A stretch of 64,000 nt of DNA. Origin: Hyphomonadaceae bacterium. GTDB taxonomy: Bacteria; Pseudomonadota; Alphaproteobacteria; Caulobacterales; Aquidulcibacteraceae. Under the pieces are notes generated by a model. That model did no database searches. It had not been told where the DNA came from and saw only the letters and a list, made by a program, of their open reading frames with translations. Below are positions 1-64,000 of the stretch, in pieces (position 1 is the stretch's first letter; the number at the start of each line of letters is the position of its first letter). A program made the translations under genes and the position numbers. The stretch is taken from positions 62,001 to 126,000 of the forward strand of contig JALHQO010000011.1 in the NCBI GenBank assembly GCA_022841905.1. Direction: 5' to 3'.

Positions 1-2
1 AC

Positions 3-140
3 AGCCGGGGTCGTGACGACGATGATCGCGGCGAACGTGATGGGCGTGACCGTGACGGACGAGGCGATCGTGACGACCGCGATCAGCGCGATGGTCGGCG
101 TGACGGCGGCCTCGAAGGCGGCCCGAACCGCCCGCGCTAA
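3..140 (+). CDS. 3' end of an Arg/Asp/Gly-rich protein (partial)
   Basis: Only the last 45 codons and a TAA stop lie in the window; the start is to the left. The visible part is almost entirely Asp, Arg and Gly (RDRDGRGDRDDRDQRDGR-like) and ends in a Pro/Arg tail. Composition and position match the next gene, which has a clear signal peptide, so this is probably the end of a paralogous secreted protein. Both genes are followed by a hairpin embedded in near-identical flanking sequence. No function can be assigned. The frame is set by the long unbroken charged run and the stop just before a terminator. Confidence 0.6.
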   Translation, partial: SRGRDDDDRGERDGRDRDGRGDRDDRDQRDGRRDGGLEGGPNRPR

Positions 141-161
141 TTGGCTCTAGTCGACAAGAAG

Positions 162-192
162 AGGCGTTCGCTCACAAGGCGGACGCCTTTTT
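162..192 (+). terminator. Rho-independent terminator
   Basis: A 10-bp stem (AGGCGTTCGC with GCGGACGCCT, one G-T wobble) with a 7-nt loop runs into TTTTT. It lies 21 nt after the stop of the upstream Arg/Asp-rich gene and is placed to end its transcript. Confidence 0.85.
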
Positions 193-295
193 CTGTACGG
201 CGCTGACAACTGAGTTCCGCGCTCAGCGGCGGTTCAGCTGACGAGCTGCATCATCGTCACATGCCGCTTTCGAGCGGCTTTGGGAGCGCAGTGTT

Positions 296-772
296 ATGAA
301 GAAGCTCGTTGCCGCTCTGGCGGCTGTTTTCACTTTGGCCACCGCTGGCGTTGCGTCGGCGCAGGATTGGCGCGGCGGCGACCGCGATCGCGGCGAATGG
401 CGCGGCGACCGCGATGATCGCGGCGGACGCGGCGATCGCGACTGGGATCGTGACAACTGGGATCGTGACAATCGTGGGCGCGGCGAAATTGTCGTGCGCG
501 ATCTGCGCGGTCGCATCCACACCTTCGACCGCCGCGACCGCGAATGGGATACTATCATCCGCAGCCCGTTCGGCTTCCGCCCCGGCCCGACCTACGTCTA
601 CACCGACGAGTGCCGTCGCGGCGAATGCCAGATCCACGTCTACGAACGCGGCAGCCGCCGGCCCGTCGCCGCCATCTGGGCGCCGCCGCTGAATAGCCCG
701 CGCTATTTCAGCTACCGAGCGCACGAAGATTACGGCCATCGCCCGCTCGGCGGCAGACCGCGCTACTATTGA
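296..772 (+). CDS. Secreted Arg/Asp-rich protein of unknown function
   Basis: 158 aa. The N-terminus is a typical Sec signal peptide: two Lys, a hydrophobic Ala/Leu stretch and an Ala-X-Ala-like cleavage site near residue 22. Residues 23-65 are low-complexity Asp/Arg/Gly/Trp repeats. Residues 66-158 are more ordered and contain two Cys in a DECRRGEC-type context that could form a disulfide. Exported to the periplasm or surface. The composition resembles RcnB-like periplasmic proteins, but I see no diagnostic motif. It is the second of two tandem copies with related terminators. Function unknown. Confidence 0.8.
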   Translation: MKKLVAALAAVFTLATAGVASAQDWRGGDRDRGEWRGDRDDRGGRGDRDWDRDNWDRDNRGRGEIVVRDLRGRIHTFDRRDREWDTIIRSPFGFRPGPTYVYTDECRRGECQIHVYERGSRRPVAAIWAPPLNSPRYFSYRAHEDYGHRPLGGRPRYY

Positions 773-787
773 TCGCGACTGATCGAC

Positions 788-817
788 AAAAAGAAGCGTC
801 CGCTTAGGCGGGCGCTT
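788..817 (-). terminator. Rho-independent terminator of gor
   Basis: On the minus strand a 10-bp stem (AAGCGCCCGC with GCGGACGCTT, one wobble) and 4-nt loop are followed by CTTTTT. The hairpin overlaps the gor stop codon. It also lies 15 nt past the stop of the convergent secreted-protein gene, so it may end both transcripts, but the T-run favours the minus strand. The stem and its flank closely resemble the terminator at 162-192. Confidence 0.8.
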
Positions 818-2189
818 CGTTGTCGTGGGCGATGGGCTCGCCCATCAGTACCAGTTCTTCCGCGCCGGTTGGATGCACGGCGCACGTAATGTCCCACTGC
901 GCTTTCGTCAGGCCTGCTTTCACTGCCACGGCGGCGAGCTGAATCTGTTCCGGGCTGTCGACACCGGCGATGTGGACCCCGAGCACGCGGTCGGTTTGCG
1001 TATCGACCACCATTTTCATCAGCACACGCTGCTCGTTCTGCGCGATGATGTGCTTCATCGGGCGGAAGGTGGTGCGGAAGACTTTGAGCTTGTGGCCTTT
1101 GGCACGCGCCTGCTCTTCGTTGAGCCCAACCGAGCCAACCGGCGGGCGCGAAAACACGGCGCTGGCGATGTCGGCATGATCGAAGGCCGTTGGCCGTCCG
1201 TGGAATTCGGTTTCCACGAACGCCATCGCTTCTCTGATGGCGACAGGCGTGAGGTTCACGCGATCGGTGACGTCGCCCACCGCCCAGATCGAGGGCACGC
1301 TGGAGCGGGAGAACTCATCGACGGCCACAGCGCCGCGATCGGTGAGGCGCACGCCGGCGGCTTCAAGCCCCATGCCGCTCGTGTTCGGTTCACGCCCGAT
1401 CGCCCACATGACATGATCGGCTTCGAGCTTCATCGAGTTGGAGAGTGAAACCAGTTTGCGGCCGTCGCTCAGCCCCGTCACCTCTTCTATGGTCGAGCCG
1501 CAAATGATCTTCACGCCGGTGCGCTCTAGATCGGCTTGAACGTGCGCGCGGATGTCGTGGTCGAAGCCGCGCAGAATGCGCTCGCCGCGATAGACGACCG
1601 TGGTCTCGACGCCGAGGCCGGAAAACACGGTGGCAAACTCCACCGCAATATAGCCGCCGCCGGCGATGACGATGCTGGCGGGCAAGTTTTCCAGCGTGAA
1701 AGCGTCGGTCGAGGTGATGCCGAACTCTTGGCCTTTGATCTCGCTAGGGCGCAGCGTGTGGCCGCCGACGGCGATCAGGATGCGCTCGGCGGTCACGGAA
1801 CGGCCCTCGCGCGTGAGGCGCACAGTGTGCGGATCAACGACGATGGCGCGGTCGTCGATCATTTCGACGGCGGCGGCTTCGAGGTTCTTGGCGTAGAGAC
1901 CCGAGAGCCGGTTCACTTCGTCTTGCACAGCGTCGCGCAAAGTCGGCCAATCGAAGCGCGCCCAATCGACGGTCCAGCCGAAGCCTTTGGCGTCGCGAAA
2001 GGATTGCGAGAACTCGCTCGCATAAACGAAGAGCTTCTTCGGCACGCAGCCGCGCAGCACGCAGGTGCCGCCGATCTGCACTTGCTCGGCGATGGCCACT
2101 TTCGCGCCCGCCTTCGACGCCAGCCGCGCCGCACGCACGCCGCCGGAACCAGCGCCAATGACGAAGAGATCGTAGTCGTATTTCGGCAT
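804..2189 (-). CDS. gor: Glutathione-disulfide reductase
   Basis: 461 aa, the usual length. A cytosolic FAD flavoenzyme that reduces glutathione disulfide with NADPH. Seen: an N-terminal FAD-binding GAGSGG at residues 12-17; the redox disulfide Cys43-X4-Cys48 in the glutathione-reductase form GGTCVLRGCVPKK; a second Rossmann motif (AGGGYIAVEFA) followed by an Arg-containing YRGERILRGF segment that fits NADPH; and the C-terminal His439-Pro-Thr-Gly-Ala-Glu444 that forms the active-site acid/base pair. The CVLRGCVPKKL form is the plant/cyanobacterial/alphaproteobacterial type. It starts 16 nt after the purL stop and is probably cotranscribed with it. Confidence 0.95.
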   Translation of the reverse strand: MPKYDYDLFVIGAGSGGVRAARLASKAGAKVAIAEQVQIGGTCVLRGCVPKKLFVYASEFSQSFRDAKGFGWTVDWARFDWPTLRDAVQDEVNRLSGLYAKNLEAAAVEMIDDRAIVVDPHTVRLTREGRSVTAERILIAVGGHTLRPSEIKGQEFGITSTDAFTLENLPASIVIAGGGYIAVEFATVFSGLGVETTVVYRGERILRGFDHDIRAHVQADLERTGVKIICGSTIEEVTGLSDGRKLVSLSNSMKLEADHVMWAIGREPNTSGMGLEAAGVRLTDRGAVAVDEFSRSSVPSIWAVGDVTDRVNLTPVAIREAMAFVETEFHGRPTAFDHADIASAVFSRPPVGSVGLNEEQARAKGHKLKVFRTTFRPMKHIIAQNEQRVLMKMVVDTQTDRVLGVHIAGVDSPEQIQLAAVAVKAGLTKAQWDITCAVHPTGAEELVLMGEPIAHDNEAPA

Positions 2190-2205
2190 CGGCCGCTCCG
2201 GCGCG

Positions 2206-4437
2206 CTAATGCGCCTTCTTCATATAGGCAGGCAGCCAGCTTTCGTGAGCGGCGCGGAGATCGTCGAGTGACACGCGTTCGCGTTGGCCGCTGGCGCCCA
2301 GATAACTGATTTCGCGCCCGCTGGCTTTGCCGACGACGAGAAAGCTAACGCCAGCGGCGCGCGCTTTTGCGTCGAGCGCGTCGGCCTTGTTGGCGGGGAG
2401 CGCGATGAGATAGCGGGCTTGATCTTCGGCGTAGAGAAACGCCGCATCGCCCAGATCGCCTTGATAACCGAGACTGACGCCGACATCGGAGGCGAGCGCC
2501 ATTTCAGCGGCGGCGACGCCAAGGCCGCCATCGCTCAGATCGTGCGCAGCGCGGACCGTGCCCTCAGTGATGAGGGCGCGCACCAAATCGCCGTTCTTCT
2601 TCTCAACAGCAAGATCAACTTTCGGCGCAGCGCCGCCGAGCTTGAAGAGATCGCGGGCGTAGACGCTCTGGCCGAAATGGCCGCTCGTTTCGCCGATCAG
2701 CACCAGCACATCGCCTTGGCGGAGCGCATCAGCCGTCGCGCGGCGGTTGAGATTGTCGATGATGCCGACGCCGCCGATTGCTGGGGTCGGGAGAATGGCT
2801 TGGCCGTTGGTCTCGTTATAGAGCGAGACGTTGCCGCTGATGACCGGGAATGCCAATTCACGGCAGGCTTCGGCCATACCTTCGATCGCATACACGATCT
2901 GACCCATGATTTCCGGGCGCTGCGGATTGCCGAAATTGAGATTGTCGGTCACCGCCAGCGGGCGCGCGCCAGTGACGGTGAGATTGCGCCAGGCCTCGGC
3001 GACCGCTTGCTTGCCGCCTTCATAGGCGTCGGCTTCCACGTAGCGGGGCGTGACATCGCACGTCATCGCCAGCGCGCGCTTGGAGCCATAGAGGCGCACG
3101 ATCGCCGCATCGCTGTTAGAGTCTGCCAGCGTGTCGCCCATGACGTGGCGATCGTATTGCTCCCAAATCCAGCGTTTCGATGCTTGGTCGGGTTGCGCGA
3201 GCAAGGTCGTCAGCGATTGCGCGAAGCCGGGATAGTCGGAAGTCAGGCGCGTTTGCTCGGCATCTGTAAGCGGAATCGCTTTCAGCGGCTGAACGTAAGG
3301 CCGCTCATATTTCGGCGCTTCATCGGCCAGCGGCCCCAGCGGGATGTCGCAGACGATTTCGCCATGCCAGCGGAGCGTGAGATTGCCGGTGTCCGTCGTC
3401 GTGCCGATCACGGCGGCGTCGAGGCCCCACTTTTCAAAGATCGCTTGCGCCTCCGCTTCGCGGCCGGGCTTGAGCACCATGAGCATGCGCTCTTGGCTCT
3501 CGCTCAGCATGAATTCGTATGGCGTCATGCCCTCTTCGCGCGCGGGCACGGCGTCGAGATCGAGCAGGATGCCAGCTTCGCCTTTGGACGCCATCTCAAC
3601 GGAAGACGATGTAAGCCCCGCCGCGCCCATGTCCTGGATGCCAATGATCGCGTCAGTCGCCATCAGTTCGAGGCAGGCTTCGATGAGCAGTTTCTCAAGG
3701 AAGGGATCGCCGACTTGCACAGTGGGCCTGAGGCCATCTTCGCCTTCGATGAATTCCGCGCTCGCCATCGTCGCGCCGTGAATGCCGTCGCGGCCAGTCT
3801 TGGCGCCGACATAGACGACAGGATTGTTCGCGCCTTTGGCGGCGGCGGTGAAGATTTTGGTTTTGTCGGCGATGCCGAGGCAGAAGACGTTGACGAGGAT
3901 GTTGCCGTTATAGCGCGCGTCGAAATTCGTCTCGCCGCCAACCGTGGGCACGCCGACGCAATTGCCGTAGAAGCTGATGCCCGACACAACGCCGTCAACG
4001 AGCTTGCGCGTCTTGGGGTGGCTCGGTTCGCCGAAGCGCAGCGCGTTCATGATCGCGACCGGTCGCGCGCCCATCGTGAAGATATCGCGCAGAATGCCGC
4101 CGACGCCGGTGGCCGCGCCCTGAAAGGGTTCGATGAAGCTCGGGTGGTTGTGGCTCTCCATCTTGAAGATGGCGGCAAGCCCCTCGCCGATATCGATGGC
4201 GCCGGCGTTTTCGCCTGGGCCGTAGATCACGTGCGGCGCCTTGGTCGGGAATTTCGCCAGGTGCACGCGCGTCGACTTGTACGAGCAGTGCTCGCTCCAC
4301 ATCACCGAGAAGATGCCCAGCTCTGTCGTGTTCGGCGTGCGGCCGAGCTTTTCCAGCACGAGGTCGTATTCGTCGCGGGAGAGGCCGAATTCTTCGGCGA
4401 GGGCCAGAGTTCCTGGCGCGAGCGGGTCTAGGGACAT
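2206..4437 (-). CDS. purL: Phosphoribosylformylglycinamidine synthase subunit PurL
   Basis: 743 aa, the small-type PurL that works with separate PurS and PurQ. It makes formylglycinamidine ribonucleotide from FGAR, ATP and glutamine-derived ammonia, step 4 of purine synthesis. Seen: the HCSYKS segment near residue 50, the ESHNHPS nucleotide-binding motif, [12 protein letters not shown], and two repeated AIRS-like halves with a second glycine-rich motif ([11 protein letters not shown]) near the C-terminus. purS and purQ are not in the window. gor follows 16 nt downstream. A 715-aa open frame on the opposite strand is a GC artefact. Confidence 0.96.
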
Positions 4438-4583
4438 GGGGGCGAGATAACGTGTGTCGGCAGGCCCCGCAATTGGCGGCCAGGCCGCAGCGCCGCAGGG
4501 CTCCTTCCCGCGCCGGAACGTGGCGGCAACTCGACAAAGGAGGCCTTGCGCCTTACTCCCTGAACCAACGAGGAGCCCTCCCC

Positions 4584-5039
4584 ATGGCCATGCGCGAAGT
4601 ACCGCTCTCAGACATCCAGACTCTGGTCGGCACCGAATTGGGCGTCTCCGACTGGCTGGAGATCACCCAAGACCGGGTCAACCGCTTCGCCGACGCCACC
4701 GGCGACCATCAGTGGATCCACGTCGATATCGAGCGCGCCACCAAGGAAATCGGCGGTCCGATCGCGCACGGCTATTTGATCGCCTCGCTAATTCCGTTCC
4801 TGGCCAAGAACATTATCAGCTATTCGGGCGTCAGCCGCGGCATCAATTACGGCTCCAACAAAGTCCGCTTCACCAATATGGTGCGCGTCGGCGCCCGCAT
4901 CCGCATGCGCGCCAAGATGCTCTCCTGCGAGCCGCGCGGCCCTGGCCTTCAAGTGATCAACGAATTCACCATCGAGATCGAAAACGAAGAACGCCCGGCC
5001 TGCGTGGCCGAAGTCGTGTCGCTGATCTATCCGAGCTGA
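4584..5039 (+). CDS. MaoC-family (R)-hydratase/dehydratase
   Basis: 151 aa, a single hot-dog fold of the NodN/MaoC type. These enzymes hydrate enoyl-CoA or enoyl-thioester substrates. The hydratase-2 motif [14 protein letters not shown] is present, with likely catalytic Asp41 and His46, followed by [11 protein letters not shown]. The ATG at 4584 is chosen because AGGAG lies 9 nt upstream; the reading frame is open 132 nt further, but that part is low in plausible coding content. The next gene starts 1 nt after its stop, so the two are probably cotranscribed. The exact substrate is not visible. Confidence 0.85.
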
Positions 5040-5040
5040 C

Positions 5041-5874
5041 GTGCTGACCTTCGTCGAGGCGATCTCGCTGGCGGGAGATCGGGCCAAGCAGAACGATGAC
5101 GCGCTGGGGTTCTCAGGCGGCCGCGCCTGGGTGCTCGACGGCGCGACTGACATGCACGGCACGCCGCTCACGGGATGGGCCTCGGACGCCAGCTGGATCG
5201 CGCACACGGCCAACGCCGCGCTCTATGCGAGCGATACCGCTTTGGAGATGCGCGATGTTGTTCGCACAACCAGCGCTCTAGCGGCTGCAGCGTTCGCAAG
5301 GATCAGCAAAGGCGTGAGTTACGAGAAATGGCAATCGCCGATCTCGTCCCTGCTCATGATCGAAGAGACAGGCGCGGGCATACGCGGTCTCGATCTAGGC
5401 GACAGCCGCGTGTTTGCACTGAGCGCCGATGATGCGGTCCATGTCGCTGGCGGCGTTATTGGCGGGCGCGATGCCGAAGCGGATGCGGCGGCCAAGCAGA
5501 CTGACGCCGATAAGCCGCTACTGCAGCGCACCGCGACGATCGATATGCTACGCCGCAATCGCGCCAGCTTGAACCGGCCCGGCTCGCACTGGACATTCGG
5601 CATTGATCCCGCCTGCGCCGATCATGCCCGGGCATGGTCGTTCGATCTGACCCGGCCCGCGCACGTGCTGCTGATGACAGACGGTTTCGCTGTGCTGGCC
5701 GACCAATATGGCGGTTACACGCCGGAAGGCTTGGTGCGGGCTGTCGTGGACAAGGGTCTGCAGGAGCTCGGGCGAGAACTCCGCGCCATCGAAGCAGCGG
5801 ACGCTGGCGGGGCCAAGCATCCGCGCTTTAAGGCGAGCGATGACGCGACTGCGCTGCTGCTGCGGCTATCCTAG
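5041..5874 (+). CDS. PP2C-family serine/threonine phosphatase-like protein
   Basis: 277 aa with a GTG start directly after the dehydratase stop. PP2C landmarks are seen in order: QNDD near residue 18, DGATD (Asp33, Asp37) that would bind metal, LGDSRVF near 121, MTDGF in the middle, and a terminal SDDATALLL. These correspond to the metal-binding aspartates of metal-dependent (PPM/PP2C) phosphatases. It is soluble, with no signal peptide. The target is unknown; there is no kinase next to it. Confidence 0.75.
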   Translation: MLTFVEAISLAGDRAKQNDDALGFSGGRAWVLDGATDMHGTPLTGWASDASWIAHTANAALYASDTALEMRDVVRTTSALAAAAFARISKGVSYEKWQSPISSLLMIEETGAGIRGLDLGDSRVFALSADDAVHVAGGVIGGRDAEADAAAKQTDADKPLLQRTATIDMLRRNRASLNRPGSHWTFGIDPACADHARAWSFDLTRPAHVLLMTDGFAVLADQYGGYTPEGLVRAVVDKGLQELGRELRAIEAADAGGAKHPRFKASDDATALLLRLS

Positions 5875-5950
5875 GCGTTGACGCAGGCCGCCAGCGCGGC
5901 GAACACCGACCGTCGCATTGCCCTCTTCCTGCGCCGCCACGGATGCTTCA

Positions 5951-8044
5951 ATGACCATACCCACCCCGCCCGTCGCCCGCATCGAGCCGAAGCGGATCGA
6001 GCAACTGGGGCGCGTGCGCGTCGATAATTATGCGTGGCTGAAGGACGACAACTGGCAGCAAGTGATGCGCGATCCGTCGCTGCTGAAGCCGGACATCCGC
6101 GCCTATCTCGATGAAGAGAACGCCTATCGCGAAGCCGTAATGGCGCCGACGGCGGCGCTGCAGGAGCGCATCTATCAAGAGATGCGCGGCCGCACGAAAG
6201 AGGACGATAGCTCCGTGCCGTCGCCGGACGGTCCGTGGGACTACTATCGCCGCTTCGTCACGGGCGCGCAGCATCCGGTGCATGCGCGCCGCCCGCGTGG
6301 CAGCGAAGGCCCCGAGCAGGTGCTGATCGATGTCGATGCGCAAGCGCAGGGCAAGACGTTTTATAAAGTCTTGGCCGCAGAGCACTCGCCCGATCATGCG
6401 CTCTATGCGTACGCGGTCGATGAACAGGGTTCGGAAATTTATTCCGTCTATGTGAAGGACCTGGTGTCCGGCGAGACGCTGGCGGGGCCAGTCGCCAATT
6501 GCACCGGCGATTTCTGCTGGTCGCCCGATGCGCAGCACCTGTTCTGGGTGTTTCGCGACGACAATGGCCGCCCGGCGAAAATCTACCGCCGCCCCGCGCG
6601 CGGCGGCGAGGATGTGCTCGTCTATGACGAGCCGGACGACGGCTTTTTCGTCGGCATCGATCAAAGCGAAAGCCGGGAATTCATCGTCATCCACGTCGGC
6701 CACCACGCCTCGTCTGAGACGCTGCTGATCCCGGCCGACAACCCGACGGCGACGCCTGAGGTGTTTTCGCCGCGCGCGGATGAGACGCTCTACAGCGTCA
6801 CGCATTGGGATGGGCGCTGGTACATCCTCACCAACGCCGACGGGGCGGTGGATTTCAAAATCATGGTGGCCGACCTCGGGCGCACAGACCGTGCGCACTG
6901 GCGCGAGTTCGTGCCGCATCAACCTGGGCGCTACATTACCGGGCTTAGCGCGAAGAGAGGTTATCTTGTCCGCGCCGAGCGTGAAAACGCGCTGCCGCGT
7001 ATCGTGATCCGCCATCGCGCAGGCGACGAGCATGCGATCGCGTTGACGGAAGATGCGTTCAACATCGAGCTTGCCGGCGGCTTCGAGTACGACACGCCGA
7101 CGCAGCGCTACGTCTATGAATCGCCCACCACGCCGATGCAGTGGTTCGACTACGACATGGGCGCGCGCACGCAGGTGCTGCGCAAGACGCAGGAGATTCC
7201 GTCAGGTCACAATCCCGCCGACTACGAGTCGCGGCGCTTCTTCGCGACGGCGCCGGACGGCAAACAAGTCCCGATCACGGTGCTGATGAAGCGCGGCGCG
7301 CCGCTCGATGGCTCGGCGCCGCTCTATCTTTATGGCTACGGCTCGTACGGCATCAATCTCGACGCCGATTTCTCGATCCGGCGCTTTTCCATTGTCGATC
7401 GCGGCTGGGTGTACGCCATCGCGCACGTGCGCGGCGGCGCCGATATGGGTTTCGGCTGGTATCAAGACGGCAAACGCTTCGCCAAGAAGAACAGCTTCAC
7501 CGACTTTATCGCCTGCGCCGAAGAGCTGATCACGCGCGGCTACGGCCGCGCTGGGCGCATCGTCGCCGAGGGCCGCTCGGCTGGCGGCCTATTGATGGGC
7601 GCGATCGCGAACATGCGGCCGGATTTGTGGGCCGGCGTGATCGGCGGCGTGCCGTTCGTGGATGTGCTCAACACGATGAGCGATACGTCGCTGCCGCTGA
7701 CGCCGCCCGAATGGCCCGAATGGGGCAATCCGCTGGAGGACGCGGAAGCCTACGACTACATCGCCTCCTACTGCCCCTACACAAATATCGAAGCGAAAGC
7801 CTATCCAGCCATCCTCTCAACTGGCGGCCTCACCGATCCGCGCGTCACCTATTGGGAGCCGGCGAAATGGGCGGCGAAACTGCGCCCGCATACGACGAGC
7901 GGCCGGCCTATCCTCATGAAGATGAACATGGGCGCGGGTCATGCCGGCAGCGCTGGCCGCTTCGAGTTCCTGCGCGAGCTTGCACATGACTATGCGTTCG
8001 CAGTGAAAGCGATCGGCGCGGAAGAAGCTGGCGGGCCGTTTTAG
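5951..8044 (+). CDS. ptrB: Oligopeptidase B (protease II)
   Basis: 697 aa, S9A prolyl-oligopeptidase family. Cleaves short peptides after Arg or Lys in the cytosol. It has an N-terminal beta-propeller (about residues 75-410) and a C-terminal alpha/beta hydrolase domain with nucleophile Ser543 in GRSAGG, Asp629 in GLTDPRVTYWEP and His664 in MGAGHAG, the complete triad. The GRSAGGLLMG and GLTDPRV segments are typical of oligopeptidase B rather than prolyl oligopeptidase. ATG 5951 gives a normal N-terminus; a TTG 33 nt upstream is less likely. Its TAG overlaps the stop of the convergent oppA, so peptide uptake and peptide cleavage lie side by side. Confidence 0.93.
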   Translation: MTIPTPPVARIEPKRIEQLGRVRVDNYAWLKDDNWQQVMRDPSLLKPDIRAYLDEENAYREAVMAPTAALQERIYQEMRGRTKEDDSSVPSPDGPWDYYRRFVTGAQHPVHARRPRGSEGPEQVLIDVDAQAQGKTFYKVLAAEHSPDHALYAYAVDEQGSEIYSVYVKDLVSGETLAGPVANCTGDFCWSPDAQHLFWVFRDDNGRPAKIYRRPARGGEDVLVYDEPDDGFFVGIDQSESREFIVIHVGHHASSETLLIPADNPTATPEVFSPRADETLYSVTHWDGRWYILTNADGAVDFKIMVADLGRTDRAHWREFVPHQPGRYITGLSAKRGYLVRAERENALPRIVIRHRAGDEHAIALTEDAFNIELAGGFEYDTPTQRYVYESPTTPMQWFDYDMGARTQVLRKTQEIPSGHNPADYESRRFFATAPDGKQVPITVLMKRGAPLDGSAPLYLYGYGSYGINLDADFSIRRFSIVDRGWVYAIAHVRGGADMGFGWYQDGKRFAKKNSFTDFIACAEELITRGYGRAGRIVAEGRSAGGLLMGAIANMRPDLWAGVIGGVPFVDVLNTMSDTSLPLTPPEWPEWGNPLEDAEAYDYIASYCPYTNIEAKAYPAILSTGGLTDPRVTYWEPAKWAAKLRPHTTSGRPILMKMNMGAGHAGSAGRFEFLRELAHDYAFAVKAIGAEEAGGPF

Positions 8045-9681
8045 GCCCGAATGCCAAACCAGCGCGCGCGGTGGATGTCTTCGATATTGTCCTCGTAGCC
8101 GGAAATGTCCGGGTGGACGAGATTGGTCGAGTTGATGAAGACGCTGCAGCAGATCGGCGCTTCGCGCAGCAGCAGCTCTTCGGCTTGCAGCATGAGTTGC
8201 GCACGACGCGCGTCGTCACGCTCGACGTCTGAATCACGGATCAGCTGGTCGTAGATTGGGTTGTTGTAGCCAGGGTAATTCTGTGCGCCGGTGCGGCTTT
8301 CGAACAGATAGAGAAAGTTTTTGGCATCGTTGTAATCGCCGATCCAGCCGCCGTCGCCGCAATCGAAATTCTTGGCGCGCAGATTGGCGTAGTGAACCTG
8401 GTTCTCGACGCCGCGCAGTTCGACCGTCACCCACGGCGCAATGGCGTTCCAATCGTTTTGCGCGACCACAGCGACGCGCGGATTGTCGCTGGTGTTGCGG
8501 TGCGAGAAGGCAAAGCGCAGCGGATTGTTCGGGCCGTAGCCGGCTTCGCGCAGCAGCCGCTCGGCTTCGCGCTTGCGCTCTTCCAGGGGCTGACCCGCCC
8601 AGGGATAGCGCGCCGTCGTCGCATAATTGTAAACGCCTGGCGGGATGAACTTGTACGCAGGCTGCTCGCCGGTGCGGTAGATCTGGCTCGCGACGAAATC
8701 GCGATCGTACGCCATCGAAATGGCTTGGCGCACGCGCACGTCGTTGAACGGCGGACGCGTCATGTTGAACGAGAAATAGTTCACCGTGAGATAAGGCGAC
8801 ACGCGCACATAACCCGGCAAATCGCGGCGCAGCACTTCGACTTGGTTCGACGGAAAGCGCGTCGCCCACCCTGCTTCGCCGCTCAACACGCGACGCGCCG
8901 CAGCCTGCACGTCGTTCTGCGGATAGAAATAGAGATGCTCAAGTTCGACGTTCTCGGCGTCGTAGAAGCGCGGGTTCTTTTCAAGGTGGATAATGTAGTT
9001 CGACCACCAGCGCGTCAGCTTGTAAGGCCCGTTGACCTGAATATTGGCCGGCTTCACCCACTCATCGCCGACACGCTCATACACATGCTTCGGGATCGGA
9101 TAAGCGGTGTAGTGCTTCAGAAGCTGCGGCAGGTAGGGCGCCGGGTGCTCGAGGCGGATTTCCAGCGTCAGATCGTCGATCGCGGTGACGCCGAGTTCAT
9201 CGGGCGACAATGCGGCCGTGCCTTCCGGCGGATTGTGGATCAGCTCGGCATTTTTGATCGGGTAGAGGAACGACGCGTACTGAGACAGCGTCTCCGGCGA
9301 GAGGATGCGGCGCATGGCGAAGGCGAAGTCGTGCGCGTCGCAGGCTTCGCCGTCGGACCAGGAGGCGCGGCGCAGGTAGAACGTCCAGGTCAGAAGATCT
9401 TCACTGACTTCCCAGCGTTCGGCCATGCCGGGGATCGGCTCCGAGTTCGCGTCCTCGGTGGTGAGGCCGATGAACATGTTGCCGATAATGTTGTTCTCCC
9501 ACGAGCCGGTGGCTTTGTGGGGATCGAGCGATAGCGGCTCGGACGAGTTGGCGATGTCGAGCGACTTGCGTGACTTGTCGAAGCCGACGACACGGGCGTT
9601 GGCGCAAGCGCCAAGCGAAGCGGCGGCGCCGAGACCGGCGGCGCCTGTCAGCAGTGTGCGGCGGTTGGTGGAGATCGGCAT
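8041..9681 (-). CDS. oppA: Peptide ABC transporter, substrate-binding lipoprotein OppA-like
   Basis: 546 aa, SBP family 5. Captures oligopeptides in the periplasm for the OppBC channel. The N-terminus carries twin arginines (NRRTLLTG) and a lipobox ending in Cys26, so it may be a Tat-exported lipoprotein. The conserved family-5 core is seen: DPHKATG, AMRRILSPETLSQYASFLYP, NGPYKLTRW, and RPPFNDVRVRQAISMAYDR. ATG 9681 is chosen because the signal peptide begins there. It is last in an operon oppB-oppC-oppA, 1 nt after the oppC stop, and convergent with ptrB. Confidence 0.92.
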   Translation of the reverse strand: MPISTNRRTLLTGAAGLGAAASLGACANARVVGFDKSRKSLDIANSSEPLSLDPHKATGSWENNIIGNMFIGLTTEDANSEPIPGMAERWEVSEDLLTWTFYLRRASWSDGEACDAHDFAFAMRRILSPETLSQYASFLYPIKNAELIHNPPEGTAALSPDELGVTAIDDLTLEIRLEHPAPYLPQLLKHYTAYPIPKHVYERVGDEWVKPANIQVNGPYKLTRWWSNYIIHLEKNPRFYDAENVELEHLYFYPQNDVQAAARRVLSGEAGWATRFPSNQVEVLRRDLPGYVRVSPYLTVNYFSFNMTRPPFNDVRVRQAISMAYDRDFVASQIYRTGEQPAYKFIPPGVYNYATTARYPWAGQPLEERKREAERLLREAGYGPNNPLRFAFSHRNTSDNPRVAVVAQNDWNAIAPWVTVELRGVENQVHYANLRAKNFDCGDGGWIGDYNDAKNFLYLFESRTGAQNYPGYNNPIYDQLIRDSDVERDDARRAQLMLQAEELLLREAPICCSVFINSTNLVHPDISGYEDNIEDIHRARWFGIRA

Positions 9682-9682
9682 C

Positions 9683-10591
9683 TTACCTCTCCTTCGGATC
9701 AAGCGCGTCGCGCAGGCCGTCGCCCAGGAAGTTGAGCGCCAGCAGCGTGACCAGCATGGTGACGGCAGGCGCAAACAGCATCCAAGGCGCCTGGATCATC
9801 TGGCGCGAGCCGTCGGAAATCAGCCGGCCGAGCGAGGTCAGTGGCTCCTGCACGCCCAAGCCGATGAACGACAGGAAACTCTCAGCCAGAATGATGACGG
9901 GGATATTCAAAGTCGCAAACACGACGACCGGCCCGAGAACGTTCGGCACGATATGGCGGAAGACGATTTCCATGGGCTTTGCGCCTGAAGCGCGCGCCGC
10001 TTCGACGAATTCCTTGCGCCGCAGCGAGATCGTCTGGCCGCGAACGATGCGCGCCATGGTCAGCCATTCGACCGCTCCGATGGCGGCAAAAATCCACATC
10101 AGCTTCACGACCGGATCGGGTGTGTTCACCACGGTCATCAGCACAATGACGAAAAACACGAACGGGATGGCGTAGAGCACATCGACGATGCGCATCATCA
10201 CGTCGTCGACGATGCCGCCAAAAAAGCCGGCGACAGCGCCCCAGGTGACGCCAATGGTGAGCGCCACAACGGTCGCGGCGAGGCCGACGAGCAGCGAGAT
10301 GCGCAGACCAAAGATCAGTCGCGCCACCATGTCGCGGCCTTCAGTGTCGGTGCCGAGAATGTGCCAGTTGGCTGTGGTCGGCGCGATGCCGACGCTGTCG
10401 CGGAAGATGTCGTCGATCTTGTGGACCCAGAGCATCGGGCCGAAGGCGGCGATCAGAACGAGAATGGCGACCACGTAGAGGCTCACCACCGCCGCCGGAT
10501 TGCGCATGAGGCGCCGGCGCGCATCCTCCCAGAGGGAGCGGCCGCGAATGCCCTTCGATACGGGAACATCGTCGAGAAGAATATCGGTCAT
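9683..10591 (-). CDS. oppC: Peptide ABC transporter permease OppC-like
   Basis: 302 aa. An inner-membrane permease of the BPD_transp_1 fold with about six membrane spans, the first at residues 33-55, and the OppC-type N-terminal extension before it. The EAA loop that docks the ATPase is present (EFVEAARASGAKPMEIVFRHIVPNV-like). It overlaps the oppB stop by 4 nt (ATGA), showing translational coupling. The ATPase partners OppD and OppF are not encoded nearby. Confidence 0.93.
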   Translation of the reverse strand: MTDILLDDVPVSKGIRGRSLWEDARRRLMRNPAAVVSLYVVAILVLIAAFGPMLWVHKIDDIFRDSVGIAPTTANWHILGTDTEGRDMVARLIFGLRISLLVGLAATVVALTIGVTWGAVAGFFGGIVDDVMMRIVDVLYAIPFVFFVIVLMTVVNTPDPVVKLMWIFAAIGAVEWLTMARIVRGQTISLRRKEFVEAARASGAKPMEIVFRHIVPNVLGPVVVFATLNIPVIILAESFLSFIGLGVQEPLTSLGRLISDGSRQMIQAPWMLFAPAVTMLVTLLALNFLGDGLRDALDPKER

Positions 10592-11535
10592 GCCGTGCGC
10601 GTCCGCGGGTCGAGCACGCGGTACATCAGGTCCGCGGCGAGGTTCATCAGGATGATTAGGAACGAGTAGATCAGCACCACGCCCATCACGAGCGTGTAGT
10701 CGCGCTGCTGAGCGGCGTAGACGAATTGCTTGCCGATGCCGGGCAGCTGGTAAACCGTCTCGATCACGAACGAGCCGGCCATGACGCCCGCAAGCGCCGG
10801 GCCGACGTAAGAAACCACAGGCAAAATCGCGATCGGCAGCGCGTGGCGCCAGATCACTTGCGCCTCTGGCAAGCCTTTGGCGCGGGCGGTGCGGATGGCG
10901 TTGGAGCGCATCGCTTCAATCATCGAGGCGCGCATCAGGCGCGAGACGATGGCGATCAACGGCAGCGACAAAGTCACGATCGGCAGAATGAGGTAAGCGA
11001 GGCCGAACTCGTCGCGATAAAGGCCCTGGCTTGGAAACCAACCGAGTTGCACGCCAAACAGCAGCTGCATAACAGGCCCGACAACCAGCGGCGGCAAACA
11101 CACCCCGGCAATCGCGAGCGCCATGACGGCGTAATCTTGAATCTTGTTTTGCCGGAGCGCGGCCATCACGCCGAGGCCGCCGCCAACCAACAGCGCCAAC
11201 GCCATCGCGCCCAGGCCTAGAAGCGCGCTGGTTGGCGCGCCTTCGGCGATGATCTCGATGACGTTCTTATCCTTGTAGGTCATCGATGGGCCGAAATCGC
11301 CGCGTATCAATCCGCCGCCTTCGTCCGAACCAAAGATGTAACGGGCGAGCTGTTCGCCCACCGGCAGATCGAGACCGAACTTGGCTTGCATGCGCTGTTC
11401 GATTTCAGGCGGCAGCTGGCGTTCGAGCGTGAACGGCCCGCCGGGCGCGGCCTTCATCAGAAGAAACGCAGCCGCAACGATCGCGAGCAAAGTTGGAATT
11501 GCGACGAGGATGCGCCGAACGGCGAGAGCTAACAT
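10588..11535 (-). CDS. oppB: Peptide ABC transporter permease OppB-like
   Basis: 315 aa. The channel partner of OppC, with about six spans. The N-terminus (LALAVRRILVAIPTLLAI) and the large periplasmic loop (FGLDLPVGEQLARYI) are typical of OppB/DppB. The EAA loop is NAIRTARAKGLPEAQVIWRHALP. ATG 11535 is preferred; the frame stays open 63 nt further, but with charged, Cys-rich sequence unlike a permease N-terminus. First gene of the oppBCA operon, divergent from a DUF442 gene. Confidence 0.92.
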   Translation of the reverse strand: MLALAVRRILVAIPTLLAIVAAAFLLMKAAPGGPFTLERQLPPEIEQRMQAKFGLDLPVGEQLARYIFGSDEGGGLIRGDFGPSMTYKDKNVIEIIAEGAPTSALLGLGAMALALLVGGGLGVMAALRQNKIQDYAVMALAIAGVCLPPLVVGPVMQLLFGVQLGWFPSQGLYRDEFGLAYLILPIVTLSLPLIAIVSRLMRASMIEAMRSNAIRTARAKGLPEAQVIWRHALPIAILPVVSYVGPALAGVMAGSFVIETVYQLPGIGKQFVYAAQQRDYTLVMGVVLIYSFLIILMNLAADLMYRVLDPRTRTA

Positions 11536-11620
11536 TCGTGCGTATTCCGTGGCGCCGACGCAGCGGCCAAATCGCGCGCAACCTTGCTTCCTCGGCAAGG
11601 CATGTCAACGTGGGCTCATC

Positions 11621-12055
11621 ATGTCAGAGTTCCACGCCGTCACGCCCGACTTTTCAGTCGCCGCTCAGATCAGCATCGAAGACGTCGCGCGCGCGGCGGA
11701 CGCCGGCTTCCGCACCATTGTCGTCAATCGTCCGGAGGGCGAAGACGCGGGCCAGCCGACCCACGCCGAGCTTAAGGCCGCAGCCGAGGCGGCTGGGCTG
11801 AAATTCGTCTCCCTGCCCTATACCGGCCAGACCCCGCCTGGCGTGGTCGCTGAGACAGCTCAACTGCTGGCTGAGACGAACGGTCCTATTTTGGCCTATT
11901 GCCGGACCGGCAAGCGGTCGATTATGGCTTGGGCCCTTGCTGAGGCCCTCACCGGGAGCCGCACCCCAGACGAAATAATCGCCTTAGCTTCCAAGGCAGG
12001 TTACGATCTGGCTGGGGCTCGGGGGGCCTTGGACACTTTAGCGCCGAAATCCTAG
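11621..12055 (+). CDS. DUF442 / TIGR01244 phosphatase- or sulfurtransferase-like protein
   Basis: 144 aa, cytosolic. The family is a dual-specificity-phosphatase/rhodanese-like fold, often found as a domain of Blh-type proteins linked to sulfide detoxification. Seen: DFSVAAQI near the N-terminus, the strand VVNRPEGED, and an active-site loop CRTGKRS with Cys94 (C-X4-R) in the position expected for the family. ATG 11621 gives the family start; the longer open frame is antisense to oppB. Its TAG overlaps, in CTAG, the stop of a possible small gene on the other strand. Confidence 0.82.
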   Translation: MSEFHAVTPDFSVAAQISIEDVARAADAGFRTIVVNRPEGEDAGQPTHAELKAAAEAAGLKFVSLPYTGQTPPGVVAETAQLLAETNGPILAYCRTGKRSIMAWALAEALTGSRTPDEIIALASKAGYDLAGARGALDTLAPKS

Positions 12056-12171
12056 CCGACAGGCGTCAGCAGTAGCCAAGCCGTCTTTAGCAAGACGATC
12101 AGGGACAGGGCGACAAGCACCGTGCGCACGCGATCCAACGCGAACAGACAAATGTTTAAGGCGGCGTCCAT
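12052..12171 (-). CDS. Possible small membrane protein (39 aa)
   Basis: A 39-codon frame with ATG at 12171. GAGGGG lies 4 nt upstream of the ATG. The product has a charged centre (LDRVRT) followed by a hydrophobic helix of about 20 residues (VLVALSLIVLLKTAWLLL), long enough to span the membrane. Its TAG shares CTAG with the stop of the convergent DUF442 gene, a pattern repeated at five other convergent pairs here. It fills an otherwise empty gap. Unknown function; coding status is inference. Confidence 0.45.
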   Translation of the reverse strand: MDAALNICLFALDRVRTVLVALSLIVLLKTAWLLLTPVG

Positions 12172-12209
12172 GGCGCCCCTCAAAGCAATCCTCGGGCCGG
12201 TCTGAACCG

Positions 12210-13169
12210 ATGACCGATGTAACGCCTCGCGTGTTTCAGACCTCCGGCAAGGTCTGGCTCAAGGACTTTGAGTTCGGGCTGACCGGCCTGACGGTGCGCA
12301 AGACCGGCGCGCGCGTCCCGTATTCACCATCGGTGCTGAAGCAGGTCTATGCGTGGTTCGCGTACTTCTTTTCGGCGCAGCGCATTGAGCCAGCGACGCC
12401 GCATTTCACCATTACGTTTTCGCCCGAGCGTGCGCGGCCTTGGTATTTGATCTGGGCCGTGTCGCGGGCGGCGGGCGCAAAATACGTAAAGGATGCAGCG
12501 CTGGCCGACGTGGTGATGCAGTTCGAGGACGCCACCTACAGCCCCAACGATCCGCCGACGCGGATCAAGGCGGGCGCGAAATTGGTGAATTTCGGGGCGC
12601 GCGATGTTTCAAAGACGAACGTCTCCCGCGCCAGCGCCGCGGCTTTTGGTCATCCGCTCGCGATAGACCCGACCACGCATATCGGGCCCGCGGTCGAGAA
12701 ATCGGAGATTAACGCAGCCCATGATGGGCGCATCGTACAGTGCCCGACCCAGCCCATTCCGGGGCGCGTCTATCAGCGCGTGATCGATAACCGGATGGCC
12801 TCCAATCCGGACCTGGTCGAAGATCTGCGCACCTGCACGGTCGGCGGCAAGGCGGTCTGTGTGTTTCTGAAACGCCGGCAAGTAACCAAGCGCTTCCTCA
12901 ATACGAACACCGATGTGCAATTGGCGCGGCCCGAGGACGTCTTTTCTCCGGCCGAGCTTGAGCAGATCAGCGCGTTCACGCGGGAGATTGGCTTGGATTG
13001 GGGCGGCGTGGACGTGTTGCGCGAACGGACCGACGGTTCGCTGCATATCGTCGACGCCAACAAGACCGACATGGGCCCACCCATCGGCTTGAACCTCCCC
13101 GACAAGATCATCGCCACGTGCATGCTGGCGCAGGCGTTCCGCACTTTCGTGCGCGGGCCACGCGCCTAA
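12210..13169 (+). CDS. ATP-grasp-like protein of unknown function
   Basis: 319 aa, no signal peptide. The C-terminal third (Asp263 onward: DWGGVDVLRERTDGSLHIVDANKTDMGPP) resembles the nucleotide/metal-binding end of ATP-grasp ligases, with Asp and Asn where the Mg-binding acidic residue and Asn are expected. The N-terminal half does not match a family I recognise. The MBL hydrolase starts 12 nt downstream, so the two are probably one transcript. An ATP-dependent ligase or a glycan/peptide-modifying enzyme is possible; the substrate cannot be read from the sequence. Confidence 0.6.
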   Translation: MTDVTPRVFQTSGKVWLKDFEFGLTGLTVRKTGARVPYSPSVLKQVYAWFAYFFSAQRIEPATPHFTITFSPERARPWYLIWAVSRAAGAKYVKDAALADVVMQFEDATYSPNDPPTRIKAGAKLVNFGARDVSKTNVSRASAAAFGHPLAIDPTTHIGPAVEKSEINAAHDGRIVQCPTQPIPGRVYQRVIDNRMASNPDLVEDLRTCTVGGKAVCVFLKRRQVTKRFLNTNTDVQLARPEDVFSPAELEQISAFTREIGLDWGGVDVLRERTDGSLHIVDANKTDMGPPIGLNLPDKIIATCMLAQAFRTFVRGPRA

Positions 13170-13181
13170 GGGCAGCGACAC

Positions 13182-14090
13182 ATGGCGTATAAAATCCCGT
13201 TCGTGCGCGACATGGACTTTGTCTATGAGGAAGCACAGCCCGTTAGCCCGCTGATCCGGCGCCTCGTGGCGAACAATCCGGGGCCGTTCACGTTCAGAGG
13301 CACTGGCGTCTACATTATCGGCCATGGAGACGTGGCGATCATCGATCCCGGTCCCGACGACGAGGCGCACATCGAAGCGCTGCTGCGCGCGGTCGAGGGC
13401 GAGCGCGTCACGCACATTCTCGTCACCCACCGCCACATGGATCACAGCCCCGCTGCGCATCCTTTGGCGGCGCGCACTGGCGCTAAGGTCTATTCAAGCA
13501 CCATCCCGCCGAAGCCGAGCGATTGCGACACGCTGCGGCTGGAAGCGTCCGACGATCACCTGTTTCAGCCAGACATCGATGTCGCCGACGGCGATCGCTT
13601 CTCGGGGCCGGGTTGGACGATCGAAGCGGTGTTCACGCCGGGCCATACGACCAATCACATGGCCTATGCCCTCATTGAAGAGAACGCGCTCTTCCCCGGC
13701 GATCACATCATGGGCTGGTCCACGACGGTCATCGGCCCGCCGGATGGCGACATGACCGCCTATTTCGAGAGCCTCGAAAAAGTCCGCGACCGCGATTTCA
13801 CCACGCTCTGGCCGACGCACGGCCCGCCCGTCCGCGACGTGCGCCCGTTCGTGCAAGCCTTCATCGATCACCGCCGCGAGCGCGAAGCGCAGATCATCGC
13901 GCAGATGCAAGCCGGCAAAACCTCGATCAAGGACATGGTCAGCGTGATCTATGCCGACGTCGATAAACGTCTGCATCCGGCCGCGTGCCATAGCGTGCTC
14001 GCGCACATGATCCGGCTGGTGCAACTGGGCCAAGTCGAGTGCATGGGCGGCCCGCCGTGCGTTGATAGCCTCTACGCGCTGAAGGGCTGA
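13182..14090 (+). CDS. MBL-fold metallo-hydrolase
   Basis: 302 aa. The zinc site THRHMDHSP gives His83, His85, Asp87 and His88. A further His lies in GHTTNH near residue 157, and the bridging Asp in FPGDHIMGW near 180. A winged-helix-like C-terminal tail (residues 230-300) matches the LACTB2-type branch of the superfamily, which includes nucleases and thioesterases. Cytosolic. It follows the ATP-grasp-like gene closely and is followed by a hairpin, so the pair forms a two-gene unit. Confidence 0.85.
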   Translation: MAYKIPFVRDMDFVYEEAQPVSPLIRRLVANNPGPFTFRGTGVYIIGHGDVAIIDPGPDDEAHIEALLRAVEGERVTHILVTHRHMDHSPAAHPLAARTGAKVYSSTIPPKPSDCDTLRLEASDDHLFQPDIDVADGDRFSGPGWTIEAVFTPGHTTNHMAYALIEENALFPGDHIMGWSTTVIGPPDGDMTAYFESLEKVRDRDFTTLWPTHGPPVRDVRPFVQAFIDHRREREAQIIAQMQAGKTSIKDMVSVIYADVDKRLHPAACHSVLAHMIRLVQLGQVECMGGPPCVDSLYALKG

Positions 14091-14098
14091 ACGCACGA

Positions 14099-14127
14099 AA
14101 GCGGCCCAGGCGAGGCCCGGGCCGCTT
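14099..14127 (+). terminator. Hairpin terminator after the MBL gene
   Basis: Perfect 9-bp arms (AAGCGGCCC and GGGCCGCTT) with an 11-nt loop begin 8 nt after the stop. There is only a short TTATT tail, so termination may be partial. Confidence 0.6.
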
Positions 14128-14177
14128 ATTGGCGTCGACCTAGTCCATGAGGGTGTGGACGGGGGCAAGTACCTCAG

Positions 14178-14220
14178 AGTCTGCGGTCGTTTGGAGCAAT
14201 GAACGCCGCTTCCGCAGACT
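14178..14220. repeat. 9-bp inverted repeat between convergent genes
   Basis: AGTCTGCGG and CCGCAGACT are separated by 25 nt in the gap between the MBL gene and the acyl-CoA ligase, 13 nt past the ligase stop. It could act as an mRNA 3' stem for the ligase. No T-run follows on either strand. Confidence 0.45.
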
Positions 14221-14232
14221 GGTTCCCATGCC

Positions 14233-15891
14233 CTATTCAGCCGCTTGCGTGCTGGGCAGCCTGTAGTCCTTGAACGTTTCGCGCAGCGCCAGCTTGTTGA
14301 TCTTGCCGGTGGCGCCGAGCGGGATTTTTTCGGTCAGCACGACGTCATCGGGCATCCACCACTTGGCGATTTTGCCATCGAGAAATGCGAGCAATTGCTC
14401 CTTGGTGGGCTGCGCGCCGGGCTTGGGCTCGATGATGAGCAGCGGGCGCTCGTCCCACTTGGGATGCGCCACACCGATGACCGCCGCATTGGCCACGCCT
14501 TCGGCGCCGACAGCGATGTTTTCGATATCGATCGAGCTGATCCATTCGCCGCCAGATTTGATCACGTCCTTGGCGCGATCGGTGATCTGCATGATGCCGA
14601 GTTCATCGAGCGTGGCGACATCGCCGGTGTCGAAGAAGCCGCAGGCCTCCAGGCACTCGCCGCGCTCGTTCTTTGCGCCGGCATTCTTGAAATAAGAGCG
14701 CGCCACGGCGGGGCCGCGCACCAGCAAGCGCCCGAACGCTTTGCCGTCATGCGGTTTCTCACGGCCCTCATCATCGACGATCTTCATATCGACTGTGAAC
14801 AGAGCCCGGCCTTGCTTGAGCTTGGCCTTGATCTGGCTTTCTTCATCGCTCGCGTAGTGCTCGGGCAGCAGCTTGCCGATGGTGCCGATCGGGCTCATCT
14901 CGGTCATGCCCCAGGCATGGATGACCTCGACGCCGTAATCCTGCTCGAACGCACGCAGCACACGCTCCGGCACAGCCGAGCCGCCAATGGCGACGCGCTT
15001 CAGTGTGGAGAGCTTCAGCTTGTTTTCCTGCATGTAGTTCAAGAGCATCAGCCACACCGTCGGCACAGCCGCGGTGAACGTCACCTTCTCGCCTTCGAGC
15101 AATTCATAGACGCTCTGCCCGTCGAGCTTGGCGCCCGGCATCACAAGCTTTGCGCCGCACATCGGCGCGACGAAGGCGATCGCCCACGCATTGGCGTGGA
15201 ACATCGGCACGACCGGCAGCACGACATCGTTGGCGCCGGCCCCGAAGCAATCGGTCTGATTGGCGGCCATGGCGTGAATGACATTGGAGCGGTGCGAGTA
15301 GAGCACGCCCTTGGGATCGCCAGTTGTGCCGGAGGTGTAGCAAAGGCCGCAGGCGGTGTTTTCATCGAACCCGCCCCAGCGCGCATCATATGGCTGGCCG
15401 GCAATGAAATCCTCAAACGCGACGACATGGGTGGAATTGAGCTTGGGCGCGTGGTCGCGATCGGTCAGCGAAACATACGTCTTCACCGTCGTCAGAAGCG
15501 GCGCGATTTTGTCGACGATTGGCGCGAAGGTGGTGTCGAAGAACAGTATCTGGTCTTCGGCGTGATTGATGATCCAGGCGATTTGTTCGGGAAAGAGGCG
15601 CGGGTTCACCGTGTGCAGCACAGCGCCCATGCCCATGGCGCCATACCAAACTTCCATGTGGCGCTCAGTGTTCCAGGCCAGCGTGGCCACCCGATCGCCA
15701 AGCCGCACGCCATGGCCCTGCAGCGCGTTGGTCACCTGCTTGGCGCGCTTCCAGATCGCCTCATACGTGGTGCGCGTGAGCTGACCGCTCTCGACATTGC
15801 GGGTCACCACTTCGCGGTGGGAAAAATTCTTCGCTGCGTGATCGAGGATCCGATCGACCGTCAACGGCCATTCCTGCATGAGCCCAAGCAC
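14233..15891 (-). CDS. Acyl-CoA synthetase (AMP-forming), AlkK-like
   Basis: 552 aa, ANL superfamily. Activates a fatty or other carboxylic acid to its CoA thioester through an acyl-AMP. Seen: the ATP-binding loop YTSGTTGDPKG at residues 185-195, AWGMTEMSP in the middle, and TGDVATLD followed by ITDRAKDVIKSGGEWIS, with the hinge and catalytic Lys region near the C-terminus (GATGKINK). The N-terminus (MQEWPLTVDRILDHAAKNF) is typical of medium-chain AlkK-like ligases. GTG 15891 has GGGAGG 6 nt upstream. Chain-length preference cannot be read. Confidence 0.9.
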   Translation of the reverse strand: MLGLMQEWPLTVDRILDHAAKNFSHREVVTRNVESGQLTRTTYEAIWKRAKQVTNALQGHGVRLGDRVATLAWNTERHMEVWYGAMGMGAVLHTVNPRLFPEQIAWIINHAEDQILFFDTTFAPIVDKIAPLLTTVKTYVSLTDRDHAPKLNSTHVVAFEDFIAGQPYDARWGGFDENTACGLCYTSGTTGDPKGVLYSHRSNVIHAMAANQTDCFGAGANDVVLPVVPMFHANAWAIAFVAPMCGAKLVMPGAKLDGQSVYELLEGEKVTFTAAVPTVWLMLLNYMQENKLKLSTLKRVAIGGSAVPERVLRAFEQDYGVEVIHAWGMTEMSPIGTIGKLLPEHYASDEESQIKAKLKQGRALFTVDMKIVDDEGREKPHDGKAFGRLLVRGPAVARSYFKNAGAKNERGECLEACGFFDTGDVATLDELGIMQITDRAKDVIKSGGEWISSIDIENIAVGAEGVANAAVIGVAHPKWDERPLLIIEPKPGAQPTKEQLLAFLDGKIAKWWMPDDVVLTEKIPLGATGKINKLALRETFKDYRLPSTQAAE

Positions 15892-15972
15892 GCGCGCCTC
15901 CCGATTTATCTCGTTGGGGCCGAGTTAAGCGGAGATTGTGCGGCGCCGCAAATGCCGCGTCAGCGCAGCCGA

Positions 15973-16332
15973 TCAGGCGGCGTTGGCGTTGCGGACCTGA
16001 GACGCGGTTTCCGTCGGCGGAAAGGCCGCTTCGAGGCGAGCCAGCAAGGCGCGCGCATCCTCGCTGGCGATCGGCCGCCAGGTCACCTGAAGCGCACGGC
16101 CGAACTCAGCCGGTGCGGCCAGTTCCTGATAGATCGGGCGCACCACGCACTGACGCGCCGGCGGCCAGAGCGAAGCGATGAGCGCGGTGAGCCTGAGGGG
16201 CAAGGCGTTGCGGTTGAGCGTGCCCTCATTGGGCTCGTCCACGGCGGGAACCAGCCGCCGCTCGTGCTTGGGCGCGCTCGGCGGCGCGGCGCGTAAGGCC
16301 AGTGCCGCTACGGCGATGTCGATGACGCGCAA
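15973..16332 (-). CDS. Hypothetical protein (119 aa)
   Basis: A 119-aa frame with TTG start and GGGAGG 5 nt upstream, which supports the unusual start. No signal peptide, no membrane span, no motif I recognise; the C-terminal half is helical and Ala/Arg-rich (ASEDARALLARLEAAF). It is divergent from the lipoprotein gene at 16420. Real coding is likely from the ribosome binding site, but the function is unknown. Confidence 0.55.
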   Translation of the reverse strand: MRVIDIAVAALALRAAPPSAPKHERRLVPAVDEPNEGTLNRNALPLRLTALIASLWPPARQCVVRPIYQELAAPAEFGRALQVTWRPIASEDARALLARLEAAFPPTETASQVRNANAA

Positions 16333-16419
16333 AGCTGCCTCCCTGCCCCAGCGTTCCGCGATTCGGCTTACCCAAACCGTAAACGCGGCGGCTATGGTGT
16401 CGCCGTTTAGGAGGACGCG

Positions 16420-16899
16420 ATGCAGTGGCGGGTTTTAGCGGTTGCGGCATGTGTGTGGATCGCCGGTTGCGCGCGCGAGCCACAAGCGCCGGTTAGTTTC
16501 GGCCCCGACGCGGAGGCGATCATTGCGGCCGCAAGCGAATTCAATGAGGCAAGCGCCGCGCGCGACGTGGAGCGCTTGATGGCGCTCTACCATTCGAGCG
16601 CCATCATGATCAGCCCGAACGGCCAATGGATGAACCCTGGCGACATTCGCCGCTACTACGAGGCCATGGCCGCCGACCCGAGCGCCCGTCTGACCGTCGA
16701 GCACGCCAGCGTGACTCAAGTCGCCGCGACCGATGGGCTCGCCTATTCCGCCGGCGGCTACAGCGAAATCCACGCCGCCAGCGAAATCGGCCAAGTGCGG
16801 ATCAGCGATGGCCAAGCCGTGCGCGTCTGGAGGCGAGAGGACGGCGCCTGGCGGATCGTGGTCGAAACCCGAACGCCGCAGAGCGTACGCGTGAACTAG
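16420..16899 (+). CDS. Lipoprotein with SnoaL/NTF2-like domain (DUF4440-type)
   Basis: 159 aa. The signal peptide ends in a lipobox, Ile-Ala-Gly-Cys17, so the mature protein is lipid-anchored. Residues 30-155 show the NTF2-like pattern: helical start ([19 protein letters not shown]), [22 protein letters not shown], and a terminal strand ([16 protein letters not shown]). Such domains bind small hydrophobic ligands or act as scaffolds. Its TAG shares CTAG with the convergent pdxH stop. Confidence 0.78.
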
Positions 16900-17561
16900 G
16901 GATAGAGTCGCGCTTTGCTCCAGGGCGCGCTGACGGCATCACGCGTGAATGTCAGCCGGTCGTGCAAGCGAAACGGGCGGTCGCGCCAAAACTCGATCGC
17001 CAGCGGCGCGATGCGCCAGCCGCGCCAATGCGGCGGGCGCGGCACTTCGCCGACGCCGTATTTCAGTGCGAACTCGGCAATGCGCTTTTCGAGCGCCAGC
17101 CGATCCGGCAGCGGCCGCGACTGGTCGCTGGCCCAGGCGCCCAGCCGCGCGCCGCGGTCGCGGCTTTGAAAATAGGCGTCGGCCTCCGCCTCGCTGACCG
17201 GCTCGATCAGGCCACGCACGCGGACCTGACGCCGGATGCTCTTCCAGTGCATGACGAACGCCGCGCGTGGATTGGCTTCAAGTTGCCGACCCTTGGCGCT
17301 TTCGGCGTTGGAATAGAAAACAAAGCCCCGCTCGTCGAAATCCTTCAGGAGCACCATGCGGACATCGGGGAAGCCCTCGGCGTCGGCGGTGGCGAGCGCC
17401 ATGCCGTTGGGGTCATTGGGCTCCTTCTCACGGGCGTCTTTGAACCAGCGCTCGAACAGCGCCAGCGGCTCGCTTTCGGCGAACAGCGCCGCATCGTCCG
17501 GCGGCGGCGGCGCGTTCGGATCGTAGCGGGGTGAAGGCGGGATGAGATCGTCGCCGGACAA
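16896..17561 (-). CDS. pdxH: Pyridoxamine 5'-phosphate oxidase
   Basis: 221 aa, FMN-dependent. Oxidises pyridoxine or pyridoxamine 5'-phosphate to pyridoxal 5'-phosphate in the cytosol. Family markers: [43 protein letters not shown], the RQVRVRG strand, and the C-terminal [17 protein letters not shown] followed by RLHDR. The last residues form the PNPO dimerisation end. Divergent from aroC with 50 nt between starts. Confidence 0.95.
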
Positions 17562-17611
17562 GGAATCGTGCTCCCCTTCTGGATGCGTTCGATATAAGCC
17601 CTTGAAGCGCC

Positions 17612-18703
17612 ATGTCCCACAACACGTTCGGCCACCTTTTCCGTGTCACCACCTGGGGCGAGAGCCATGGGGCGGCCTTGGGCTGCGTGGTGGACGGCTG
17701 CCCGCCCGGATTGCCGCTCACGGCGGCGGACATTCAGTATTGGCTGAACAGGCGCAAACCGGGCACCAGCCGTTTCGTCACGCAGCGGCGCGAGGCCGAT
17801 GAGGTGAAAATCCTCTCCGGCGTGTTCGAGGATGACCGCACCGAAGGTCAAATCACCACCGGCGCGCCGATCTCGCTGATCATCGAAAACACCGATCAGC
17901 GCAGCAAAGATTACGACGATATCCGCGATCTCTATCGCCCCGGCCACGCCGACTACACCTATGACGCCAAATACGGCATGCGCGATTATCGCGGCGGCGG
18001 GCGGTCTTCGGCGCGCGAGACAGCTGCACGCGTGGCGGCAGGCGCGGTGGCGCGGCGGCTGCTGACGGACGTGACCATCCGCGCGGCGGTGGTGCAGATC
18101 GGCAAGGTCGCGATTGATCGCGCCAAGTGGAATTGGGACGAGACGGAGAACAATCCGTTCTGGTGCCCCGACGCTGACACGGCGAAGCTCTGGGAAGCGC
18201 TGTTGGACGACGCGCGCAAGGATGGCAATTCGGTCGGCGCCATCGTCGAAGTGGAAGCAACCGGCGTGCCCGCAGGCTGGGGCGCGCCGATTTATGGCAA
18301 ACTCGACGCGGAACTCGCCGGCGCGCTCATGAGCATCAATGCGGTGAAAGGCGTCGAGATCGGCGCCGGTTTCGCAACGGCCGGGCTGACGGGCGTCGAA
18401 AACGCTGACGAGATGCGCGCGGGCGCTGACCGCAAACCAGTGTTCTTGAGCAATGCGGCGGGCGGCGTGATTGGCGGCATTTCCACCGGCCAGCCGATCG
18501 TGGCCCGCATCGCCATCAAGCCCACCTCTTCAATCCTGACCCCGCGCCGCACCATCGATCGCGACGGGCAGAACGCTGAGATCAGCACCAAAGGCCGACA
18601 CGACCCATGCGTCGGCATACGCGGCGCGCCGGTGGCCGAAGCGATGATGGCGTGCGTGCTCGCGGACGCGATGCTGCGGCACAGAGGTCAGACGGGGCGC
18701 TAG
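17612..18703 (+). CDS. aroC: Chorismate synthase
   Basis: 363 aa. Forms chorismate from 5-enolpyruvylshikimate 3-phosphate with reduced FMN, last step of the shikimate pathway. The three family signatures are clear: [18 protein letters not shown] near the start, the GRSSARET segment near residue 130, and [19 protein letters not shown] near the C-terminus. Normal length. Alone on its strand; the AbgT gene follows after 92 nt with its own ribosome binding site. Confidence 0.97.
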
Positions 18704-18795
18704 CGCTTCAAGGGTTGCCTCTCCTGGATTTTGCCGCCATTCGCTTATCCCAAGGGACGGTGCGCGCGGGAACTCGCGCTCATGGGAGATGAGGC

Positions 18796-20394
18796 ATGGC
18801 GGAAGCGACGCAGGGCGCGAAGGGTTTTCTCGGTTGGGTGGAGCGTTCGGGCAATAAGCTGCCCGACCCAGTTTTCATATTTTTCTGGCTGATCGGCATC
18901 CTGATCGCCTTCAGCGTCGGCGCGGCGCTAATGGGCTATTCGGCGCAGCACCCGACGCAGCTCGATGAGGCCGGCAATCCGGTCATCATCAGCGCTGTCA
19001 GCCTGCTCTCGCCCGACAACATCCGGCGCCTCTGGGTAGAGATGCCGCAGACGTTCACGCACTTCCACCCGCTGGGCTATGTGCTGGTGGTGATGCTCGG
19101 CGCAGGCGTTGCGGAACGCTCGGGCCTGTTTGCAAGCGCCATGCGCCAAGCCGTGCGCGGCGCGCCGAAATTTTTGCTGACTCCAGCCGTCGCGTTCGTG
19201 GCGATGATGGGCAATCTCGCCGCCGATGCGGCTTATGTCGTGCTGATCCCGCTGGCGGCGGTGCTTTATGCAGCCGCGGGCCGCCACCCGATCGCGGGCA
19301 TCACGGCGGCATTCGCGGGCGTCTCCGGCGGCTTCTCGGCCAACTTACTGCCGGGCCAACTCGACGCACTCCTGTTCGGCATTACGCAGGCGGCGGTAGA
19401 AGCCTCCGGCTTGCATCCGGGCTGGGTCGCCAACATTGCCGGCAATTGGTTCTTCATCGCCGCGATGCTGATCGTGTTCCTGCCGGTGATCTGGTTCGTC
19501 ACTGACGTGATCGTTGAGCCGCGGCTCAAAAGATTTTCGCCCGCCGACGGCGAAGCCATGACCAATCTCGGCGACGCTGACGCGCCGCTCAAGCCGGAAG
19601 AAAAGAAGGGCTTGGGCGCTGCGGGCATTGCCACGCTTTTGATCATCGCGCTTTGGGTCGTGTTCGTGTTCATGCCGGGCACGCCGCTAATCGATGAAGA
19701 AGCGCCGATTCCCGAGGCGCGCCTGACGCCGCTTTATCAATCGCTGGTGGCGGGCTTCTTCCTGCTCTTTTTCGTCAGCGGTTGGGCTTATGGCGCGGCG
19801 GCGGGCACGATTAAGAACCATCGCGACGTCGTGAAAATGATGGCCGCGTCGATGGCCGACCTTGCCTACTACCTCGTGCTTGCCTTCGCGGCGGCGCACT
19901 TCGTGGCGATGTTCAACTGGTCGAACCTCGGCCTCATCTTCGCCGTGCAAGGGGCGGGCGCAATCGAGCAATCGGGCTTGCCGCTCCCTGCCTTGCTCGT
20001 ACTGATCGTATTGTTCGCGGCGGGCATCAATCTGTTCATCGGCTCGGCCAGTGCGAAATGGGCGCTGCTCGCACCGGTCGTTGTGCCGATGCTGATGCTG
20101 CTGAACGTGAGCCCCGAGATGTCCACCGCCGCTTACCGCGTCGGCGACAGCGTCACCAACATCATCACGCCGCTCATGGTCTACTTCCCGCTGGTGCTGA
20201 CCTTCGCCCAGCGCTGGCGCACCGATTTCGGCCTCGGCAGCCTGACGGCGGCGATGTTGCCCTACTCGTTCTGGCTCATGTTGGCAGGCCTTGGGCTTAC
20301 CTTCGCCTGGGTCTTCCTCGACCTGCCGCTCGGCCCTGGTGCAATGGTGGATTACACGCTGCCGACAGCGCCAGCGGGGCCGGCGACGCCGTAG
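18796..20394 (+). CDS. AbgT-family transporter
   Basis: 532 aa, about 12 membrane spans. The family includes p-aminobenzoyl-glutamate importers and sulfonamide exporters. Seen: an N-terminal FLGWVERSGNKLPDP, a first span starting FIFFWLIGILIAF, the GAGVAERSGLF segment, and the C-terminal core GSASAKWALLAPVVVPML with RVGDSVTNIITPLM typical of the family. GGGAGATGAGGC precedes the ATG. No abgA/abgB aminohydrolase genes are nearby, so the substrate is not settled. Confidence 0.9.
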   Translation: MAEATQGAKGFLGWVERSGNKLPDPVFIFFWLIGILIAFSVGAALMGYSAQHPTQLDEAGNPVIISAVSLLSPDNIRRLWVEMPQTFTHFHPLGYVLVVMLGAGVAERSGLFASAMRQAVRGAPKFLLTPAVAFVAMMGNLAADAAYVVLIPLAAVLYAAAGRHPIAGITAAFAGVSGGFSANLLPGQLDALLFGITQAAVEASGLHPGWVANIAGNWFFIAAMLIVFLPVIWFVTDVIVEPRLKRFSPADGEAMTNLGDADAPLKPEEKKGLGAAGIATLLIIALWVVFVFMPGTPLIDEEAPIPEARLTPLYQSLVAGFFLLFFVSGWAYGAAAGTIKNHRDVVKMMAASMADLAYYLVLAFAAAHFVAMFNWSNLGLIFAVQGAGAIEQSGLPLPALLVLIVLFAAGINLFIGSASAKWALLAPVVVPMLMLLNVSPEMSTAAYRVGDSVTNIITPLMVYFPLVLTFAQRWRTDFGLGSLTAAMLPYSFWLMLAGLGLTFAWVFLDLPLGPGAMVDYTLPTAPAGPATP

Positions 20395-20496
20395 GTATTG
20401 CAAAAATTTCGGACGCGGGCGGCGATGTTTCGCTGGCGCCGCTCGCGTCCGGAGCGTAAATTAAGCATCTCGGTATCGCTCGCGGGGAAGCGCACC

Positions 20497-21093
20497 ATGC
20501 GCGAACGTCTCACTGCCTTCGCACACTCGGTTTCAGTTCGGGTCGCTCCGGTTGCGGCGCGGCTTAGCCCGCAGCTTGCGCGTGTGAACGCTGCGGCGCA
20601 GCGGGCGAACGGCTGGTTAGCGCGCGCGGCAGGTTCGGCGTTTGCCGGCGCCAAAGCGGCGCTCGACCGCACCCTCTCTCTCGTGGAGCGCGCATTGCTC
20701 AGCCCCAAGTGGCGCGAGCGGCTGCACGCTAGCAGCGTCTTTGCGCTGATCTTTGCGTTCGGCATTGCCAGCGTCGATATGCTTGTGGCTGGCGGGCCGG
20801 AGCTGATCGGTTCGGCGCGGGCGGCAACGGCGCAGGCGCCGCGTGTCGACTTGATCGCAGCCACTACTGGCGGCGGCGCGGAGATCATTCAGACGGCTGC
20901 GCTGGAGTTGCCCGAAGCGGACACGGTGATCCCCGAGGAGCGCGTCGCGGCGATCACGCCTACAGCGCTGCGCCCTGCGCCTCTACCGTTGTCCGAAGTT
21001 CCCGATTTGGTGGATGCTGAAGCTGCAGAGCCGATCAAGGCTGAACCCGAAGTGCGCGCAATTCCCGATCCACGCGTAAAGGCTGAAGCCTAA
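20497..21093 (+). CDS. Hypothetical membrane-anchored protein
   Basis: 198 aa from ATG 20497, which has GGGGAAG 7 nt upstream; the frame is open 99 nt further. Residues 1-75 are Ala/Arg-rich helix. One hydrophobic span lies near 85-103 (VFALIFAFGIASVDMLVAGG), and the C-terminal 80 residues are acidic and Pro-rich, ending in a repeat-like EPIKAEPEVRAIPDPRVKAEA. No known domain. Its TAA shares CTAA with the stop of the convergent 72-aa gene. Confidence 0.6.
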   Translation: MRERLTAFAHSVSVRVAPVAARLSPQLARVNAAAQRANGWLARAAGSAFAGAKAALDRTLSLVERALLSPKWRERLHASSVFALIFAFGIASVDMLVAGGPELIGSARAATAQAPRVDLIAATTGGGAEIIQTAALELPEADTVIPEERVAAITPTALRPAPLPLSEVPDLVDAEAAEPIKAEPEVRAIPDPRVKAEA

Positions 21094-21308
21094 CGGCGCT
21101 CCCGGGCCGCATTGATGCGGTTGCCGAGCATGATCTTGAAGAACGCGTCGTGCCCGACGCGGCGCACCAGCACCGGTATCGAGCCCTCATCCATCATTTG
21201 AGCGGCGATCGAGTCCCAATTTTCGTGGTGTCCAGTATCAGCCAGCTCGTAAGCGCGCGCCCGCAGCGCCGCCAACGCATCATCTTCGACCATTAAAGTA
21301 TCTGCCAT
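21090..21308 (-). CDS. Small hypothetical protein (72 aa)
   Basis: 72 aa, soluble and helical; acidic start (MADTLMVEDDALAALRARAYELAD) and basic end (NRINAARERR). Contains a HENWDSIAAQMMDEG segment that looks like a compact helical protein. No family recognised. Convergent with the anchored protein at 20497, sharing 4 nt. Confidence 0.6.
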   Translation of the reverse strand: MADTLMVEDDALAALRARAYELADTGHHENWDSIAAQMMDEGSIPVLVRRVGHDAFFKIMLGNRINAARERR

Positions 21309-21409
21309 TACCGGCAGCTAACGTGGTTATCGGGTTTAAGTTCCAGATTGCTGCGCCAGCTATGGAACAGAGCGGTGTTTGTTCCGTTGTTGCGCTGGAG
21401 ACGCTGCCC

Positions 21410-21871
21410 ATGTTCGACCAAACCCCAATCCAAGAACGCCATGTCGCCATGGGCGTTTTCGCTGCGATCGGGCTTGGCGGCTTTGGCGCTGTCTATCTCC
21501 TCATTACAGGCGGCTTCGCCCCCATCGCCCCGCGGCTCGAACGCACGACCCCTGCCCCGAATGCGGCGTTCGTCGATGTCGTCGATAGCGGCTGGGCGCC
21601 AGTTGCGCCGGCGCGGGTAACGCCGACGAGCTACACGCCTGAAGTCGAACCAGGCTTTATCGAAGCGACGGACGAAACCCTAGTCGGCAGCACCGAGGAG
21701 GCGCCGATCGGCGATCCCTACACGCGCTCCTATGACGACATCGCCCGCGATATCGAGGCGCTCTACGAACAGGCGACGTACGTCGAAGAGGCGGAGACTC
21801 AACAAACAGCCGCCGACGAAGGATTCAAAGACGAAGCCGCTAGCGCCTACGAAAACGCGTCACCTTGGTGA
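21410..21871 (+). CDS. Hypothetical single-span membrane protein
   Basis: 153 aa from ATG 21410 with GGAG 10 nt upstream. One membrane helix at about residues 14-35 (MGVFAAIGLGGFGAVYLLI), then an acidic, Thr/Pro/Glu-rich region that ends in a helical segment (YDDIARDIEALYEQATYVEEAE). Probably inner-membrane anchored with a periplasmic tail. The last 32 nt overlap the 3' end of the convergent methyltransferase gene. No family recognised. Confidence 0.6.
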   Translation: MFDQTPIQERHVAMGVFAAIGLGGFGAVYLLITGGFAPIAPRLERTTPAPNAAFVDVVDSGWAPVAPARVTPTSYTPEVEPGFIEATDETLVGSTEEAPIGDPYTRSYDDIARDIEALYEQATYVEEAETQQTAADEGFKDEAASAYENASPW

Positions 21872-22895
21872 GGAAGGCGAGTTCGGCTTCTTCGACTTCG
21901 AAGCCGTGCTCTCCGAACAGCGCCGCGAAATCTTCTTTCAAATAAGAACTGAAATACGGCTCGTGAAAGCCGACCGGAAAATATTCCAGCATGCGGTCGA
22001 GATCGGCCGCATCGCCGGTCTGAATGGAATCCGCCAACACCAACACGCCGCCGGGTTTGACGATGCGTGCGATCTCGCGCGCGGCGTCGCGGCGGATGCG
22101 CGGCGGCAGTTCGTGGAAGAGATAGACGCAGGTCGCCGCGTCGAAGGCGCCATCCTCGAACGGCGCTTGCTCGATTGCGCCGTTGACGATCTCAACCTGC
22201 CGCCATGAAGCGAGCCGCTTGCGCGCTTCTTCGCAGTATGCGGGCGACAGATCGAGGCCGGTCGCTGGCAAGCGCGGATAAGCGCTCAGCACTTGATGCA
22301 AGAAGCGTCCATTGCCGCTGGCGATGTCGAGCAGCTTCACCTTGCGCTGATCGGTGCCGCGCAGCGTGCGGGCGAGTGAGCCGAGCGCAATGCGGCGCAT
22401 GGCGTCCGCCGCGCCGCCGAACAGAATCTCGACCTGCGTGTCGTAAAGCTTGGCGCTTTCTTCCGAGAGCCAACCGCCGCTCTGATAATGGAAGTTCTGC
22501 AAATAATAGGTCGGGTAGCGCCCCTCGCCTTTGGCTTGTTCGCGCACCTCCGTGCCGTCGCGCTCCAGCCGGCGCTGATCGACATTCGGCAGATCGCGGA
22601 AGAAGTTCACCGAGCCACGCAACGCTTCGATGGCGCGGGTGACGCGAATGTCATCCGGCGCAGGATAGAGACCGGCTTCGATATTGGCGCGGTCCTTGGC
22701 GAAGAGTTCGAGGAAGGCATTGCGGATTTGTTGGGTGTCGCCCTCCGCGGCTTGCGGTTCGAAGCGCGGCTCGCCTGGGCGGTTGAACGGCCCGGAAATG
22801 CGCCGCGCCAGCAAATACTGGCTCATATACCAAGCCACGCGCGCGCCTTGTGCAGCGGCGTACCGGGCCCGGCCAATGTCGCGCTTCAAGCTCAT
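21840..22895 (-). CDS. Class I SAM-dependent methyltransferase
   Basis: 351 aa from ATG 22895; the frame is open further to 22967. The methyltransferase core starts near residue 185: LLDIASGNGRFLHQVL (motif I), TGLDLSPAYCEEARKRL, IEQAPFEDGAFDAATCVYLFHELPP, and KPGGVLVLADSIQTGD. The N-terminal 180 residues are an extension with many aromatic residues (YPTYYLQNFHYQSGGWLSEESAKLYDTQ). This architecture is like Caulobacter-type large methyltransferases of unknown substrate. Confidence 0.85.
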   Translation of the reverse strand: MSLKRDIGRARYAAAQGARVAWYMSQYLLARRISGPFNRPGEPRFEPQAAEGDTQQIRNAFLELFAKDRANIEAGLYPAPDDIRVTRAIEALRGSVNFFRDLPNVDQRRLERDGTEVREQAKGEGRYPTYYLQNFHYQSGGWLSEESAKLYDTQVEILFGGAADAMRRIALGSLARTLRGTDQRKVKLLDIASGNGRFLHQVLSAYPRLPATGLDLSPAYCEEARKRLASWRQVEIVNGAIEQAPFEDGAFDAATCVYLFHELPPRIRRDAAREIARIVKPGGVLVLADSIQTGDAADLDRMLEYFPVGFHEPYFSSYLKEDFAALFGEHGFEVEEAELAFLTKVTRFRRR

Positions 22896-23031
22896 GCACG
22901 GAACATAGCGCGCATCGGGCCCGCTCTCCACCGCTGCGAGTGTCACAGGCGCTGTGTGCGGAAACACAAAGGCGAGAACTTTCCGCCGCGTGTCGCGTTG
23001 GCAGCGCAGTTTGAATGAAGGATTTCAACCC

Positions 23032-23226
23032 ATGCGCTCGCTTGACCTTACAGCCGTTGCCCTGATCGCCGTAATGATGCTTGGCCCGTTGGCCATGGCG
23101 CCCGCTTACGGCCCCTATGTTGAACCTGGCACCGCCGCCGAGTTCGACGCCGCGACAACACCGCTCGAAGAAGGCTCGACCGGTTTGGAAGAAGCGGCCC
23201 CCGCTGACGCCGCCACGCCGAACTAA
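23032..23226 (+). CDS. Small secreted or anchored hypothetical protein (64 aa)
   Basis: 64 aa from ATG 23032 with AAGGA 10 nt upstream. Residues 5-25 are hydrophobic (LTAVALIAVMMLGPLAMAPA), a signal peptide or anchor; the remainder is short, acidic and Ala/Thr-rich. No function recognised. Confidence 0.5.
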   Translation: MRSLDLTAVALIAVMMLGPLAMAPAYGPYVEPGTAAEFDAATTPLEEGSTGLEEAAPADAATPN

Positions 23227-23269
23227 GCGCGCGCAAGCCGCGCCAGCGATGGACCGCGGCGTTGCAGGC

Positions 23270-23833
23270 TCACGTCCCCGAGCGCTTGCGATTTCGCAGC
23301 GCTTTCGGCGGCTTCTCCAGCGGGACGGGCCATTGCGTTATGCGCTTGATTAAGCCCGCCATCTTAAGCCGGCCCTCGGGGCGGGTTTTGTTGCGGACGG
23401 AGGCTTGAGCGATGTGGACGGTTTCGGAGTCGCCTGAGATCAACGGGTGCCACCAGAACAAGTCCTTGCCTTCGCTGACCAACCGATAGGCGCAAGTTTG
23501 CGGCAGCCAATCGAGCTTCGGCACGTTCTTCGGCGTCAGCTTCACGCAATCGTGGACGTATTGCTTGCGGTTTTCGTAATTGCTGCAGCCGCACGATTTG
23601 GCGTCGAACAATTTGCACGACACGTCGGTGAGATAGAGCGTGCCGGTGTCGGCGTCTTCGATGGATATGACGCAGCATTTGGAGCAGCGGTCGCAGAGCG
23701 CCTCCCATTCGCGCTCGTTCATCTCCGTCAGCGTCTTGCGCCGCCAATAGCCGTCTTCCAACGGCGCGACATCCGCCTGCGCATCGCGCTTGCGGCGGGA
23801 GTTGTGATAATCGAGCAGCGTTGTTTTCGTCAT
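23270..23833 (-). CDS. ycgN: YcgN-family (UPF0260) cysteine-cluster protein
   Basis: 187 aa. The YkgJ/YcgN family has a cysteine cluster thought to bind zinc or iron. Seen: Cys47-X2-Cys50-X2-Cys53-Cys54 (CDRCSKCC), then CKLFD, CGCSNYENR, DCVKLTP and PQTCAYR, all in the family order. The ATG at 23833 overlaps the stop of the upstream RNA methyltransferase by 4 nt, so the two are translated together. Biochemical role unknown. Confidence 0.85.
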   Translation of the reverse strand: MTKTTLLDYHNSRRKRDAQADVAPLEDGYWRRKTLTEMNEREWEALCDRCSKCCVISIEDADTGTLYLTDVSCKLFDAKSCGCSNYENRKQYVHDCVKLTPKNVPKLDWLPQTCAYRLVSEGKDLFWWHPLISGDSETVHIAQASVRNKTRPEGRLKMAGLIKRITQWPVPLEKPPKALRNRKRSGT

Positions 23834-25149
23834 CGTGACAACGCCCCGACGATTTCGACGTGCGGGCTCCAGCGGAATTGGTCGACAGGGCTGACGCGAT
23901 CGAGGCTGAAGCCGTGCTCGATCAGCACTTTCACGTCGCGCGCGAAGCTGACGGGATCGCACGAGACGTAAGCGACTTTGCGGATCGGCGAGCGGGCGAT
24001 CTGTTCAGCTTGCAGCTTCGCGCCCGAGCGCGGCGGATCGATGATAGCGGCGTCGAACTTCTTCATCTCAAGACTGGAGAGCGGCGTGCGCAGCAGATCG
24101 CGGCGCAGAACTTCGACCTGCTTCAGCACGCCGCCCGCGCCATCGGCGGCGGCTTTGAGCGCGGCCAGCATGTCGTTGTCGCTCTCGGCGGCGAGAACCT
24201 CGGCGAACTCGGCGGCGCGCAGCGAAAATGTGCCAATGCCGGAGAAGAGATCGATGACGCGGTCGGCGCCGGTGATCGCCTGCATGGCGAGCGCGGCTAA
24301 AGTTTCTTCGCCAAGCGCAGTCGGTTGCAGAAAGGCGCCCGGCGTTGGCGTCACCACAGCGCGGCCCATGCGCAAGCGCGGCTTGCGGCGCTCGACGACG
24401 ATTTCGCCGTCCATAGCGAGGCGCGTCAGCGATAGTGTTTCGGCAATCGCGCTGAGTTGCTCCAGCGCCGCGCGATGCAAAGCTTGCGGACGGCCGGCGC
24501 CCTTGATGGCGACATCGACGCCGGTGTCGGTCAGCAAACAGTGCAGCGTGATCTCGCCGCGTTGCGGCAACACCAGATCAGCCAGCGGCGCCAGTTTGAG
24601 CGCGGTTGCTTCCAAGCCCGGCGCGAGCACAGGGCATTGCGTGATCGGCGTAAGCTTAGCGCCGCCGCGTTCGATAAAGCCGATGCGCACTTGGCCACCC
24701 AGTCGCGCCGCATGGAAAGCTGCACGGCGGCGGCCTTCGCCCCAAGCGGGGATTGCGGGCTCGACTTGCGCGCCGCCAAGGCCGCAGCGTTCCAGCGCGG
24801 TGACGACCTGGCCGCGCTTCCAAGCGAGGTACGGCTCGTCCTTCCAGTGCTGGAGCTGGCAGCCGCCGCAGCGGCCAAAATGACGGCAGACGGGGGCGTG
24901 GCGTTCAGCGCTGGGGGTCAAAACCTCGATCACTTCGGCGCGGTCGCCGCGGACCATCGCGCTGACCTGCTCGCCCGGCAGGGCGAAGGGCGCATAGATC
25001 GGGCCGTTTGCGCCCCGGGCGGTGGAATCGCCGCGCGCGCCAATCGCCTCAATGGCGAGAATGCGCGATTCCGGCGCGGCCAATGGGGCCGCTTTCGCCA
25101 CCCGGGCGCTGCCCGGGCGGCCCCTGGCGAGGCGGTTCATTCGCTTCAT
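23830..25149 (-). CDS. TrmA/RlmD-family RNA (uracil-5-)-methyltransferase
   Basis: 439 aa. Makes m5U in rRNA or tRNA with SAM. Seen: TRAM-like N-terminal domain (residues 30-80), an iron-sulfur cysteine set Cys88, Cys94, Cys97 (CRHFGRCGGCQLQH) with a fourth in ITQCPVL, motif I LFSGIGTFSLRAAE, a DPPRSGAK loop, and the nucleophile Cys397 in SCDP. The Fe-S cysteines favour the RlmC/RlmD branch over TrmA. The target base cannot be told from sequence alone. First gene of a pair with ycgN. Confidence 0.88.
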   Translation of the reverse strand: MKRMNRLARGRPGSARVAKAAPLAAPESRILAIEAIGARGDSTARGANGPIYAPFALPGEQVSAMVRGDRAEVIEVLTPSAERHAPVCRHFGRCGGCQLQHWKDEPYLAWKRGQVVTALERCGLGGAQVEPAIPAWGEGRRRAAFHAARLGGQVRIGFIERGGAKLTPITQCPVLAPGLEATALKLAPLADLVLPQRGEITLHCLLTDTGVDVAIKGAGRPQALHRAALEQLSAIAETLSLTRLAMDGEIVVERRKPRLRMGRAVVTPTPGAFLQPTALGEETLAALAMQAITGADRVIDLFSGIGTFSLRAAEFAEVLAAESDNDMLAALKAAADGAGGVLKQVEVLRRDLLRTPLSSLEMKKFDAAIIDPPRSGAKLQAEQIARSPIRKVAYVSCDPVSFARDVKVLIEHGFSLDRVSPVDQFRWSPHVEIVGALSR

Positions 25150-25202
25150 ACGCCGTTCAGCTTGGCCCTGCTCTACTCCGCCCCGTCAGACAGGAGCCCG
25201 AC

Positions 25203-25727
25203 ATGCGAGGTCAATCTTTGTTCGCCGCGTCCGCTTTCGCCCTCATGGCGATTGCAACGCCCGCGGCAGCCCAACAATACCCGACCTACCACGACGAGCA
25301 CGTTGCGCGGCAACAGCAATGTCAGCAATCGCGCCAAAACCGCATGATCGGCGGCGCCATCATTGGCGGCATCGCCGGCGCGCTGTTGGGCCGTGAAGTC
25401 GCCGACCGCGGCGTGCGCGGCGAAGGCGCAGGGCTTGGCGCCGTCGTTGGCGCAGCTGCCGGCGCCGGCATCGGCCGCTCCACCGCGCAGTGCGACACGC
25501 GCGTTCCGGAAGGCTCCTACGATCCTTATTACGGTCAGCGCCAAGACGGGTACTACCAAGGCGGTGACGAAGATCTCTATGGCGGCCAGTATCGCCAATC
25601 GGGCTACGGTCGCGATCAAGAGTGCCGCATGGGCGAGATTGTGACGCGCGATCGCCGTGGCCGCGAACAAAGCCAACAAGCGCTGCTCTGCCGCGGCGAT
25701 GACGGCCGCTGGTATCCAGCCGAGTAA
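25203..25727 (+). CDS. Glycine-zipper (17-kDa antigen-like) surface protein
   Basis: 174 aa from ATG 25203. Signal peptide residues 1-24 (ends AAAQQ). Residues 50-100 carry a glycine-zipper hairpin with GxxxG repeats (GGAIIGGIAGALLGREV, GLGAVVGAAAGAGIGR), a membrane-inserting motif of the Rickettsia 17-kDa antigen family. The C-terminal part is Tyr/Gln/Gly-rich with two Cys (ECRMGEIVTRDRRG, LLCRGDDGRW). Probably outer-membrane associated. A strong terminator follows. Confidence 0.8.
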   Translation: MRGQSLFAASAFALMAIATPAAAQQYPTYHDEHVARQQQCQQSRQNRMIGGAIIGGIAGALLGREVADRGVRGEGAGLGAVVGAAAGAGIGRSTAQCDTRVPEGSYDPYYGQRQDGYYQGGDEDLYGGQYRQSGYGRDQECRMGEIVTRDRRGREQSQQALLCRGDDGRWYPAE

Positions 25728-25754
25728 AGTTTCTACCCTCGTACGCAGTGACTT

Positions 25755-25785
25755 CGCCCCGGTGGAAACACCGGGGCGTTCTTTT
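25755..25785 (+). terminator. Rho-independent terminator
   Basis: A perfect 10-bp stem (CGCCCCGGTG with CACCGGGGCG) around a GAAA tetraloop, followed by TTCTTTT. It ends the glycine-zipper transcript. The T-run reaches the tlyA stop on the other strand. Confidence 0.92.
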
Positions 25786-26509
25786 AGCGGCGCATGTGCA
25801 GCAGCAGTTCGAGATTGCCGCCGCCGCCTTTGATCGGCGAATCGATCAGCGCGACTTGGCGGAAGCCTTCGACGCCTTCCAGCATGGCGATGGTTTGCGC
25901 AGCAGCGGCGCGGGCGACATCCTCTAAAAGCACGCCATCCCTGCCAGCTTTCGGCCCGGCTTCGAATTGCGGTTTGATCAGCACGATCAGATCAGCGCTT
26001 GGCGCCGCCAACATGAGCGGCGCAAGCAGGACTTTCGCGGCGCCGATGAAGCTTGCGTCGCAGACGATGAGCGAGGGCGGCTCAGCGATTTCGGCGCGGG
26101 TAAGTGCACGCGCATCGGTGCGTTCGAGATTGGTGACGCGCGCGTCGGCGCGGAGCGAGGCGTGCAATTGCGCCGTGCCGACATCGACGGCGTAAACATG
26201 CGCCGCGCCGCGCGTCAGCAGCACCTGCGTGAAGCCGCCGGTGGAGGCGCCGACGTCGAGGCAGATGCGCCCTGCCGGATCGACGCCGAACGCATCGAGC
26301 GCGTGGGCGAGCTTTACGCCGCCGCGTGACACCCACGGATGCGGCGGCGTCACGGCGAGGTCGGCGTCTTCGGCGATCAGATCGGACGGCTTTTCCACAA
26401 GCGCGCCGCCCGCGCGTACGCCGCCGGCCTCGATCGCGGCGCGCGCTTTGGCGCGGCTTTCAGCGAGGCCGCGGGCGACCAGCAGCGAATCGGCGCGGAT
26501 GCGGGACAT
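25784..26509 (-). CDS. tlyA: TlyA-family rRNA 2'-O-methyltransferase / hemolysin-like protein
   Basis: 241 aa from ATG 26509. An S4 RNA-binding domain at residues 1-60 (RADSLLVARGLAESRAKARAAI) is followed by an FtsJ-like methyltransferase domain: SRGGVKLAHALDAF, the SAM loop CLDVGASTGGFTQVLL, and KPQFEAG. This is the TlyA layout (16S/23S 2'-O-ribose methylation in mycobacteria); the function is by family. A longer open frame upstream (to 26707) has no such domain. Confidence 0.9.
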   Translation of the reverse strand: MSRIRADSLLVARGLAESRAKARAAIEAGGVRAGGALVEKPSDLIAEDADLAVTPPHPWVSRGGVKLAHALDAFGVDPAGRICLDVGASTGGFTQVLLTRGAAHVYAVDVGTAQLHASLRADARVTNLERTDARALTRAEIAEPPSLIVCDASFIGAAKVLLAPLMLAAPSADLIVLIKPQFEAGPKAGRDGVLLEDVARAAAAQTIAMLEGVEGFRQVALIDSPIKGGGGNLELLLHMRR

Positions 26510-26604
26510 GGGCGCCCGCTCTCGCGCGCCATTGACGCAAAGGCAACCCCTTGCTTGCCGGCGGTGCAAGCGCGAGGCTGGCGGAAAGATAATGGGGGAA
26601 ACGC

Positions 26605-28095
26605 ATGTCGCTTGAAATCTCGCGCCGCGCCTTGCTGGCGACGGCTGTATCGGTCGGCGCGCTCGCCGCCAGCGGCTGCACTGAAGAAGCCGCCACTTCG
26701 GATGCACTCGGCGATCACGACGCGACCGACCTCGCAGCCGCCATCCGCGCCGGCGACATCACCGCCGCCGAAGCACTGGACGCCGCCATCGCGCGCAGCG
26801 AGCGGGGCAACGGCCAACTCAATTTCATCGCCGCGCCGCTCAACGAGTACGGCCGCGCACGCGCAGCTGAAACGCTGAGCGGCCCGTTCGCTGGCGTGCC
26901 GACTTTGATCAAAGACCTGATGCCGATGACCGGCCAGCCGACGCGCTTCGGCAGCCGCGCCTTCGCCGACTTCGTGCCGGACGCGCAGCCGCCTTACATG
27001 GACGCGCTGCTGGCGGCTGGCCTAGTGCCGTTCGGCAAATCGACGACGCCGGAGTTTGGTTTGACGGCGACGACAGAAACGCTTCTCGGCGGCGCCACGC
27101 GCAATCCGTGGAATGTCGAGCATTCGAGCGGCGGTTCTTCCGGCGGCGCGGCTGTGGCCGTCGCGGCGCGCGTCGTGCCGATCGCGCATGCGAGCGATGG
27201 CGGCGGCTCGATCCGCATTCCAGCGTCATGCAACGGCTTGTTCGGCCTGAAGCCGTCGCGCGGGCGCAGCGTGATCGCAGGAGCGCCCGATCCAGGGCTC
27301 GAAATATCGGTCAATGGCTGCGTGAGCCGTAGCGTGCGCGACACGGCGGCTTGGTTGGCGGCGACGGAGCAAAGCGGCGCCGGCGCAACGCTTACACCGA
27401 CCGGCATGATCACCGGCGCCAACACACAACGCCTGCGCATCATCCTCGATATCCCCAACGCGCAGGGCAACGATCCCGATCCGGAAGTGCGCACAGCGGT
27501 GGAAGCAGCAGCGGAGCTTTGCCGCTCGCTCGGCCACCAAGTCACCGAGCGCCGCGCGCCGATCGACGGCCAGCAATTCAGCGACGATTTCATCCTGCTC
27601 TGGGCGAGCGGCGCGCTTGAGGTCGTGAACCTGGTGCGCAGCCAAGCGCCGGCCGGGGCGCCGCTGGATCAGCTGCTGGAGCCGCTGACCTTGGAACTTG
27701 CGCAGCATGCGCAGACGCAAGGCCCCGCAGCACTCGCGGCGGCGATCACGCGCCTGCGCGCCGTGGAAACACAATATGCCGGTATGTTCACAGACGCAGA
27801 CGTCTACCTGACGCCGGTGCTGGCCAAGCCGCCCGTGCTGCTCGGCCAAATCGACGGCTCGAAGGGCATGGCCGTGTTCGACACGCTTTCGGATTATGTG
27901 GGCTACACGCCGCTGCAGAATGTGGCCGGCGCGCCGGCGATGAGCGTGCCGCTGGCATGGTCGGCGGGCGGGCTGCCGATCGGCATCCACTTCTCGGCTC
28001 CTGTGGGCGAGGAGCGCCGGCTGCTTGAATTGGCTTACGAATTGGAACAAGCACAGCCGTGGGCTGCCCGAAGACCGGGCGTGAACGCAGGCTGA
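26605..28095 (+). CDS. Amidase-signature enzyme, lipoprotein
   Basis: 496 aa. Hydrolyses an amide with the Ser-cisSer-Lys triad of the amidase-signature family: Lys103 (LIKDL), Ser178 (SSGGSSGGAA) and nucleophile Ser202 (DGGGSIRIPA). The N-terminus has SRRALLATAVSVGALAAS then Gly-Cys25, so it may be a Tat-exported lipoprotein. Peptide or aryl-acyl amides are possible substrates; it is not GatA, which is cytosolic. GGGGGAAAC precedes the ATG. Confidence 0.88.
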   Translation: MSLEISRRALLATAVSVGALAASGCTEEAATSDALGDHDATDLAAAIRAGDITAAEALDAAIARSERGNGQLNFIAAPLNEYGRARAAETLSGPFAGVPTLIKDLMPMTGQPTRFGSRAFADFVPDAQPPYMDALLAAGLVPFGKSTTPEFGLTATTETLLGGATRNPWNVEHSSGGSSGGAAVAVAARVVPIAHASDGGGSIRIPASCNGLFGLKPSRGRSVIAGAPDPGLEISVNGCVSRSVRDTAAWLAATEQSGAGATLTPTGMITGANTQRLRIILDIPNAQGNDPDPEVRTAVEAAAELCRSLGHQVTERRAPIDGQQFSDDFILLWASGALEVVNLVRSQAPAGAPLDQLLEPLTLELAQHAQTQGPAALAAAITRLRAVETQYAGMFTDADVYLTPVLAKPPVLLGQIDGSKGMAVFDTLSDYVGYTPLQNVAGAPAMSVPLAWSAGGLPIGIHFSAPVGEERRLLELAYELEQAQPWAARRPGVNAG

Positions 28096-28141
28096 ACTCG
28101 TGCTCCATACTGCCGCCCCGTTTCGGCGCTACCCGGCGCGG

Positions 28142-28555
28142 ATGATGATCCGCTCCCTCCTCTGCGCCGCCGCGTTGGCCTTGGCCGCCGTCGCGCCCGC
28201 GCACGCCCAGCAACAACGCGCCCAGCAACCCGAGGCCGAAGCCGAGGGCCCGGTGCGCGGCGAAGAATGGTACCGCGCTCAATTGGTCGAGCTGGCCGAA
28301 ATCCTCGGCGGTTCGCACTATCTGCGCATCCTGTGCGGCGGCCGCGGCGACCAGCGCTGGCGCGATTATATGCGCGGCGTGATCGAACGTGAGCCGGAAG
28401 CCAACGCGCAGCTGATCGAAGGTTTCAACCGCGGTTATCGCAACGAAGAGGCTCGCTTCCCGACCTGCGATGCAAACACGCGTCAGATGGAAGCCGAGTT
28501 GCGCGCGCGCGGCTTGCGCGTCAGCCAAGGGCTCTCGGCCCGGCACACAAACTGA
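28142..28555 (+). CDS. TIGR02301-family secreted protein
   Basis: 137 aa from ATG 28142 (the next codon is also ATG). A GTG 42 nt upstream is the alternative. Signal peptide residues 2-23 (LLCAAALALAAVAPAHA), then EWYRAQLVELAEILGGSHYLRILCGG and a helical body ending with a second Cys (FPTCDANTRQMEAEL), matching the alphaproteobacterial TIGR02301 family of unknown function. It overlaps the next gene by 1 nt (TGATG). Confidence 0.75.
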   Translation: MMIRSLLCAAALALAAVAPAHAQQQRAQQPEAEAEGPVRGEEWYRAQLVELAEILGGSHYLRILCGGRGDQRWRDYMRGVIEREPEANAQLIEGFNRGYRNEEARFPTCDANTRQMEAELRARGLRVSQGLSARHTN

Positions 28556-28779
28556 TGAGCGACGATCCCGACAAAAAGGGCCGCGCGCTTGAGCTTGTGC
28601 TCAACGCCTGGGATCAAGCTTTGGCGGAAGGCGCGGAGCCCGAGATCATCGCGTCCGTCGCGATCTATGCAGCGCTTGCCGACATGGTCGATCGCTACGG
28701 CGCGGAAGCCGTGGCGGAGTTCTGCGCGACGCTGCCAGATCGCGCGCGCAATGGCGAATTCACGCTAAAGCAAGACTGA
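28555..28779 (+). CDS. Small hypothetical protein (74 aa)
   Basis: 74 aa, acidic and helical (ALELVLNAWDQALAEGAEPEIIASVAIYAALADMVDRYGAEAVAEF-like), soluble. It starts inside the stop of the TIGR02301 gene (TGATG), so the pair is translationally coupled. No family recognised. Confidence 0.65.
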   Translation: MSDDPDKKGRALELVLNAWDQALAEGAEPEIIASVAIYAALADMVDRYGAEAVAEFCATLPDRARNGEFTLKQD

Positions 28780-28788
28780 CGGGCGCGT

Positions 28789-29259
28789 TCAGCGCGTCGC
28801 CCAAATATCTTCCAACCAACCCGGCGGCGGCATGCCCTGCTCGCTCGCGCCCGCGCGGGCGAGAAACAAGTGCCGGGTGATCTCAGCTTGGCGTTCGATG
28901 TTGTAGTGCTTCAGCGTCGCGCGCGGCTTGGCTTTATAGACGTACGCGCCTTTGCCCAATGCGCCGAGCTTGGCGCCGGCGAGCAGCGTTCCGCGCGCGG
29001 CCTGCCAGACGTGCATGAGTTCGTGGACGAACCAGCCCTGCTCATCGAGCGACGCCTCGGTGAAATCACGTGCGGCGCGCCACTTCGAGAACACGATGGT
29101 GCGCCCGATCGGCACCATGGCGCCGAAGCCCAAGCGCGGCGCTTGCACAATGCGCACGCGCGGCCAATCGATCTCATCGCCGAACACAGTGCGGCCAAGC
29201 GCGATCTCGCCTTGGCTGAGAAAGCGTTTCTGGCCGGGCGTCATGGTGGCGGCGTGCAT
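28789..29259 (-). CDS. HExxH-type putative metallopeptidase (vgr-related)
   Basis: 156 aa from ATG 29259; ATG codons at 29244 and 29322 are alternatives, and none has a clear ribosome binding site. 29259 leaves room for a promoter before the divergent macro gene. Seen: LSQGEIALGRTVFGDEIDW, the HELMHVWQ zinc motif, and KHYNIERQAEI, as in the vgr-related proteins of sphingomonads. A second acidic ligand would be the Glu in NIERQAE. Proteolysis has not been shown for this group, so activity is inference. Confidence 0.65.
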   Translation of the reverse strand: MHAATMTPGQKRFLSQGEIALGRTVFGDEIDWPRVRIVQAPRLGFGAMVPIGRTIVFSKWRAARDFTEASLDEQGWFVHELMHVWQAARGTLLAGAKLGALGKGAYVYKAKPRATLKHYNIERQAEITRHLFLARAGASEQGMPPPGWLEDIWATR

Positions 29260-29344
29260 CGTCGAAAGATAAAGCCCGCCGCGCGGAAAAAGAAGCCGGG
29301 CGACGCACGCGACTTTGGTCATGAACCAGCGTAAAGGTTGGCGC

Positions 29345-29863
29345 ATGAAACCGCCGTTCGAGGTTCTGGTCGGGCGCATCGAGACGCTGGCGCTCGACGC
29401 TGTCGTCAACGCCGCCAACCGCGCGCTGGCGCCGGGATCGGGCGTCGACGGCGCGCTCCGCGCAGCGGCCGGGCCGGACCTCACAAAGCACACCTCGCGC
29501 ATGCCGCCGCTCACAGAAGGCGAAGCGGTGATCACGCCGGGCTTTGGCGCGCCGGCGCACTTCATCATTCATGTCGCGGCGCCGATCTGGACCGTGCCCG
29601 GGCCGGAGGGCGAGAAGGTCAGCGGGCTGGCGCGCTGTTACATGTCGGCGATCAAGATGGCCGCATCGCGCGGATTTACGTCGCTGGCGTTTCCGTGTTT
29701 GGGCACCGGCAATTTCGGCTGGCCGCGCGGCTTTGCCTGCGCCATCGCCGTCACGGCGTGCGAGCAGGCGCTAGCGGAGGCGCCGAGCCTAAATCGGCTT
29801 CTATTTTGCTGTTTCACCGAAGACGACGCAAAACTCTATCGCGCCGGGCTGGACGTGAACTAG
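29345..29863 (+). CDS. Macro-domain ADP-ribose-binding protein
   Basis: 172 aa. Binds or hydrolyses ADP-ribose derivatives, for example O-acetyl-ADP-ribose. Seen: [19 protein letters not shown] near residue 21, the ribose loop, and [16 protein letters not shown] near 118, the two conserved loops of the YmdB/MacroD group. Cytosolic. The ATG at 29345 has AAAGG upstream. Its TAG shares CTAG with the convergent pyrC stop. Possibly active on NAD-derived ADP-ribose; no direct gene link. Confidence 0.85.
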
Positions 29864-30891
29864 GCAAGCCGCCAGCCGAGTGTGGCGCTTGCGTGGAACG
29901 GCACGATCTCGGTCCCGCCGACGGCGATGCGTGCGGGCACGGACTGGGCCTCGCGTTCTAACGTTATACGCTCTTCGTTCAACGGCAGCCCATAAAAGCG
30001 CGGGCCGTTCTCTGATGCGAAGGCCTCGAATCGATCCATCGCGCCTTCCTCGTCGAAGACATTGGCGTAACTTTCGAGCGCGTGTGGCGCGCTGAAAATG
30101 CCGGCGCACCCGCACGCCGTTTCCTTGGCGGCGACGGCATGCGGCGCGGAATCGGTGCCAAGGAAAAACTTAGGCGAGCCTGAAATTGCGGCTTTGCGCA
30201 GCGCCAAGCGGTGGTGTTCGCGCTTGGCGACTGGGAGGCAATAATAATGCGGACGTATGCCGCCTTCGAACATGGCGTTGCGATTGTAGTCGAGATGATG
30301 CGCGGTGATCGTCGCAGCGAGTGTGGCCGGCCCTTCGGCGACGAACGTCGCCGCCTCTTCCGTCGTGATGTGTTCGAGCACGATCTTCAGCGCGGGAAAA
30401 TCACTCGTCAGCTTGGATAGAATGCGATCGATGAAGACGGCTTCGCGATCGAAGATATCGACGTTCTTGTCCGTCACTTCGCCGTGCAGCAACAAGGGCA
30501 TGCCAATGCGCTGCATCGTCTCCAGGGCGCCGCGAATGTTTTTTATATCGGTGACGCCATGGCTGGAATTGGTCGTCGCGTGGGCGGGATAGAGCTTGCA
30601 CGCAGTAAAGACGCCAGCGGCGAAACCACGCTCGATTTCGCCGGCGTCGATATCGTCGGTCAGATAGCACGTCATCAACGGGGTGAAGGAAAGCCCTGGC
30701 GCAAGTGCGGCCAAGATGCGCGATCTATAGGCCTCAGCCGCCGCGACGGTGGTGATCGGCGGCGCGAGGTTCGGCATCACAATGGCGCGCGCAAATTGCC
30801 GGGCGGTGAAATTGACCACGCCCTCAAGCATCGCACCGTCTCTGAGATGGACGTGCCAGTCGTCGGGCCGGCGCATCACGAACGTGCTCAT
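29860..30891 (-). CDS. pyrC: Dihydroorotase
   Basis: 343 aa, the short class-II form. Cyclises N-carbamoyl-aspartate to dihydroorotate in pyrimidine synthesis. Metal ligands: His13 and His15 (DWHVHLRDG), carbamylated Lys99 ([14 protein letters not shown]), and a later His in HITTEEA; the catalytic Asp lies in GTDSAPHAV. 4-nt ATGA overlap with the upstream glycosyltransferase gene. Confidence 0.95.
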
Positions 30892-31820
30892 CGCAATCCT
30901 CCGGCGTGCAGCAACTCTATCGCGGCGCTTTCGACCGCGTCGATGCTGACATCCTCCATCGCCGCGCCCGCGTCCAGATAGGGCTGCGCCGCAAGGTCCT
31001 CCAAGGCGCGCCCCCGAAGGGTGCGCGCACGCGGGCCGTAGGGCGCGCGGACGCGTTCATCGGTAGGGCCAAACAGCGAGAGCGTCGGCGCACCGAGGGC
31101 TGCTGCGATGTGGGTGAGCGCGTTATCGTTGCCGATCACCAGCGTAGCGCGCTCCATCACCGCGCCTGCCGCCAGCAGGTCGAGTCCAGCGCCGACGCCG
31201 CGCGCGATGACGCCATCCGCGTCCAAGCTTTGCGCAATGCTGCGCGTGACCTCATCGTCGCGTTCAGCCGCGCCGAGAATGAGCACCGTTGCGTTGTCCA
31301 TGGCGCCGCTGGCGAGCCGGCGCGCCACCGCCGCGAAGCGCTCCGCCGGCCAGCGTTTGGCCTCCCCCGAACCGCCCGGCGCCAGCACCAGAATTTGCCG
31401 CGCTTCGCCGACCGTGCGCGCGGCGGCCTCGCGTGCGGCCTCATCGAGCCAGATCGTCGGCGCGAGCGCCCGCTCCGCACCCGCGGCCTCACCCCAATCT
31501 TCGACGCGGTGACGCAGGATTTGCGGCGGCGAGAGCGCGATCGTGCGTGTCGCGGGCGCCAGCCTGCCAAGCCAACCGCCACGCGCGTCGATCGCGGTGT
31601 CGGAGCGTTTGCCCGCGACCAGCGCCGCAAGCGACCAGCTTACGCCGCCACGCTCAGGCACGCGCACGCGCGCGGCGGGCGCGGCGCGAAAGAGCGGCGC
31701 TGCCTCTGGCCCGGCTAGCACCGTGAGTTCGTCGCCGGGACCCAGCACATGCGCCAGCGCGCCGGTGGCGAGCACCGTTTCGCCGAGGTCGGCGGGGGCG
31801 ATGAAGAGTATTTTGGACAC
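30888..31820 (-). CDS. Glycosyltransferase family 9 (heptosyltransferase-like)
   Basis: 310 aa, GT-B fold. GT9 enzymes transfer heptose or related sugars to the LPS inner core. Seen: the [18 protein letters not shown]-terminus, [21 protein letters not shown] in the linker, [27 protein letters not shown] (the donor-binding motif). GTG start at 31820. No other LPS genes nearby, so the sugar is unknown. Overlaps pyrC by 4 nt. Confidence 0.85.
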
Positions 31821-31915
31821 TGTCAGGGAGGGTTAGGCGCCGTGCCGGTAAATGCCAAGTCAACACGCGCAGCCAAGGCTTGCGGCAAAGCGCGGCGCGG
31901 CCCAAGTGGAGCGCG

Positions 31916-32731
31916 ATGACCGGCCCCTTCCGCCTTGACCGCGCGCTGATCCGCGTCTCCGGCCCCGAGGCGCGGGCGTTTCTCAACAACTTGCTGACCC
32001 AGAGCCTTGATCGGCTCGATGAGGCGGGCGTGCTCTATGCCGCGCTGCTGACGCCGCAGGGCAAAGTGGCAGCCGACATGTTCGTCTGGGCCGATGGCGA
32101 GGGCGTGCTGCTGGAACTCGATCCCGCGCGCCGCGAGGACGTGCTGCGGCGGCTGACCATGTACAAGCTGCGCGCGCAGGTAACGCTGGAGGATGTGACG
32201 GACGCGCTTGCCGCGCTCTATGAGCCGGAACGCTTCGACGGCGCGGTGGCGGACCCGCGGTTTCCGGATGGCGCGCTCGGGTGGCGCGCCATTGCGAAGC
32301 GAGGCGAGCACGCTGACGGCGCCGCGATCTACGAAGCGCAACGCATCGCTGTCGGCGCGCCCGACCTCGCGCGCGATGCGGGGGCGGATGAAGTGTTCGC
32401 GCTGGAGGCGCTGCTGGAGGAATTGAACGGCGTCGATTTTCAGAAGGGCTGCTTCATCGGCCAGGAGAATGTCTCACGCATGAAAAGGCGCGCGACGACA
32501 CGCAAGAAATTCTGCCCGGTTGTGTTCGAGGGCGACGCCTTGGCTTACGGCTCGGAGATCAGCGCCGGCGCGGCGGTGCTGGGCGAGATACGCACAGGCG
32601 CCGCAGGGCGCGCGATTGCGCTTTTGCGACTGGATCGGGCGCTCGCAGCGACGGAGTCGCTCATGGCCGCTGGCCGGCCGGTGCGCTTGGCCGCACCGGA
32701 GTGGCTTGCATTGCCAGCGCCGAGCGTTTGA
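31916..32731 (+). CDS. ygfZ: YgfZ/GcvT folate-binding protein
   Basis: 271 aa. Tetrahydrofolate-dependent helper for iron-sulfur cluster proteins. The diagnostic motif KGCFIGQE contains Cys179, and LDRALIRVSGPEARAFLNNLLTQ gives the typical N-terminus. ATG 31916 is preferred over an earlier in-frame ATG. Divergent from the GT9 gene. The next gene is a small lipoprotein 32 nt downstream. Confidence 0.92.
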   Translation: MTGPFRLDRALIRVSGPEARAFLNNLLTQSLDRLDEAGVLYAALLTPQGKVAADMFVWADGEGVLLELDPARREDVLRRLTMYKLRAQVTLEDVTDALAALYEPERFDGAVADPRFPDGALGWRAIAKRGEHADGAAIYEAQRIAVGAPDLARDAGADEVFALEALLEELNGVDFQKGCFIGQENVSRMKRRATTRKKFCPVVFEGDALAYGSEISAGAAVLGEIRTGAAGRAIALLRLDRALAATESLMAAGRPVRLAAPEWLALPAPSV

Positions 32732-32763
32732 AATGACCCCGTTCAAACCTGGGGGCGTCGACG

Positions 32764-32988
32764 ATGCGAACGTTTGTTCTGGCCAGCTTGCTTGCAGCGG
32801 CGCTGAGCGCCTGCTCCACCCCGCCCGATGTGACGCCGGAAGAGGCGGCGCGCGCCGATTGCGAGCGCCGGCAGGTGCCGGAAGCGCAGATGCAGGCCTG
32901 CCTTGAAGAGACCGAGGACACCATTCGCGAGGCGCGTGAGCTGCAGCGGATACGCAATCTGCCGCAATCTCAGAACACGCCACGCTGA
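32764..32988 (+). CDS. Small lipoprotein (74 aa)
   Basis: 74 aa. Signal peptide with lipobox Leu-Ser-Ala-Cys17 (MRTFVLASLLAAALSAC). The mature part is acidic with two Cys (DCERRQVPEAQMQACLEE) and a helical Arg/Glu tail. No family recognised; a periplasmic small lipoprotein, possibly cotranscribed with ygfZ. Confidence 0.65.
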   Translation: MRTFVLASLLAAALSACSTPPDVTPEEAARADCERRQVPEAQMQACLEETEDTIREARELQRIRNLPQSQNTPR

Positions 32989-33069
32989 CGCGGCGACAGG
33001 GCGCCCGCGGGCGTTGACCGGCTCGGGCGACAGGGCTAATCGCCGAGTTCCGGCCCCATCGGGGCGCTG

Positions 33070-34203
33070 GTGGATGCCAAACCCTTGACCGTCGCCATCT
33101 CCGCCACGGGCCTTTGGACGCCGTCTAACTCCGTCACCAATGCCGAGCTGGTGGCGAGTTACAACGCCTATGTCGAACGCTTCAACGCCGAACACGCCGC
33201 CGAGATCGCGGCTGGCGCGAAACAAGCGCTGCTGCCGTCGAGCGTCGAGTTCATCGAAAAAGCCTCCGGCATCAAGCACCGCTATGTGATGGACAAAGAG
33301 GGTTCGCTCGATGTGAACCGCATGGTCCCCCGCATCCCGGAGCGGCCGAACAGCGAACTGTCGCTGATGGCGGAGGTTTCGGTGAAGGCAGCGCGTCAGG
33401 CGCTCGAGCGCGCGGGCCGCGATGGAGCCGAAATCGGCGCGGTGATTTGTTCGTGCTCGTCGCTACAGCGCCCCTACCCGGCGCTGGCGATTGAGGTACA
33501 AGACGCCTTGGGCGCGAGCGGCTTCGGCTATGACATGAACGTCGCCTGCTCGTCGGCGACGTTCGCGATCCAGAACGCCATCGACATTGTGCGCGCGGGG
33601 CACGCGCGCTCGGTGCTGGTTGTGAACCCCGAACTCACCACCGGCCACCTCAATTTCCGCGATCGCGATACGCACTTTATCTTCGGCGACGCCGCCGTCG
33701 CCATCCTGGTCGAGCATGCCGACATCGCACCGAAAGGCGCATGGGCGATCCTTGGGTCGCGGCTGAAGACTGTGTTCTCCAACAACATCCGCAACAATTT
33801 CGGCTTCCTCAATCGCGGCGACGAAGCGCACCGCGACGATCCCGACAAGCTGATCACGCAGCAGGGCCGCAAAGTGTTCAAGGAAGTGGTGCCGCTGGTG
33901 TCGGAGATGATCCTGCAGCACCTGGCGGAATTGGATCTGAAGCCCAGCGACATGCGCCGGCTCTGGCTCCATCAAGCCAACTCAAACATGAACCGGCTGA
34001 TCGCCGAGCGCGTGCTTGGCCACGAAGCCAGCCAAGACGAAGCGCCCACCGTGCTCGACGTCTACGGCAACACCGCCGGCGCCGGCTCGATCATCGCGTT
34101 TCATAATCATAGCGATGATCTGAAGGCCGGCGACAAAGGGCTGATCTGCTCGTTTGGGGCGGGGTATTCGGCTGGCTCGATCTTCGTGCAGAAGACGGGC
34201 TGA
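33070..34203 (+). CDS. Beta-ketoacyl-ACP synthase III-like (FabH-like) enzyme
   Basis: 377 aa, about 50 longer than canonical FabH. Condenses a malonyl-ACP with an acyl-CoA primer, or a related Claisen reaction. The catalytic Cys160 (NVACSSATF), His301 (WLHQAN) and Asn334 (YGNTAGAG) are present. It has a GTG start and no other fatty-acid gene near it, so it may serve a specialised substrate rather than initiation. The insert is mostly near residues 25-90. Confidence 0.85.
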   Translation: MDAKPLTVAISATGLWTPSNSVTNAELVASYNAYVERFNAEHAAEIAAGAKQALLPSSVEFIEKASGIKHRYVMDKEGSLDVNRMVPRIPERPNSELSLMAEVSVKAARQALERAGRDGAEIGAVICSCSSLQRPYPALAIEVQDALGASGFGYDMNVACSSATFAIQNAIDIVRAGHARSVLVVNPELTTGHLNFRDRDTHFIFGDAAVAILVEHADIAPKGAWAILGSRLKTVFSNNIRNNFGFLNRGDEAHRDDPDKLITQQGRKVFKEVVPLVSEMILQHLAELDLKPSDMRRLWLHQANSNMNRLIAERVLGHEASQDEAPTVLDVYGNTAGAGSIIAFHNHSDDLKAGDKGLICSFGAGYSAGSIFVQKTG

Positions 34204-34262
34204 GGCGTCCGCTTTTCGCCGGAAGACGCCATTCACACCGAAAACTGATGCGCGGGATGGGC

Positions 34263-34952
34263 TCATCGGCGCCGATGCTCAAGACGCCGAAGGATCGTTC
34301 GGACCTCGCCGAGTTGCCTTGTCCCGAGTTGAGTCAATTCGTACTGGAATGTGATCCAAGCCTGCATTTCAGCGCGCGAGGCTCGCAACCTCTGCCAATC
34401 ATAGCCAACGAGGGCCGCATCGCCCTCCCAGTCGGCGGCGTTCATCGACCATTCGACCGCAGTGTAATAATTCGATCGAGATTCAAAAACCGTGGCAAGC
34501 GCGGCCGGGTAGAAGCGCTCCGCCTGGGCGTGAGCGTCGCCATAGCGGATGAGCGCGATGCGAAGCTCCTCATCCTCAATCGCCGCGATGCCGCCTGAAG
34601 AAACCAGCCCGACATAGTTGGCCGAGATGGCAGGCACGGTTCGCACGAAATTGGCTTGTGCGAGGTGACGCCGAAACTCGAGGAGGTTTTCTGGCGGACG
34701 GTCACGCCGCAACGCATCCACAACCGCGGCCGTGCTCGCTGTCGTTGCTTCCATCTGCTCCACCCACTGCGCAAGATTAGGCTCGATCGACCGAAACTCG
34801 GTCTCCAATCGATCGAGGAGCGCCGCTTCCGCGATTTGCGCGTGCCGCGCTTCATTCCAATTGGCGACCTGGATACCGATGAAAACCCCAAAGACGACGA
34901 TGACCAGGTCAATGAAGATCGCGGTCCATTCCTGCTTACGGCCCGATGACAC
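34263..34952 (-). CDS. DUF6090-like single-span membrane protein
   Basis: 229 aa, GTG start. A membrane helix at residues 11-28 (IFIDLVIVVFGVFIGIQV) with the NWNEAR motif directly after, as in DUF6090 proteins. Then a long helical region (residues 40-90), LVSSGGIAAIEDEELRIALI, and a coiled-coil-like C-terminus. Probably anchored in the inner membrane with a periplasmic domain. Function unknown; codon use looks slightly less GC-rich than the flanks. Confidence 0.7.
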   Translation of the reverse strand: MSSGRKQEWTAIFIDLVIVVFGVFIGIQVANWNEARHAQIAEAALLDRLETEFRSIEPNLAQWVEQMEATTASTAAVVDALRRDRPPENLLEFRRHLAQANFVRTVPAISANYVGLVSSGGIAAIEDEELRIALIRYGDAHAQAERFYPAALATVFESRSNYYTAVEWSMNAADWEGDAALVGYDWQRLRASRAEMQAWITFQYELTQLGTRQLGEVRTILRRLEHRRR

Positions 34953-35100
34953 GGCGCAGGATCATGATGCCACCCCTCAGGTCCTACTTTCGCAAGCCCA
35001 CGTCAGTGTATGGCATCGCCAGCCCCTGACGTTGCTAGCCTAACATATTCTCGGAACGTCGGCTCTGGGCCAACAGCGGAACCTGATTCATTAACACCGC

Positions 35101-35203
35101 CGTCATCCCGGCCGTAGCGAAGCGGAGAGCCGGGACCCAGGTGTGACAAGCGCAGTGCGTTGCCCCTGGGTCCCGGATCGCGCTCCGCGCGTCCGGGATG
35201 ACG
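35101..35203. repeat. 103-bp palindromic intergenic element
   Basis: Outer ends CGTCATCCCG and CGGGATGACG; inner perfect arms CGGGACCCAGG (35131-35141) and CCTGGGTCCCG (35165-35175). It has the same length and a shared 20-bp exact core (35173-35192, on the minus strand) as the element at 50165-50268, in opposite orientation. This is the common alphaproteobacterial hairpin-repeat type. The rest of the 334-nt gap 34953-35286 shows no gene. Confidence 0.85.
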
Positions 35204-35245
35204 AGAGTGATTGCTTGCTAGACGGGGGTCCGCTCCGGCCCAGCA

Positions 35246-35278
35246 GCGAACGCCCGCGTCAGTGACGCGAGCGTTCGC
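35246..35278 (-). terminator. Hairpin after the M2 peptidase gene
   Basis: GCGAACGC/GCGTTCGC plus inner CGCGTCA/TGACGCG forms a 15-bp stem with one mismatch and a 1-nt loop, 9 nt past the M2 stop. No T-run, so it may stabilise the 3' end rather than terminate. Confidence 0.5.
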
Positions 35279-35286
35279 GCTTCAGC

Positions 35287-37116
35287 TCAATCCCAGCCGC
35301 ATTCCTGCCCTTCGTTTTCTTCTTCCATGTACGCCATCAGCGGTTGGAAGTAGCGGGCCATGGCGCCGCCGTCCATTTGGCGGGTGCCGGTGAAGGCCTC
35401 TAACGCATCCGGCCACGGACGCGAGGCGCCCATTTCCATCATCGCGTTGAAGCGTTGGCCGACTTCGGTGTTGCCATAGACAGTGCAGCGATGCAGCGGG
35501 CCTTCCCAACCAGCTTGCTGACAGGCCGCTTCGTAGAATTGGAACTGCAGCACGTAAGAGAGGAAGTAGCGCAGGTACGGCACATTGTTGGCGATGTGAT
35601 ACTTGGCGCCGGGATCGAACATGGTTTCGTCGCGCGCGTTCGGCGGCGCGATGCCTTGATAGCGCTCACGCAACTCCCACCAGGCGGCGTTATAGCGATC
35701 CGGCGTGATGCGGCCGTCGAACACTTGCCAGCGCCATTGATCCATCGTCAGCGCGAACGGCAGAAACGAGATTTTGCCGAGCGCCTGCTCCATCAGCAGT
35801 GAGATATCAGCCGACGCGGCCGGCACTTGATTGCGGCGCAGCAAGCCGATCTCGACCAGATATTCCGGCGTAATGTTCAGCGCGATGAAATCGCCGATGG
35901 CTTCATGGAAACCGTCATGGGCGCCGTTTTGGTAGAGATACGGCTGCGCCATGTAGGCGCGCTGGTAGTAGTTGTGGCCGAGTTCGTGGTGGATGGTCTG
36001 GAAGTGCTCGGCATTGATCTGGATGCACTGCTTGACGCGCAGGTCTTCGCGGGAGTCGAGGTCCCAGGCCGAGGCGTGGCACACGACGTCGCGATCGCGC
36101 GGCCGCTCCAACAGCGAGCGCTCCCAGAATGTATCGGGCAGTTCGGCGAGGCCGAGCGAGGTGTAAAAGCGCTCGGCGGTTTCGGTCATCGTTACCGGCG
36201 TGTAGCCGGCGCGGGTGAGCAATTCTGTCGTGTCGTAGGTCGCGCGCGCGCCGCGGGGGCGCATCATCGGCATCAAGGTCGACCAATCCTGCGCCCACAT
36301 GTTGCCGAGAAGATCGGCGCGGATCGGCCCGGTTTCCGGCTGCACCGCGTCGCCATATTGCGCGTTGAGGCGCGCGCGGGCATAGCAGTGAAGCTCTTCG
36401 TAGAACGGCTCGAGCTGGCCCCAGAGCCGCTCGACCTCGCGCTCCATCTCGTCAGCCGGCATGTCGTAGTTCGATAGCCACATCTGGCCGACATCTTCAA
36501 AACCCAGATCGCGCGCGCCTTGGTTGGCGATCTCGACCATGCGCGCATAATCAGTGCGCATAGGCGCCGCGACAGCGTGCCACTCGGTCCACATTTCCTG
36601 AAGGCGCTGCGGATTGCGCTCAGTGCCCATCAGCGTTTCGAGTTCGTCGAGCGCGACTTCGCGGCCCTGATAATCGATCGTGCCGGTGGAATAGCGCGAT
36701 GCCAGCGCGGTGGTGATGCGGGAGAGCTCGGCCGCCGCTTCCGCACCTTGCGGCGCGGGCAGCACGAGGCTTAAGCGCAACAGATCCACCTTGCGGCGGA
36801 CGTCCGCCGGCAATTCAACGCCAGCATAACGGCCCGCTTCGCTGGCCAGGCGCACGCGCGCTTCGGTGGCCTCGGCGTCGCTGCGCTGCAGCAGCCATTC
36901 GGTGTCGAAATTGATGTAGGTGTTGTAAATCCATGCGATGCGCGCTTCGCGCTCGGAGCGCTCGGCCAATTCGGCTTCCGCCGCCGCCACGAACGCTGCC
37001 GCCGAGTCAGGCGTTGTCGCGCCGCCAGCGCCGTTGGTCGGCGTCGTCGCACACGCGGCAAACGCCGCGATGGCGATCCACGAGGCCGCCATTTTCAGAA
37101 TGGGTTTCGCGAGCAT
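35287..37116 (-). CDS. M2-family (ACE-like) peptidyl-dipeptidase
   Basis: 609 aa from ATG 37116 (GGGAGAG upstream). Zinc dipeptidyl carboxypeptidase. The site HHELGH gives His377, Glu378 and His381, with the third ligand Glu405 in HEAIGD. Also PRDRDVVCHASAWDL and the C-terminal substrate region (YFLSYVLQFQFYEAAC) match ACE-like proteins. The N-terminus has a signal peptide with AFAACATT that is a possible lipobox (Cys20). A 95-residue upward extension of the frame is basic and overlaps GNAT; rejected. Confidence 0.9.
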   Translation of the reverse strand: MLAKPILKMAASWIAIAAFAACATTPTNGAGGATTPDSAAAFVAAAEAELAERSEREARIAWIYNTYINFDTEWLLQRSDAEATEARVRLASEAGRYAGVELPADVRRKVDLLRLSLVLPAPQGAEAAAELSRITTALASRYSTGTIDYQGREVALDELETLMGTERNPQRLQEMWTEWHAVAAPMRTDYARMVEIANQGARDLGFEDVGQMWLSNYDMPADEMEREVERLWGQLEPFYEELHCYARARLNAQYGDAVQPETGPIRADLLGNMWAQDWSTLMPMMRPRGARATYDTTELLTRAGYTPVTMTETAERFYTSLGLAELPDTFWERSLLERPRDRDVVCHASAWDLDSREDLRVKQCIQINAEHFQTIHHELGHNYYQRAYMAQPYLYQNGAHDGFHEAIGDFIALNITPEYLVEIGLLRRNQVPAASADISLLMEQALGKISFLPFALTMDQWRWQVFDGRITPDRYNAAWWELRERYQGIAPPNARDETMFDPGAKYHIANNVPYLRYFLSYVLQFQFYEAACQQAGWEGPLHRCTVYGNTEVGQRFNAMMEMGASRPWPDALEAFTGTRQMDGGAMARYFQPLMAYMEEENEGQECGWD

Positions 37117-37166
37117 TGTCTCTCCCTTTGATCCAGCCGCGACGCCTACCGGCGCGCGCATTTCCC

Positions 37167-37667
37167 CTACTGACTCTCCGCAGCGAGCCATTCGATGCCG
37201 TCCGCCGACATCATGAACACGGCCGCTTGGCGCGGATGCGCGCCGACGGCGGCGAAAAATCTCTGCGCGACGCCGTTTTCGACGCCGGTGGTGATGGCGA
37301 GTTCGCGCGCGCCCAGATCGCGGGCGCGGCGGGCCACCGCTGACATCATCTTGCGCGCCAGCCCGCCGCGGCGATGCTCCGGCGCAACGAAGAGTTCGCA
37401 CAGCACCAGGCTCGGGCTGGCGCGGCGCACGTCATAGCTTTTGGTGATGATGGCGTGGCCGATCAGCGGCGCGTTGGCGCGCTTCTGCGCCACCCAGGCT
37501 TCGAACAGGGCATTGGCGCCAAAGGCATGCGCCTTGATCCGGTCCGCTTCCAGCGCCGAGACCCCGCCCTCCTCGGACGCTGCCTGCGCCGCCATCTTGG
37601 CGATGGCGTCGGCGTCGCGCGGAACCGCGCGGCGGATGTGGAAGGTGTTTTCCATGGCGCACGCCAT
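37167..37667 (-). CDS. GNAT-family N-acetyltransferase
   Basis: 166 aa. Transfers acetyl from acetyl-CoA to an amine. Seen: HIRRAVPRDADAIAKMA (N-terminal strand-helix), VLCELFVAPEHRRGGLARKMMSAVARRA with the acetyl-CoA loop (Q/R-x-x-G-x-G/A type: RRGGLA), and a terminal strand AVFMMSADG. Start at 37667 or an ATG at 37655. 50 nt upstream of the M2 gene, probably cotranscribed; substrate unknown. Confidence 0.8.
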   Translation of the reverse strand: MACAMENTFHIRRAVPRDADAIAKMAAQAASEEGGVSALEADRIKAHAFGANALFEAWVAQKRANAPLIGHAIITKSYDVRRASPSLVLCELFVAPEHRRGGLARKMMSAVARRARDLGARELAITTGVENGVAQRFFAAVGAHPRQAAVFMMSADGIEWLAAESQ

Positions 37668-37746
37668 GTAAGGCGCCGCGCGCCCCGCTAGGCAAGCGCG
37701 AAGGGTCGGATTTTTCGACTAAGGGCCGGCGTTCAGTGGTCGGTCC

Positions 37747-37869
37747 CTAATGGTCGGTCCAGGGCCCCATCGGCCCGTCATCGCTCCAACCGCCGCCGCG
37801 GGACATGAATGCGCCGAGGATCGTCAGCGCAACGACAATGCCAACCGCGACGAGGAACCAGAAAAACAT
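37747..37869 (-). CDS. Small membrane protein (40 aa)
   Basis: 40 codons, ATG 37869 with GGAG 6 nt upstream. Residues 2-22 are a membrane helix (FFWFLVAVGIVVALTILGAF), followed by a Gly/Trp/Asp tail ending WTDH. Too short for routine calling. It sits between the acyltransferase and GNAT genes in the same orientation. Conserved small single-span proteins of this kind occur in alphaproteobacteria; role unknown. Confidence 0.55.
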   Translation of the reverse strand: MFFWFLVAVGIVVALTILGAFMSRGGGWSDDGPMGPWTDH

Positions 37870-37911
37870 CTCGTGCTCCGGGGGCGGACCGCAGAATCGG
37901 ATCCGCGCTTG

Positions 37912-39117
37912 CTAGGCTGCCTCCCCAGCGAGTTCTGTTGCCTTAGCACGGGCTGGCGTCATTTTCGAGGGAAGGCCGACCCAGACGCGCAGTACGGGAA
38001 CCCGGCGCCCCAATTCGAAGAAAAGCCAACAGCCCAAAGCGGTGACGCCGATCAGCAACGGCGCCTCGACGGCGAGCGGCAAGCGCAACTCATCGAGATA
38101 GTGCCCTGCAACAACGATGATGGTCTGGTGGATCAGATAAAATGGGAAGATGGCATGCGTGAGCAGCCGCCGCACTGGGCCGTCAGCGTGGCGCAGGTGT
38201 TTATGGGCAAAGCCGATGGCGGCGATGATGGCGCACCAGGCGTCGAGTTCACGCACGCTGCGCAAGATCGCGAGCAGCCATTCTGGAGGATCGTCGACGT
38301 CAGGAAGAACGTCGAAATACACCACCAACGTCATCCAGCACGCGATCGCGATGGAAAGCGCGATCCCACGCAAGCGGACGCAGCGCTCGAAAAACCAGTC
38401 CGCCTTGGCGATCGCGAAGCCGAACAGGAAGACGCTGAAATAGAGGACGTGCAGATACCAGTCTTCGCGGAAGTCATGGCTCTCGCCGAAGATGGGGAAA
38501 AGCGTGATGCGCAACGCCGCCATGATCAGCCAAGGCGTGATGATCAGGAACGGGCCGGCGATCAGTACGCTCACCGCTTTCGGAATGCGCCGCAGCAGCG
38601 GCAGGAGCGGGATCAGCGCCAGCGCGTAGAGGATGAGATAAGCGACGAACCACATGTGATTGTAGGTCGGCGTCGCGAGGCAGCCGTCCTCGTCGCACCA
38701 ATTGCCGCTGGCGGTGACGTACTTGACGTAGAAATTGTCGAGCGCGAACGAGTATTGGGCCGCCAGGGCGGGCGGCAAGGCTTGGAGCGCCTCGACGATC
38801 TCGTAATAGCTCTGCGGCGGTACGAGCACGAACACGGCCAAGAGAAGCGGCGGCCAAAGCCGGCCCATGCGCGCGCCGGTGAATTTCCGAGCGCTCATCT
38901 TGTCGGCCATGAAGCGGCTGGCGGCCCCCGCGACTAGAAACAGCAGGGTCAGCCGCCATGGGTTGGTAAGACGCATCAGCGGCTCGATGGCGTCGCTGGC
39001 GCGGCTCGATTTCACGTGCCAATCCCAGGTCACGTAAAACATGCCGCAATGGTAAAGGATCAGGAGGGCGAACGCGATGATGCGGAGCCAATCCAAGTCG
39101 TAGCGGCGTTCGGTCAT
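37912..39117 (-). CDS. Acyltransferase family 3 membrane protein
   Basis: 401 aa, about 10 spans. AT3/OpgC-type integral acyltransferases add acetyl or succinyl groups to glycans. Seen: YDLDWLRIIAFALLILYHCGMF with His23, a segment TNPWRLTLLFLVAGAASRF, and HAIFPFYLIHQTIIV near the end. Divergent from the LytTR regulator gene with about 100 nt between starts, suggesting shared control. Confidence 0.88.
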   Translation of the reverse strand: MTERRYDLDWLRIIAFALLILYHCGMFYVTWDWHVKSSRASDAIEPLMRLTNPWRLTLLFLVAGAASRFMADKMSARKFTGARMGRLWPPLLLAVFVLVPPQSYYEIVEALQALPPALAAQYSFALDNFYVKYVTASGNWCDEDGCLATPTYNHMWFVAYLILYALALIPLLPLLRRIPKAVSVLIAGPFLIITPWLIMAALRITLFPIFGESHDFREDWYLHVLYFSVFLFGFAIAKADWFFERCVRLRGIALSIAIACWMTLVVYFDVLPDVDDPPEWLLAILRSVRELDAWCAIIAAIGFAHKHLRHADGPVRRLLTHAIFPFYLIHQTIIVVAGHYLDELRLPLAVEAPLLIGVTALGCWLFFELGRRVPVLRVWVGLPSKMTPARAKATELAGEAA

Positions 39118-39218
39118 GGGGCATGCGTCTCCTGAGCCGCCCTTCTTTCCCGCTCCCCGCCCGCCCGCTACGCTGGCGCCGCGCCCGGCGGCCTGCGGGG
39201 ACGAACGGGGAGCTTGCG

Positions 39219-40049
39219 GTGACCACCGGCGGAGAAACAGGGACGAGCGGCCGGCCCCGGTTCGAGTTGCGGGCCTGGATTTTCATCGCTCTGGTGTCGC
39301 TCGTCGTGGTGGCGGTGAATGCGTCCTCCGATTTTCTGGAGATGCAAAGGGCCGGGCTCGACTTCGAATGGTGGGAGCCGGTGGCCTGGGAAATCACCAG
39401 CGCCATCGTGATCATCGCCATGGCGCCGCTGATCGGTTTGGCGGTGCGGCGCTGGCCACCCACCCGGGACAACTTCATCCGCCCGGGGCTCATCCATTTC
39501 GGGCTGACAATCCCCTTCGCCATCGTCCACGTCGCCGGCATCTACGCAATGCGCAACGCCATCTACTGGCTCGGTGACGCTCATTACGGCTTCTTCGACG
39601 ACGGCATGGCGCTCGTGCTGTTCTATGAATGGCGCAAGGACGTGCTCAGCTACGCCGTCATCGCCGCAACCTATTGGATTTTCCAATACATCGCCGAACG
39701 CCGCCAAGTTGCAGCCGCACCAACGCCGACGGATCAGCGGATCGAAGTGCGCGACGGCGGCGCAGCGGTGTTCCTGGCGCCGGCGGAGATCGCCCATGTC
39801 GAGGCCGCGGGCAATTATGTCGAGTTCCACGCCGGCGGGCGCACGCATTTGGTGCGCGGCACGCTAGCCTCGTGGGAGACGCGATTGATGGCGCGCGGCT
39901 TCGTGCGCGCGCACCGCTCGCGGCTGGTGAACCGAGCGCGGATCGCGGCGATCAAGCCGACGCCTTCGGGCGATATCGAGATCACCTTGGACGACGGGCG
40001 CGTTCTAGCGGGCAGCCGCCGCTACCGCGAAGCGTTGGAAACGCGCTAG
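39219..40049 (+). CDS. Membrane-bound LytTR transcriptional regulator
   Basis: 276 aa from GTG 39219, which has GGGGAG 7 nt upstream; an ATG at 39123 is the alternative. Residues 20-150 contain about four spans, a membrane sensor. From about 180 is a LytTR DNA-binding domain (VEAAGNYVEFHAGGRTHLVRGTLASWE, FVRAHRSRLVNRARI, DGRVLAGSRRYREAL). No receiver domain, so signal input is through the membrane part. Divergent from the AT3 gene, a likely target. Its stop shares CTAG with the MFS gene. Confidence 0.85.
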   Translation: MTTGGETGTSGRPRFELRAWIFIALVSLVVVAVNASSDFLEMQRAGLDFEWWEPVAWEITSAIVIIAMAPLIGLAVRRWPPTRDNFIRPGLIHFGLTIPFAIVHVAGIYAMRNAIYWLGDAHYGFFDDGMALVLFYEWRKDVLSYAVIAATYWIFQYIAERRQVAAAPTPTDQRIEVRDGGAAVFLAPAEIAHVEAAGNYVEFHAGGRTHLVRGTLASWETRLMARGFVRAHRSRLVNRARIAAIKPTPSGDIEITLDDGRVLAGSRRYREALETR

Positions 40050-41389
40050 CCTTCCATTTCTTCGCGAATGCTCGACCGCGCCATCCAGAAGAGCGCGGCG
40101 GCGAGCAATCCGACGAAGGCCGAGACAAACAGCGCCCAGCGCACGCCTTCCGCCTCGCCCAGGCCTATGCCAATGGCGAACACATCGGAGAGCGCACCGA
40201 CCCCCAGAGGCCCAAGGCCCAAACCGATCAAATTGATGATGAAGAGCAGCACGGCGGACGCGGTCGCTCGCATGTGCGTTGGCACGATCGTTTGTGCTGT
40301 TGCGTAGACTGGCCCGTACCAGAGCGTGCCGAGCACTGAACCGAAGAACAGGCACCCCAGCGCAAACACAGCCGATGGCGACAGGATCGCCACCGCGTAG
40401 ATCGGGATCACAGCCAGCGACGCGATCGCCGGCACGCTGACATAAGCGCGATAGTCGCGGCCGCCGAACTTGTCGGCGATAACGCCGCCAGCGAAAGCGC
40501 CGATGGCGCCGCCGATGCCGGCCATCAGACCGAGCGCGAGCCCTAAAAAGCCACCCGATTGCAAGCCGAACTGTGCGGCGAGCGCGGCCACCTCTTCGCC
40601 ATGGATGCGATAGAAGAACGAGGCCGCGAATGGCGCCTGGCCGTAGCCGATGAACGCCTTGAGCGCGGCGGCGAACGAGACCAGCCAGAACGTGCGCTTG
40701 CGTTTGAGCGTCGCCATCGCATCGCGAAACGGCGTTGCGTCGCGCATGGCCTGCGCGCGCGCCTTGAGTTCCGCCGCCGTGGCGCGGATGCGTGGCTCGA
40801 CCAAAGTAAGCGCGGCGACGATCGCTAGAATGACGCCGGGAATGCCGCAGACGATGAACGCCATCCGCCAGCCGTATGCGTCGGCGATCAGGCCGCCCAG
40901 CGCGAGGCCGACGAGACTGCCGAGCGGCGTGCCCATCGAATAAAACGCCAGCGCAGACGCCCGCTTTTCCTTTGGCACGTAATCGGTGATCAGCGAATGC
41001 GCTGGCGGCGTGCAGCCCGCCTCGCCAATGCCCACGCCAATACGCGCGAGCAGCAAATGGACGAAGTTCTGCGCGAGCCCGGAAAGTGCTGTGAAGCCTG
41101 ACCAAACTGCAAGCGCGCCAGCGATGATGAGCGGACGATGGCCGCGTTCGGCGATGCGCGCGATCGGCAGGCCCAGCACGGTGTAGAAGAACGCAAACGC
41201 CAGCCCACTCATCGCGCCGAGTTGCCAATCGAGCAGGCCGAGTTCGCGCTTGATCGGCTCGGCCAAGATGTTGACCACCTGACGATCGACGAAATTCATC
41301 ACGTAGATGAGCAGCAGCAGGCCCATCGCGTAGCCGCGATAGCCCGCGCTCACGGCGCGTATAGCCGGCGGCGCGGCGGCGTCAGTCAA
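40046..41389 (-). CDS. MFS transporter, Spinster-like
   Basis: 447 aa, 12 spans. Start chosen at TTG 41389 with GGGGAGGG 8 nt upstream; an open frame continues to 41548 but is low-complexity. Seen: LLLIYVMNFVDRQVVNILAEPIKRELGLLDWQLG, GIGEAGCTPPAHSLITDYVP, and the RxxG-type loop ALSGLAQ/RIGVG. The N-terminal pattern is of the Spinster/alpha-proteobacterial MFS group. Substrate unknown. Confidence 0.85.
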   Translation of the reverse strand: MTDAAAPPAIRAVSAGYRGYAMGLLLLIYVMNFVDRQVVNILAEPIKRELGLLDWQLGAMSGLAFAFFYTVLGLPIARIAERGHRPLIIAGALAVWSGFTALSGLAQNFVHLLLARIGVGIGEAGCTPPAHSLITDYVPKEKRASALAFYSMGTPLGSLVGLALGGLIADAYGWRMAFIVCGIPGVILAIVAALTLVEPRIRATAAELKARAQAMRDATPFRDAMATLKRKRTFWLVSFAAALKAFIGYGQAPFAASFFYRIHGEEVAALAAQFGLQSGGFLGLALGLMAGIGGAIGAFAGGVIADKFGGRDYRAYVSVPAIASLAVIPIYAVAILSPSAVFALGCLFFGSVLGTLWYGPVYATAQTIVPTHMRATASAVLLFIINLIGLGLGPLGVGALSDVFAIGIGLGEAEGVRWALFVSAFVGLLAAALFWMARSSIREEMEG

Positions 41390-41538
41390 GGCGGTGTCCC
41401 TCCCCGCTTTTTGTCGTTGCGCCGAGCTTGGCGGTTTTCGCGAAGGCTTGCTAGGCCCGTCCCTTGTTCCTGATCCGCGAAGCGGCTTATCGCGAGCGGG
41501 CGCGGCGCTTACATTGAGCGGGAACGAAAGCGACTCGC

Positions 41539-42156
41539 ATGCCCGCACCCCGCACCAAGATCGGTTCGCGCCCGGAAGCGCCGCGCGCCTGGCAGCGCAT
41601 GCTGTCGGGGCGACGGCTCGACTTGCTCGATCCTTCGCCGCTCGATGTCGAGATCGAGGACATCGCGCATGGGCTTGCGCGGGTGGCGCGCTGGAACGGG
41701 CAGACGACGGGCGAGCATGCGTTCTCGGTGGCCCAACACTCGCTGCTGGTGGAAGACATCTGCCGCAAGCTGGCGCCGGAATGGGATCGGCCGCGGCGCC
41801 TGCTCGCGCTGCTGCACGACGCGCCGGAATATGTGATCGGCGACATGATCAGCCCGTTCAAGGCCGCCCTCGGGCTCGACTATAAGGCGTTCGAATTGAA
41901 GCTGGAGGCGGCGATCCATCTCCGCTTCGGCTTGCCGGCGCATCCGCCCGCGGCGGTGAAAGGCGTGATCAAGCGCGCCGATATCATCTGCGCGCATTTC
42001 GAGGCCATACAGCTGGCCGGCTTCACCGAGGCGGAGGCCAAGCGGTTTTTCGGCGCCCCGCCCCGGGGGCTGAAGCTCACAATCAAGCCAAAACCGACGG
42101 CGGAGGTGCAAGAAGCATTTTTGAAGCGCTTCCGCTCGCTGATCGATCCGGCCTAA
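41539..42156 (+). CDS. HD-domain hydrolase, YfbR-like
   Basis: 205 aa. HD-type phosphohydrolase; YfbR members are 5'-deoxynucleotidases. Ligands seen: His67 (VAQHSLLVED), His93-Asp94 (LLHDAPEY), Asp102, and a later Asp in IKRADIICAHFE. First gene in the order HD, PTP-like, NAD regulator; 9 nt to the next. Activity on nucleotides fits the operon but is inference. Confidence 0.85.
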   Translation: MPAPRTKIGSRPEAPRAWQRMLSGRRLDLLDPSPLDVEIEDIAHGLARVARWNGQTTGEHAFSVAQHSLLVEDICRKLAPEWDRPRRLLALLHDAPEYVIGDMISPFKAALGLDYKAFELKLEAAIHLRFGLPAHPPAAVKGVIKRADIICAHFEAIQLAGFTEAEAKRFFGAPPRGLKLTIKPKPTAEVQEAFLKRFRSLIDPA

Positions 42157-42165
42157 ACTGGGCCC

Positions 42166-42690
42166 ATGTCCATCATCGTCTGCCCCCTGTCGCGCGCGGC
42201 GCATCTCGCCCGCGAACACAAGGTGTCGCATGTCGTCAGCCTGCTCGATCCGGACACGCCGTTTCCAGTCGTGCGCGATGTCGGCGAGCGGCACTTGCGC
42301 CTGGAAATCCACGACATCGAAACGCCGGTTGAGGGCATGGACATTTGCTGCAGCGACCGCATGCGCATGATCCTGGATTTCGTCGGCGGCTGGACACGCG
42401 AGGCGCCGATCCTGATCCATTGCTATGCCGGCCTCTCGCGCTCGACCGCGACCGCCTTCATCACCGCATGCGCGCACAATCCCAGCGCTGACGAAGAAGA
42501 GATCGCCTACGCGCTGCGCAAAGCATCGCCGCATGCGTCGCCAAACCGGCACTTCGTTGCGCTGGCCGACGCTTCGCTCGGGCGCAGTGGACGCATGACG
42601 CGCGCGATCGATGCGATTGGGCGCGGCGGCAGCTGGCTCGATATTGGCGAAAACATTCCGTTCACGCTCGCCTCAAAGTTCGGCGCATGA
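42166..42690 (+). CDS. PTP-like tyrosine phosphatase-fold protein
   Basis: 174 aa. HCYAGLSRS has Cys86 and Arg92 (C-X5-R) as in protein tyrosine and dual-specificity phosphatases. The N-terminus (IIVCPLSRAAHLARE) and GIxDxE-like segment (LEIHDIETP) match the alphaproteobacterial group of COG-type predicted phosphatases. Overlaps the NAD regulator gene by 4 nt (ATGA). Substrate unknown; could be a phosphorylated nucleotide or protein. Confidence 0.82.
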   Translation: MSIIVCPLSRAAHLAREHKVSHVVSLLDPDTPFPVVRDVGERHLRLEIHDIETPVEGMDICCSDRMRMILDFVGGWTREAPILIHCYAGLSRSTATAFITACAHNPSADEEEIAYALRKASPHASPNRHFVALADASLGRSGRMTRAIDAIGRGGSWLDIGENIPFTLASKFGA

Positions 42691-43673
42691 ACGCCCCGCG
42701 CGTCGTCATCGGCTTGTCGGCGGTCATCGTCGCGGTGACGGAAGAGTCGCCGTTCGTGCTGACGACGCGTGAAGCTGACGGCGGGATTTCGGGTTTGCCG
42801 TTCGGTCCGTTCGATCCAGCCGGCGACCGCACGCTCGAACTTTCGCTGCGCGGCTGGGTGCAGGAACAGACCGGCTTCGATATCGGCTATGTCGAGCAGC
42901 TCTACACCTTCGGCGATCGTGGCCGCGAAATGCCGCTGGCTGACATCAAGGGCGCCGCGCCAGAACGTTTGCTCTCGATCTCCTATCTGGCGCTCACCCC
43001 GTCACGCGCCAAGCTGGATCGCGCTGGCGCGCATTGGCGCTCCTGGTACGATTTCTTCCCATGGGAAGATTGGCGCGACGGGCGCCCGCGCGTGATCGAT
43101 GACCTTATCGCGCCGAAACTGAAAGCCTGGTCGCAAAGCGCCGCGGACAAAGACGCCGTCGTGCAACGGCGCGTGCGCGTGCGCCTGGCGTTCGCGCTGG
43201 AAGGCGCGGTGTGGAACGAAGAGCGCGCGCTGGAGCGCTATGAACTGCTCTATGAAGCGGGCCTGGCGCCGGAAGCGGCGCGTGATCGTGCGCGCTTTGA
43301 AGGCAAACCAACACCGGCGATCACAGCAACGGCCGGGCTCGGCGCGCCGATGGCGTCCGACCACCGCCGCATTCTGGCGACAGCGATGGGTCGGCTGCGC
43401 GCGAAGATCAAATATCGCCCGGTGATTTTTGAACTGGCGCCGGAGCTATTCACGCTGCTGCATTTGCAGCGGCTGGTGGAATCAATTTCCGGGCTCGAAC
43501 TGCACAAACAAAATTTCCGCCGCCTGCTCGATCGCACCGGCTTGGTCGAAGGCTCAGGCGAGTTCGACGCCAGCGCTGGCGGGCGCCCGGCGGAGCTTTT
43601 CCGCTGCCGCAAGGAAACGCTAAGTGAGCGCCCCGTAGGCGGCGTGCACGTGCCTGCGCCGCGCGGGGAATAA
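42687..43673 (+). CDS. Nudix-wHTH NAD-biosynthesis regulator (COG4111/NadQ- or NrtR-like)
   Basis: 328 aa. Residues 1-150 form a Nudix-like fold in which the catalytic box is degenerate (SLRGWVQEQTGFD), so it likely senses rather than hydrolyses a nucleotide. Residues 235-310 form a winged helix (HKQNFRRLLDRTGLVEGSGEF, GRPAELFRC). This is the layout of the NrtR-like NAD regulators; naming as NadQ is from family memory. nadABC lies 3 kb downstream, with two 19-bp palindromes in its promoter region. ADP-ribose or NAD as effector is inference. Confidence 0.75.
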   Translation: MNAPRVVIGLSAVIVAVTEESPFVLTTREADGGISGLPFGPFDPAGDRTLELSLRGWVQEQTGFDIGYVEQLYTFGDRGREMPLADIKGAAPERLLSISYLALTPSRAKLDRAGAHWRSWYDFFPWEDWRDGRPRVIDDLIAPKLKAWSQSAADKDAVVQRRVRVRLAFALEGAVWNEERALERYELLYEAGLAPEAARDRARFEGKPTPAITATAGLGAPMASDHRRILATAMGRLRAKIKYRPVIFELAPELFTLLHLQRLVESISGLELHKQNFRRLLDRTGLVEGSGEFDASAGGRPAELFRCRKETLSERPVGGVHVPAPRGE

Positions 43674-43727
43674 ATTGGTCGCACATCCGCGCAGCGCACT
43701 CTAGGCTTGCGCCATAACGGGGCGAGC

Positions 43728-44453
43728 ATGGCTGATCCAAACAAGCGCGAAGAACTGAGCGGCGTTGTCGAAGACGCGCTGGGCTTCAACTTTCGCTCAC
43801 TGAAAACGCTGCGCGACCTGATATTGCGCCCACGCACGGTTTTCCAAGCGTACGCCGAGCGCGATCGCGTGCGCTACACGCCGGCGATCCGATTGTTTCT
43901 CGGCCTAGTCGGCCTGCAAGTGTTGATCTCGACCCTTTGGGGCGGTTGGGCCGGCTTAATGCGCCGCCAAATTGAAACCTCCGATCCAGCCGTCCGCGAC
44001 ATGTATGTGCAAATTTCAGGCGATCGCCTGGAGCCGTATCTGCAGCATTATGGCGATGCGATGGGCGTAGCGCAGCCTCTGCTGGTGGCGGGGTTTAGCT
44101 CGCTCAGCGTCTTCGTGCTTGGCTGGTTTCGTCCGGCGCTCTCTTGGCCGAGCCGTCTAAATATTGGCATGGGCGTGCTGACGGTGGGATCAGTCGTCGG
44201 CCTGCTGCTGATGCCGGTTCTCACTATGCCGGATAGCGCGCGCTCGAGCGGCCTGTCGATGCTTGCCATCGGGGTTGTGTATTTCATCACATTCCTGCGC
44301 GGCGCACCCGGCGTGCTGGCCGACACAACAGCCGGCGCGTGGGGCAAAGCCTTCGTGTTTACGCTTGTGCTGATGCTACTCGTCGTGCTGGCGGGTATCG
44401 TGATGGCGCTGGTGGGCATGGGCTACGCGCTCTTCCGCTTGGGCCCCGCGTAG
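43728..44453 (+). CDS. Hypothetical multi-span membrane protein (DUF3667-like)
   Basis: 241 aa from ATG 43728. The N-terminal RSLKTLRDLILRPRTVFQAYAERDRVRYTPAIRLFL resembles DUF3667-type proteins. About five hydrophobic segments follow (residues 60-80, 118-140, 152-172, 184-196, 212-235). Integral inner-membrane. No known activity. Convergent with the M23 gene, stops 2 nt apart. Confidence 0.6.
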   Translation: MADPNKREELSGVVEDALGFNFRSLKTLRDLILRPRTVFQAYAERDRVRYTPAIRLFLGLVGLQVLISTLWGGWAGLMRRQIETSDPAVRDMYVQISGDRLEPYLQHYGDAMGVAQPLLVAGFSSLSVFVLGWFRPALSWPSRLNIGMGVLTVGSVVGLLLMPVLTMPDSARSSGLSMLAIGVVYFITFLRGAPGVLADTTAGAWGKAFVFTLVLMLLVVLAGIVMALVGMGYALFRLGPA

Positions 44454-44455
44454 CG

Positions 44456-45175
44456 TCACTTATCGTCCAAGGCCGCTTCCATCTCGTCCAAGAACGAGTC
44501 TTCCGGCGGCGGCGCCGACACGTAAGTCGGCGGGCGACCGTAGTGCAGCGGATCGACCAGCAGGCCTTCGATCCACACTTCGTAGTGCAAATGCACGCCA
44601 GTGGCGTTGCCGGTCATGCCCATGCGGCCGATGGGCTGGCCCGCATAGACGGGAGCGCCGCGCACCAGGCGCTGATCGAACTCGCTCATATGCGCATAAA
44701 GCGAGCGCACGCCATTGCCGTGATCGATCTCGATCGTGTTGCCGTAACCGCCGCGATAATCTGCGTATGAAATGCGGCCTGGGCCCGCAGCATAAATGAA
44801 GCCGCCCGCGCGATTGGCGAGATCGAGGCCGTTGTGCTGACGCCCGCTGCCCAGCGTGCCGCGCCAACCGAAACCTGACGACAAGCACGCGACCTCAGTT
44901 GGATTGCGCAAGAGTTCGCCCGCGGGCGTGTTCATGTAGGGCGCGTAGAGGATGACAGCGCCGTCATAGCTGATCTCGCCAATGTTGGAGCCTCCGCCGC
45001 CATTGCAGGCGAAGAGCTGGCCATGCAGCGGCGCGCGCGGCGCGGTGTCGTAAATGCTCGGCCCCGGAGGCGGCGCTACGATCGGCGCGCGATAGATCGG
45101 CGCCGGTGAATAGCCGCCGCTCGATGCGCAGCCCGCGAGCCCGGCCACGAGCACAAATGCAATTGTCCGCACCAC
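44456..45175 (-). CDS. M23-family metallopeptidase lipoprotein
   Basis: 239 aa, GTG start. Lipobox ends at Cys16 (VAGLAGCASS). The LytM/M23 domain is in the C-terminal half: the zinc ligands in RQHNGLDLA (His and Asp) and the HxH pair in GVHLHYEV, all four present, so probably an active peptidoglycan endopeptidase or a divisome activator. The N-terminal 60 residues are Pro-rich. Outer-membrane lipoprotein. Confidence 0.88.
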   Translation of the reverse strand: MVRTIAFVLVAGLAGCASSGGYSPAPIYRAPIVAPPPGPSIYDTAPRAPLHGQLFACNGGGGSNIGEISYDGAVILYAPYMNTPAGELLRNPTEVACLSSGFGWRGTLGSGRQHNGLDLANRAGGFIYAAGPGRISYADYRGGYGNTIEIDHGNGVRSLYAHMSEFDQRLVRGAPVYAGQPIGRMGMTGNATGVHLHYEVWIEGLLVDPLHYGRPPTYVSAPPPEDSFLDEMEAALDDK

Positions 45176-45243
45176 CGCCCAAACCTCTGGTCAGAGCCCC
45201 CGCACCCACCTTCTGGCTCAGTGGATGAATGCTAGCTGAACGA

Positions 45244-46428
45244 TCAGCTGATCGGAACGCCGCGTGGCAGTAGCGTCCACCAGCGCGCCGGTGCGTTCAT
45301 TTGCTCAGCGCCGCGCCCTGCTTCAGCGCCCGAACCGAAAAACACATCGCCCCGCAACGGCCCGCGCCGAATGGCGCCGCCCGTATCTTGCGCCACCATC
45401 AAGCGCTGAAACGGCTGGCCGTCGTATGTGCCGTCCACGAACACGACAGCGCCGTAAGGATGATAGGCGGGATCGACGGCGATGGAGCCAAGCGCCGTCA
45501 ACGGCACGCCAGCTGCGCCGCGCGGACCGGCGGTTGGATCTTCGATCACCTCTTCCTGGAAAAAGACATAAGAGGGATCGGCGTTGATCGCTTGTTGCGT
45601 GGCGGTGAGGCCGTTCTGATTGCTCCAGGCTTTGAAGTTCGCCCATGTCGCGCCGCCCTGCAGTTGCCCGCTATCCCGCAGCGCGCCGAGTGCGGAGCGC
45701 CAGCGATAGCCGTTCTGCGCGGCATAGGCGGCGCGCACTTGCGTGCCGTCTGGAAACGCGATGCGGCCCGAGCCTTGGATTTGCAGATTGTAGACATCGA
45801 CCGGATGCGCATACGCAAACGCTTGGCCTGCATACGGCGTGATCTGTCCGCGTTGCGGATACGGGCGCACTTCCATGCCCGCGAGTTGGCCGGTCAAACG
45901 ACGCGGCGCGCCGCGTAGCGCTTCGTTGTCGTGCGCTTCAGCGAATGCGCCGAGATCGACCGTGACCATGTCGCCTGGGCGTTGCAGCAACGGCGCGGTG
46001 AACTCCGCATCGGGCGTGCGGCGCGCTTCGATGATCGGTTCGTAGTAGGCAGTAAGCCGCGCTTCGCCTTCGCTGCGGACAACGTGCGGCGTGAAGTTCG
46101 CTTCGAAGAAAGCGCGCTCGCCACCGGGCGCCACACTCTGCGCGGCGCTGCATGCGGGCGCCCAATCGGCGACCGCGCCGCCATAGCGGCCTCCGCCCGG
46201 CAAGCTCGACGCCGGATCGCGTTGGCGGCGGCCGTCGCACGAGCGGCGGAAGGCCAGCAAGGCCGGCGCGAGATCAGCGTTGGCCCAGCCCGGCATGTCG
46301 CGGAACGACGCCGGCTGCAGCGCAAACGTGGCGGCCGTCTCCGGACGGGTCTCCGGCGTGGGCGTCTCCCGCGAGGTGGCGCAGGCGGCCAGAGCCAAAG
46401 CGGCAAGAAGCGGGAGAACGAGACGCAT
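45244..46428 (-). CDS. mltA: Membrane-bound lytic murein transglycosylase A (MltA)
   Basis: 394 aa from ATG 46428 with GGAGGG upstream. Cleaves glycan strands to 1,6-anhydro-MurNAc. Lipobox LAAC (Cys15). MltA core: LTAYYEPIIEARRTPDAEF, NLQIQGSGRI, ADPSYVFFQE; and the C-terminal 3D domain with DPAYHPYGAVVFVD and AQDTGGAIRRGPLRGDVFFGSG, the three-Asp site. Divergent from nadA. An open frame continuing 340 codons upstream across nadA is spurious. Confidence 0.93.
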   Translation of the reverse strand: MRLVLPLLAALALAACATSRETPTPETRPETAATFALQPASFRDMPGWANADLAPALLAFRRSCDGRRQRDPASSLPGGGRYGGAVADWAPACSAAQSVAPGGERAFFEANFTPHVVRSEGEARLTAYYEPIIEARRTPDAEFTAPLLQRPGDMVTVDLGAFAEAHDNEALRGAPRRLTGQLAGMEVRPYPQRGQITPYAGQAFAYAHPVDVYNLQIQGSGRIAFPDGTQVRAAYAAQNGYRWRSALGALRDSGQLQGGATWANFKAWSNQNGLTATQQAINADPSYVFFQEEVIEDPTAGPRGAAGVPLTALGSIAVDPAYHPYGAVVFVDGTYDGQPFQRLMVAQDTGGAIRRGPLRGDVFFGSGAEAGRGAEQMNAPARWWTLLPRGVPIS

Positions 46429-46539
46429 GAAACCCTCCGAACCGGGATTTCTTATCGCGCCCTCCCGAAACGCGCAGCACGGAACTGCCGCACCGGTTTT
46501 GCTTGCGGAAAGCGAATGCTGGGGGTAACTTGAGGGGGT

Positions 46540-46558
46540 TATGCTCACTTGAAGCATA
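46540..46558 (+). promoter_or_regulatory. Putative NAD regulator operator 1 (nadA)
   Basis: A 19-bp palindrome, TATGCTC-N5-AAGCATA (the 21-bp TTATGCT...AGCATAA has perfect 7-bp arms). It lies 96 nt upstream of the nadA ATG. It shares the TATGCTC half-site and N5 spacing with operator 2. Function as regulator site is inferred from match, position and the linked Nudix-wHTH gene. Confidence 0.7.
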
Positions 46559-46602
46559 AGGGGTGGGCGGAACCCTTCCGCTTCGGTTCTAAGCACCCTA
46601 TA

Positions 46603-46621
46603 TATGCTCTGACTGAGTATA
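46603..46621 (+). promoter_or_regulatory. Putative NAD regulator operator 2 (nadA)
   Basis: TATGCTC-N5-GAGTATA, the same half-site with one mismatch in the second arm. It lies 33 nt upstream of the nadA ATG and overlaps the AT-rich CTATATAT that could be the -10 region, a position suited to repression. Sites 1 and 2 are 63 bp apart, six helical turns. Confidence 0.7.
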
Positions 46622-46653
46622 AGTCGCCCGCTCTGGGCGCAAGGAGGCCCAAG

Positions 46654-47817
46654 ATGGCCCGCATTATCGACGCCCCGCTGACCAGCGCACCCGAAGGCAG
46701 CTGCGACCCGCGCTCCGTACACGGCACGTGGGGCGCGCTCGACGCCGCCGCCCGCCGGGGCCTCGCGTACACGCCGGACGTCAAGGCGAAGACCGATCAC
46801 CTGTATGAAAAGGTGAAGCACGTCATCCCGGCGGTGGAATGGCCGGCTTACGCGCCCTTGATAGCGGCGATCAACGAGATGAAGGCGGCCAAGAGCGCCG
46901 TCATCCTCGCGCACAATTACATGACCAGCGAGATCTTCCACTGCGTCGGCGATTTCCGCGGCGACTCGCTCCAGCTCGCGCGCGAAGCGGCGGAGACGGA
47001 TGCGGCTGTCATCGTGCAGGCCGGCGTCCACTTCATGGCCGAGACCTCGAAGATTTTGGCGCCGGACAAAACCGTGCTGATCCCCGATTTGCGCGCCGGC
47101 TGTTCGCTCGCCGCGTCGATCACCGGCGCGGATGTGCGCTTGATCAAGAAGCGTTATCCCGGGGTGCCGGTGGTGACCTATGTCAACACGTCGGCTGACG
47201 TGAAGGCCGAGAGCGACGTGTGCTGCACGTCGTCGAACGCCGCCGCCGTGGTCGAATGGGCGGCGCGCGAGTGGCAGACCGATCGCGTCATCCTGTTGCC
47301 GGACGAGTTCCTGGCGAAGAACGTCGCCACACAAACCGGCATCCACATCATTTCGTGGCATGGCCGCTGCGAAGTGCACGAGCGCTTCACCGCTGAGGAC
47401 ATCGCCGAGCTGCGCGCTGCGCATCCGGGCATCGTCGTGCTCGCGCACCCGGAATGCCCGCCTGACGTGATGGCGGCGTCAGATTTCGCGGGCTCCACCG
47501 CGGCGCTGCAGGATTATGTGGTCGAGAAGCGCCCGGGCAAGGTCGTGCTGCTGACCGAGTGCTCGATGAGCGACAATGTCGCGATGGCTGCGCCGGATGT
47601 GGACTTCATCCGCCCGTGCAATCTTTGCCCGCACATGAAGCGCATCACGCTCGAAGGCATCTACGACGCGCTGGCGAACATGCAGCACGAAGTGACAATT
47701 CCCGAAGACGTGCGCGCACGCGCCGAACACGCCATTCAGCGCATGCTCGACCTGCCGAAAGAAAAGCCGCGCGCGTTCGAAACCGGCCGCGCGCCGGTCG
47801 CGGTGGAATTGGTCTAA
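46654..47817 (+). CDS. nadA: Quinolinate synthase
   Basis: 387 aa. Condenses iminoaspartate with DHAP to quinolinate using a 4Fe-4S cluster. Cluster Cys are in [15 protein letters not shown] and CNLCPHMKR, in the NadA order. Other markers: [54 protein letters not shown] 46654 is preferred, with AAGGAGG 6 nt upstream, over an earlier ATG at 46549 that lies in operator 1. Start of nadA-nadB-nadC. Confidence 0.96.
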
Positions 47818-47838
47818 GGCCCGTTCGGGCTGCACACC

Positions 47839-49311
47839 ATGAACAAACACTCCGTCCTCATCGTCGGCGCGGGGCTTGCGGGGCTTTTCCTCGCGCTGAA
47901 GCTTGCGCCGCGCCGCTGCGTGGTGCTGAGCCAGGCGCCGGTTGGGCAAGCGTCCGCGTCGTCGTGGGCGCAAGGCGGACTGGCCGCGGCGCTCGCGCCT
48001 GGCGACAACGCAGCGCTGCACGCGGACGACACCGTTAAAGCGGGCGCCGGTTTGGTCGATCCTGCCGTCGCGCGGCTAATCGCGGACGAAGGCCCTGCCC
48101 GCGTGCTCGATCTCATCGCGCTCGGCGTGCCGTTCGATCGCACGCCTGACGGCGCATTGGCGCAAAGCTTGGAGGCGGCGCATTCGCGGCCGCGCGTGGT
48201 GCGGGTGTCCGGCGATCTGGCCGGCCGCGCCATCATGGATGCGTTGACATCGGCCGCACGCGCGGCGCCACACATCGAAATCATCGAGAACAAGCGAGCG
48301 CGCGCTTTGCTGCGAGACGTCAACGGCCGCGTCTGCGGCGTGCTCTGCGATGGCGGCGAGACATTTGAAGCCGATGAAGTGGTGCTCGCGACGGGCGGCG
48401 TCGGCGGGCTTTACGCGGTGACCACCAATCCCGTCGAAGCGATGGGCCAAGGCTTTGCGATGGCGGCGCGCATCGGCGCACTCATCGCCGATCCAGAATT
48501 CGTGCAGTTTCACCCCACCGCCATCGACATCGGCCGCGACCCCGCCCCGCTGGCGACAGAAGCGTTGCGCGGCGAAGGCGCTCACATCGTCAACGGCGCA
48601 GGCGACGCGTTCGTCTCTGATCTCGCAGCGCGCGATGTGGTGGCGCGCGCCATCCACATCGAACGCCAAGCCGGCCGCGGCGCGTTTCTCGATGCGCGCG
48701 AAGCCATGGGCGCGCACTTCCCAGACGCGTTCCCGACCGTGTTCGCCGCCTGCATGAGCGCGGGCCTCGATCCGCGCACAGCGCCGATCCCGATCGCACC
48801 CGCCGCGCATTACCACATGGGCGGCATCGCGACGGATGTCTGGGGACGCACCAGCATTGAGGGGCTTTGGGCTGTCGGCGAGTGCGCATCCACAGGCGCG
48901 CACGGCGCAAACCGCCTAGCATCCAACTCATTGCTCGAAGCTGTGGTGTTCGCCGGGCGAATCGCTGCGAGGTTGCGCGATGACGCACCCCAATCTCCAC
49001 GCGCGCCGGAACCAACAACCGCCCCGCCCAGCCTCGCTGACCAGCCTCGCGCTGAGCTTCGCAAACTTATGGAAGCCCACGCTGGCGTCGTCCGCGACGG
49101 CGCCGGTCTCGGCCAGGCCCTCGCCCGCGTTCACGCGCTCAGCGAAATCCATGGCCAAGCCAATGCGCTTGTCGCAAGCCAACTCATTCTCTCCGCCGCG
49201 TTCGCCCGCACTGAAAGCCGCGGCGCCCATTTCAGGAGCGACTATCCCGATGACCACGCGCCGCACCGGACGTTCATCGCAGCAGGCCGTGATGTTGCCG
49301 CCGCTTCCTGA
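47839..49311 (+). CDS. nadB: L-aspartate oxidase
   Basis: 490 aa. FAD enzyme that oxidises L-aspartate to iminoaspartate for NadA. Seen: FAD motif IVGAGLAGLFLALKL, SSWAQGGLAAAL with the substrate Gln-Gly-Gly, PEFVQFHPTA, TEALRGEGAHIVN, HYHMGGIATD, and the covalent-free fumarate-reductase layout. 21 nt after nadA; the last 20 nt overlap nadC. Confidence 0.95.
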   Translation: MNKHSVLIVGAGLAGLFLALKLAPRRCVVLSQAPVGQASASSWAQGGLAAALAPGDNAALHADDTVKAGAGLVDPAVARLIADEGPARVLDLIALGVPFDRTPDGALAQSLEAAHSRPRVVRVSGDLAGRAIMDALTSAARAAPHIEIIENKRARALLRDVNGRVCGVLCDGGETFEADEVVLATGGVGGLYAVTTNPVEAMGQGFAMAARIGALIADPEFVQFHPTAIDIGRDPAPLATEALRGEGAHIVNGAGDAFVSDLAARDVVARAIHIERQAGRGAFLDAREAMGAHFPDAFPTVFAACMSAGLDPRTAPIPIAPAAHYHMGGIATDVWGRTSIEGLWAVGECASTGAHGANRLASNSLLEAVVFAGRIAARLRDDAPQSPRAPEPTTAPPSLADQPRAELRKLMEAHAGVVRDGAGLGQALARVHALSEIHGQANALVASQLILSAAFARTESRGAHFRSDYPDDHAPHRTFIAAGRDVAAAS

Positions 49312-50137
49312 CGTTCTGCTCGAACCGATCGTGAAGTTCGCACTCGCCGAAGATCTCGGCGCCGCGGGCGACATCACAACGGATGCGTTGATCGACGCTG
49401 ACGCTGAAGGCCGCTGGGTGATCCGCGCGCGCGAGGCTGGCGTGGTTGCTGGGCTAGACGTGGCGACGTTCGCCGGCTGGATGGTCGATCCCGACATTGA
49501 ATACGAGATCGCCGCGCAAGACGGCGCCATCGTCGAAGCCGGTGACGTGATCATGCAGATCGAAGGCGCGGTGCGTTCCGTTCTGATCGCAGAGCGCACG
49601 ATGCTGAACTTCATTGGGCGCCTAGCGGGCGTGGCGACGCTGACGCGCCAGTATGTCGATGCGGTCGAAGGCATGGGCGTGATCATCGCCTCGACACGCA
49701 AGACGACGCCGGGCTTGCGCGCACTTGAAAAGCGCGCGGTGCGCTTGGGTGGCGGCGGCGCGCATCGCTACGGCTTGAACGACGCGATGCTGATCAAGGA
49801 CAACCACATCGCCGCGGCCGGCGGCGTCGGGCCCGCCATGGAGCGCGCCCGCAAAGCCGCAGCGCACCTGACGGCGATCGAGATCGAAGTGGATACGCTC
49901 GATCAACTGAAGCAAGCGCTGCCGCACGCGCCGAGTGCGATCCTGTTGGACAATTTCTCACTGACCGATCTGAAGGCCGCGGTGAAATTGGCGAAGGGCC
50001 AGACGCTGCTGGAGGCCTCCGGCGGCATCACCATCGAAAACGTGTTCGCGGTGGCGGAAACTGGCGTCGATGTCATCAGCATCGGCGCGCTGACGCATTC
50101 GGCGCCGAGCTTGGATGTGGGATTGGATACGGTTTAG
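49292..50137 (+). CDS. nadC: Quinolinate phosphoribosyltransferase (nicotinate-nucleotide pyrophosphorylase)
   Basis: 281 aa from ATG 49292, overlapping nadB by 20 nt; ATG 49250 would add a basic extension. Converts quinolinate and PRPP to nicotinate mononucleotide. Seen: ALAEDLGAAGDITTDAL, AERTMLNFIGRLAGVATLTR, ASTRKTTPGLRALEK, and KDNHIAAAGG, IEVDTL, LLDNF. Complete domain set. Last gene of the operon; a palindromic element follows 28 nt downstream. Confidence 0.95.
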   Translation: MLPPLPDVLLEPIVKFALAEDLGAAGDITTDALIDADAEGRWVIRAREAGVVAGLDVATFAGWMVDPDIEYEIAAQDGAIVEAGDVIMQIEGAVRSVLIAERTMLNFIGRLAGVATLTRQYVDAVEGMGVIIASTRKTTPGLRALEKRAVRLGGGGAHRYGLNDAMLIKDNHIAAAGGVGPAMERARKAAAHLTAIEIEVDTLDQLKQALPHAPSAILLDNFSLTDLKAAVKLAKGQTLLEASGGITIENVFAVAETGVDVISIGALTHSAPSLDVGLDTV

Positions 50138-50164
50138 CTAACTCTAGCTCCGCTCACACCCCTC

Positions 50165-50268
50165 TCGTCATTTCGAACGCGCGGAGCGCGATCCGGAACC
50201 TAGGGGTCGCCAGCACATCGTTTGCCCCTAGGTTCGGGGCTCTCAGCATCGCTGAGCCCCGGAATCAC
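50165..50268. repeat. 104-bp palindromic intergenic element
   Basis: Inner perfect arms AACCTAGGGG (50197-50206) and CCCCTAGGTT (50225-50234), plus an internal GGGGCTC...GAGCCCC hairpin. The left half contains a 20-bp core (50177-50196) identical to the reverse complement of 35173-35192, so this is a second copy of the 35101 element in opposite orientation. It lies between convergent nadC and the DUF1272 gene and may also help stop nad transcription. Confidence 0.85.
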
Positions 50269-50277
50269 GCACTAAAT

Positions 50278-50520
50278 TTATGCGCACGGCTCTTTGCGCA
50301 CCACACGCTTCGTGGACGCTGGATATTTCGCAAGCTTATCCGCCGGCCGCACTGGACGGCGCTCAAAATTACCACCGCAATTGGGGCACTGCCCTTTCAG
50401 CACGCCGTCGGCGCATGATGCGCAGAACGTGCACTCGAAGGTGCAGATGCGCGCCTCGCTGCTCTCGGGCGGCAGGTCGCAGTCGCAGCACTCGCAGTTC
50501 GGACGCAGCTCCAACATCAT
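50278..50520 (-). CDS. DUF1272 cysteine-rich protein
   Basis: 80 aa. Eight Cys in the N-terminal half (CECCDCDLPP, CTFECTFCASC, QCPNCGGNF), a zinc-ribbon-like pattern of the DUF1272 family. Small and soluble. ATG doublet at 50520; 4-nt overlap with the upstream DJ-1-like gene, so the two are translated together. Function unknown. Confidence 0.8.
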   Translation of the reverse strand: MMLELRPNCECCDCDLPPESSEARICTFECTFCASCADGVLKGQCPNCGGNFERRPVRPADKLAKYPASTKRVVRKEPCA

Positions 50521-51200
50521 GCACTCCCCTGCAGGCCTTCAATCGCCTTGCGCCGCGCTTCGGCGAAAGACGCGAAGAGATTGCGTACCGCATCGATCGT
50601 ATGCGCCTCCGCGGTTTCGGGCCGGCCTGAGTTGAACGGCGGCGCCGGCGCGTATTCGATTGAGAGTTGGATCATCTTTGCGACATCGGCGCCGGCAATG
50701 TCGGCGACGATGGTGAGCGCGATATCGATGCCTGCGGTAACGCCGCCGCCAGTGTAGATATTGCCATCACGCACCACGCGCGCGTCATCCGGAATGGCGC
50801 CGAAATTGGTCAGCAGTTCGCGGTAGGCCCAATGCGAACCTGCACGCTTGCCATTGAGCAAGCCTGCCGCGCCGAGGATGAGAGAGCCGGTGCAGACGGA
50901 GGTGACGTATTTTGCGCCTTCGCCCAAGCGCTTCACCTCGGCCATGAAGGCGGGATCGAGCATCGCTGCGGTTTGGCCGGGACCGCCGGGGACCATGATG
51001 AGATCGGCGCGGTCGATGTCGGACAGTTTGCGCAAGGCCGTGAAGGTGAGGCCCATCTCGGTCGCCAGTTCGCCGCCGTCCTTCGTCGCGATGATCGTCT
51101 CCGCCCCCGGCATGCGCGCGAGCACCTCGTAGGGGCCAGTGAAATCAAGCTGGGTGAGCTTTGGGTAGAGGATGAAGACGGTACGGAATGGGGCGGCCAT
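50517..51200 (-). CDS. DJ-1/PfpI-family protein, isonitrile hydratase-like
   Basis: 227 aa. Class-I glutaminase-like fold. Nucleophile Cys in SVCTGSLILGAAGLL, with the acidic partner in the N-terminal LDFTGPYEVL and His in SHWAYRE. This is the isonitrile hydratase (InhA) / GlxA sensor domain group. Divergent (52-nt gap) from a GlxA-type regulator with a similar domain, so a small-molecule hydratase under its control is plausible but untested. Confidence 0.8.
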   Translation of the reverse strand: MAAPFRTVFILYPKLTQLDFTGPYEVLARMPGAETIIATKDGGELATEMGLTFTALRKLSDIDRADLIMVPGGPGQTAAMLDPAFMAEVKRLGEGAKYVTSVCTGSLILGAAGLLNGKRAGSHWAYRELLTNFGAIPDDARVVRDGNIYTGGGVTAGIDIALTIVADIAGADVAKMIQLSIEYAPAPPFNSGRPETAEAHTIDAVRNLFASFAEARRKAIEGLQGSA

Positions 51201-51252
51201 GGGGAAACTCCGTTTGACAGCGCCACACTAGCCGGGCGAGGCTTTGGCCGAA

Positions 51253-52218
51253 ATGTCAAAGAAGCCTCGTTTTCCGCCAAAGCCACGCACGATCGCATTC
51301 GTGCTTTTTCCAGGCTTTCAAATCCTCGATGCCGCCGGGCCAATCGCGGCGTTCGAGATCGCGTCAGAGTTTGCGCCGGGCGCTTATCGGATCTGCACCG
51401 TCGCGGCGAAGGCGGGAACGATCACATCCTCCTCGGGCGTCGCCATGCCTGCTGCGGCGATGAGCGCGCAACGCGGGATCGACACGCTGGTTGTCGTCGG
51501 CGGCAGCGGCACGCGGCAAGCGATCTACGACAAAGCAACGATCGCGGCCATAAATCGCACAGCTGGCCGCGTTCGGCGCGTTGCGAGTGTGTGCTCAGGT
51601 GCGTTCCTCTTGGCGCAAGCAGGTTTGCTCGACGGCAAACGCGCGACCACGCATTGGCGGCGCGCGGCGCAATTCAAGCAGATGTTTCCCAACGTGCAGG
51701 TCGAACCGGACGCCATCTATATCGAAGATGGCGCCGTGTGGACGTCAGCCGGCGTCAGCGCTGGCATCGATCTGGCGCTAGCGATGATCGCGGAAGACTT
51801 AGGCGCGGAGATCGCCGCCGAAGTTGCGCGCGAGATGGTTGTGCACGCGAAACGCCCCGGCGGACAGACCCAGCACTCGGCGCTGCTCGAACTGGACGCG
51901 CCACGCTTCAGCGATCTCAACGCATGGATCGGACGTAATCTGAGCGGCGATCTCTCCGTCGAGCGGCTAGCAGCGCAAGCAGCGATGAGCCCGCGCACGT
52001 TCGCACGCGCTTACACCGCCGACACCGGCGTCACGCCCGCGAAGGCCGTTGAGCGCATCCGCGCTGAGGCTGCGCGCGCGGCTTTGGAGCGCGGCGGCGC
52101 CCTTCAGGAGATTGCGCGCCGGACAGGCTTCGGCGATCCCGAGCGCATGCGGCGCGCCTTTATCCGCCATTACGGCGCACCCCCTGCGGCGCTGCGGCGA
52201 ACGTTGCGGCGCGCTTGA
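51253..52218 (+). CDS. GlxA-family AraC-type transcriptional regulator with DJ-1 domain
   Basis: 321 aa from ATG 51253. Residues 15-190 are a DJ-1/PfpI-like sensor (VLFPGFQILDAAGPIAAFEIA, SVCSGAFLLAQAGLLDGKRATTHW), Cys kept. Residues 215-321 hold the AraC HTH pair (LSVERLAAQAAMSPRTFARAY, LQEIARRTGFGDPERMRRAFIRHYGAPP). It probably controls the divergent DJ-1/DUF1272 genes. The effector is unknown. Confidence 0.88.
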   Translation: MSKKPRFPPKPRTIAFVLFPGFQILDAAGPIAAFEIASEFAPGAYRICTVAAKAGTITSSSGVAMPAAAMSAQRGIDTLVVVGGSGTRQAIYDKATIAAINRTAGRVRRVASVCSGAFLLAQAGLLDGKRATTHWRRAAQFKQMFPNVQVEPDAIYIEDGAVWTSAGVSAGIDLALAMIAEDLGAEIAAEVAREMVVHAKRPGGQTQHSALLELDAPRFSDLNAWIGRNLSGDLSVERLAAQAAMSPRTFARAYTADTGVTPAKAVERIRAEAARAALERGGALQEIARRTGFGDPERMRRAFIRHYGAPPAALRRTLRRA

Positions 52219-52248
52219 CGCGAGGCCCGTTCCGGCAGACGAAAAACC

Positions 52249-53049
52249 ATGGCTGACGTGCAAAAATCCATCTTCATCACCGGCGCCGGTTCCGGCATTG
52301 GACGCGCCACGGCGCAACTGTTCGCCGAGCGCGGCTGGTTTGTCGGCCTCTCCGACATCAACCCGCAGGGCCTTGAAGAAACGGCGGCGCTGTTGCCGTC
52401 GGGTCAGCGCATTTCGATGATCCTCGACACGCGCGATCGCTCGGCATGGACGCGCGCGCTTGAGTCGTTCGGTCAAGCGACTGGGCGACGCATGGATGTG
52501 CTGTTCAATAATGCCGGCATTGGCAAAGGCGGCTGGATCGACGAGATGGCGCCAGACGACATCGATCTGGTGCTCGATGTGAATCTGAAGGGCGTCATCA
52601 ATGGCTGCATTGAAGCGCTACCGCTGCTGCGCGAAACGCCAGGTGCGCGCATCGTCAACGTGGCGTCAGTCGCCGGCGTGTTCGGCGCACCGAAGCTCGC
52701 CGTCTATTGCGCGACGAAGTTCGGTGTGCGCGGACTGACTGAAGCGTTGGACGTAGAGTATTCGCGCTACGGCGTGCGCGTCGTCAGCTTGATGCCATGG
52801 TTCGTGGACACCGCGATCCTCGATGCGCAATCCGACGTCGGCTCGAACCGCCGCCTGCGCGATCAGTTGACCGACAATAAAACGCCGATCTATCCGGTGC
52901 GCATGGCCGCCGAGCGTGCGTGGGACGCAGCGCACGGCAAGGACGTCCACTACATGGTCGGCAAAGCAGCTGAGCGCGCGCGGTTCGCGGCGCGCTTCTT
53001 CCCGAACAGAATGCGCGAGCAGATCAAGAAGACGATGGTCGACGACTGA
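52249..53049 (+). CDS. Short-chain dehydrogenase/reductase
   Basis: 266 aa. NAD(P)-dependent oxidoreductase of the classical SDR type: TGAGSGIG at 11-18, NNAG near 87, catalytic Ser in VASVAGVFGAP, and Tyr153-X3-Lys157 (YCATK). C-terminal 40 residues are basic (AERARFAARFFPNRMREQIKK). Starts 30 nt after the GlxA-type gene and could be coexpressed. Substrate unknown. Confidence 0.88.
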   Translation: MADVQKSIFITGAGSGIGRATAQLFAERGWFVGLSDINPQGLEETAALLPSGQRISMILDTRDRSAWTRALESFGQATGRRMDVLFNNAGIGKGGWIDEMAPDDIDLVLDVNLKGVINGCIEALPLLRETPGARIVNVASVAGVFGAPKLAVYCATKFGVRGLTEALDVEYSRYGVRVVSLMPWFVDTAILDAQSDVGSNRRLRDQLTDNKTPIYPVRMAAERAWDAAHGKDVHYMVGKAAERARFAARFFPNRMREQIKKTMVDD

Positions 53050-53059
53050 AGCGCGGATG

Positions 53060-53131
53060 GACCGCGGACCTTCAGGTCCGCGCGGCGCAGTTCTACGGTC
53101 TAGAAATGCGGGCCTGAAGGCCCGCGCTCCC
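53060..53131. repeat. REPIN-like doublet of two inverted hairpins
   Basis: Hairpin 1: GCGGACC-TTCA-GGTCCGC (53064-53081). Hairpin 2: GCGGGCC-TGAA-GGCCCGC (53108-53125). The loops are reverse complements and the second unit is an inverted copy of the first, 26 nt apart, as in REP doublets (REPINs). No RAYT transposase in the window. Confidence 0.8.
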
Positions 53132-53132
53132 C

Positions 53133-54071
53133 TTAGGTCGCGACTTCTTCGCCTGTCGCTGCGGGGATTTCGCTTTCGACTTCCGGGGTTGCAACGATTT
53201 CGCCTTCGACGGCGGCGTCGGTGGCTTCCGGGATCAGCTCATCCACTGGCGCACGACGCGCGGGCATGGCGCCACGGCGGCGGGCCAGCGCCTCTTGATA
53301 GTAGGCGCGCTCCGAGCGGTTCGGGAAACGGTAGAACTGGTGGACGCCGATTTGCGTCGTCGGCACCAGGCCCGAGTTCCACACCGGGTTCACGGCGTTG
53401 GTGTGATAGTGCGTGGCGCCCTGCGTCAGCGGACGGTTGTAGCCCAGCATGACGGCGGTCGCGATGCGCTGCGAGCGCTCCCAGGCGCGGCCGCGCGGAC
53501 GCTGGCCGAGCGAGCCGTCGCAGGTGAAGGTGAACTGGCAGCCGGTCGACCGGTGCGAGCCTTGATAGACCACGCCGCAGATCGAGTTCGGATAAGCCGG
53601 CGAGCGGACGCGGTTCATGATCACTTCAGCGACCGCGATCTGGCCCTGCTGGGTCTCGCCGCGGGCTTCGTAATAGATCGCCTGGCTGAGGCAGTCGTGC
53701 TGGCGGGCGTCGATCTGCGGCTCGGTCGGGGCCGACGGCTCGACCGGCGCACTGGGGCCGCGGAGGACAGCGTCGAGCATCAGGGCGCGGGCGTCGGCGC
53801 TATCGAATACGGGGGCGGAGCCGCGGGCGCGTAAACCATCAGCGCCGCGCGACGCGACCAGTTGAAGGCGTGCGTTCGGCTCAGCGCTGGCGAGCACGTT
53901 CTGCTCGAACTGCGCTTGGAAAGCGGTCGAGGTAGCAGCCCATTCAGCGCCGTCGCGTTGCTCAGCGGCGCGGTGCGAAATCACGGGCATCGCAACCGCG
54001 GCGGCGGCGAGGCACATGATAGTCGCTGCGCCCTGGCGAACGGCCAGAGGGTTCCGATCGATCTCAACCAT
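53133..54071 (-). CDS. SleB-like cell-wall hydrolase
   Basis: 312 aa from ATG 54071. Residues 11-30 are a membrane or signal helix (GAATIMCLAAAAVAMPV). The Hydrolase_2/SleB domain covers about residues 145-260: LSQAIYYEARGETQQGQIAVAEVIMNRV (catalytic Glu in YEARGE), CGVVYQG, CQFTFTCDGS, and ATHYHTNAVNP. A putative peptidoglycan amidase/lytic enzyme. The frame continues far upstream (to 54827), but the region above 54071 is AT-richer and holds a CtrA site; ATG 54133 and 54284 are alternatives. Confidence 0.82.
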   Translation of the reverse strand: MVEIDRNPLAVRQGAATIMCLAAAAVAMPVISHRAAEQRDGAEWAATSTAFQAQFEQNVLASAEPNARLQLVASRGADGLRARGSAPVFDSADARALMLDAVLRGPSAPVEPSAPTEPQIDARQHDCLSQAIYYEARGETQQGQIAVAEVIMNRVRSPAYPNSICGVVYQGSHRSTGCQFTFTCDGSLGQRPRGRAWERSQRIATAVMLGYNRPLTQGATHYHTNAVNPVWNSGLVPTTQIGVHQFYRFPNRSERAYYQEALARRRGAMPARRAPVDELIPEATDAAVEGEIVATPEVESEIPAATGEEVAT

Positions 54072-54133
54072 GACTTGGGTCCGAATCTCGTACGCAAGAT
54101 TAGTCAGTCGATGCCAGAACAACGTGAAATGCA

Positions 54134-54148
54134 TTAAGCCCCGCTTAA
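54134..54148 (-). promoter_or_regulatory. CtrA-type binding site (TTAA-N7-TTAA)
   Basis: A perfect 15-bp TTAA-N7-TTAA, matching the CtrA consensus of Caulobacter-like bacteria. It lies 63-77 nt upstream of the chosen start of the cell-wall hydrolase, placed for promoter control, and so also argues against starts further upstream. CtrA control of cell-wall enzymes is well known in the group; for this gene it is inference. Confidence 0.6.
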
Positions 54149-54747
54149 GACCGTGCAGATTTGGGACAGTTGAGCGCCAAATATTCCGCAGCAGCTGAAA
54201 TCGTTTCGGCTGGTCAATACCCTGACTTGAGCCTGGGGCGGGATACAGGACCGGCGTCCGGGGGGCGATTGACTTTTTGTTCATAGTCTCGACTTCACGG
54301 TCCGTAACCTGAGTTCTTCCAGCCAGCGCGGCGCCTCCGACACGCTGAGAAAGGCCAAAGCCTCCAAAGCCTTGCGAGACCCGGGCCAGTTCACCAATCA
54401 GGCGAGTTAGGGGGCGGCGACCTGACGCGGTAGCCGCAGGCGGGCGCCGTAACGTCAGTTCGGGGTTTTGAGGCTGCGCGGTAACCAGTTTCCGCCGCAC
54501 CCGGGCGTCGATCAGCCGGTTGAGGCGGGCGCGCAAGCGTGCGCGGCGCGCGCTTCGAGCGGCGGGGTCAGTGTTCTCTGCGAAGGCCAAACAGGCGCCC
54601 CATCTCGCGGCCGGGCTCCGTTCGGTACCGGCCGTGATCACCCTCCCCGTCGGCCACTCATGGGCGTGTTCGGGGCGAACGGACGAGGCGGTAAGACTCT
54701 CGCACGCGCCGGGGTTCCGGCAGGCGGCTTCTTTTGTGTAGTTCCGT
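54149..54747. other. Gap without a convincing gene
   Basis: About 600 nt between the hydrolase promoter and ppdK. Frames are open on both strands because of high GC, but none has a ribosome binding site or a protein-like composition. I found no clear tRNA, RNase P, tmRNA or SRP RNA consensus. The part 54149-54300 is AT-richer and probably the 5' leader and promoter region of the hydrolase. Confidence 0.5.
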
Positions 54748-57417
54748 TTACCGTTGTGTCTTGGCCAACGCTGCCTGCGCCGCCGCCAGACGCGCGATGG
54801 GCACGCGGAAGGGCGAGCACGAGACATAGTCGAGCCCGACGCTCTCGCAGAAGTTCACCGAGTCCGGATCGCCGCCGTGCTCGCCACAGATGCCGAGCTT
54901 CAGACCGGGCTTTGCGCCGCGCCCGCGATCGCTGGCGAGATGGATCAGTTCTCCGACGCCTTCGGGATCGATGGTCACGAACGGGTCGCGCTCCAGCATG
55001 CCCTTATCGACGTAAACGCCGAGGAATTTGCCAGCGTCGTCGCGCGACAGGCCCATCGTGGTTTGAGTGAGATCGTTGGTGCCGAAGGAGAAGAAGTCGG
55101 CGGCCTCGGCGATTTTGCCGGCCTGTAACGCCGCACGTGGCAGTTCGATCATGGTGCCGACCAAATACTGGATGGTGCGGCCACGCTTGGCGAACACTTC
55201 AGCGGCGATCGCATCGACGCGCGCGCGCAGAACTTCGAGTTCCTTCTTGGCGATCACGAACGGGATCATGATTTCCGGGATCGGCGCCTCACCCTGCTCG
55301 GCCACGTCGCACGCGGCTTCGAACACGGCGCGCGTCTGCATGTCGTAGATCTCAGGATAGACGATCGCGAGCCGGCAGCCGCGGAAGCCCAGCATCGGAT
55401 TGCTCTCAGCCAACTCTTTCGAGCGCGCGAGCAAGGCCTGCGCATCGAGGCCTGTCGCTTTGGCCACATCTTCGCAATCGGCTTCCGTGTGCGGCAAGAA
55501 TTCGTGCAACGGCGGATCGAGGAAACGGATGGTGACGGGCCGCGCGCCCATCGCCTTGAAGATGCCGACGAAATCGGCGCGCTGGTGCGGGAAAAGTTTA
55601 TCCAGCGCCGCGACGCGCGCGGGCTGCTTTTCTGCCAAGATCATCTCGCGCACGGCGGCGATGCGTTCGGCGTCGAAGAACATGTGTTCGGTGCGGCAAA
55701 GGCCGATGCCCTCGGCGCCGTACTTCACGGCGGTGGCGGCATCCGCTGGTGTTTCGGCATTGGCGCGCACTTTCATGCGGCGGGCGGCGTCGGCCCATTG
55801 CATCAGCGTGCCGAAATCGCCGGTGAGCTCGGGCTGCACCATGTCGGCGGCGCCAAGCAACACTTCGCCAGCCGAGCCATCGACCGTGACGATCTCGCCC
55901 TTCTTAATCACGCGGCCGCCGGCGCGGAATTCGCCGTTCTTCATGTCGATGCGGATATCGCCGGCGCCAGAGACGCAAGGCCGCCCCATGCCGCGCGCGA
56001 CCACCGCCGCGTGACTGGTCATGCCGCCGCGCGCCGTGACAATTGCTTTCGAGGCGTGCATGCCGTGAATGTCTTCCGGGCTCGTCTCTTCGCGCACGAG
56101 GATGACATCGACCTTATCGACAGCCAGGCGCTGCGCCTCATCGCTATCGAACACGACGACGCCAACGGCCGCGCCCGGCGAAGCCGGCAAGCCTTTGCAG
56201 ATGATGTCGCGCTTGTAGCCTTCGGAGATAGTGGGGTGCAGCAATTGATCGAGTGCGGCGGCGTCGACGCGCATCACCGCTTCGTTCTGCGTGATGAGTT
56301 TCTCGCTCGCCATATCGACGGCGATCTTGAGTGCGGCCTTGGCGGTGCGTTTGCCGTTGCGGGTTTGCAGCATGTAAAGCTTGCCGCGCTCGACGGTAAA
56401 CTCGATGTCCTGCATGTCGCGATAGTGCGACTCCAGCTTTTGATAGACAGCCGTCAGCTCCGCGAACACTTGCGGCATCGCCTCTTCAAGCGACTCGCCG
56501 GGCTCCTTCATCGCCACACGGGCGGCTTTCGTCAGCGCCTTCGGCGTGCGGATGCCGGCGACGACGTCCTCGCCTTGCGCGTTGATCAGAAACTCGCCGT
56601 AGAACTTCTTCTCGCCAGTTGAGGGATCGCGCGTGAAGGCGACGCCGGTTGCCGAGGTGTCGCCCATATTGCCGAACACCATGGCCTGCACGTTGACAGC
56701 CGTGCCCCAGCTTTCGGGGATGTTGTTGTGCTTGCGGTAGAAGATCGCGCGATCGTTCATCCAGCTTGCGAACACAGCGCCGATCGCGCCCCAGAGCTGA
56801 TCCTTCGGATCGGCGGGAAACGGTTTGCCGAGTTCGCGCTCAACGGCGCGCTTGTATTCGGCGACGACGTGGCGCCAGTCGTCGGCCGTGAGTTCGACGT
56901 CGGACTTGTACTCGTTCGTATCCTTGTGCGTGCCGAGGATTTCCTCAAACACGCCGTGCTCGAGTTCGAGCACGACATCGGAATACATTTGGATGAAGCG
57001 GCGATAGCTATCGAACGCAAAGCGCGCATCGCCGGAGAGCTTAGCCAGGCCTTCGACGGTGTCGTCGTTCAGCCCCAAATTGAGCACCGTATCCATCATG
57101 CCCGGCATCGACGCACGCGAACCGGAGCGCACGGAGACGAGCAAAGGATTTGCGGGATCGCCGAAGCGTTTGCCGGTTTTGCCTTCGAGCGCGGCGAGCG
57201 CCGCATCGACTTGGGCTGCGAGTTCGGCCGGGTAGTTACGGTTGTTATCGTAGAACTCGGTGCACACTTCCGTTGTGATGGTGAAGCCCGGCGGCACCGG
57301 CAGGTCGAGCTTCGACATCTCGGCCAAGTTCGCGCCCTTGCCGCCGAGCAGCGTCTTCATCGACGCATCCCCCGCACTCTCGCCGCCACCGAAGCCGTAG
57401 ACATATTGCTTTGTCAT
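54748..57417 (-). CDS. ppdK: Pyruvate, phosphate dikinase
   Basis: 889 aa. Interconverts pyruvate, ATP and Pi with PEP, AMP and PPi. Domains in order: ATP-grasp (N-terminal, GGKGANLAEM), the phospho-His swivelling domain with His469 in GGMTSHAAVVARGMGRPCVSGA, and the PEP/pyruvate TIM barrel with GICGEHGGDP (catalytic Cys) and SCSPFRVPIARLAAAQA. Full length. Overlaps glyS by 4 nt, last in glyQ-DUF2314-glyS-ppdK. Confidence 0.96.
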   Translation of the reverse strand: MTKQYVYGFGGGESAGDASMKTLLGGKGANLAEMSKLDLPVPPGFTITTEVCTEFYDNNRNYPAELAAQVDAALAALEGKTGKRFGDPANPLLVSVRSGSRASMPGMMDTVLNLGLNDDTVEGLAKLSGDARFAFDSYRRFIQMYSDVVLELEHGVFEEILGTHKDTNEYKSDVELTADDWRHVVAEYKRAVERELGKPFPADPKDQLWGAIGAVFASWMNDRAIFYRKHNNIPESWGTAVNVQAMVFGNMGDTSATGVAFTRDPSTGEKKFYGEFLINAQGEDVVAGIRTPKALTKAARVAMKEPGESLEEAMPQVFAELTAVYQKLESHYRDMQDIEFTVERGKLYMLQTRNGKRTAKAALKIAVDMASEKLITQNEAVMRVDAAALDQLLHPTISEGYKRDIICKGLPASPGAAVGVVVFDSDEAQRLAVDKVDVILVREETSPEDIHGMHASKAIVTARGGMTSHAAVVARGMGRPCVSGAGDIRIDMKNGEFRAGGRVIKKGEIVTVDGSAGEVLLGAADMVQPELTGDFGTLMQWADAARRMKVRANAETPADAATAVKYGAEGIGLCRTEHMFFDAERIAAVREMILAEKQPARVAALDKLFPHQRADFVGIFKAMGARPVTIRFLDPPLHEFLPHTEADCEDVAKATGLDAQALLARSKELAESNPMLGFRGCRLAIVYPEIYDMQTRAVFEAACDVAEQGEAPIPEIMIPFVIAKKELEVLRARVDAIAAEVFAKRGRTIQYLVGTMIELPRAALQAGKIAEAADFFSFGTNDLTQTTMGLSRDDAGKFLGVYVDKGMLERDPFVTIDPEGVGELIHLASDRGRGAKPGLKLGICGEHGGDPDSVNFCESVGLDYVSCSPFRVPIARLAAAQAALAKTQR

Positions 57418-59645
57418 GATCCTTCGATCTTCGAGAAATCGGCCACCGCAGACAAGGCGTCGCGTAGCCGCGTCAGCAACAGCAGCCGATTTTTGCGTAA
57501 AGCCGCGTCATCGGCGTTGACCAGCACCTTTTCGAAGAAGGCGTCCACCGGCGCGCGCAGGGTGGAGAGCGCTTTCATGGCGGCGGCGAAGTCTTCGCGC
57601 TCGACCGCGGCGCGCGCGGCGGGGAGCGCTTTGGAGAGCGCGTCGGCGAGCGCCTTCTCGGCGGGTTCGGCGAGCTTGGAGGCGTCGACGTCGCCCGTGG
57701 CTTCGTCCGCACTCCACTTCCCCTTCTTTTCTTCGGCCGCAAGGATGTTGGCCGCGCGCTTGTAGCCCGCCAGCAAGTTCGCGCCGTCCTCGGTTTTCAG
57801 GAAGGCGTCGAGCGCTTCGACGCGCGCGACGATGCGGACGAGATCGTCATCGCCCAACGCAAAGACGGCATCGACGAGATCGTGGCGCTTGCCTTGATCG
57901 CGGAGCTGGACTTTGAGGCGATCGGCTAGGAAGGCGAGGAGGTCGCGCCCCTTACTGAGGATTTCCCGCTCAGTCTGACGCTCGAACTTGCCGTCAGAAG
58001 GACGTGCATCGGTTCGCGTCAACTCCCGAACGTAGTCTTGGAAGGCGGCTGTACCTGCTGCGCTGCGGAGCGCATCCGCCATCTTCTTCTGCAAAGCCCC
58101 CGATTGCACTTGTGCCGAAATGCTCACGCCCTGCCCAACTGCAATCGCGGTCAGCAACGCAAGTCGCAGTCGAATGGAATTCGCCAAGACAATGCGAACG
58201 AAGCCAAGGGCGGACCTGCGCAATGCGTAAGGGTCGGCTGATCCTGTCGGCTTCTCGTCGATGGCCCAAAAGCAGCCGAGCGAATCCAACTTGTCCGCGA
58301 GAGCCAAAACAACGGAGATCGGCTCGCTAGGAACTCTGTCGCTTGGCCCAACCGGACGATAGTGGTCCTCAATCGCGGCCGCGACGCCCGCGTCTTCACC
58401 GTGGATAACAGCTAACTGCCGGCCAATCTGCCCCTGCAACTCCGGGAATTCACCGACGAGTTCCGTCACAAGATCGCACTTGCTTAGGTCTACAGCGCGC
58501 CTCGTCGCATTCCCGTCCGCATGAACAAAGTTTCGTAGATCTCCGGTTAGCTCTTTAACGCGCTCGACCTTGTCCCAAACGCTGCCGAGCTTTTGGTGAA
58601 AGACGATCTTCTTGAGCTTGTCGCGGCGCTCGTCGGTGTAGAGCGGCGTTTTCTTGTCTGTGTCCCAGAAGAAGCGCGCGTCGTTGAGGCGCGCTGAGAG
58701 CACGCGGGCGTTGCCGGCGGCGATGGCTTTGCCGCCGTCTTTCGCTTCGACATTGGCCACCGTCACGAAATGCGGCGCGAGCTTTTGCGTTTTCGGATCG
58801 CGCACGGCGAAATACTTTTGGTGCGTGCGCATGGAGAGGCGGATCACTTCGCCCGGCAGATCGAGAAAGCCAGCGTCCATGTCGCCCAGAAGCGTCACCG
58901 GCCATTCAACCAGGCCGCACACCTCTTCGAGCAGGCCGATATCCTCGACCAGCTCCAGCCCCTTGGCGGCGCAGAGCGCCTTGGCTTGTTCGAGGATGAT
59001 GCGTTTGCGCTCTTCGCGCTCGATCAGCACTTTCGCGCCGCGCAGACGCGAGACGTGATCGGCGGCGCTGCGCACTTCAATCGGCTCCGGCGCATGGAAG
59101 CGATGCCCCCACGTGACCCGCGCCGAGCCCACGCCTTCGACGGCGATCGCAACGCCCTCGCCGTCGAACACGCAGCAAATATTATGCAGCGGGCGCACCC
59201 ATTGCAGATCGCTGACGCCCGAGCGCATCGATTTCGGCCACGGAAACGCGCGCACGATCTCTGGCACGATTTCCTGAACGATCTCCGCCGTCGCGCGGCC
59301 GGCGCGTTCGATTTTGGCGACGTAGAACGCGCCCTTCTTGTCCTCGACGATCTGCGCTTGATCGATCGAAGCAAGCCCCGCGCTTTTCAAAAAGCCCTGC
59401 ACGGCCTGATCGGGCGCGCCGACGCGCGGGCCCTTCTTCTCTTCGTTCACGTCCGCCGCTTTCGCCGGCAAATCCTCGATCACGAGTCCCAAACGGCGCG
59501 GAGATGAAAACGTGTTGATGCGCTCGGGCTCTAGGCCGGCGGCTTTGAGCTTTTCGCCCATCAGTTTCGCAAAATCCTCCTCCGCGCGCTTTTGCATACG
59601 CGCGGGGATTTCCTCGCTGAACAATTCCAACAGCAGTTGCGGCAT
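57414..59645 (-). CDS. glyS: Glycyl-tRNA synthetase beta subunit
   Basis: 743 aa. Forms the alpha2beta2 GlyRS with GlyQ; the beta subunit binds tRNA. Seen: N-terminal LLLELFSEEIPARMQKRAEEDF, RMQ..., GHRFH, EVCGLVEWPVTLLGDMDAGFLDLP, ARFFWDTDKK, GEFPELQGQIGR, and a C-terminal anticodon-binding-like helical domain. A segment of about 600 nt (57960-58560) is lower in GC than both flanks. Starts in the stop of DUF2314 (TGATG). Confidence 0.95.
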   Translation of the reverse strand: MPQLLLELFSEEIPARMQKRAEEDFAKLMGEKLKAAGLEPERINTFSSPRRLGLVIEDLPAKAADVNEEKKGPRVGAPDQAVQGFLKSAGLASIDQAQIVEDKKGAFYVAKIERAGRATAEIVQEIVPEIVRAFPWPKSMRSGVSDLQWVRPLHNICCVFDGEGVAIAVEGVGSARVTWGHRFHAPEPIEVRSAADHVSRLRGAKVLIEREERKRIILEQAKALCAAKGLELVEDIGLLEEVCGLVEWPVTLLGDMDAGFLDLPGEVIRLSMRTHQKYFAVRDPKTQKLAPHFVTVANVEAKDGGKAIAAGNARVLSARLNDARFFWDTDKKTPLYTDERRDKLKKIVFHQKLGSVWDKVERVKELTGDLRNFVHADGNATRRAVDLSKCDLVTELVGEFPELQGQIGRQLAVIHGEDAGVAAAIEDHYRPVGPSDRVPSEPISVVLALADKLDSLGCFWAIDEKPTGSADPYALRRSALGFVRIVLANSIRLRLALLTAIAVGQGVSISAQVQSGALQKKMADALRSAAGTAAFQDYVRELTRTDARPSDGKFERQTEREILSKGRDLLAFLADRLKVQLRDQGKRHDLVDAVFALGDDDLVRIVARVEALDAFLKTEDGANLLAGYKRAANILAAEEKKGKWSADEATGDVDASKLAEPAEKALADALSKALPAARAAVEREDFAAAMKALSTLRAPVDAFFEKVLVNADDAALRKNRLLLLTRLRDALSAVADFSKIEGS

Positions 59646-60280
59646 CAGGTGGTCCAGTCGAGCGGCAACGGCGTGCGCGTCAGGCTCTCACGCAGTGCGG
59701 CGGCGTCGGCTTCGTTCATGTGCGGCAGCATCACGCGCGTGGTGTAATTGCCGTACATACCCTCGCTGCCGTCGATCGACCAATCGCTGACCAGCGCATG
59801 ATCGATCTCGATCGGCGAGCCGCGGCGCATGCCGGGCAGATTGCCGGGCTCGTTGGCGAGCGTGCCGAACATGCGATCGCCATCGACGCGCAGATTGTCG
59901 ACCCAGATGTGCTCTTCGCCGCCATCCGGCGTCGCGAGCGCGACCTTCACCATGTAGTCGGTTTGGCGCAGCGGCGGCGCGATGTCGAACGCCGCGAGAA
60001 ATTGCGGATAAGTGCGGCGCGCCTCGGCGATTGCTGCGGCCATGGCGGCGTCGTCTTCATCGAAGAAGACAATGCCGTCGCTGCCCGGCGTCGGCGGCGC
60101 AACGCCTGAACTGGGGCTGCTCGATGTGCTGCCGGCAAAGCCCTGGTTTTCATTGACGGGCGCGCCGGAATTGTTGGCCTGCGTATTGGCGGACGCGGCG
60201 GCGTTTCGGTCGCCCTTCTGCGCGAACGCGGGCGACGCCGTCAACGCGCACGCAGCGAGCGCGATCACAACACGTTTCAT
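59645..60280 (-). CDS. DUF2314 (YegJ-like) secreted protein
   Basis: 211 aa from ATG 60280. Signal peptide residues 1-21 (ends SPAFAQ). Residues 25-65 are Ser/Asn/Gly-rich. The DUF2314 domain follows (about 70-205): [63 protein letters not shown]. Periplasmic by signal. It overlaps glyQ by 4 nt and glyS by 1 nt, an odd place for an exported protein. Confidence 0.82.
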
Positions 60281-61161
60281 TGCGCGGTCTCCAGCTTTTC
60301 CCAAGCGCTTGCGCATCCCTTGGCCAAGTCGCGGACGCGGGCGATGAAGCTCTGGCGTTCAGTCGGCGACACGACACCGCGCGCGTCAAGCAGATTGAAC
60401 AAATGGCTGGCCTTCAAAGTGTAGTCGAACGCAGGCAACACGGCGCCTTCACCGAGCAGCCGCTTGGCGGTGGCTTCGGCGTCGTTAAACCAGCGCAGAT
60501 TCTGTTCGGGATCACTGAGCTCGAAATTGAAGCGCGATTGCTGGCGTTCGTTTTCGAGGAAGATGTCGCCATAGGTAAGCGGCGTGGCCGAGTCCGGGTC
60601 GTTGAACGGCAGATCGTAGACGCGATCGACGCCGAACACGTACATCGCCAAGCGCTCAAGCCCGTAGGTGAGTTCGCCGCTGACCGGGCGCACATCGAGG
60701 CCGCCGACTTGTTGGAAGTAAGTGTACTGGCTCACCTCCATGCCGTCGCACCACACTTCCCACCCGAGGCCCCAGGCGCCCACGGTCGGGTTTTCCCAAT
60801 CGTCTTCGACGAAGCGGATGTCGTGCAGCAGCGGATCAATGCCAATGCGGACAAGTGAATTGAGATAGAGCTGCTGCAAGTCCGGCGGGTTCGGCTTCAG
60901 GATCACCTGAAACTGATAATAGTGCTGCAGCCGGTTCGGGTTCTCGCCGTAGCGGCCATCCTTCGGGCGGCGAGAGGGCTGCACATAGGCGGCGCGCCAG
61001 TGCTTCGGACCCAGCGCGCGCAGCGTGGTCGCCGGATGCAGCGTGCCCGCGCCGACTTGCTCGTCATATGGCTGAAGGATCGCGCAGCCCTGCTCGGCCC
61101 AGTAGGTCTGGAGCGTCAAGATCACGTCCTGGAAACAGCGCGGGGCTTTGTCGGGGGCCAT
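60277..61161 (-). CDS. glyQ: Glycyl-tRNA synthetase alpha subunit
   Basis: 294 aa. Catalytic subunit that activates glycine and charges tRNA-Gly. Class-II synthetase markers: [70 protein letters not shown] and [18 protein letters not shown]. Full length. First gene of a four-gene overlapping operon. Confidence 0.97.
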
Positions 61162-61202
61162 GGGGGACGGGTAATGGCGCCCGCCCCCCCTTTCAAGCGG
61201 TC

Positions 61203-62093
61203 CTAGCGGAGGAAGTCCGCCACCGCGGCCTGGAACGCGGCCGGTTGGTCGAACATGATGAAGTGGTAGGCGCCGTCGATGCGGACGAAGGTCGCGTTGG
61301 CAGCGGGGCCAAAGCCGCCGCGATAGAGGCCATCGACCATGGCTTCCGGGCCCATGGCCGGGTCGTAGGCGTAGACGACCGTGATCGGGGTTTGCACGTT
61401 GGCGACTTCGCCGCGCAAGTCGGTGATCATCACTTCATACATGGCTTGCGCGAAGGCGCGGCGATCGGAGGCGACACTCCACTGCACCACTTCGGCGCGG
61501 CGCTCGGCGGTTTTGACCAGGCGGCCAACGCCCATGTTCTGCTGCGCGGCAAAGCTCGCGTCGTCGAGGGCGATCAACTGATCGCGCATGGCGCGCGCTT
61601 GCGGCTCAACGGTGGCCGCCGTCGCTTGCGGACCGAACATGGCGCTGAAGAAGGGCAGCGAGTCCACGATCATTAGCCGGCTGACGCGATCAGGATGGCG
61701 GCGCGCCAGTATGAGGCCGCTAAGCCCGCCCATGGAATGGCCGATCACCGCGGCCTGCCCCGGCGTGTAGCTCTCAATGTATTGAGCCAGTCCTTCGACC
61801 AAGGGATCGATCATCGCCTCGGTCGACGCCGGCGCGGCTTCACCGGCAAAGCCCGCGACCTGCACCATATGCACGCGGTGCGTCTCAGCCAACGCATCGG
61901 CCTGCGCCTGCCAAACATCGCGGCTTGAGCCGAGGCCGGGGATGAAGATGACGTCCGCGCCATTTCCGGCGACTTCGACGCTGAAGCGCGACGGCGCGAA
62001 CGGCTGGGCGTTGGCCCCGTTGAGCGGCAATGCCGCGGCCAGCGCCAATGCGCCGAGTGCGGAAACTAGAAAACGTCGTGAAAAGCTAAGCAC
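61203..62093 (-). CDS. Secreted alpha/beta hydrolase
   Basis: 296 aa. GTG 62093 is chosen because GGAGAG lies 5 nt upstream; ATG 62117 is the alternative. Signal peptide ends GANAQ. Triad: Ser120 in GHSMGG, Asp in YAYDPAMG and His in DGAYHFIM, with oxyanion FIPGLGSS. Periplasmic ester- or lactone-type hydrolase; the substrate is unknown. Confidence 0.85.
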
Positions 62094-62162
62094 AGTTTCT
62101 CTCCATCGGCGTTTCATGCGCCGGCTTGCATTGCGTTCTTAAGGAGCACCGTATCGTCGGCG

Positions 62163-62369
62163 CTAGACGTCGTACCAAACCGTAATGACGTAGTGCTCTT
62201 GGCTTTTGTCGGTGAGCGCGGTGCGGGTCGCCGCAGTCGCTGTGTTGACGTGCTTCACCGCGCCCTGCGGCAGCGACGCCAGAAAATCGTTCACTTCAGC
62301 CTGCATTTTGCCCGCTTCTGCGCGCCAATCTTGCGTGAACAACCGCATCTGCATCGTCGTCTCCATCAT
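62163..62369 (-). CDS. Small hypothetical protein (68 aa)
   Basis: 68 aa (ATG doublet at 62369/62366). Soluble. Two short segments (MRLFTQDWRAEAGKMQAEVNDFL, EHYVITVWYDV) give a mixed helix-strand fold. Last gene, 12 nt downstream of the membrane protein at 62382, so possibly in the Xre operon. No family recognised. Confidence 0.55.
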   Translation of the reverse strand: MMETTMQMRLFTQDWRAEAGKMQAEVNDFLASLPQGAVKHVNTATAATRTALTDKSQEHYVITVWYDV

Positions 62370-62381
62370 GTTTTACGCAAG

Positions 62382-62828
62382 TCAGCGATTGCGCATCCAG
62401 AGCACAGCCCACCAGACCAGATAACCCAAAGTCGCCGGAAGGATTGCGAGCACGAAGCCGGCAGTGAAACTCGTTGTCGCGACATCGGCGATGTCGTCGC
62501 CAAGCGCCGCGCTGCCCGACGACATCATAGTAGGCAGCAGCGCCAGAAAGATGAGCGACGACACCATCAGCCCAACCGATCCGCCCCAAAACCAAGCTTG
62601 GTAATGGGCTTTGAGTTGCGCCTCATCGAGCGTGCGGCCCCAACCGAACGTGCTCGCCGTCATCGCGACGACGATTGCGGCGCTGAGCCAGAACAGATTT
62701 GCATCCACGAAGACGTCAGCGAACACCGATGCGAGGTAAAGCAGCGCAAAGACGCAAGTCAGCAGCGTAAAGAGATTCTTCCTGCGCTCTCTGAGCGAAC
62801 GGCGTGGCGTGTCAGCAAGTTGAGTCAT
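62382..62828 (-). CDS. Hypothetical membrane protein of the Xre-linked cluster
   Basis: 148 aa from ATG 62828 with AGGAG upstream. Four hydrophobic segments (about 19-38, 42-62, 76-99, 116-142). Basic, short N-terminus. Similar to DUF2178-type small membrane proteins that often accompany a short Xre regulator. Directly downstream (11 nt) of the Xre gene. Confidence 0.6.
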   Translation of the reverse strand: MTQLADTPRRSLRERRKNLFTLLTCVFALLYLASVFADVFVDANLFWLSAAIVVAMTASTFGWGRTLDEAQLKAHYQAWFWGGSVGLMVSSLIFLALLPTMMSSGSAALGDDIADVATTSFTAGFVLAILPATLGYLVWWAVLWMRNR

Positions 62829-62839
62829 AATTCCGGCTC

Positions 62840-63052
62840 CTATTCGGCAGCCTGGGCCACATCGTCGGCGCTGAAGATTTGTTCGATCGACAGACCGAAC
62901 ACGGTTGCGATTTTGAAGGCGAGCGGCAGCGAAGGATCGTACTTGCCGGTCTCGATTGCGTTCACGCTTTGACGTGAGACGTCGAGCTTCTCGGCGAGAT
63001 CCGCCTGGCTCCAGTTGCGCTCGGCGCGCAGGACCTTGAGACGATTTCTCAT
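62840..63052 (-). CDS. Xre-family transcriptional regulator
   Basis: 70 aa. A lone HTH_3 domain: MRNRLKVLRAERNWSQADLAEKLDVSRQSVNAIETGKYDPSLPLAFKIATVF-like, with the recognition helix near residues 25-35. Only the DNA-binding domain, as in short Xre proteins paired with membrane proteins. It overlaps the upstream membrane-protein gene by 4 nt (ATGA). Likely autoregulates the cluster. Confidence 0.85.
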   Translation of the reverse strand: MRNRLKVLRAERNWSQADLAEKLDVSRQSVNAIETGKYDPSLPLAFKIATVFGLSIEQIFSADDVAQAAE

Positions 63053-63348
63053 GGTTGGCCCGTTCCGTTCCTGCCGCCGAACAGACGCTGCTTCCAGCGG
63101 CCCATCGCTTCACGGCGCTTGGCGAGAAAGCCCCAGCCGAACACGCCTGCTGCGGTCCAAAGCAATACCTCTAGGCCAATGCCGGCGACCGTCATCGCGC
63201 CCATCACCAACGGGACGTTCGAGCGATAGAAGATGACGACGACGATTGCCGCCGCGCATGCGAGCACCGCAAAGGCCGCAGCCGCGCTCAGGATCAGCCA
63301 GCGCATCTTCGGGCGGCGGCGTTCCGGGTTTTCGGTTTCGGTGCTCAT
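63049..63348 (-). CDS. Small two-span membrane protein
   Basis: 99 aa from ATG 63348. Two hydrophobic segments (about 15-39 and 44-69) and a basic C-terminus (KRREAMGRWKQRLFGGRNG). Overlaps its neighbours on both sides by 4 nt, so it is translationally coupled to the Xre regulator. No named family. Confidence 0.65.
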   Translation of the reverse strand: MSTETENPERRRPKMRWLILSAAAAFAVLACAAAIVVVIFYRSNVPLVMGAMTVAGIGLEVLLWTAAGVFGWGFLAKRREAMGRWKQRLFGGRNGTGQP

Positions 63349-63755
63349 TTGTAGCGCAGCCGGACAACACAAGCTGCCAAACCCCAAATGCCAATGAGGG
63401 CGGGAAACACCCAGATTAGCGGCACGTGCGGGAAGTCAGCCCATTCTTCGAGGAAGCCGTAGGCGAAGGAGCCGAAGCCGACGATGGCGGCCGAGATCAA
63501 CATCGAGTCGGTTTGAATACGGCGCTGAAATTCGTCGATGCCGTTCAGAAATCTCGCATACGCGCGCAGCATCATCAGCGCTGGAATAAGCGGCGCGAGC
63601 GCGGCCAAGATCACCAGCCATTGCGGCAAATCAAGATTGCGGATCGCATAGGCGCCAGCGAACACGATCGCCGTGTACAGAACCGACGCGATCGCGATTT
63701 CGCGCGCGTATCGGCGGGCGACGCGCTTTGCGGTTGGAGTCAGTTGCTCTGCCAT
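63345..63755 (-). CDS. Small membrane protein of the Xre-linked cluster
   Basis: 136 aa from ATG 63755 with AAGGG upstream. Four hydrophobic segments (about 20-39, 46-65, 85-102, 108-130) and a central RRIQTDSMLI turn. The layout is like other small integral proteins linked to Xre regulators. 4-nt overlap downstream. Function unknown. Confidence 0.65.
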   Translation of the reverse strand: MAEQLTPTAKRVARRYAREIAIASVLYTAIVFAGAYAIRNLDLPQWLVILAALAPLIPALMMLRAYARFLNGIDEFQRRIQTDSMLISAAIVGFGSFAYGFLEEWADFPHVPLIWVFPALIGIWGLAACVVRLRYK

Positions 63756-63766
63756 CACTGGCCCTT

Positions 63767-63952
63767 TCAAAGTTCGATTTCGATGGTGACGCCGTCGTCG
63801 CGGACGGCGAGCGTGACCGGATAGAGTGAGAGCGCGAACTCGATGGCGTGGCCGGCCTGGATGGCGCGCTCCAAGGTGCGCGGCGCTGTCGCTGTGCTGA
63901 TGGCGACCACGATGGCGATCAACACCCCTACGCTCCAACCACGCCGCCTCAT
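63767..63952 (-). CDS. Small membrane-anchored protein (61 aa)
   Basis: 61 aa from ATG 63952, which has GGAGG 5 nt upstream. One hydrophobic segment near residues 5-24 (GWSVGVLIAIVVAISTATA), then an AIEFALSLYPVTLAVRDDGVTIEIEL-like strand tail. 11 nt before the next gene, first visible gene of the Xre-linked cluster; the window ends 48 nt upstream. Confidence 0.6.
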   Translation of the reverse strand: MRRRGWSVGVLIAIVVAISTATAPRTLERAIQAGHAIEFALSLYPVTLAVRDDGVTIEIEL

Positions 63953-64000
63953 CCGATCCTCCATCAAGCGAGCTTGTCTGCTTGCTAAGCGTACTTGACA

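Follow-up and report, generated by a model that had tools for sequence, protein, structure and literature searches.

The gene for a DUF2314 protein that is probably exported lies between the genes for the two subunits of glycyl-tRNA synthetase (GlyRS) in a 64,000-nucleotide stretch of a Hyphomonadaceae bacterium (contig JALHQO010000011.1, positions 62,001 to 126,000; the whole stretch is called the window here). The question raised by this locus is whether the arrangement reflects a link between the protein and the enzyme, or whether the gene is simply carried there. The genes glyQ, DUF2314, glyS and ppdK are consecutive on the minus strand (Table 1), with successive overlaps of 4, 1 and 4 nt. 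These overlaps, claimed in an earlier note on this DNA, were read correctly, and family models identify all four genes. The synthetase is of the two-subunit bacterial type (TIGR00388, 438 bits against 361; TIGR00211 as in Table 1). Translation of the DUF2314 gene starts at the ATG at 60280; the alternative start offered by the ORF finder, at 60316, falls within glyQ. PF10077 matches residues 77-193 of the product well above its gathering cut-off of 22 bits, and this is the only place in the whole genome that the profile matches. The GC3 of the gene is 0.82, similar to that of the neighbouring genes. A simple consensus scan of positions 54000-62300 found no promoter-like sites (1.2 expected by chance) and 12 terminator-like sites, all of them on the plus strand and none on the minus strand, which weakly suggests a single transcript across the four genes. 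Rfam gave no match at the gathering score in 53000-63000.

Table 1. Features of the glyQ-DUF2314-glyS-ppdK locus, in window positions.
Feature	Positions	Strand	Evidence
glyQ, glycyl-tRNA synthetase alpha subunit	60277..61161	-	PF02091 E 3.4e-138; TIGR00388 and NF006827 above cut-off
ATGA overlap, DUF2314 start / glyQ stop	60277..60280	-	sequence
DUF2314 (YegJ-like) gene, 211 codons plus stop	59645..60280	-	PF10077 E 7.7e-19, 68.6 bits
Signal-peptide-like residues 1-20, putative cleavage after AFA by eye	60221..60280	-	sequence; hydropathy peak 2.93
DUF2314 domain, residues 77-193	59702..60052	-	PF10077; AlphaFold2 pLDDT block means 87-98, residues 71-210
1-nt overlap TGATG, DUF2314 stop / glyS start	59645..59645	-	sequence
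glyS, glycyl-tRNA synthetase beta subunit	57414..59645	-	PF02092 E 2.5e-177; TIGR00211 737 bits against 300
Segment within glyS, foreign-looking for the genus	57903..58601	-	identity to sister, identity to genus, GC3
ATGA overlap, ppdK start / glyS stop	57414..57417	-	sequence
ppdK, pyruvate phosphate dikinase	54748..57417	-	TIGR01828 1384.6 bits against 843

In the window protein, a stretch that resembles a signal peptide is followed by a linker, modelled with low confidence, and then by the DUF2314 domain. The protein had been described as secreted; its N terminus does look like a signal peptide by eye and by hydropathy, and export itself is probable. We applied a regular-expression and hydropathy test to 40 such proteins from 38 genomes, 37 with at least one synthetase gene as a flank plus G654 (G057 and G526 contributed two proteins each). 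An export signal was found in 38 of the 40, most of them with a lipobox, and none was found in the slot proteins of G401 and G420. The lipobox calls for the window genome (G000), G001, G010 and G019 are probably wrong, the early Cys lying inside a type I signal peptide; either reading amounts to export. All 31 rows of an alignment (A3) that extends into the Bacteroidota, Armatimonadota, Planctomycetota and Verrucomicrobiota begin with a hydrophobic stretch, the start codons having been chosen by hand among the possible ones. On this survey, DUF2314/YegJ proteins appear to have a largely consistent export signal. The invariant residues of the alignment include K112, E123, W126, D166 and T180.

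AlphaFold2 predicted a confident domain of helices and strands, with 131 residues at a pLDDT of at least 90 and a whole-chain mean of 80.2. The structural matches to this model were weak. The best Foldseek E value was 0.033, with none at or below 0.001, and the best VIA match was 4qqg (Z 4.2, 66 residues at 2.6 Å), with Tudor- and chromo-type domains in the top rows. Searches by sequence with the single protein returned no solved structure, and a profile gave one chance-level match (3rgc, E 0.32). A binding function is more probable for the domain than an enzymatic one.

E. coli YegJ is likewise a single DUF2314-type protein, with 28% identity to the window protein over 136 residues. By our own grouping, YegJ-type exported proteins have one DUF2314 domain, preceded by a signal peptide or lipobox, and the window protein, judged by eye and hydropathy, appears to be one of them. 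YegJ differs in being encoded outside any synthetase operon, between pphC and yegI in K strains (PMC13232886). We found a yegJ match in 1904 of 5426 genomes, and a 153-residue ORF identical to one annotated yegJ (an E. coli copy other than that of K-12) has the signal-peptide-like N terminus MKKILLMLSLLFFTTAGFS. YegJ has been reported as a partner of RNase E, which both the purified protein and fragment 16-153 bind, and has been classed as cytosolic; its over-production caused membrane leakage or damage and induction of Cpx and Psp (PMC13232886). Fragment 16-153 is without most of the signal-peptide-like stretch, and export of YegJ would agree with what its over-production does to the membrane.

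Pseudomonas aeruginosa PA2504 is a reported partner of RppH that was also cross-linked to S4, TufA (EF-Tu) and GacA (PMC8466066). Its DUF2314 domain, which it has in common with the window protein, was modelled as Tudor-like in that study, and the weak Tudor and chromo matches of the window model agree with that assignment but do not prove it. PA2504 is described as a cytoplasmic DUF2314-DUF2185 protein (PMC8466066), whereas the window protein begins with a signal-peptide-like stretch and has PF10077 as its sole Pfam match in 211 residues, with no C-terminal DUF2185. In a survey of polymorphic toxin systems, the same Pfam family is listed as Imm34, fused to other immunity domains and to transmembrane (TM) helices and present in polyimmunity loci (PMC3482391). 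The window gene differs from the Imm34 genes of such toxin and immunity loci, as no toxin or immunity gene is among its five scanned neighbours, which are glyQ, glyS, ppdK, a cell wall hydrolase gene and an alpha/beta hydrolase gene. Among the papers listed by our literature search, no title or beginning of an abstract dealt with DUF2314 between glyQ and glyS or on a glyQ/glyS/ppdK arrangement.

The gene order is not an accident of one genome. All four genes recur, joined in the same way, in the sister species (G001), whose DUF2314 gene is 91-100% identical to that of the window per 100 bases. With a dN of 0.011, a dS of 0.20 and a dN/dS of 0.05, the gene is under purifying selection between these two closest species. 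A protein search of 61 relatives identified a DUF2314 protein in eight, the window's own genome counted. In the order, 50 of 398 genomes were positive in a PF10077 scan, 40 of them with a full-length DUF2314 domain; the other ten matched only partially, in a different type of protein, and their fetched stretches gave no match to glyQ, glyS or ppdK. Both glyQ and glyS flank the full-length gene in 32 of the 40, spread over three family codes (f1, f2 and f3). Five more have one flank (glyQ in G526, G538 and G657; glyS in G601 and G672), the missing side lying beyond the fetched stretch or the end of the contig. The three with neither are G418, G472, in which the domain is fused to ankyrin-like repeats (by eye), and G654, whose contig stops 172 nt past the match. 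The same gene order is found in L212, an uncultured Caulobacteraceae MAG; in G057, two DUF2314 genes flank a CDGSH gene in the slot. Recurrence in the sister and across three family codes puts the gene order beyond chance, and an assembly artefact is likewise ruled out. Recent insertion in this strain, which the earlier note had considered, fails as an account of a gene that occupies the slot in the window species, its sister, three more members of the genus and two other families.

Conservation of the order in relatives is nevertheless partial. It holds for the 32 DUF2314 genomes above. Of the 26 genus genomes in which a single contig carries glyQ and glyS, 21 gave no DUF2314 match. The slot itself is commonly open in these bacteria, the gap between glyQ and glyS exceeding 300 nt in 14 of the 26 genus genomes and 13 of 25 other relatives (27/51 together). 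Of 133 scorable pairs in the rest of the class, three had a gap above 300 nt and 120 had one of at most 120 nt (230 genomes were searched; both genes were among the matches listed for 135 from outside the order, two of these with the genes on different contigs or strands). The slots of the genus contain DUF2314 in five genomes (once with CDGSH), DUF559 in seven (all seven assigned by Pfam), CDGSH alone in one and an ORF without a Pfam match in one; frame-broken G014 was left unclassed, and eleven slots are empty or nearly so, with a 1-nt overlap joining glyQ and glyS in nine of these eleven. Other families carry CDGSH, GST, cupin, a caspase-WD40 protein, lipoprotein-like ORFs without a Pfam match and multi-gene blocks. 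Overlaps on both sides of the DUF2314 slot occur in the window species, the sister and G010 (in G010 the glyQ side is the CDGSH gene), and on the glyQ side only in G004 and G019. DUF2314 presence requires four changes on the glyQ+glyS tree of the genus, and its clustering is no better than that of shuffled labels, which needed 4.7 on average and no more than four in 162 of 500 shuffles. All slot states together require 12 changes, against a shuffled mean of 14.3 (15 of 200 as low). Cassette exchange by recombination in the glyQ and glyS flanks was unsupported, as pairs that share a cargo show no clear rise in similarity towards the slot.

Phenylalanyl-tRNA synthetase genes served as a control in the genus and the other relatives of the order, the class-wide figure being for glyQ-glyS only. 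Among scorable genomes, 13 of 25 from the genus and 19 of 26 others (32/51 together) have more than 300 nt between pheS and pheT, and 31 of these 32 long gaps contain an ORF of at least 80 codons on the operon strand, a few of which may be spurious frames. As between glyQ and glyS, some of these ORFs are lipoprotein-like (G004, G029) or membrane-type by eye; unlike the slot genes, none of the 31 matches the DUF2314 profile. A split peculiar to glyQ-glyS is ruled out, as pheS-pheT is split at least as often in the same genomes. Because the pheS-pheT pairs are split equally often, also by membrane-type ORFs, the splitting of subunit genes is ordinary in this order and no special explanation for GlyRS is needed. 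A periplasmic protein between synthetase subunits, which the earlier note called unexpected, is not so per se in this order. The unusual feature left is that the order's full-length DUF2314 genes are nearly always in the glyQ-glyS slot.

The coupling of ppdK to glyS had also been singled out. We compared 41 loci (the window and 40 fetched ones, mostly chosen for an occupied slot), of which 35 have glyQ and glyS and 33 could be judged. In 30 of the 33, ppdK lies within about 0.7 kb downstream of glyS, and in G052 at 2.5 kb; it was not found in the 3.3-3.7 kb beyond glyS in G040 and G058. Adjacency is thus usual; what is distinctive is the overlap, which among the loci compared occurs in the window species and its sister only. 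The coupling is a common neighbourhood that has been tightened in these two species.

Within glyS, identity to the sister, taken per 100 bases, is 87-100% except in the segment at about 57903-58601, where it drops to 45-69%. The first 370-445 bases of the segment are about 66-69% identical to the best other genus matches shown, the sister's counterpart reaching 77-81%; the later part is unaligned in the genus comparison and variable among genus members. GC3 is 0.65 in the segment and 0.79-0.81 around it, and the frame stays open. From these features, the segment looks as though DNA foreign to the genus had replaced the original sequence. A search of 148 genomes of the order (the sister is outside this sample) gave no donor; the best full-length match besides the segment itself was 55% and the best partial match 72% over 79 residues.

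Outside the order, DUF2314 genes are found elsewhere. A related-locus search returned 30 loci, five of which adjoin glyQ and glyS (L212 and four that appear to be those of G001, G004, G010 and G019); at the other 25, neither gene was found within up to 6 kb per side. In a phylum sample, 28 of 398 genomes were DUF2314-positive, three of them from the order. We took 18 of these loci (L213-L230), not all of which encode single-domain proteins, leaving out the weakest seven (L231-L237). No glyQ or glyS lay within about 1.5 kb per side of these 18 or of L011, and none was near the gene of G418. Altogether, 45 DUF2314 loci off the slot, 44 from outside the order sample and G418 inside it, had no glyQ or glyS in the sequence examined. 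The weak DUF2314 matches in seven plasmid records all covered less than 80% of the query.

The shared position could reflect common descent or several independent arrivals of DUF2314 at a preferred insertion point. A tree of 84 DUF2314 domains, 40 labelled as slot (including the five one-flank genomes, G654 and L212) and 44 not, required four changes between the two labels. This agrees with repeated arrival, as do the entry of unrelated genes into the slot and the pairing of G004 with G010 (100/97), which conflicts with the glyQ+glyS tree and hints at transfer. Many rows of the tree are long-branched, however, and a constraint holding the slot sequences together was not rejected (p-AU 0.216). 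The five sequences from the genus cluster together with support (100/94), and cargo-sharing genomes are no more alike near the slot. Repeated arrival is a possibility that we hold tentatively, and one compatible with the reading that we prefer.

That reading, to which we give a probability of roughly 0.6, is that the DUF2314 protein is an exported, envelope-side passenger of the growth-linked glyQ-glyS operon, without action on GlyRS. We favor it because the slot is conserved (32/40) yet patchy in the genus, 1-nt overlaps join glyQ and glyS in most of the empty slots, its DUF2314 proteins have export signals, the gene has a low dN/dS and a GC3 like that of its neighbours, and pheS-pheT is also split. 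The gene would be an old passenger of a variable slot, repeatedly lost or re-acquired, and its product a small, beta-rich binding module exported by way of a signal peptide or lipoprotein signal. It is this signal that points to an envelope-side role, which the protein may have. Ribosomes ending glyQ would re-initiate on DUF2314 and then on glyS by way of the ATGA and TGATG overlaps. These overlaps would keep the GlyRS subunits coupled, and the passenger would gain steady, growth-linked expression. Three observations count against this account. The gene is strongly tied to one slot in the order, when a pure passenger could live anywhere, as it does outside the order; YegJ (PMC13232886) and PA2504 (PMC8466066) are reported to bind RNA-decay or translation proteins, so that a cytosolic link is conceivable; and the slot proteins of G401 and G420 are without an export signal.

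Such a cytosolic link would have the module bind a translation or RNA-decay factor, the operon coupling its dose to that of GlyRS. The neighbourhood kept across three families would suit this, as would the reported partners RppH, S4, TufA and GacA of PA2504 (PMC8466066) and the binding of RNase E by YegJ and its fragment 16-153 (PMC13232886). We consider it improbable, however, given the export signals of the slot proteins (38 of 40), the 21 of 26 genus genomes that have both synthetase genes and no DUF2314 match, and the splitting of pheS-pheT by other genes as often. An immunity-type (Imm34) protein shielding the envelope from a neighbour's toxin is less improbable than this, though still unlikely. 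An always-on operon would give constant protection, and turnover of the slot would track exposure to toxins. The listing of DUF2314 as Imm34 with its immunity and TM fusions and polyimmunity loci (PMC3482391), the rapid divergence of the protein (44-55% identity to G004, G010 and G019, while glyQ is at 93-96%) and its patchy presence, the last two of which suit an arms race, all speak for such a role. The gene is nonetheless under purifying selection between the window species and its sister, its five scanned neighbours include no toxin or immunity gene, and the table row for Imm34 in the survey gives no partner toxin (PMC3482391). Finally, membrane targeting may itself be what is kept. A signal peptide or TM helix encoded by an ORF between glyQ and glyS, or between pheS and pheT, would bring the mRNA and its coupled ribosomes to the translocon, where the synthetase would be assembled or its subunit ratio set. 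Divergent DUF2314 proteins, the lipoprotein-like ORFs of G045, G049 and G055, the exported caspase-WD40 proteins of G037 and G041 and the membrane-type ORFs of pheS-pheT might then be alternative carriers. The finding of ORFs, several of them membrane-type, in the pheS-pheT gaps led us to raise our estimate for this idea slightly; with the empty slots and the DUF559, GST and cupin cargo against it, it is still the least probable of those considered.

An open slot between the genes for two obligate subunits can thus persist in a house-keeping operon, and in three families this one holds a probably exported protein of one kind. In the window species, the start and the stop of the slot gene overlap the subunit genes. 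The glyQ-glyS slot offers a natural test of the extent to which genes sharing an operon also share a function, and the probable export signal of DUF2314/YegJ proteins bears on how the published interactions of YegJ and PA2504 are to be read.

The gap between glyQ and glyS carries cargo other than DUF2314. In seven genomes of the window species' genus it holds an ORF assigned by Pfam to the nuclease-like DUF559 family. At some of these loci similar peptide stretches (SSSMEE...SSIEEE) occur at both ends, which would fit the repeats flanking a small mobile cassette. In G037 and G041 (L093, L094) the slot has DUF2314 and CDGSH genes followed by one for a caspase-domain and WD40 protein with a signal-like start. 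The slot of family f5 (L105, L106, L107) contains a multi-ORF block, in which one ORF is CDGSH-like and another, by eye, resembles a monofunctional transglycosylase.

Features located in this part of the analysis
Feature	Location	Strand	Context	Basis
DUF559 ORF	L076, L077, L078, L081, L083, L085, L086		glyQ-glyS gap	Pfam
E. coli yegJ	L238:1375-1836		signal-peptide-like start
Divergent glyS segment	57903-58601	minus		identity to sister species, GC3

ORFs were also present in 31 of the 32 genomes with a long gap (over 300 nt) in the control pair pheS-pheT (L242-L273). By eye, one type of ORF recurs in several genomes of different families: it combines the string AWDQ..VMR.QQH with a transmembrane helix close to the N-terminal end.

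The N-terminus of E. coli YegJ resembles a signal peptide, whereas the protein is listed as cytosolic in the RNase E interaction paper (PMC13232886).

In G014 (L035), glyS is in pieces with in-frame stops and both pheS and pheT are likewise broken, which suggests sequencing errors. Within the window's own glyS, identity to the sister species falls sharply over residues ~349-581 of the encoded protein, where GC3 is reduced and the reading frame is unbroken. On sequence grounds, this part of glyS looks to have been acquired from outside the genus.
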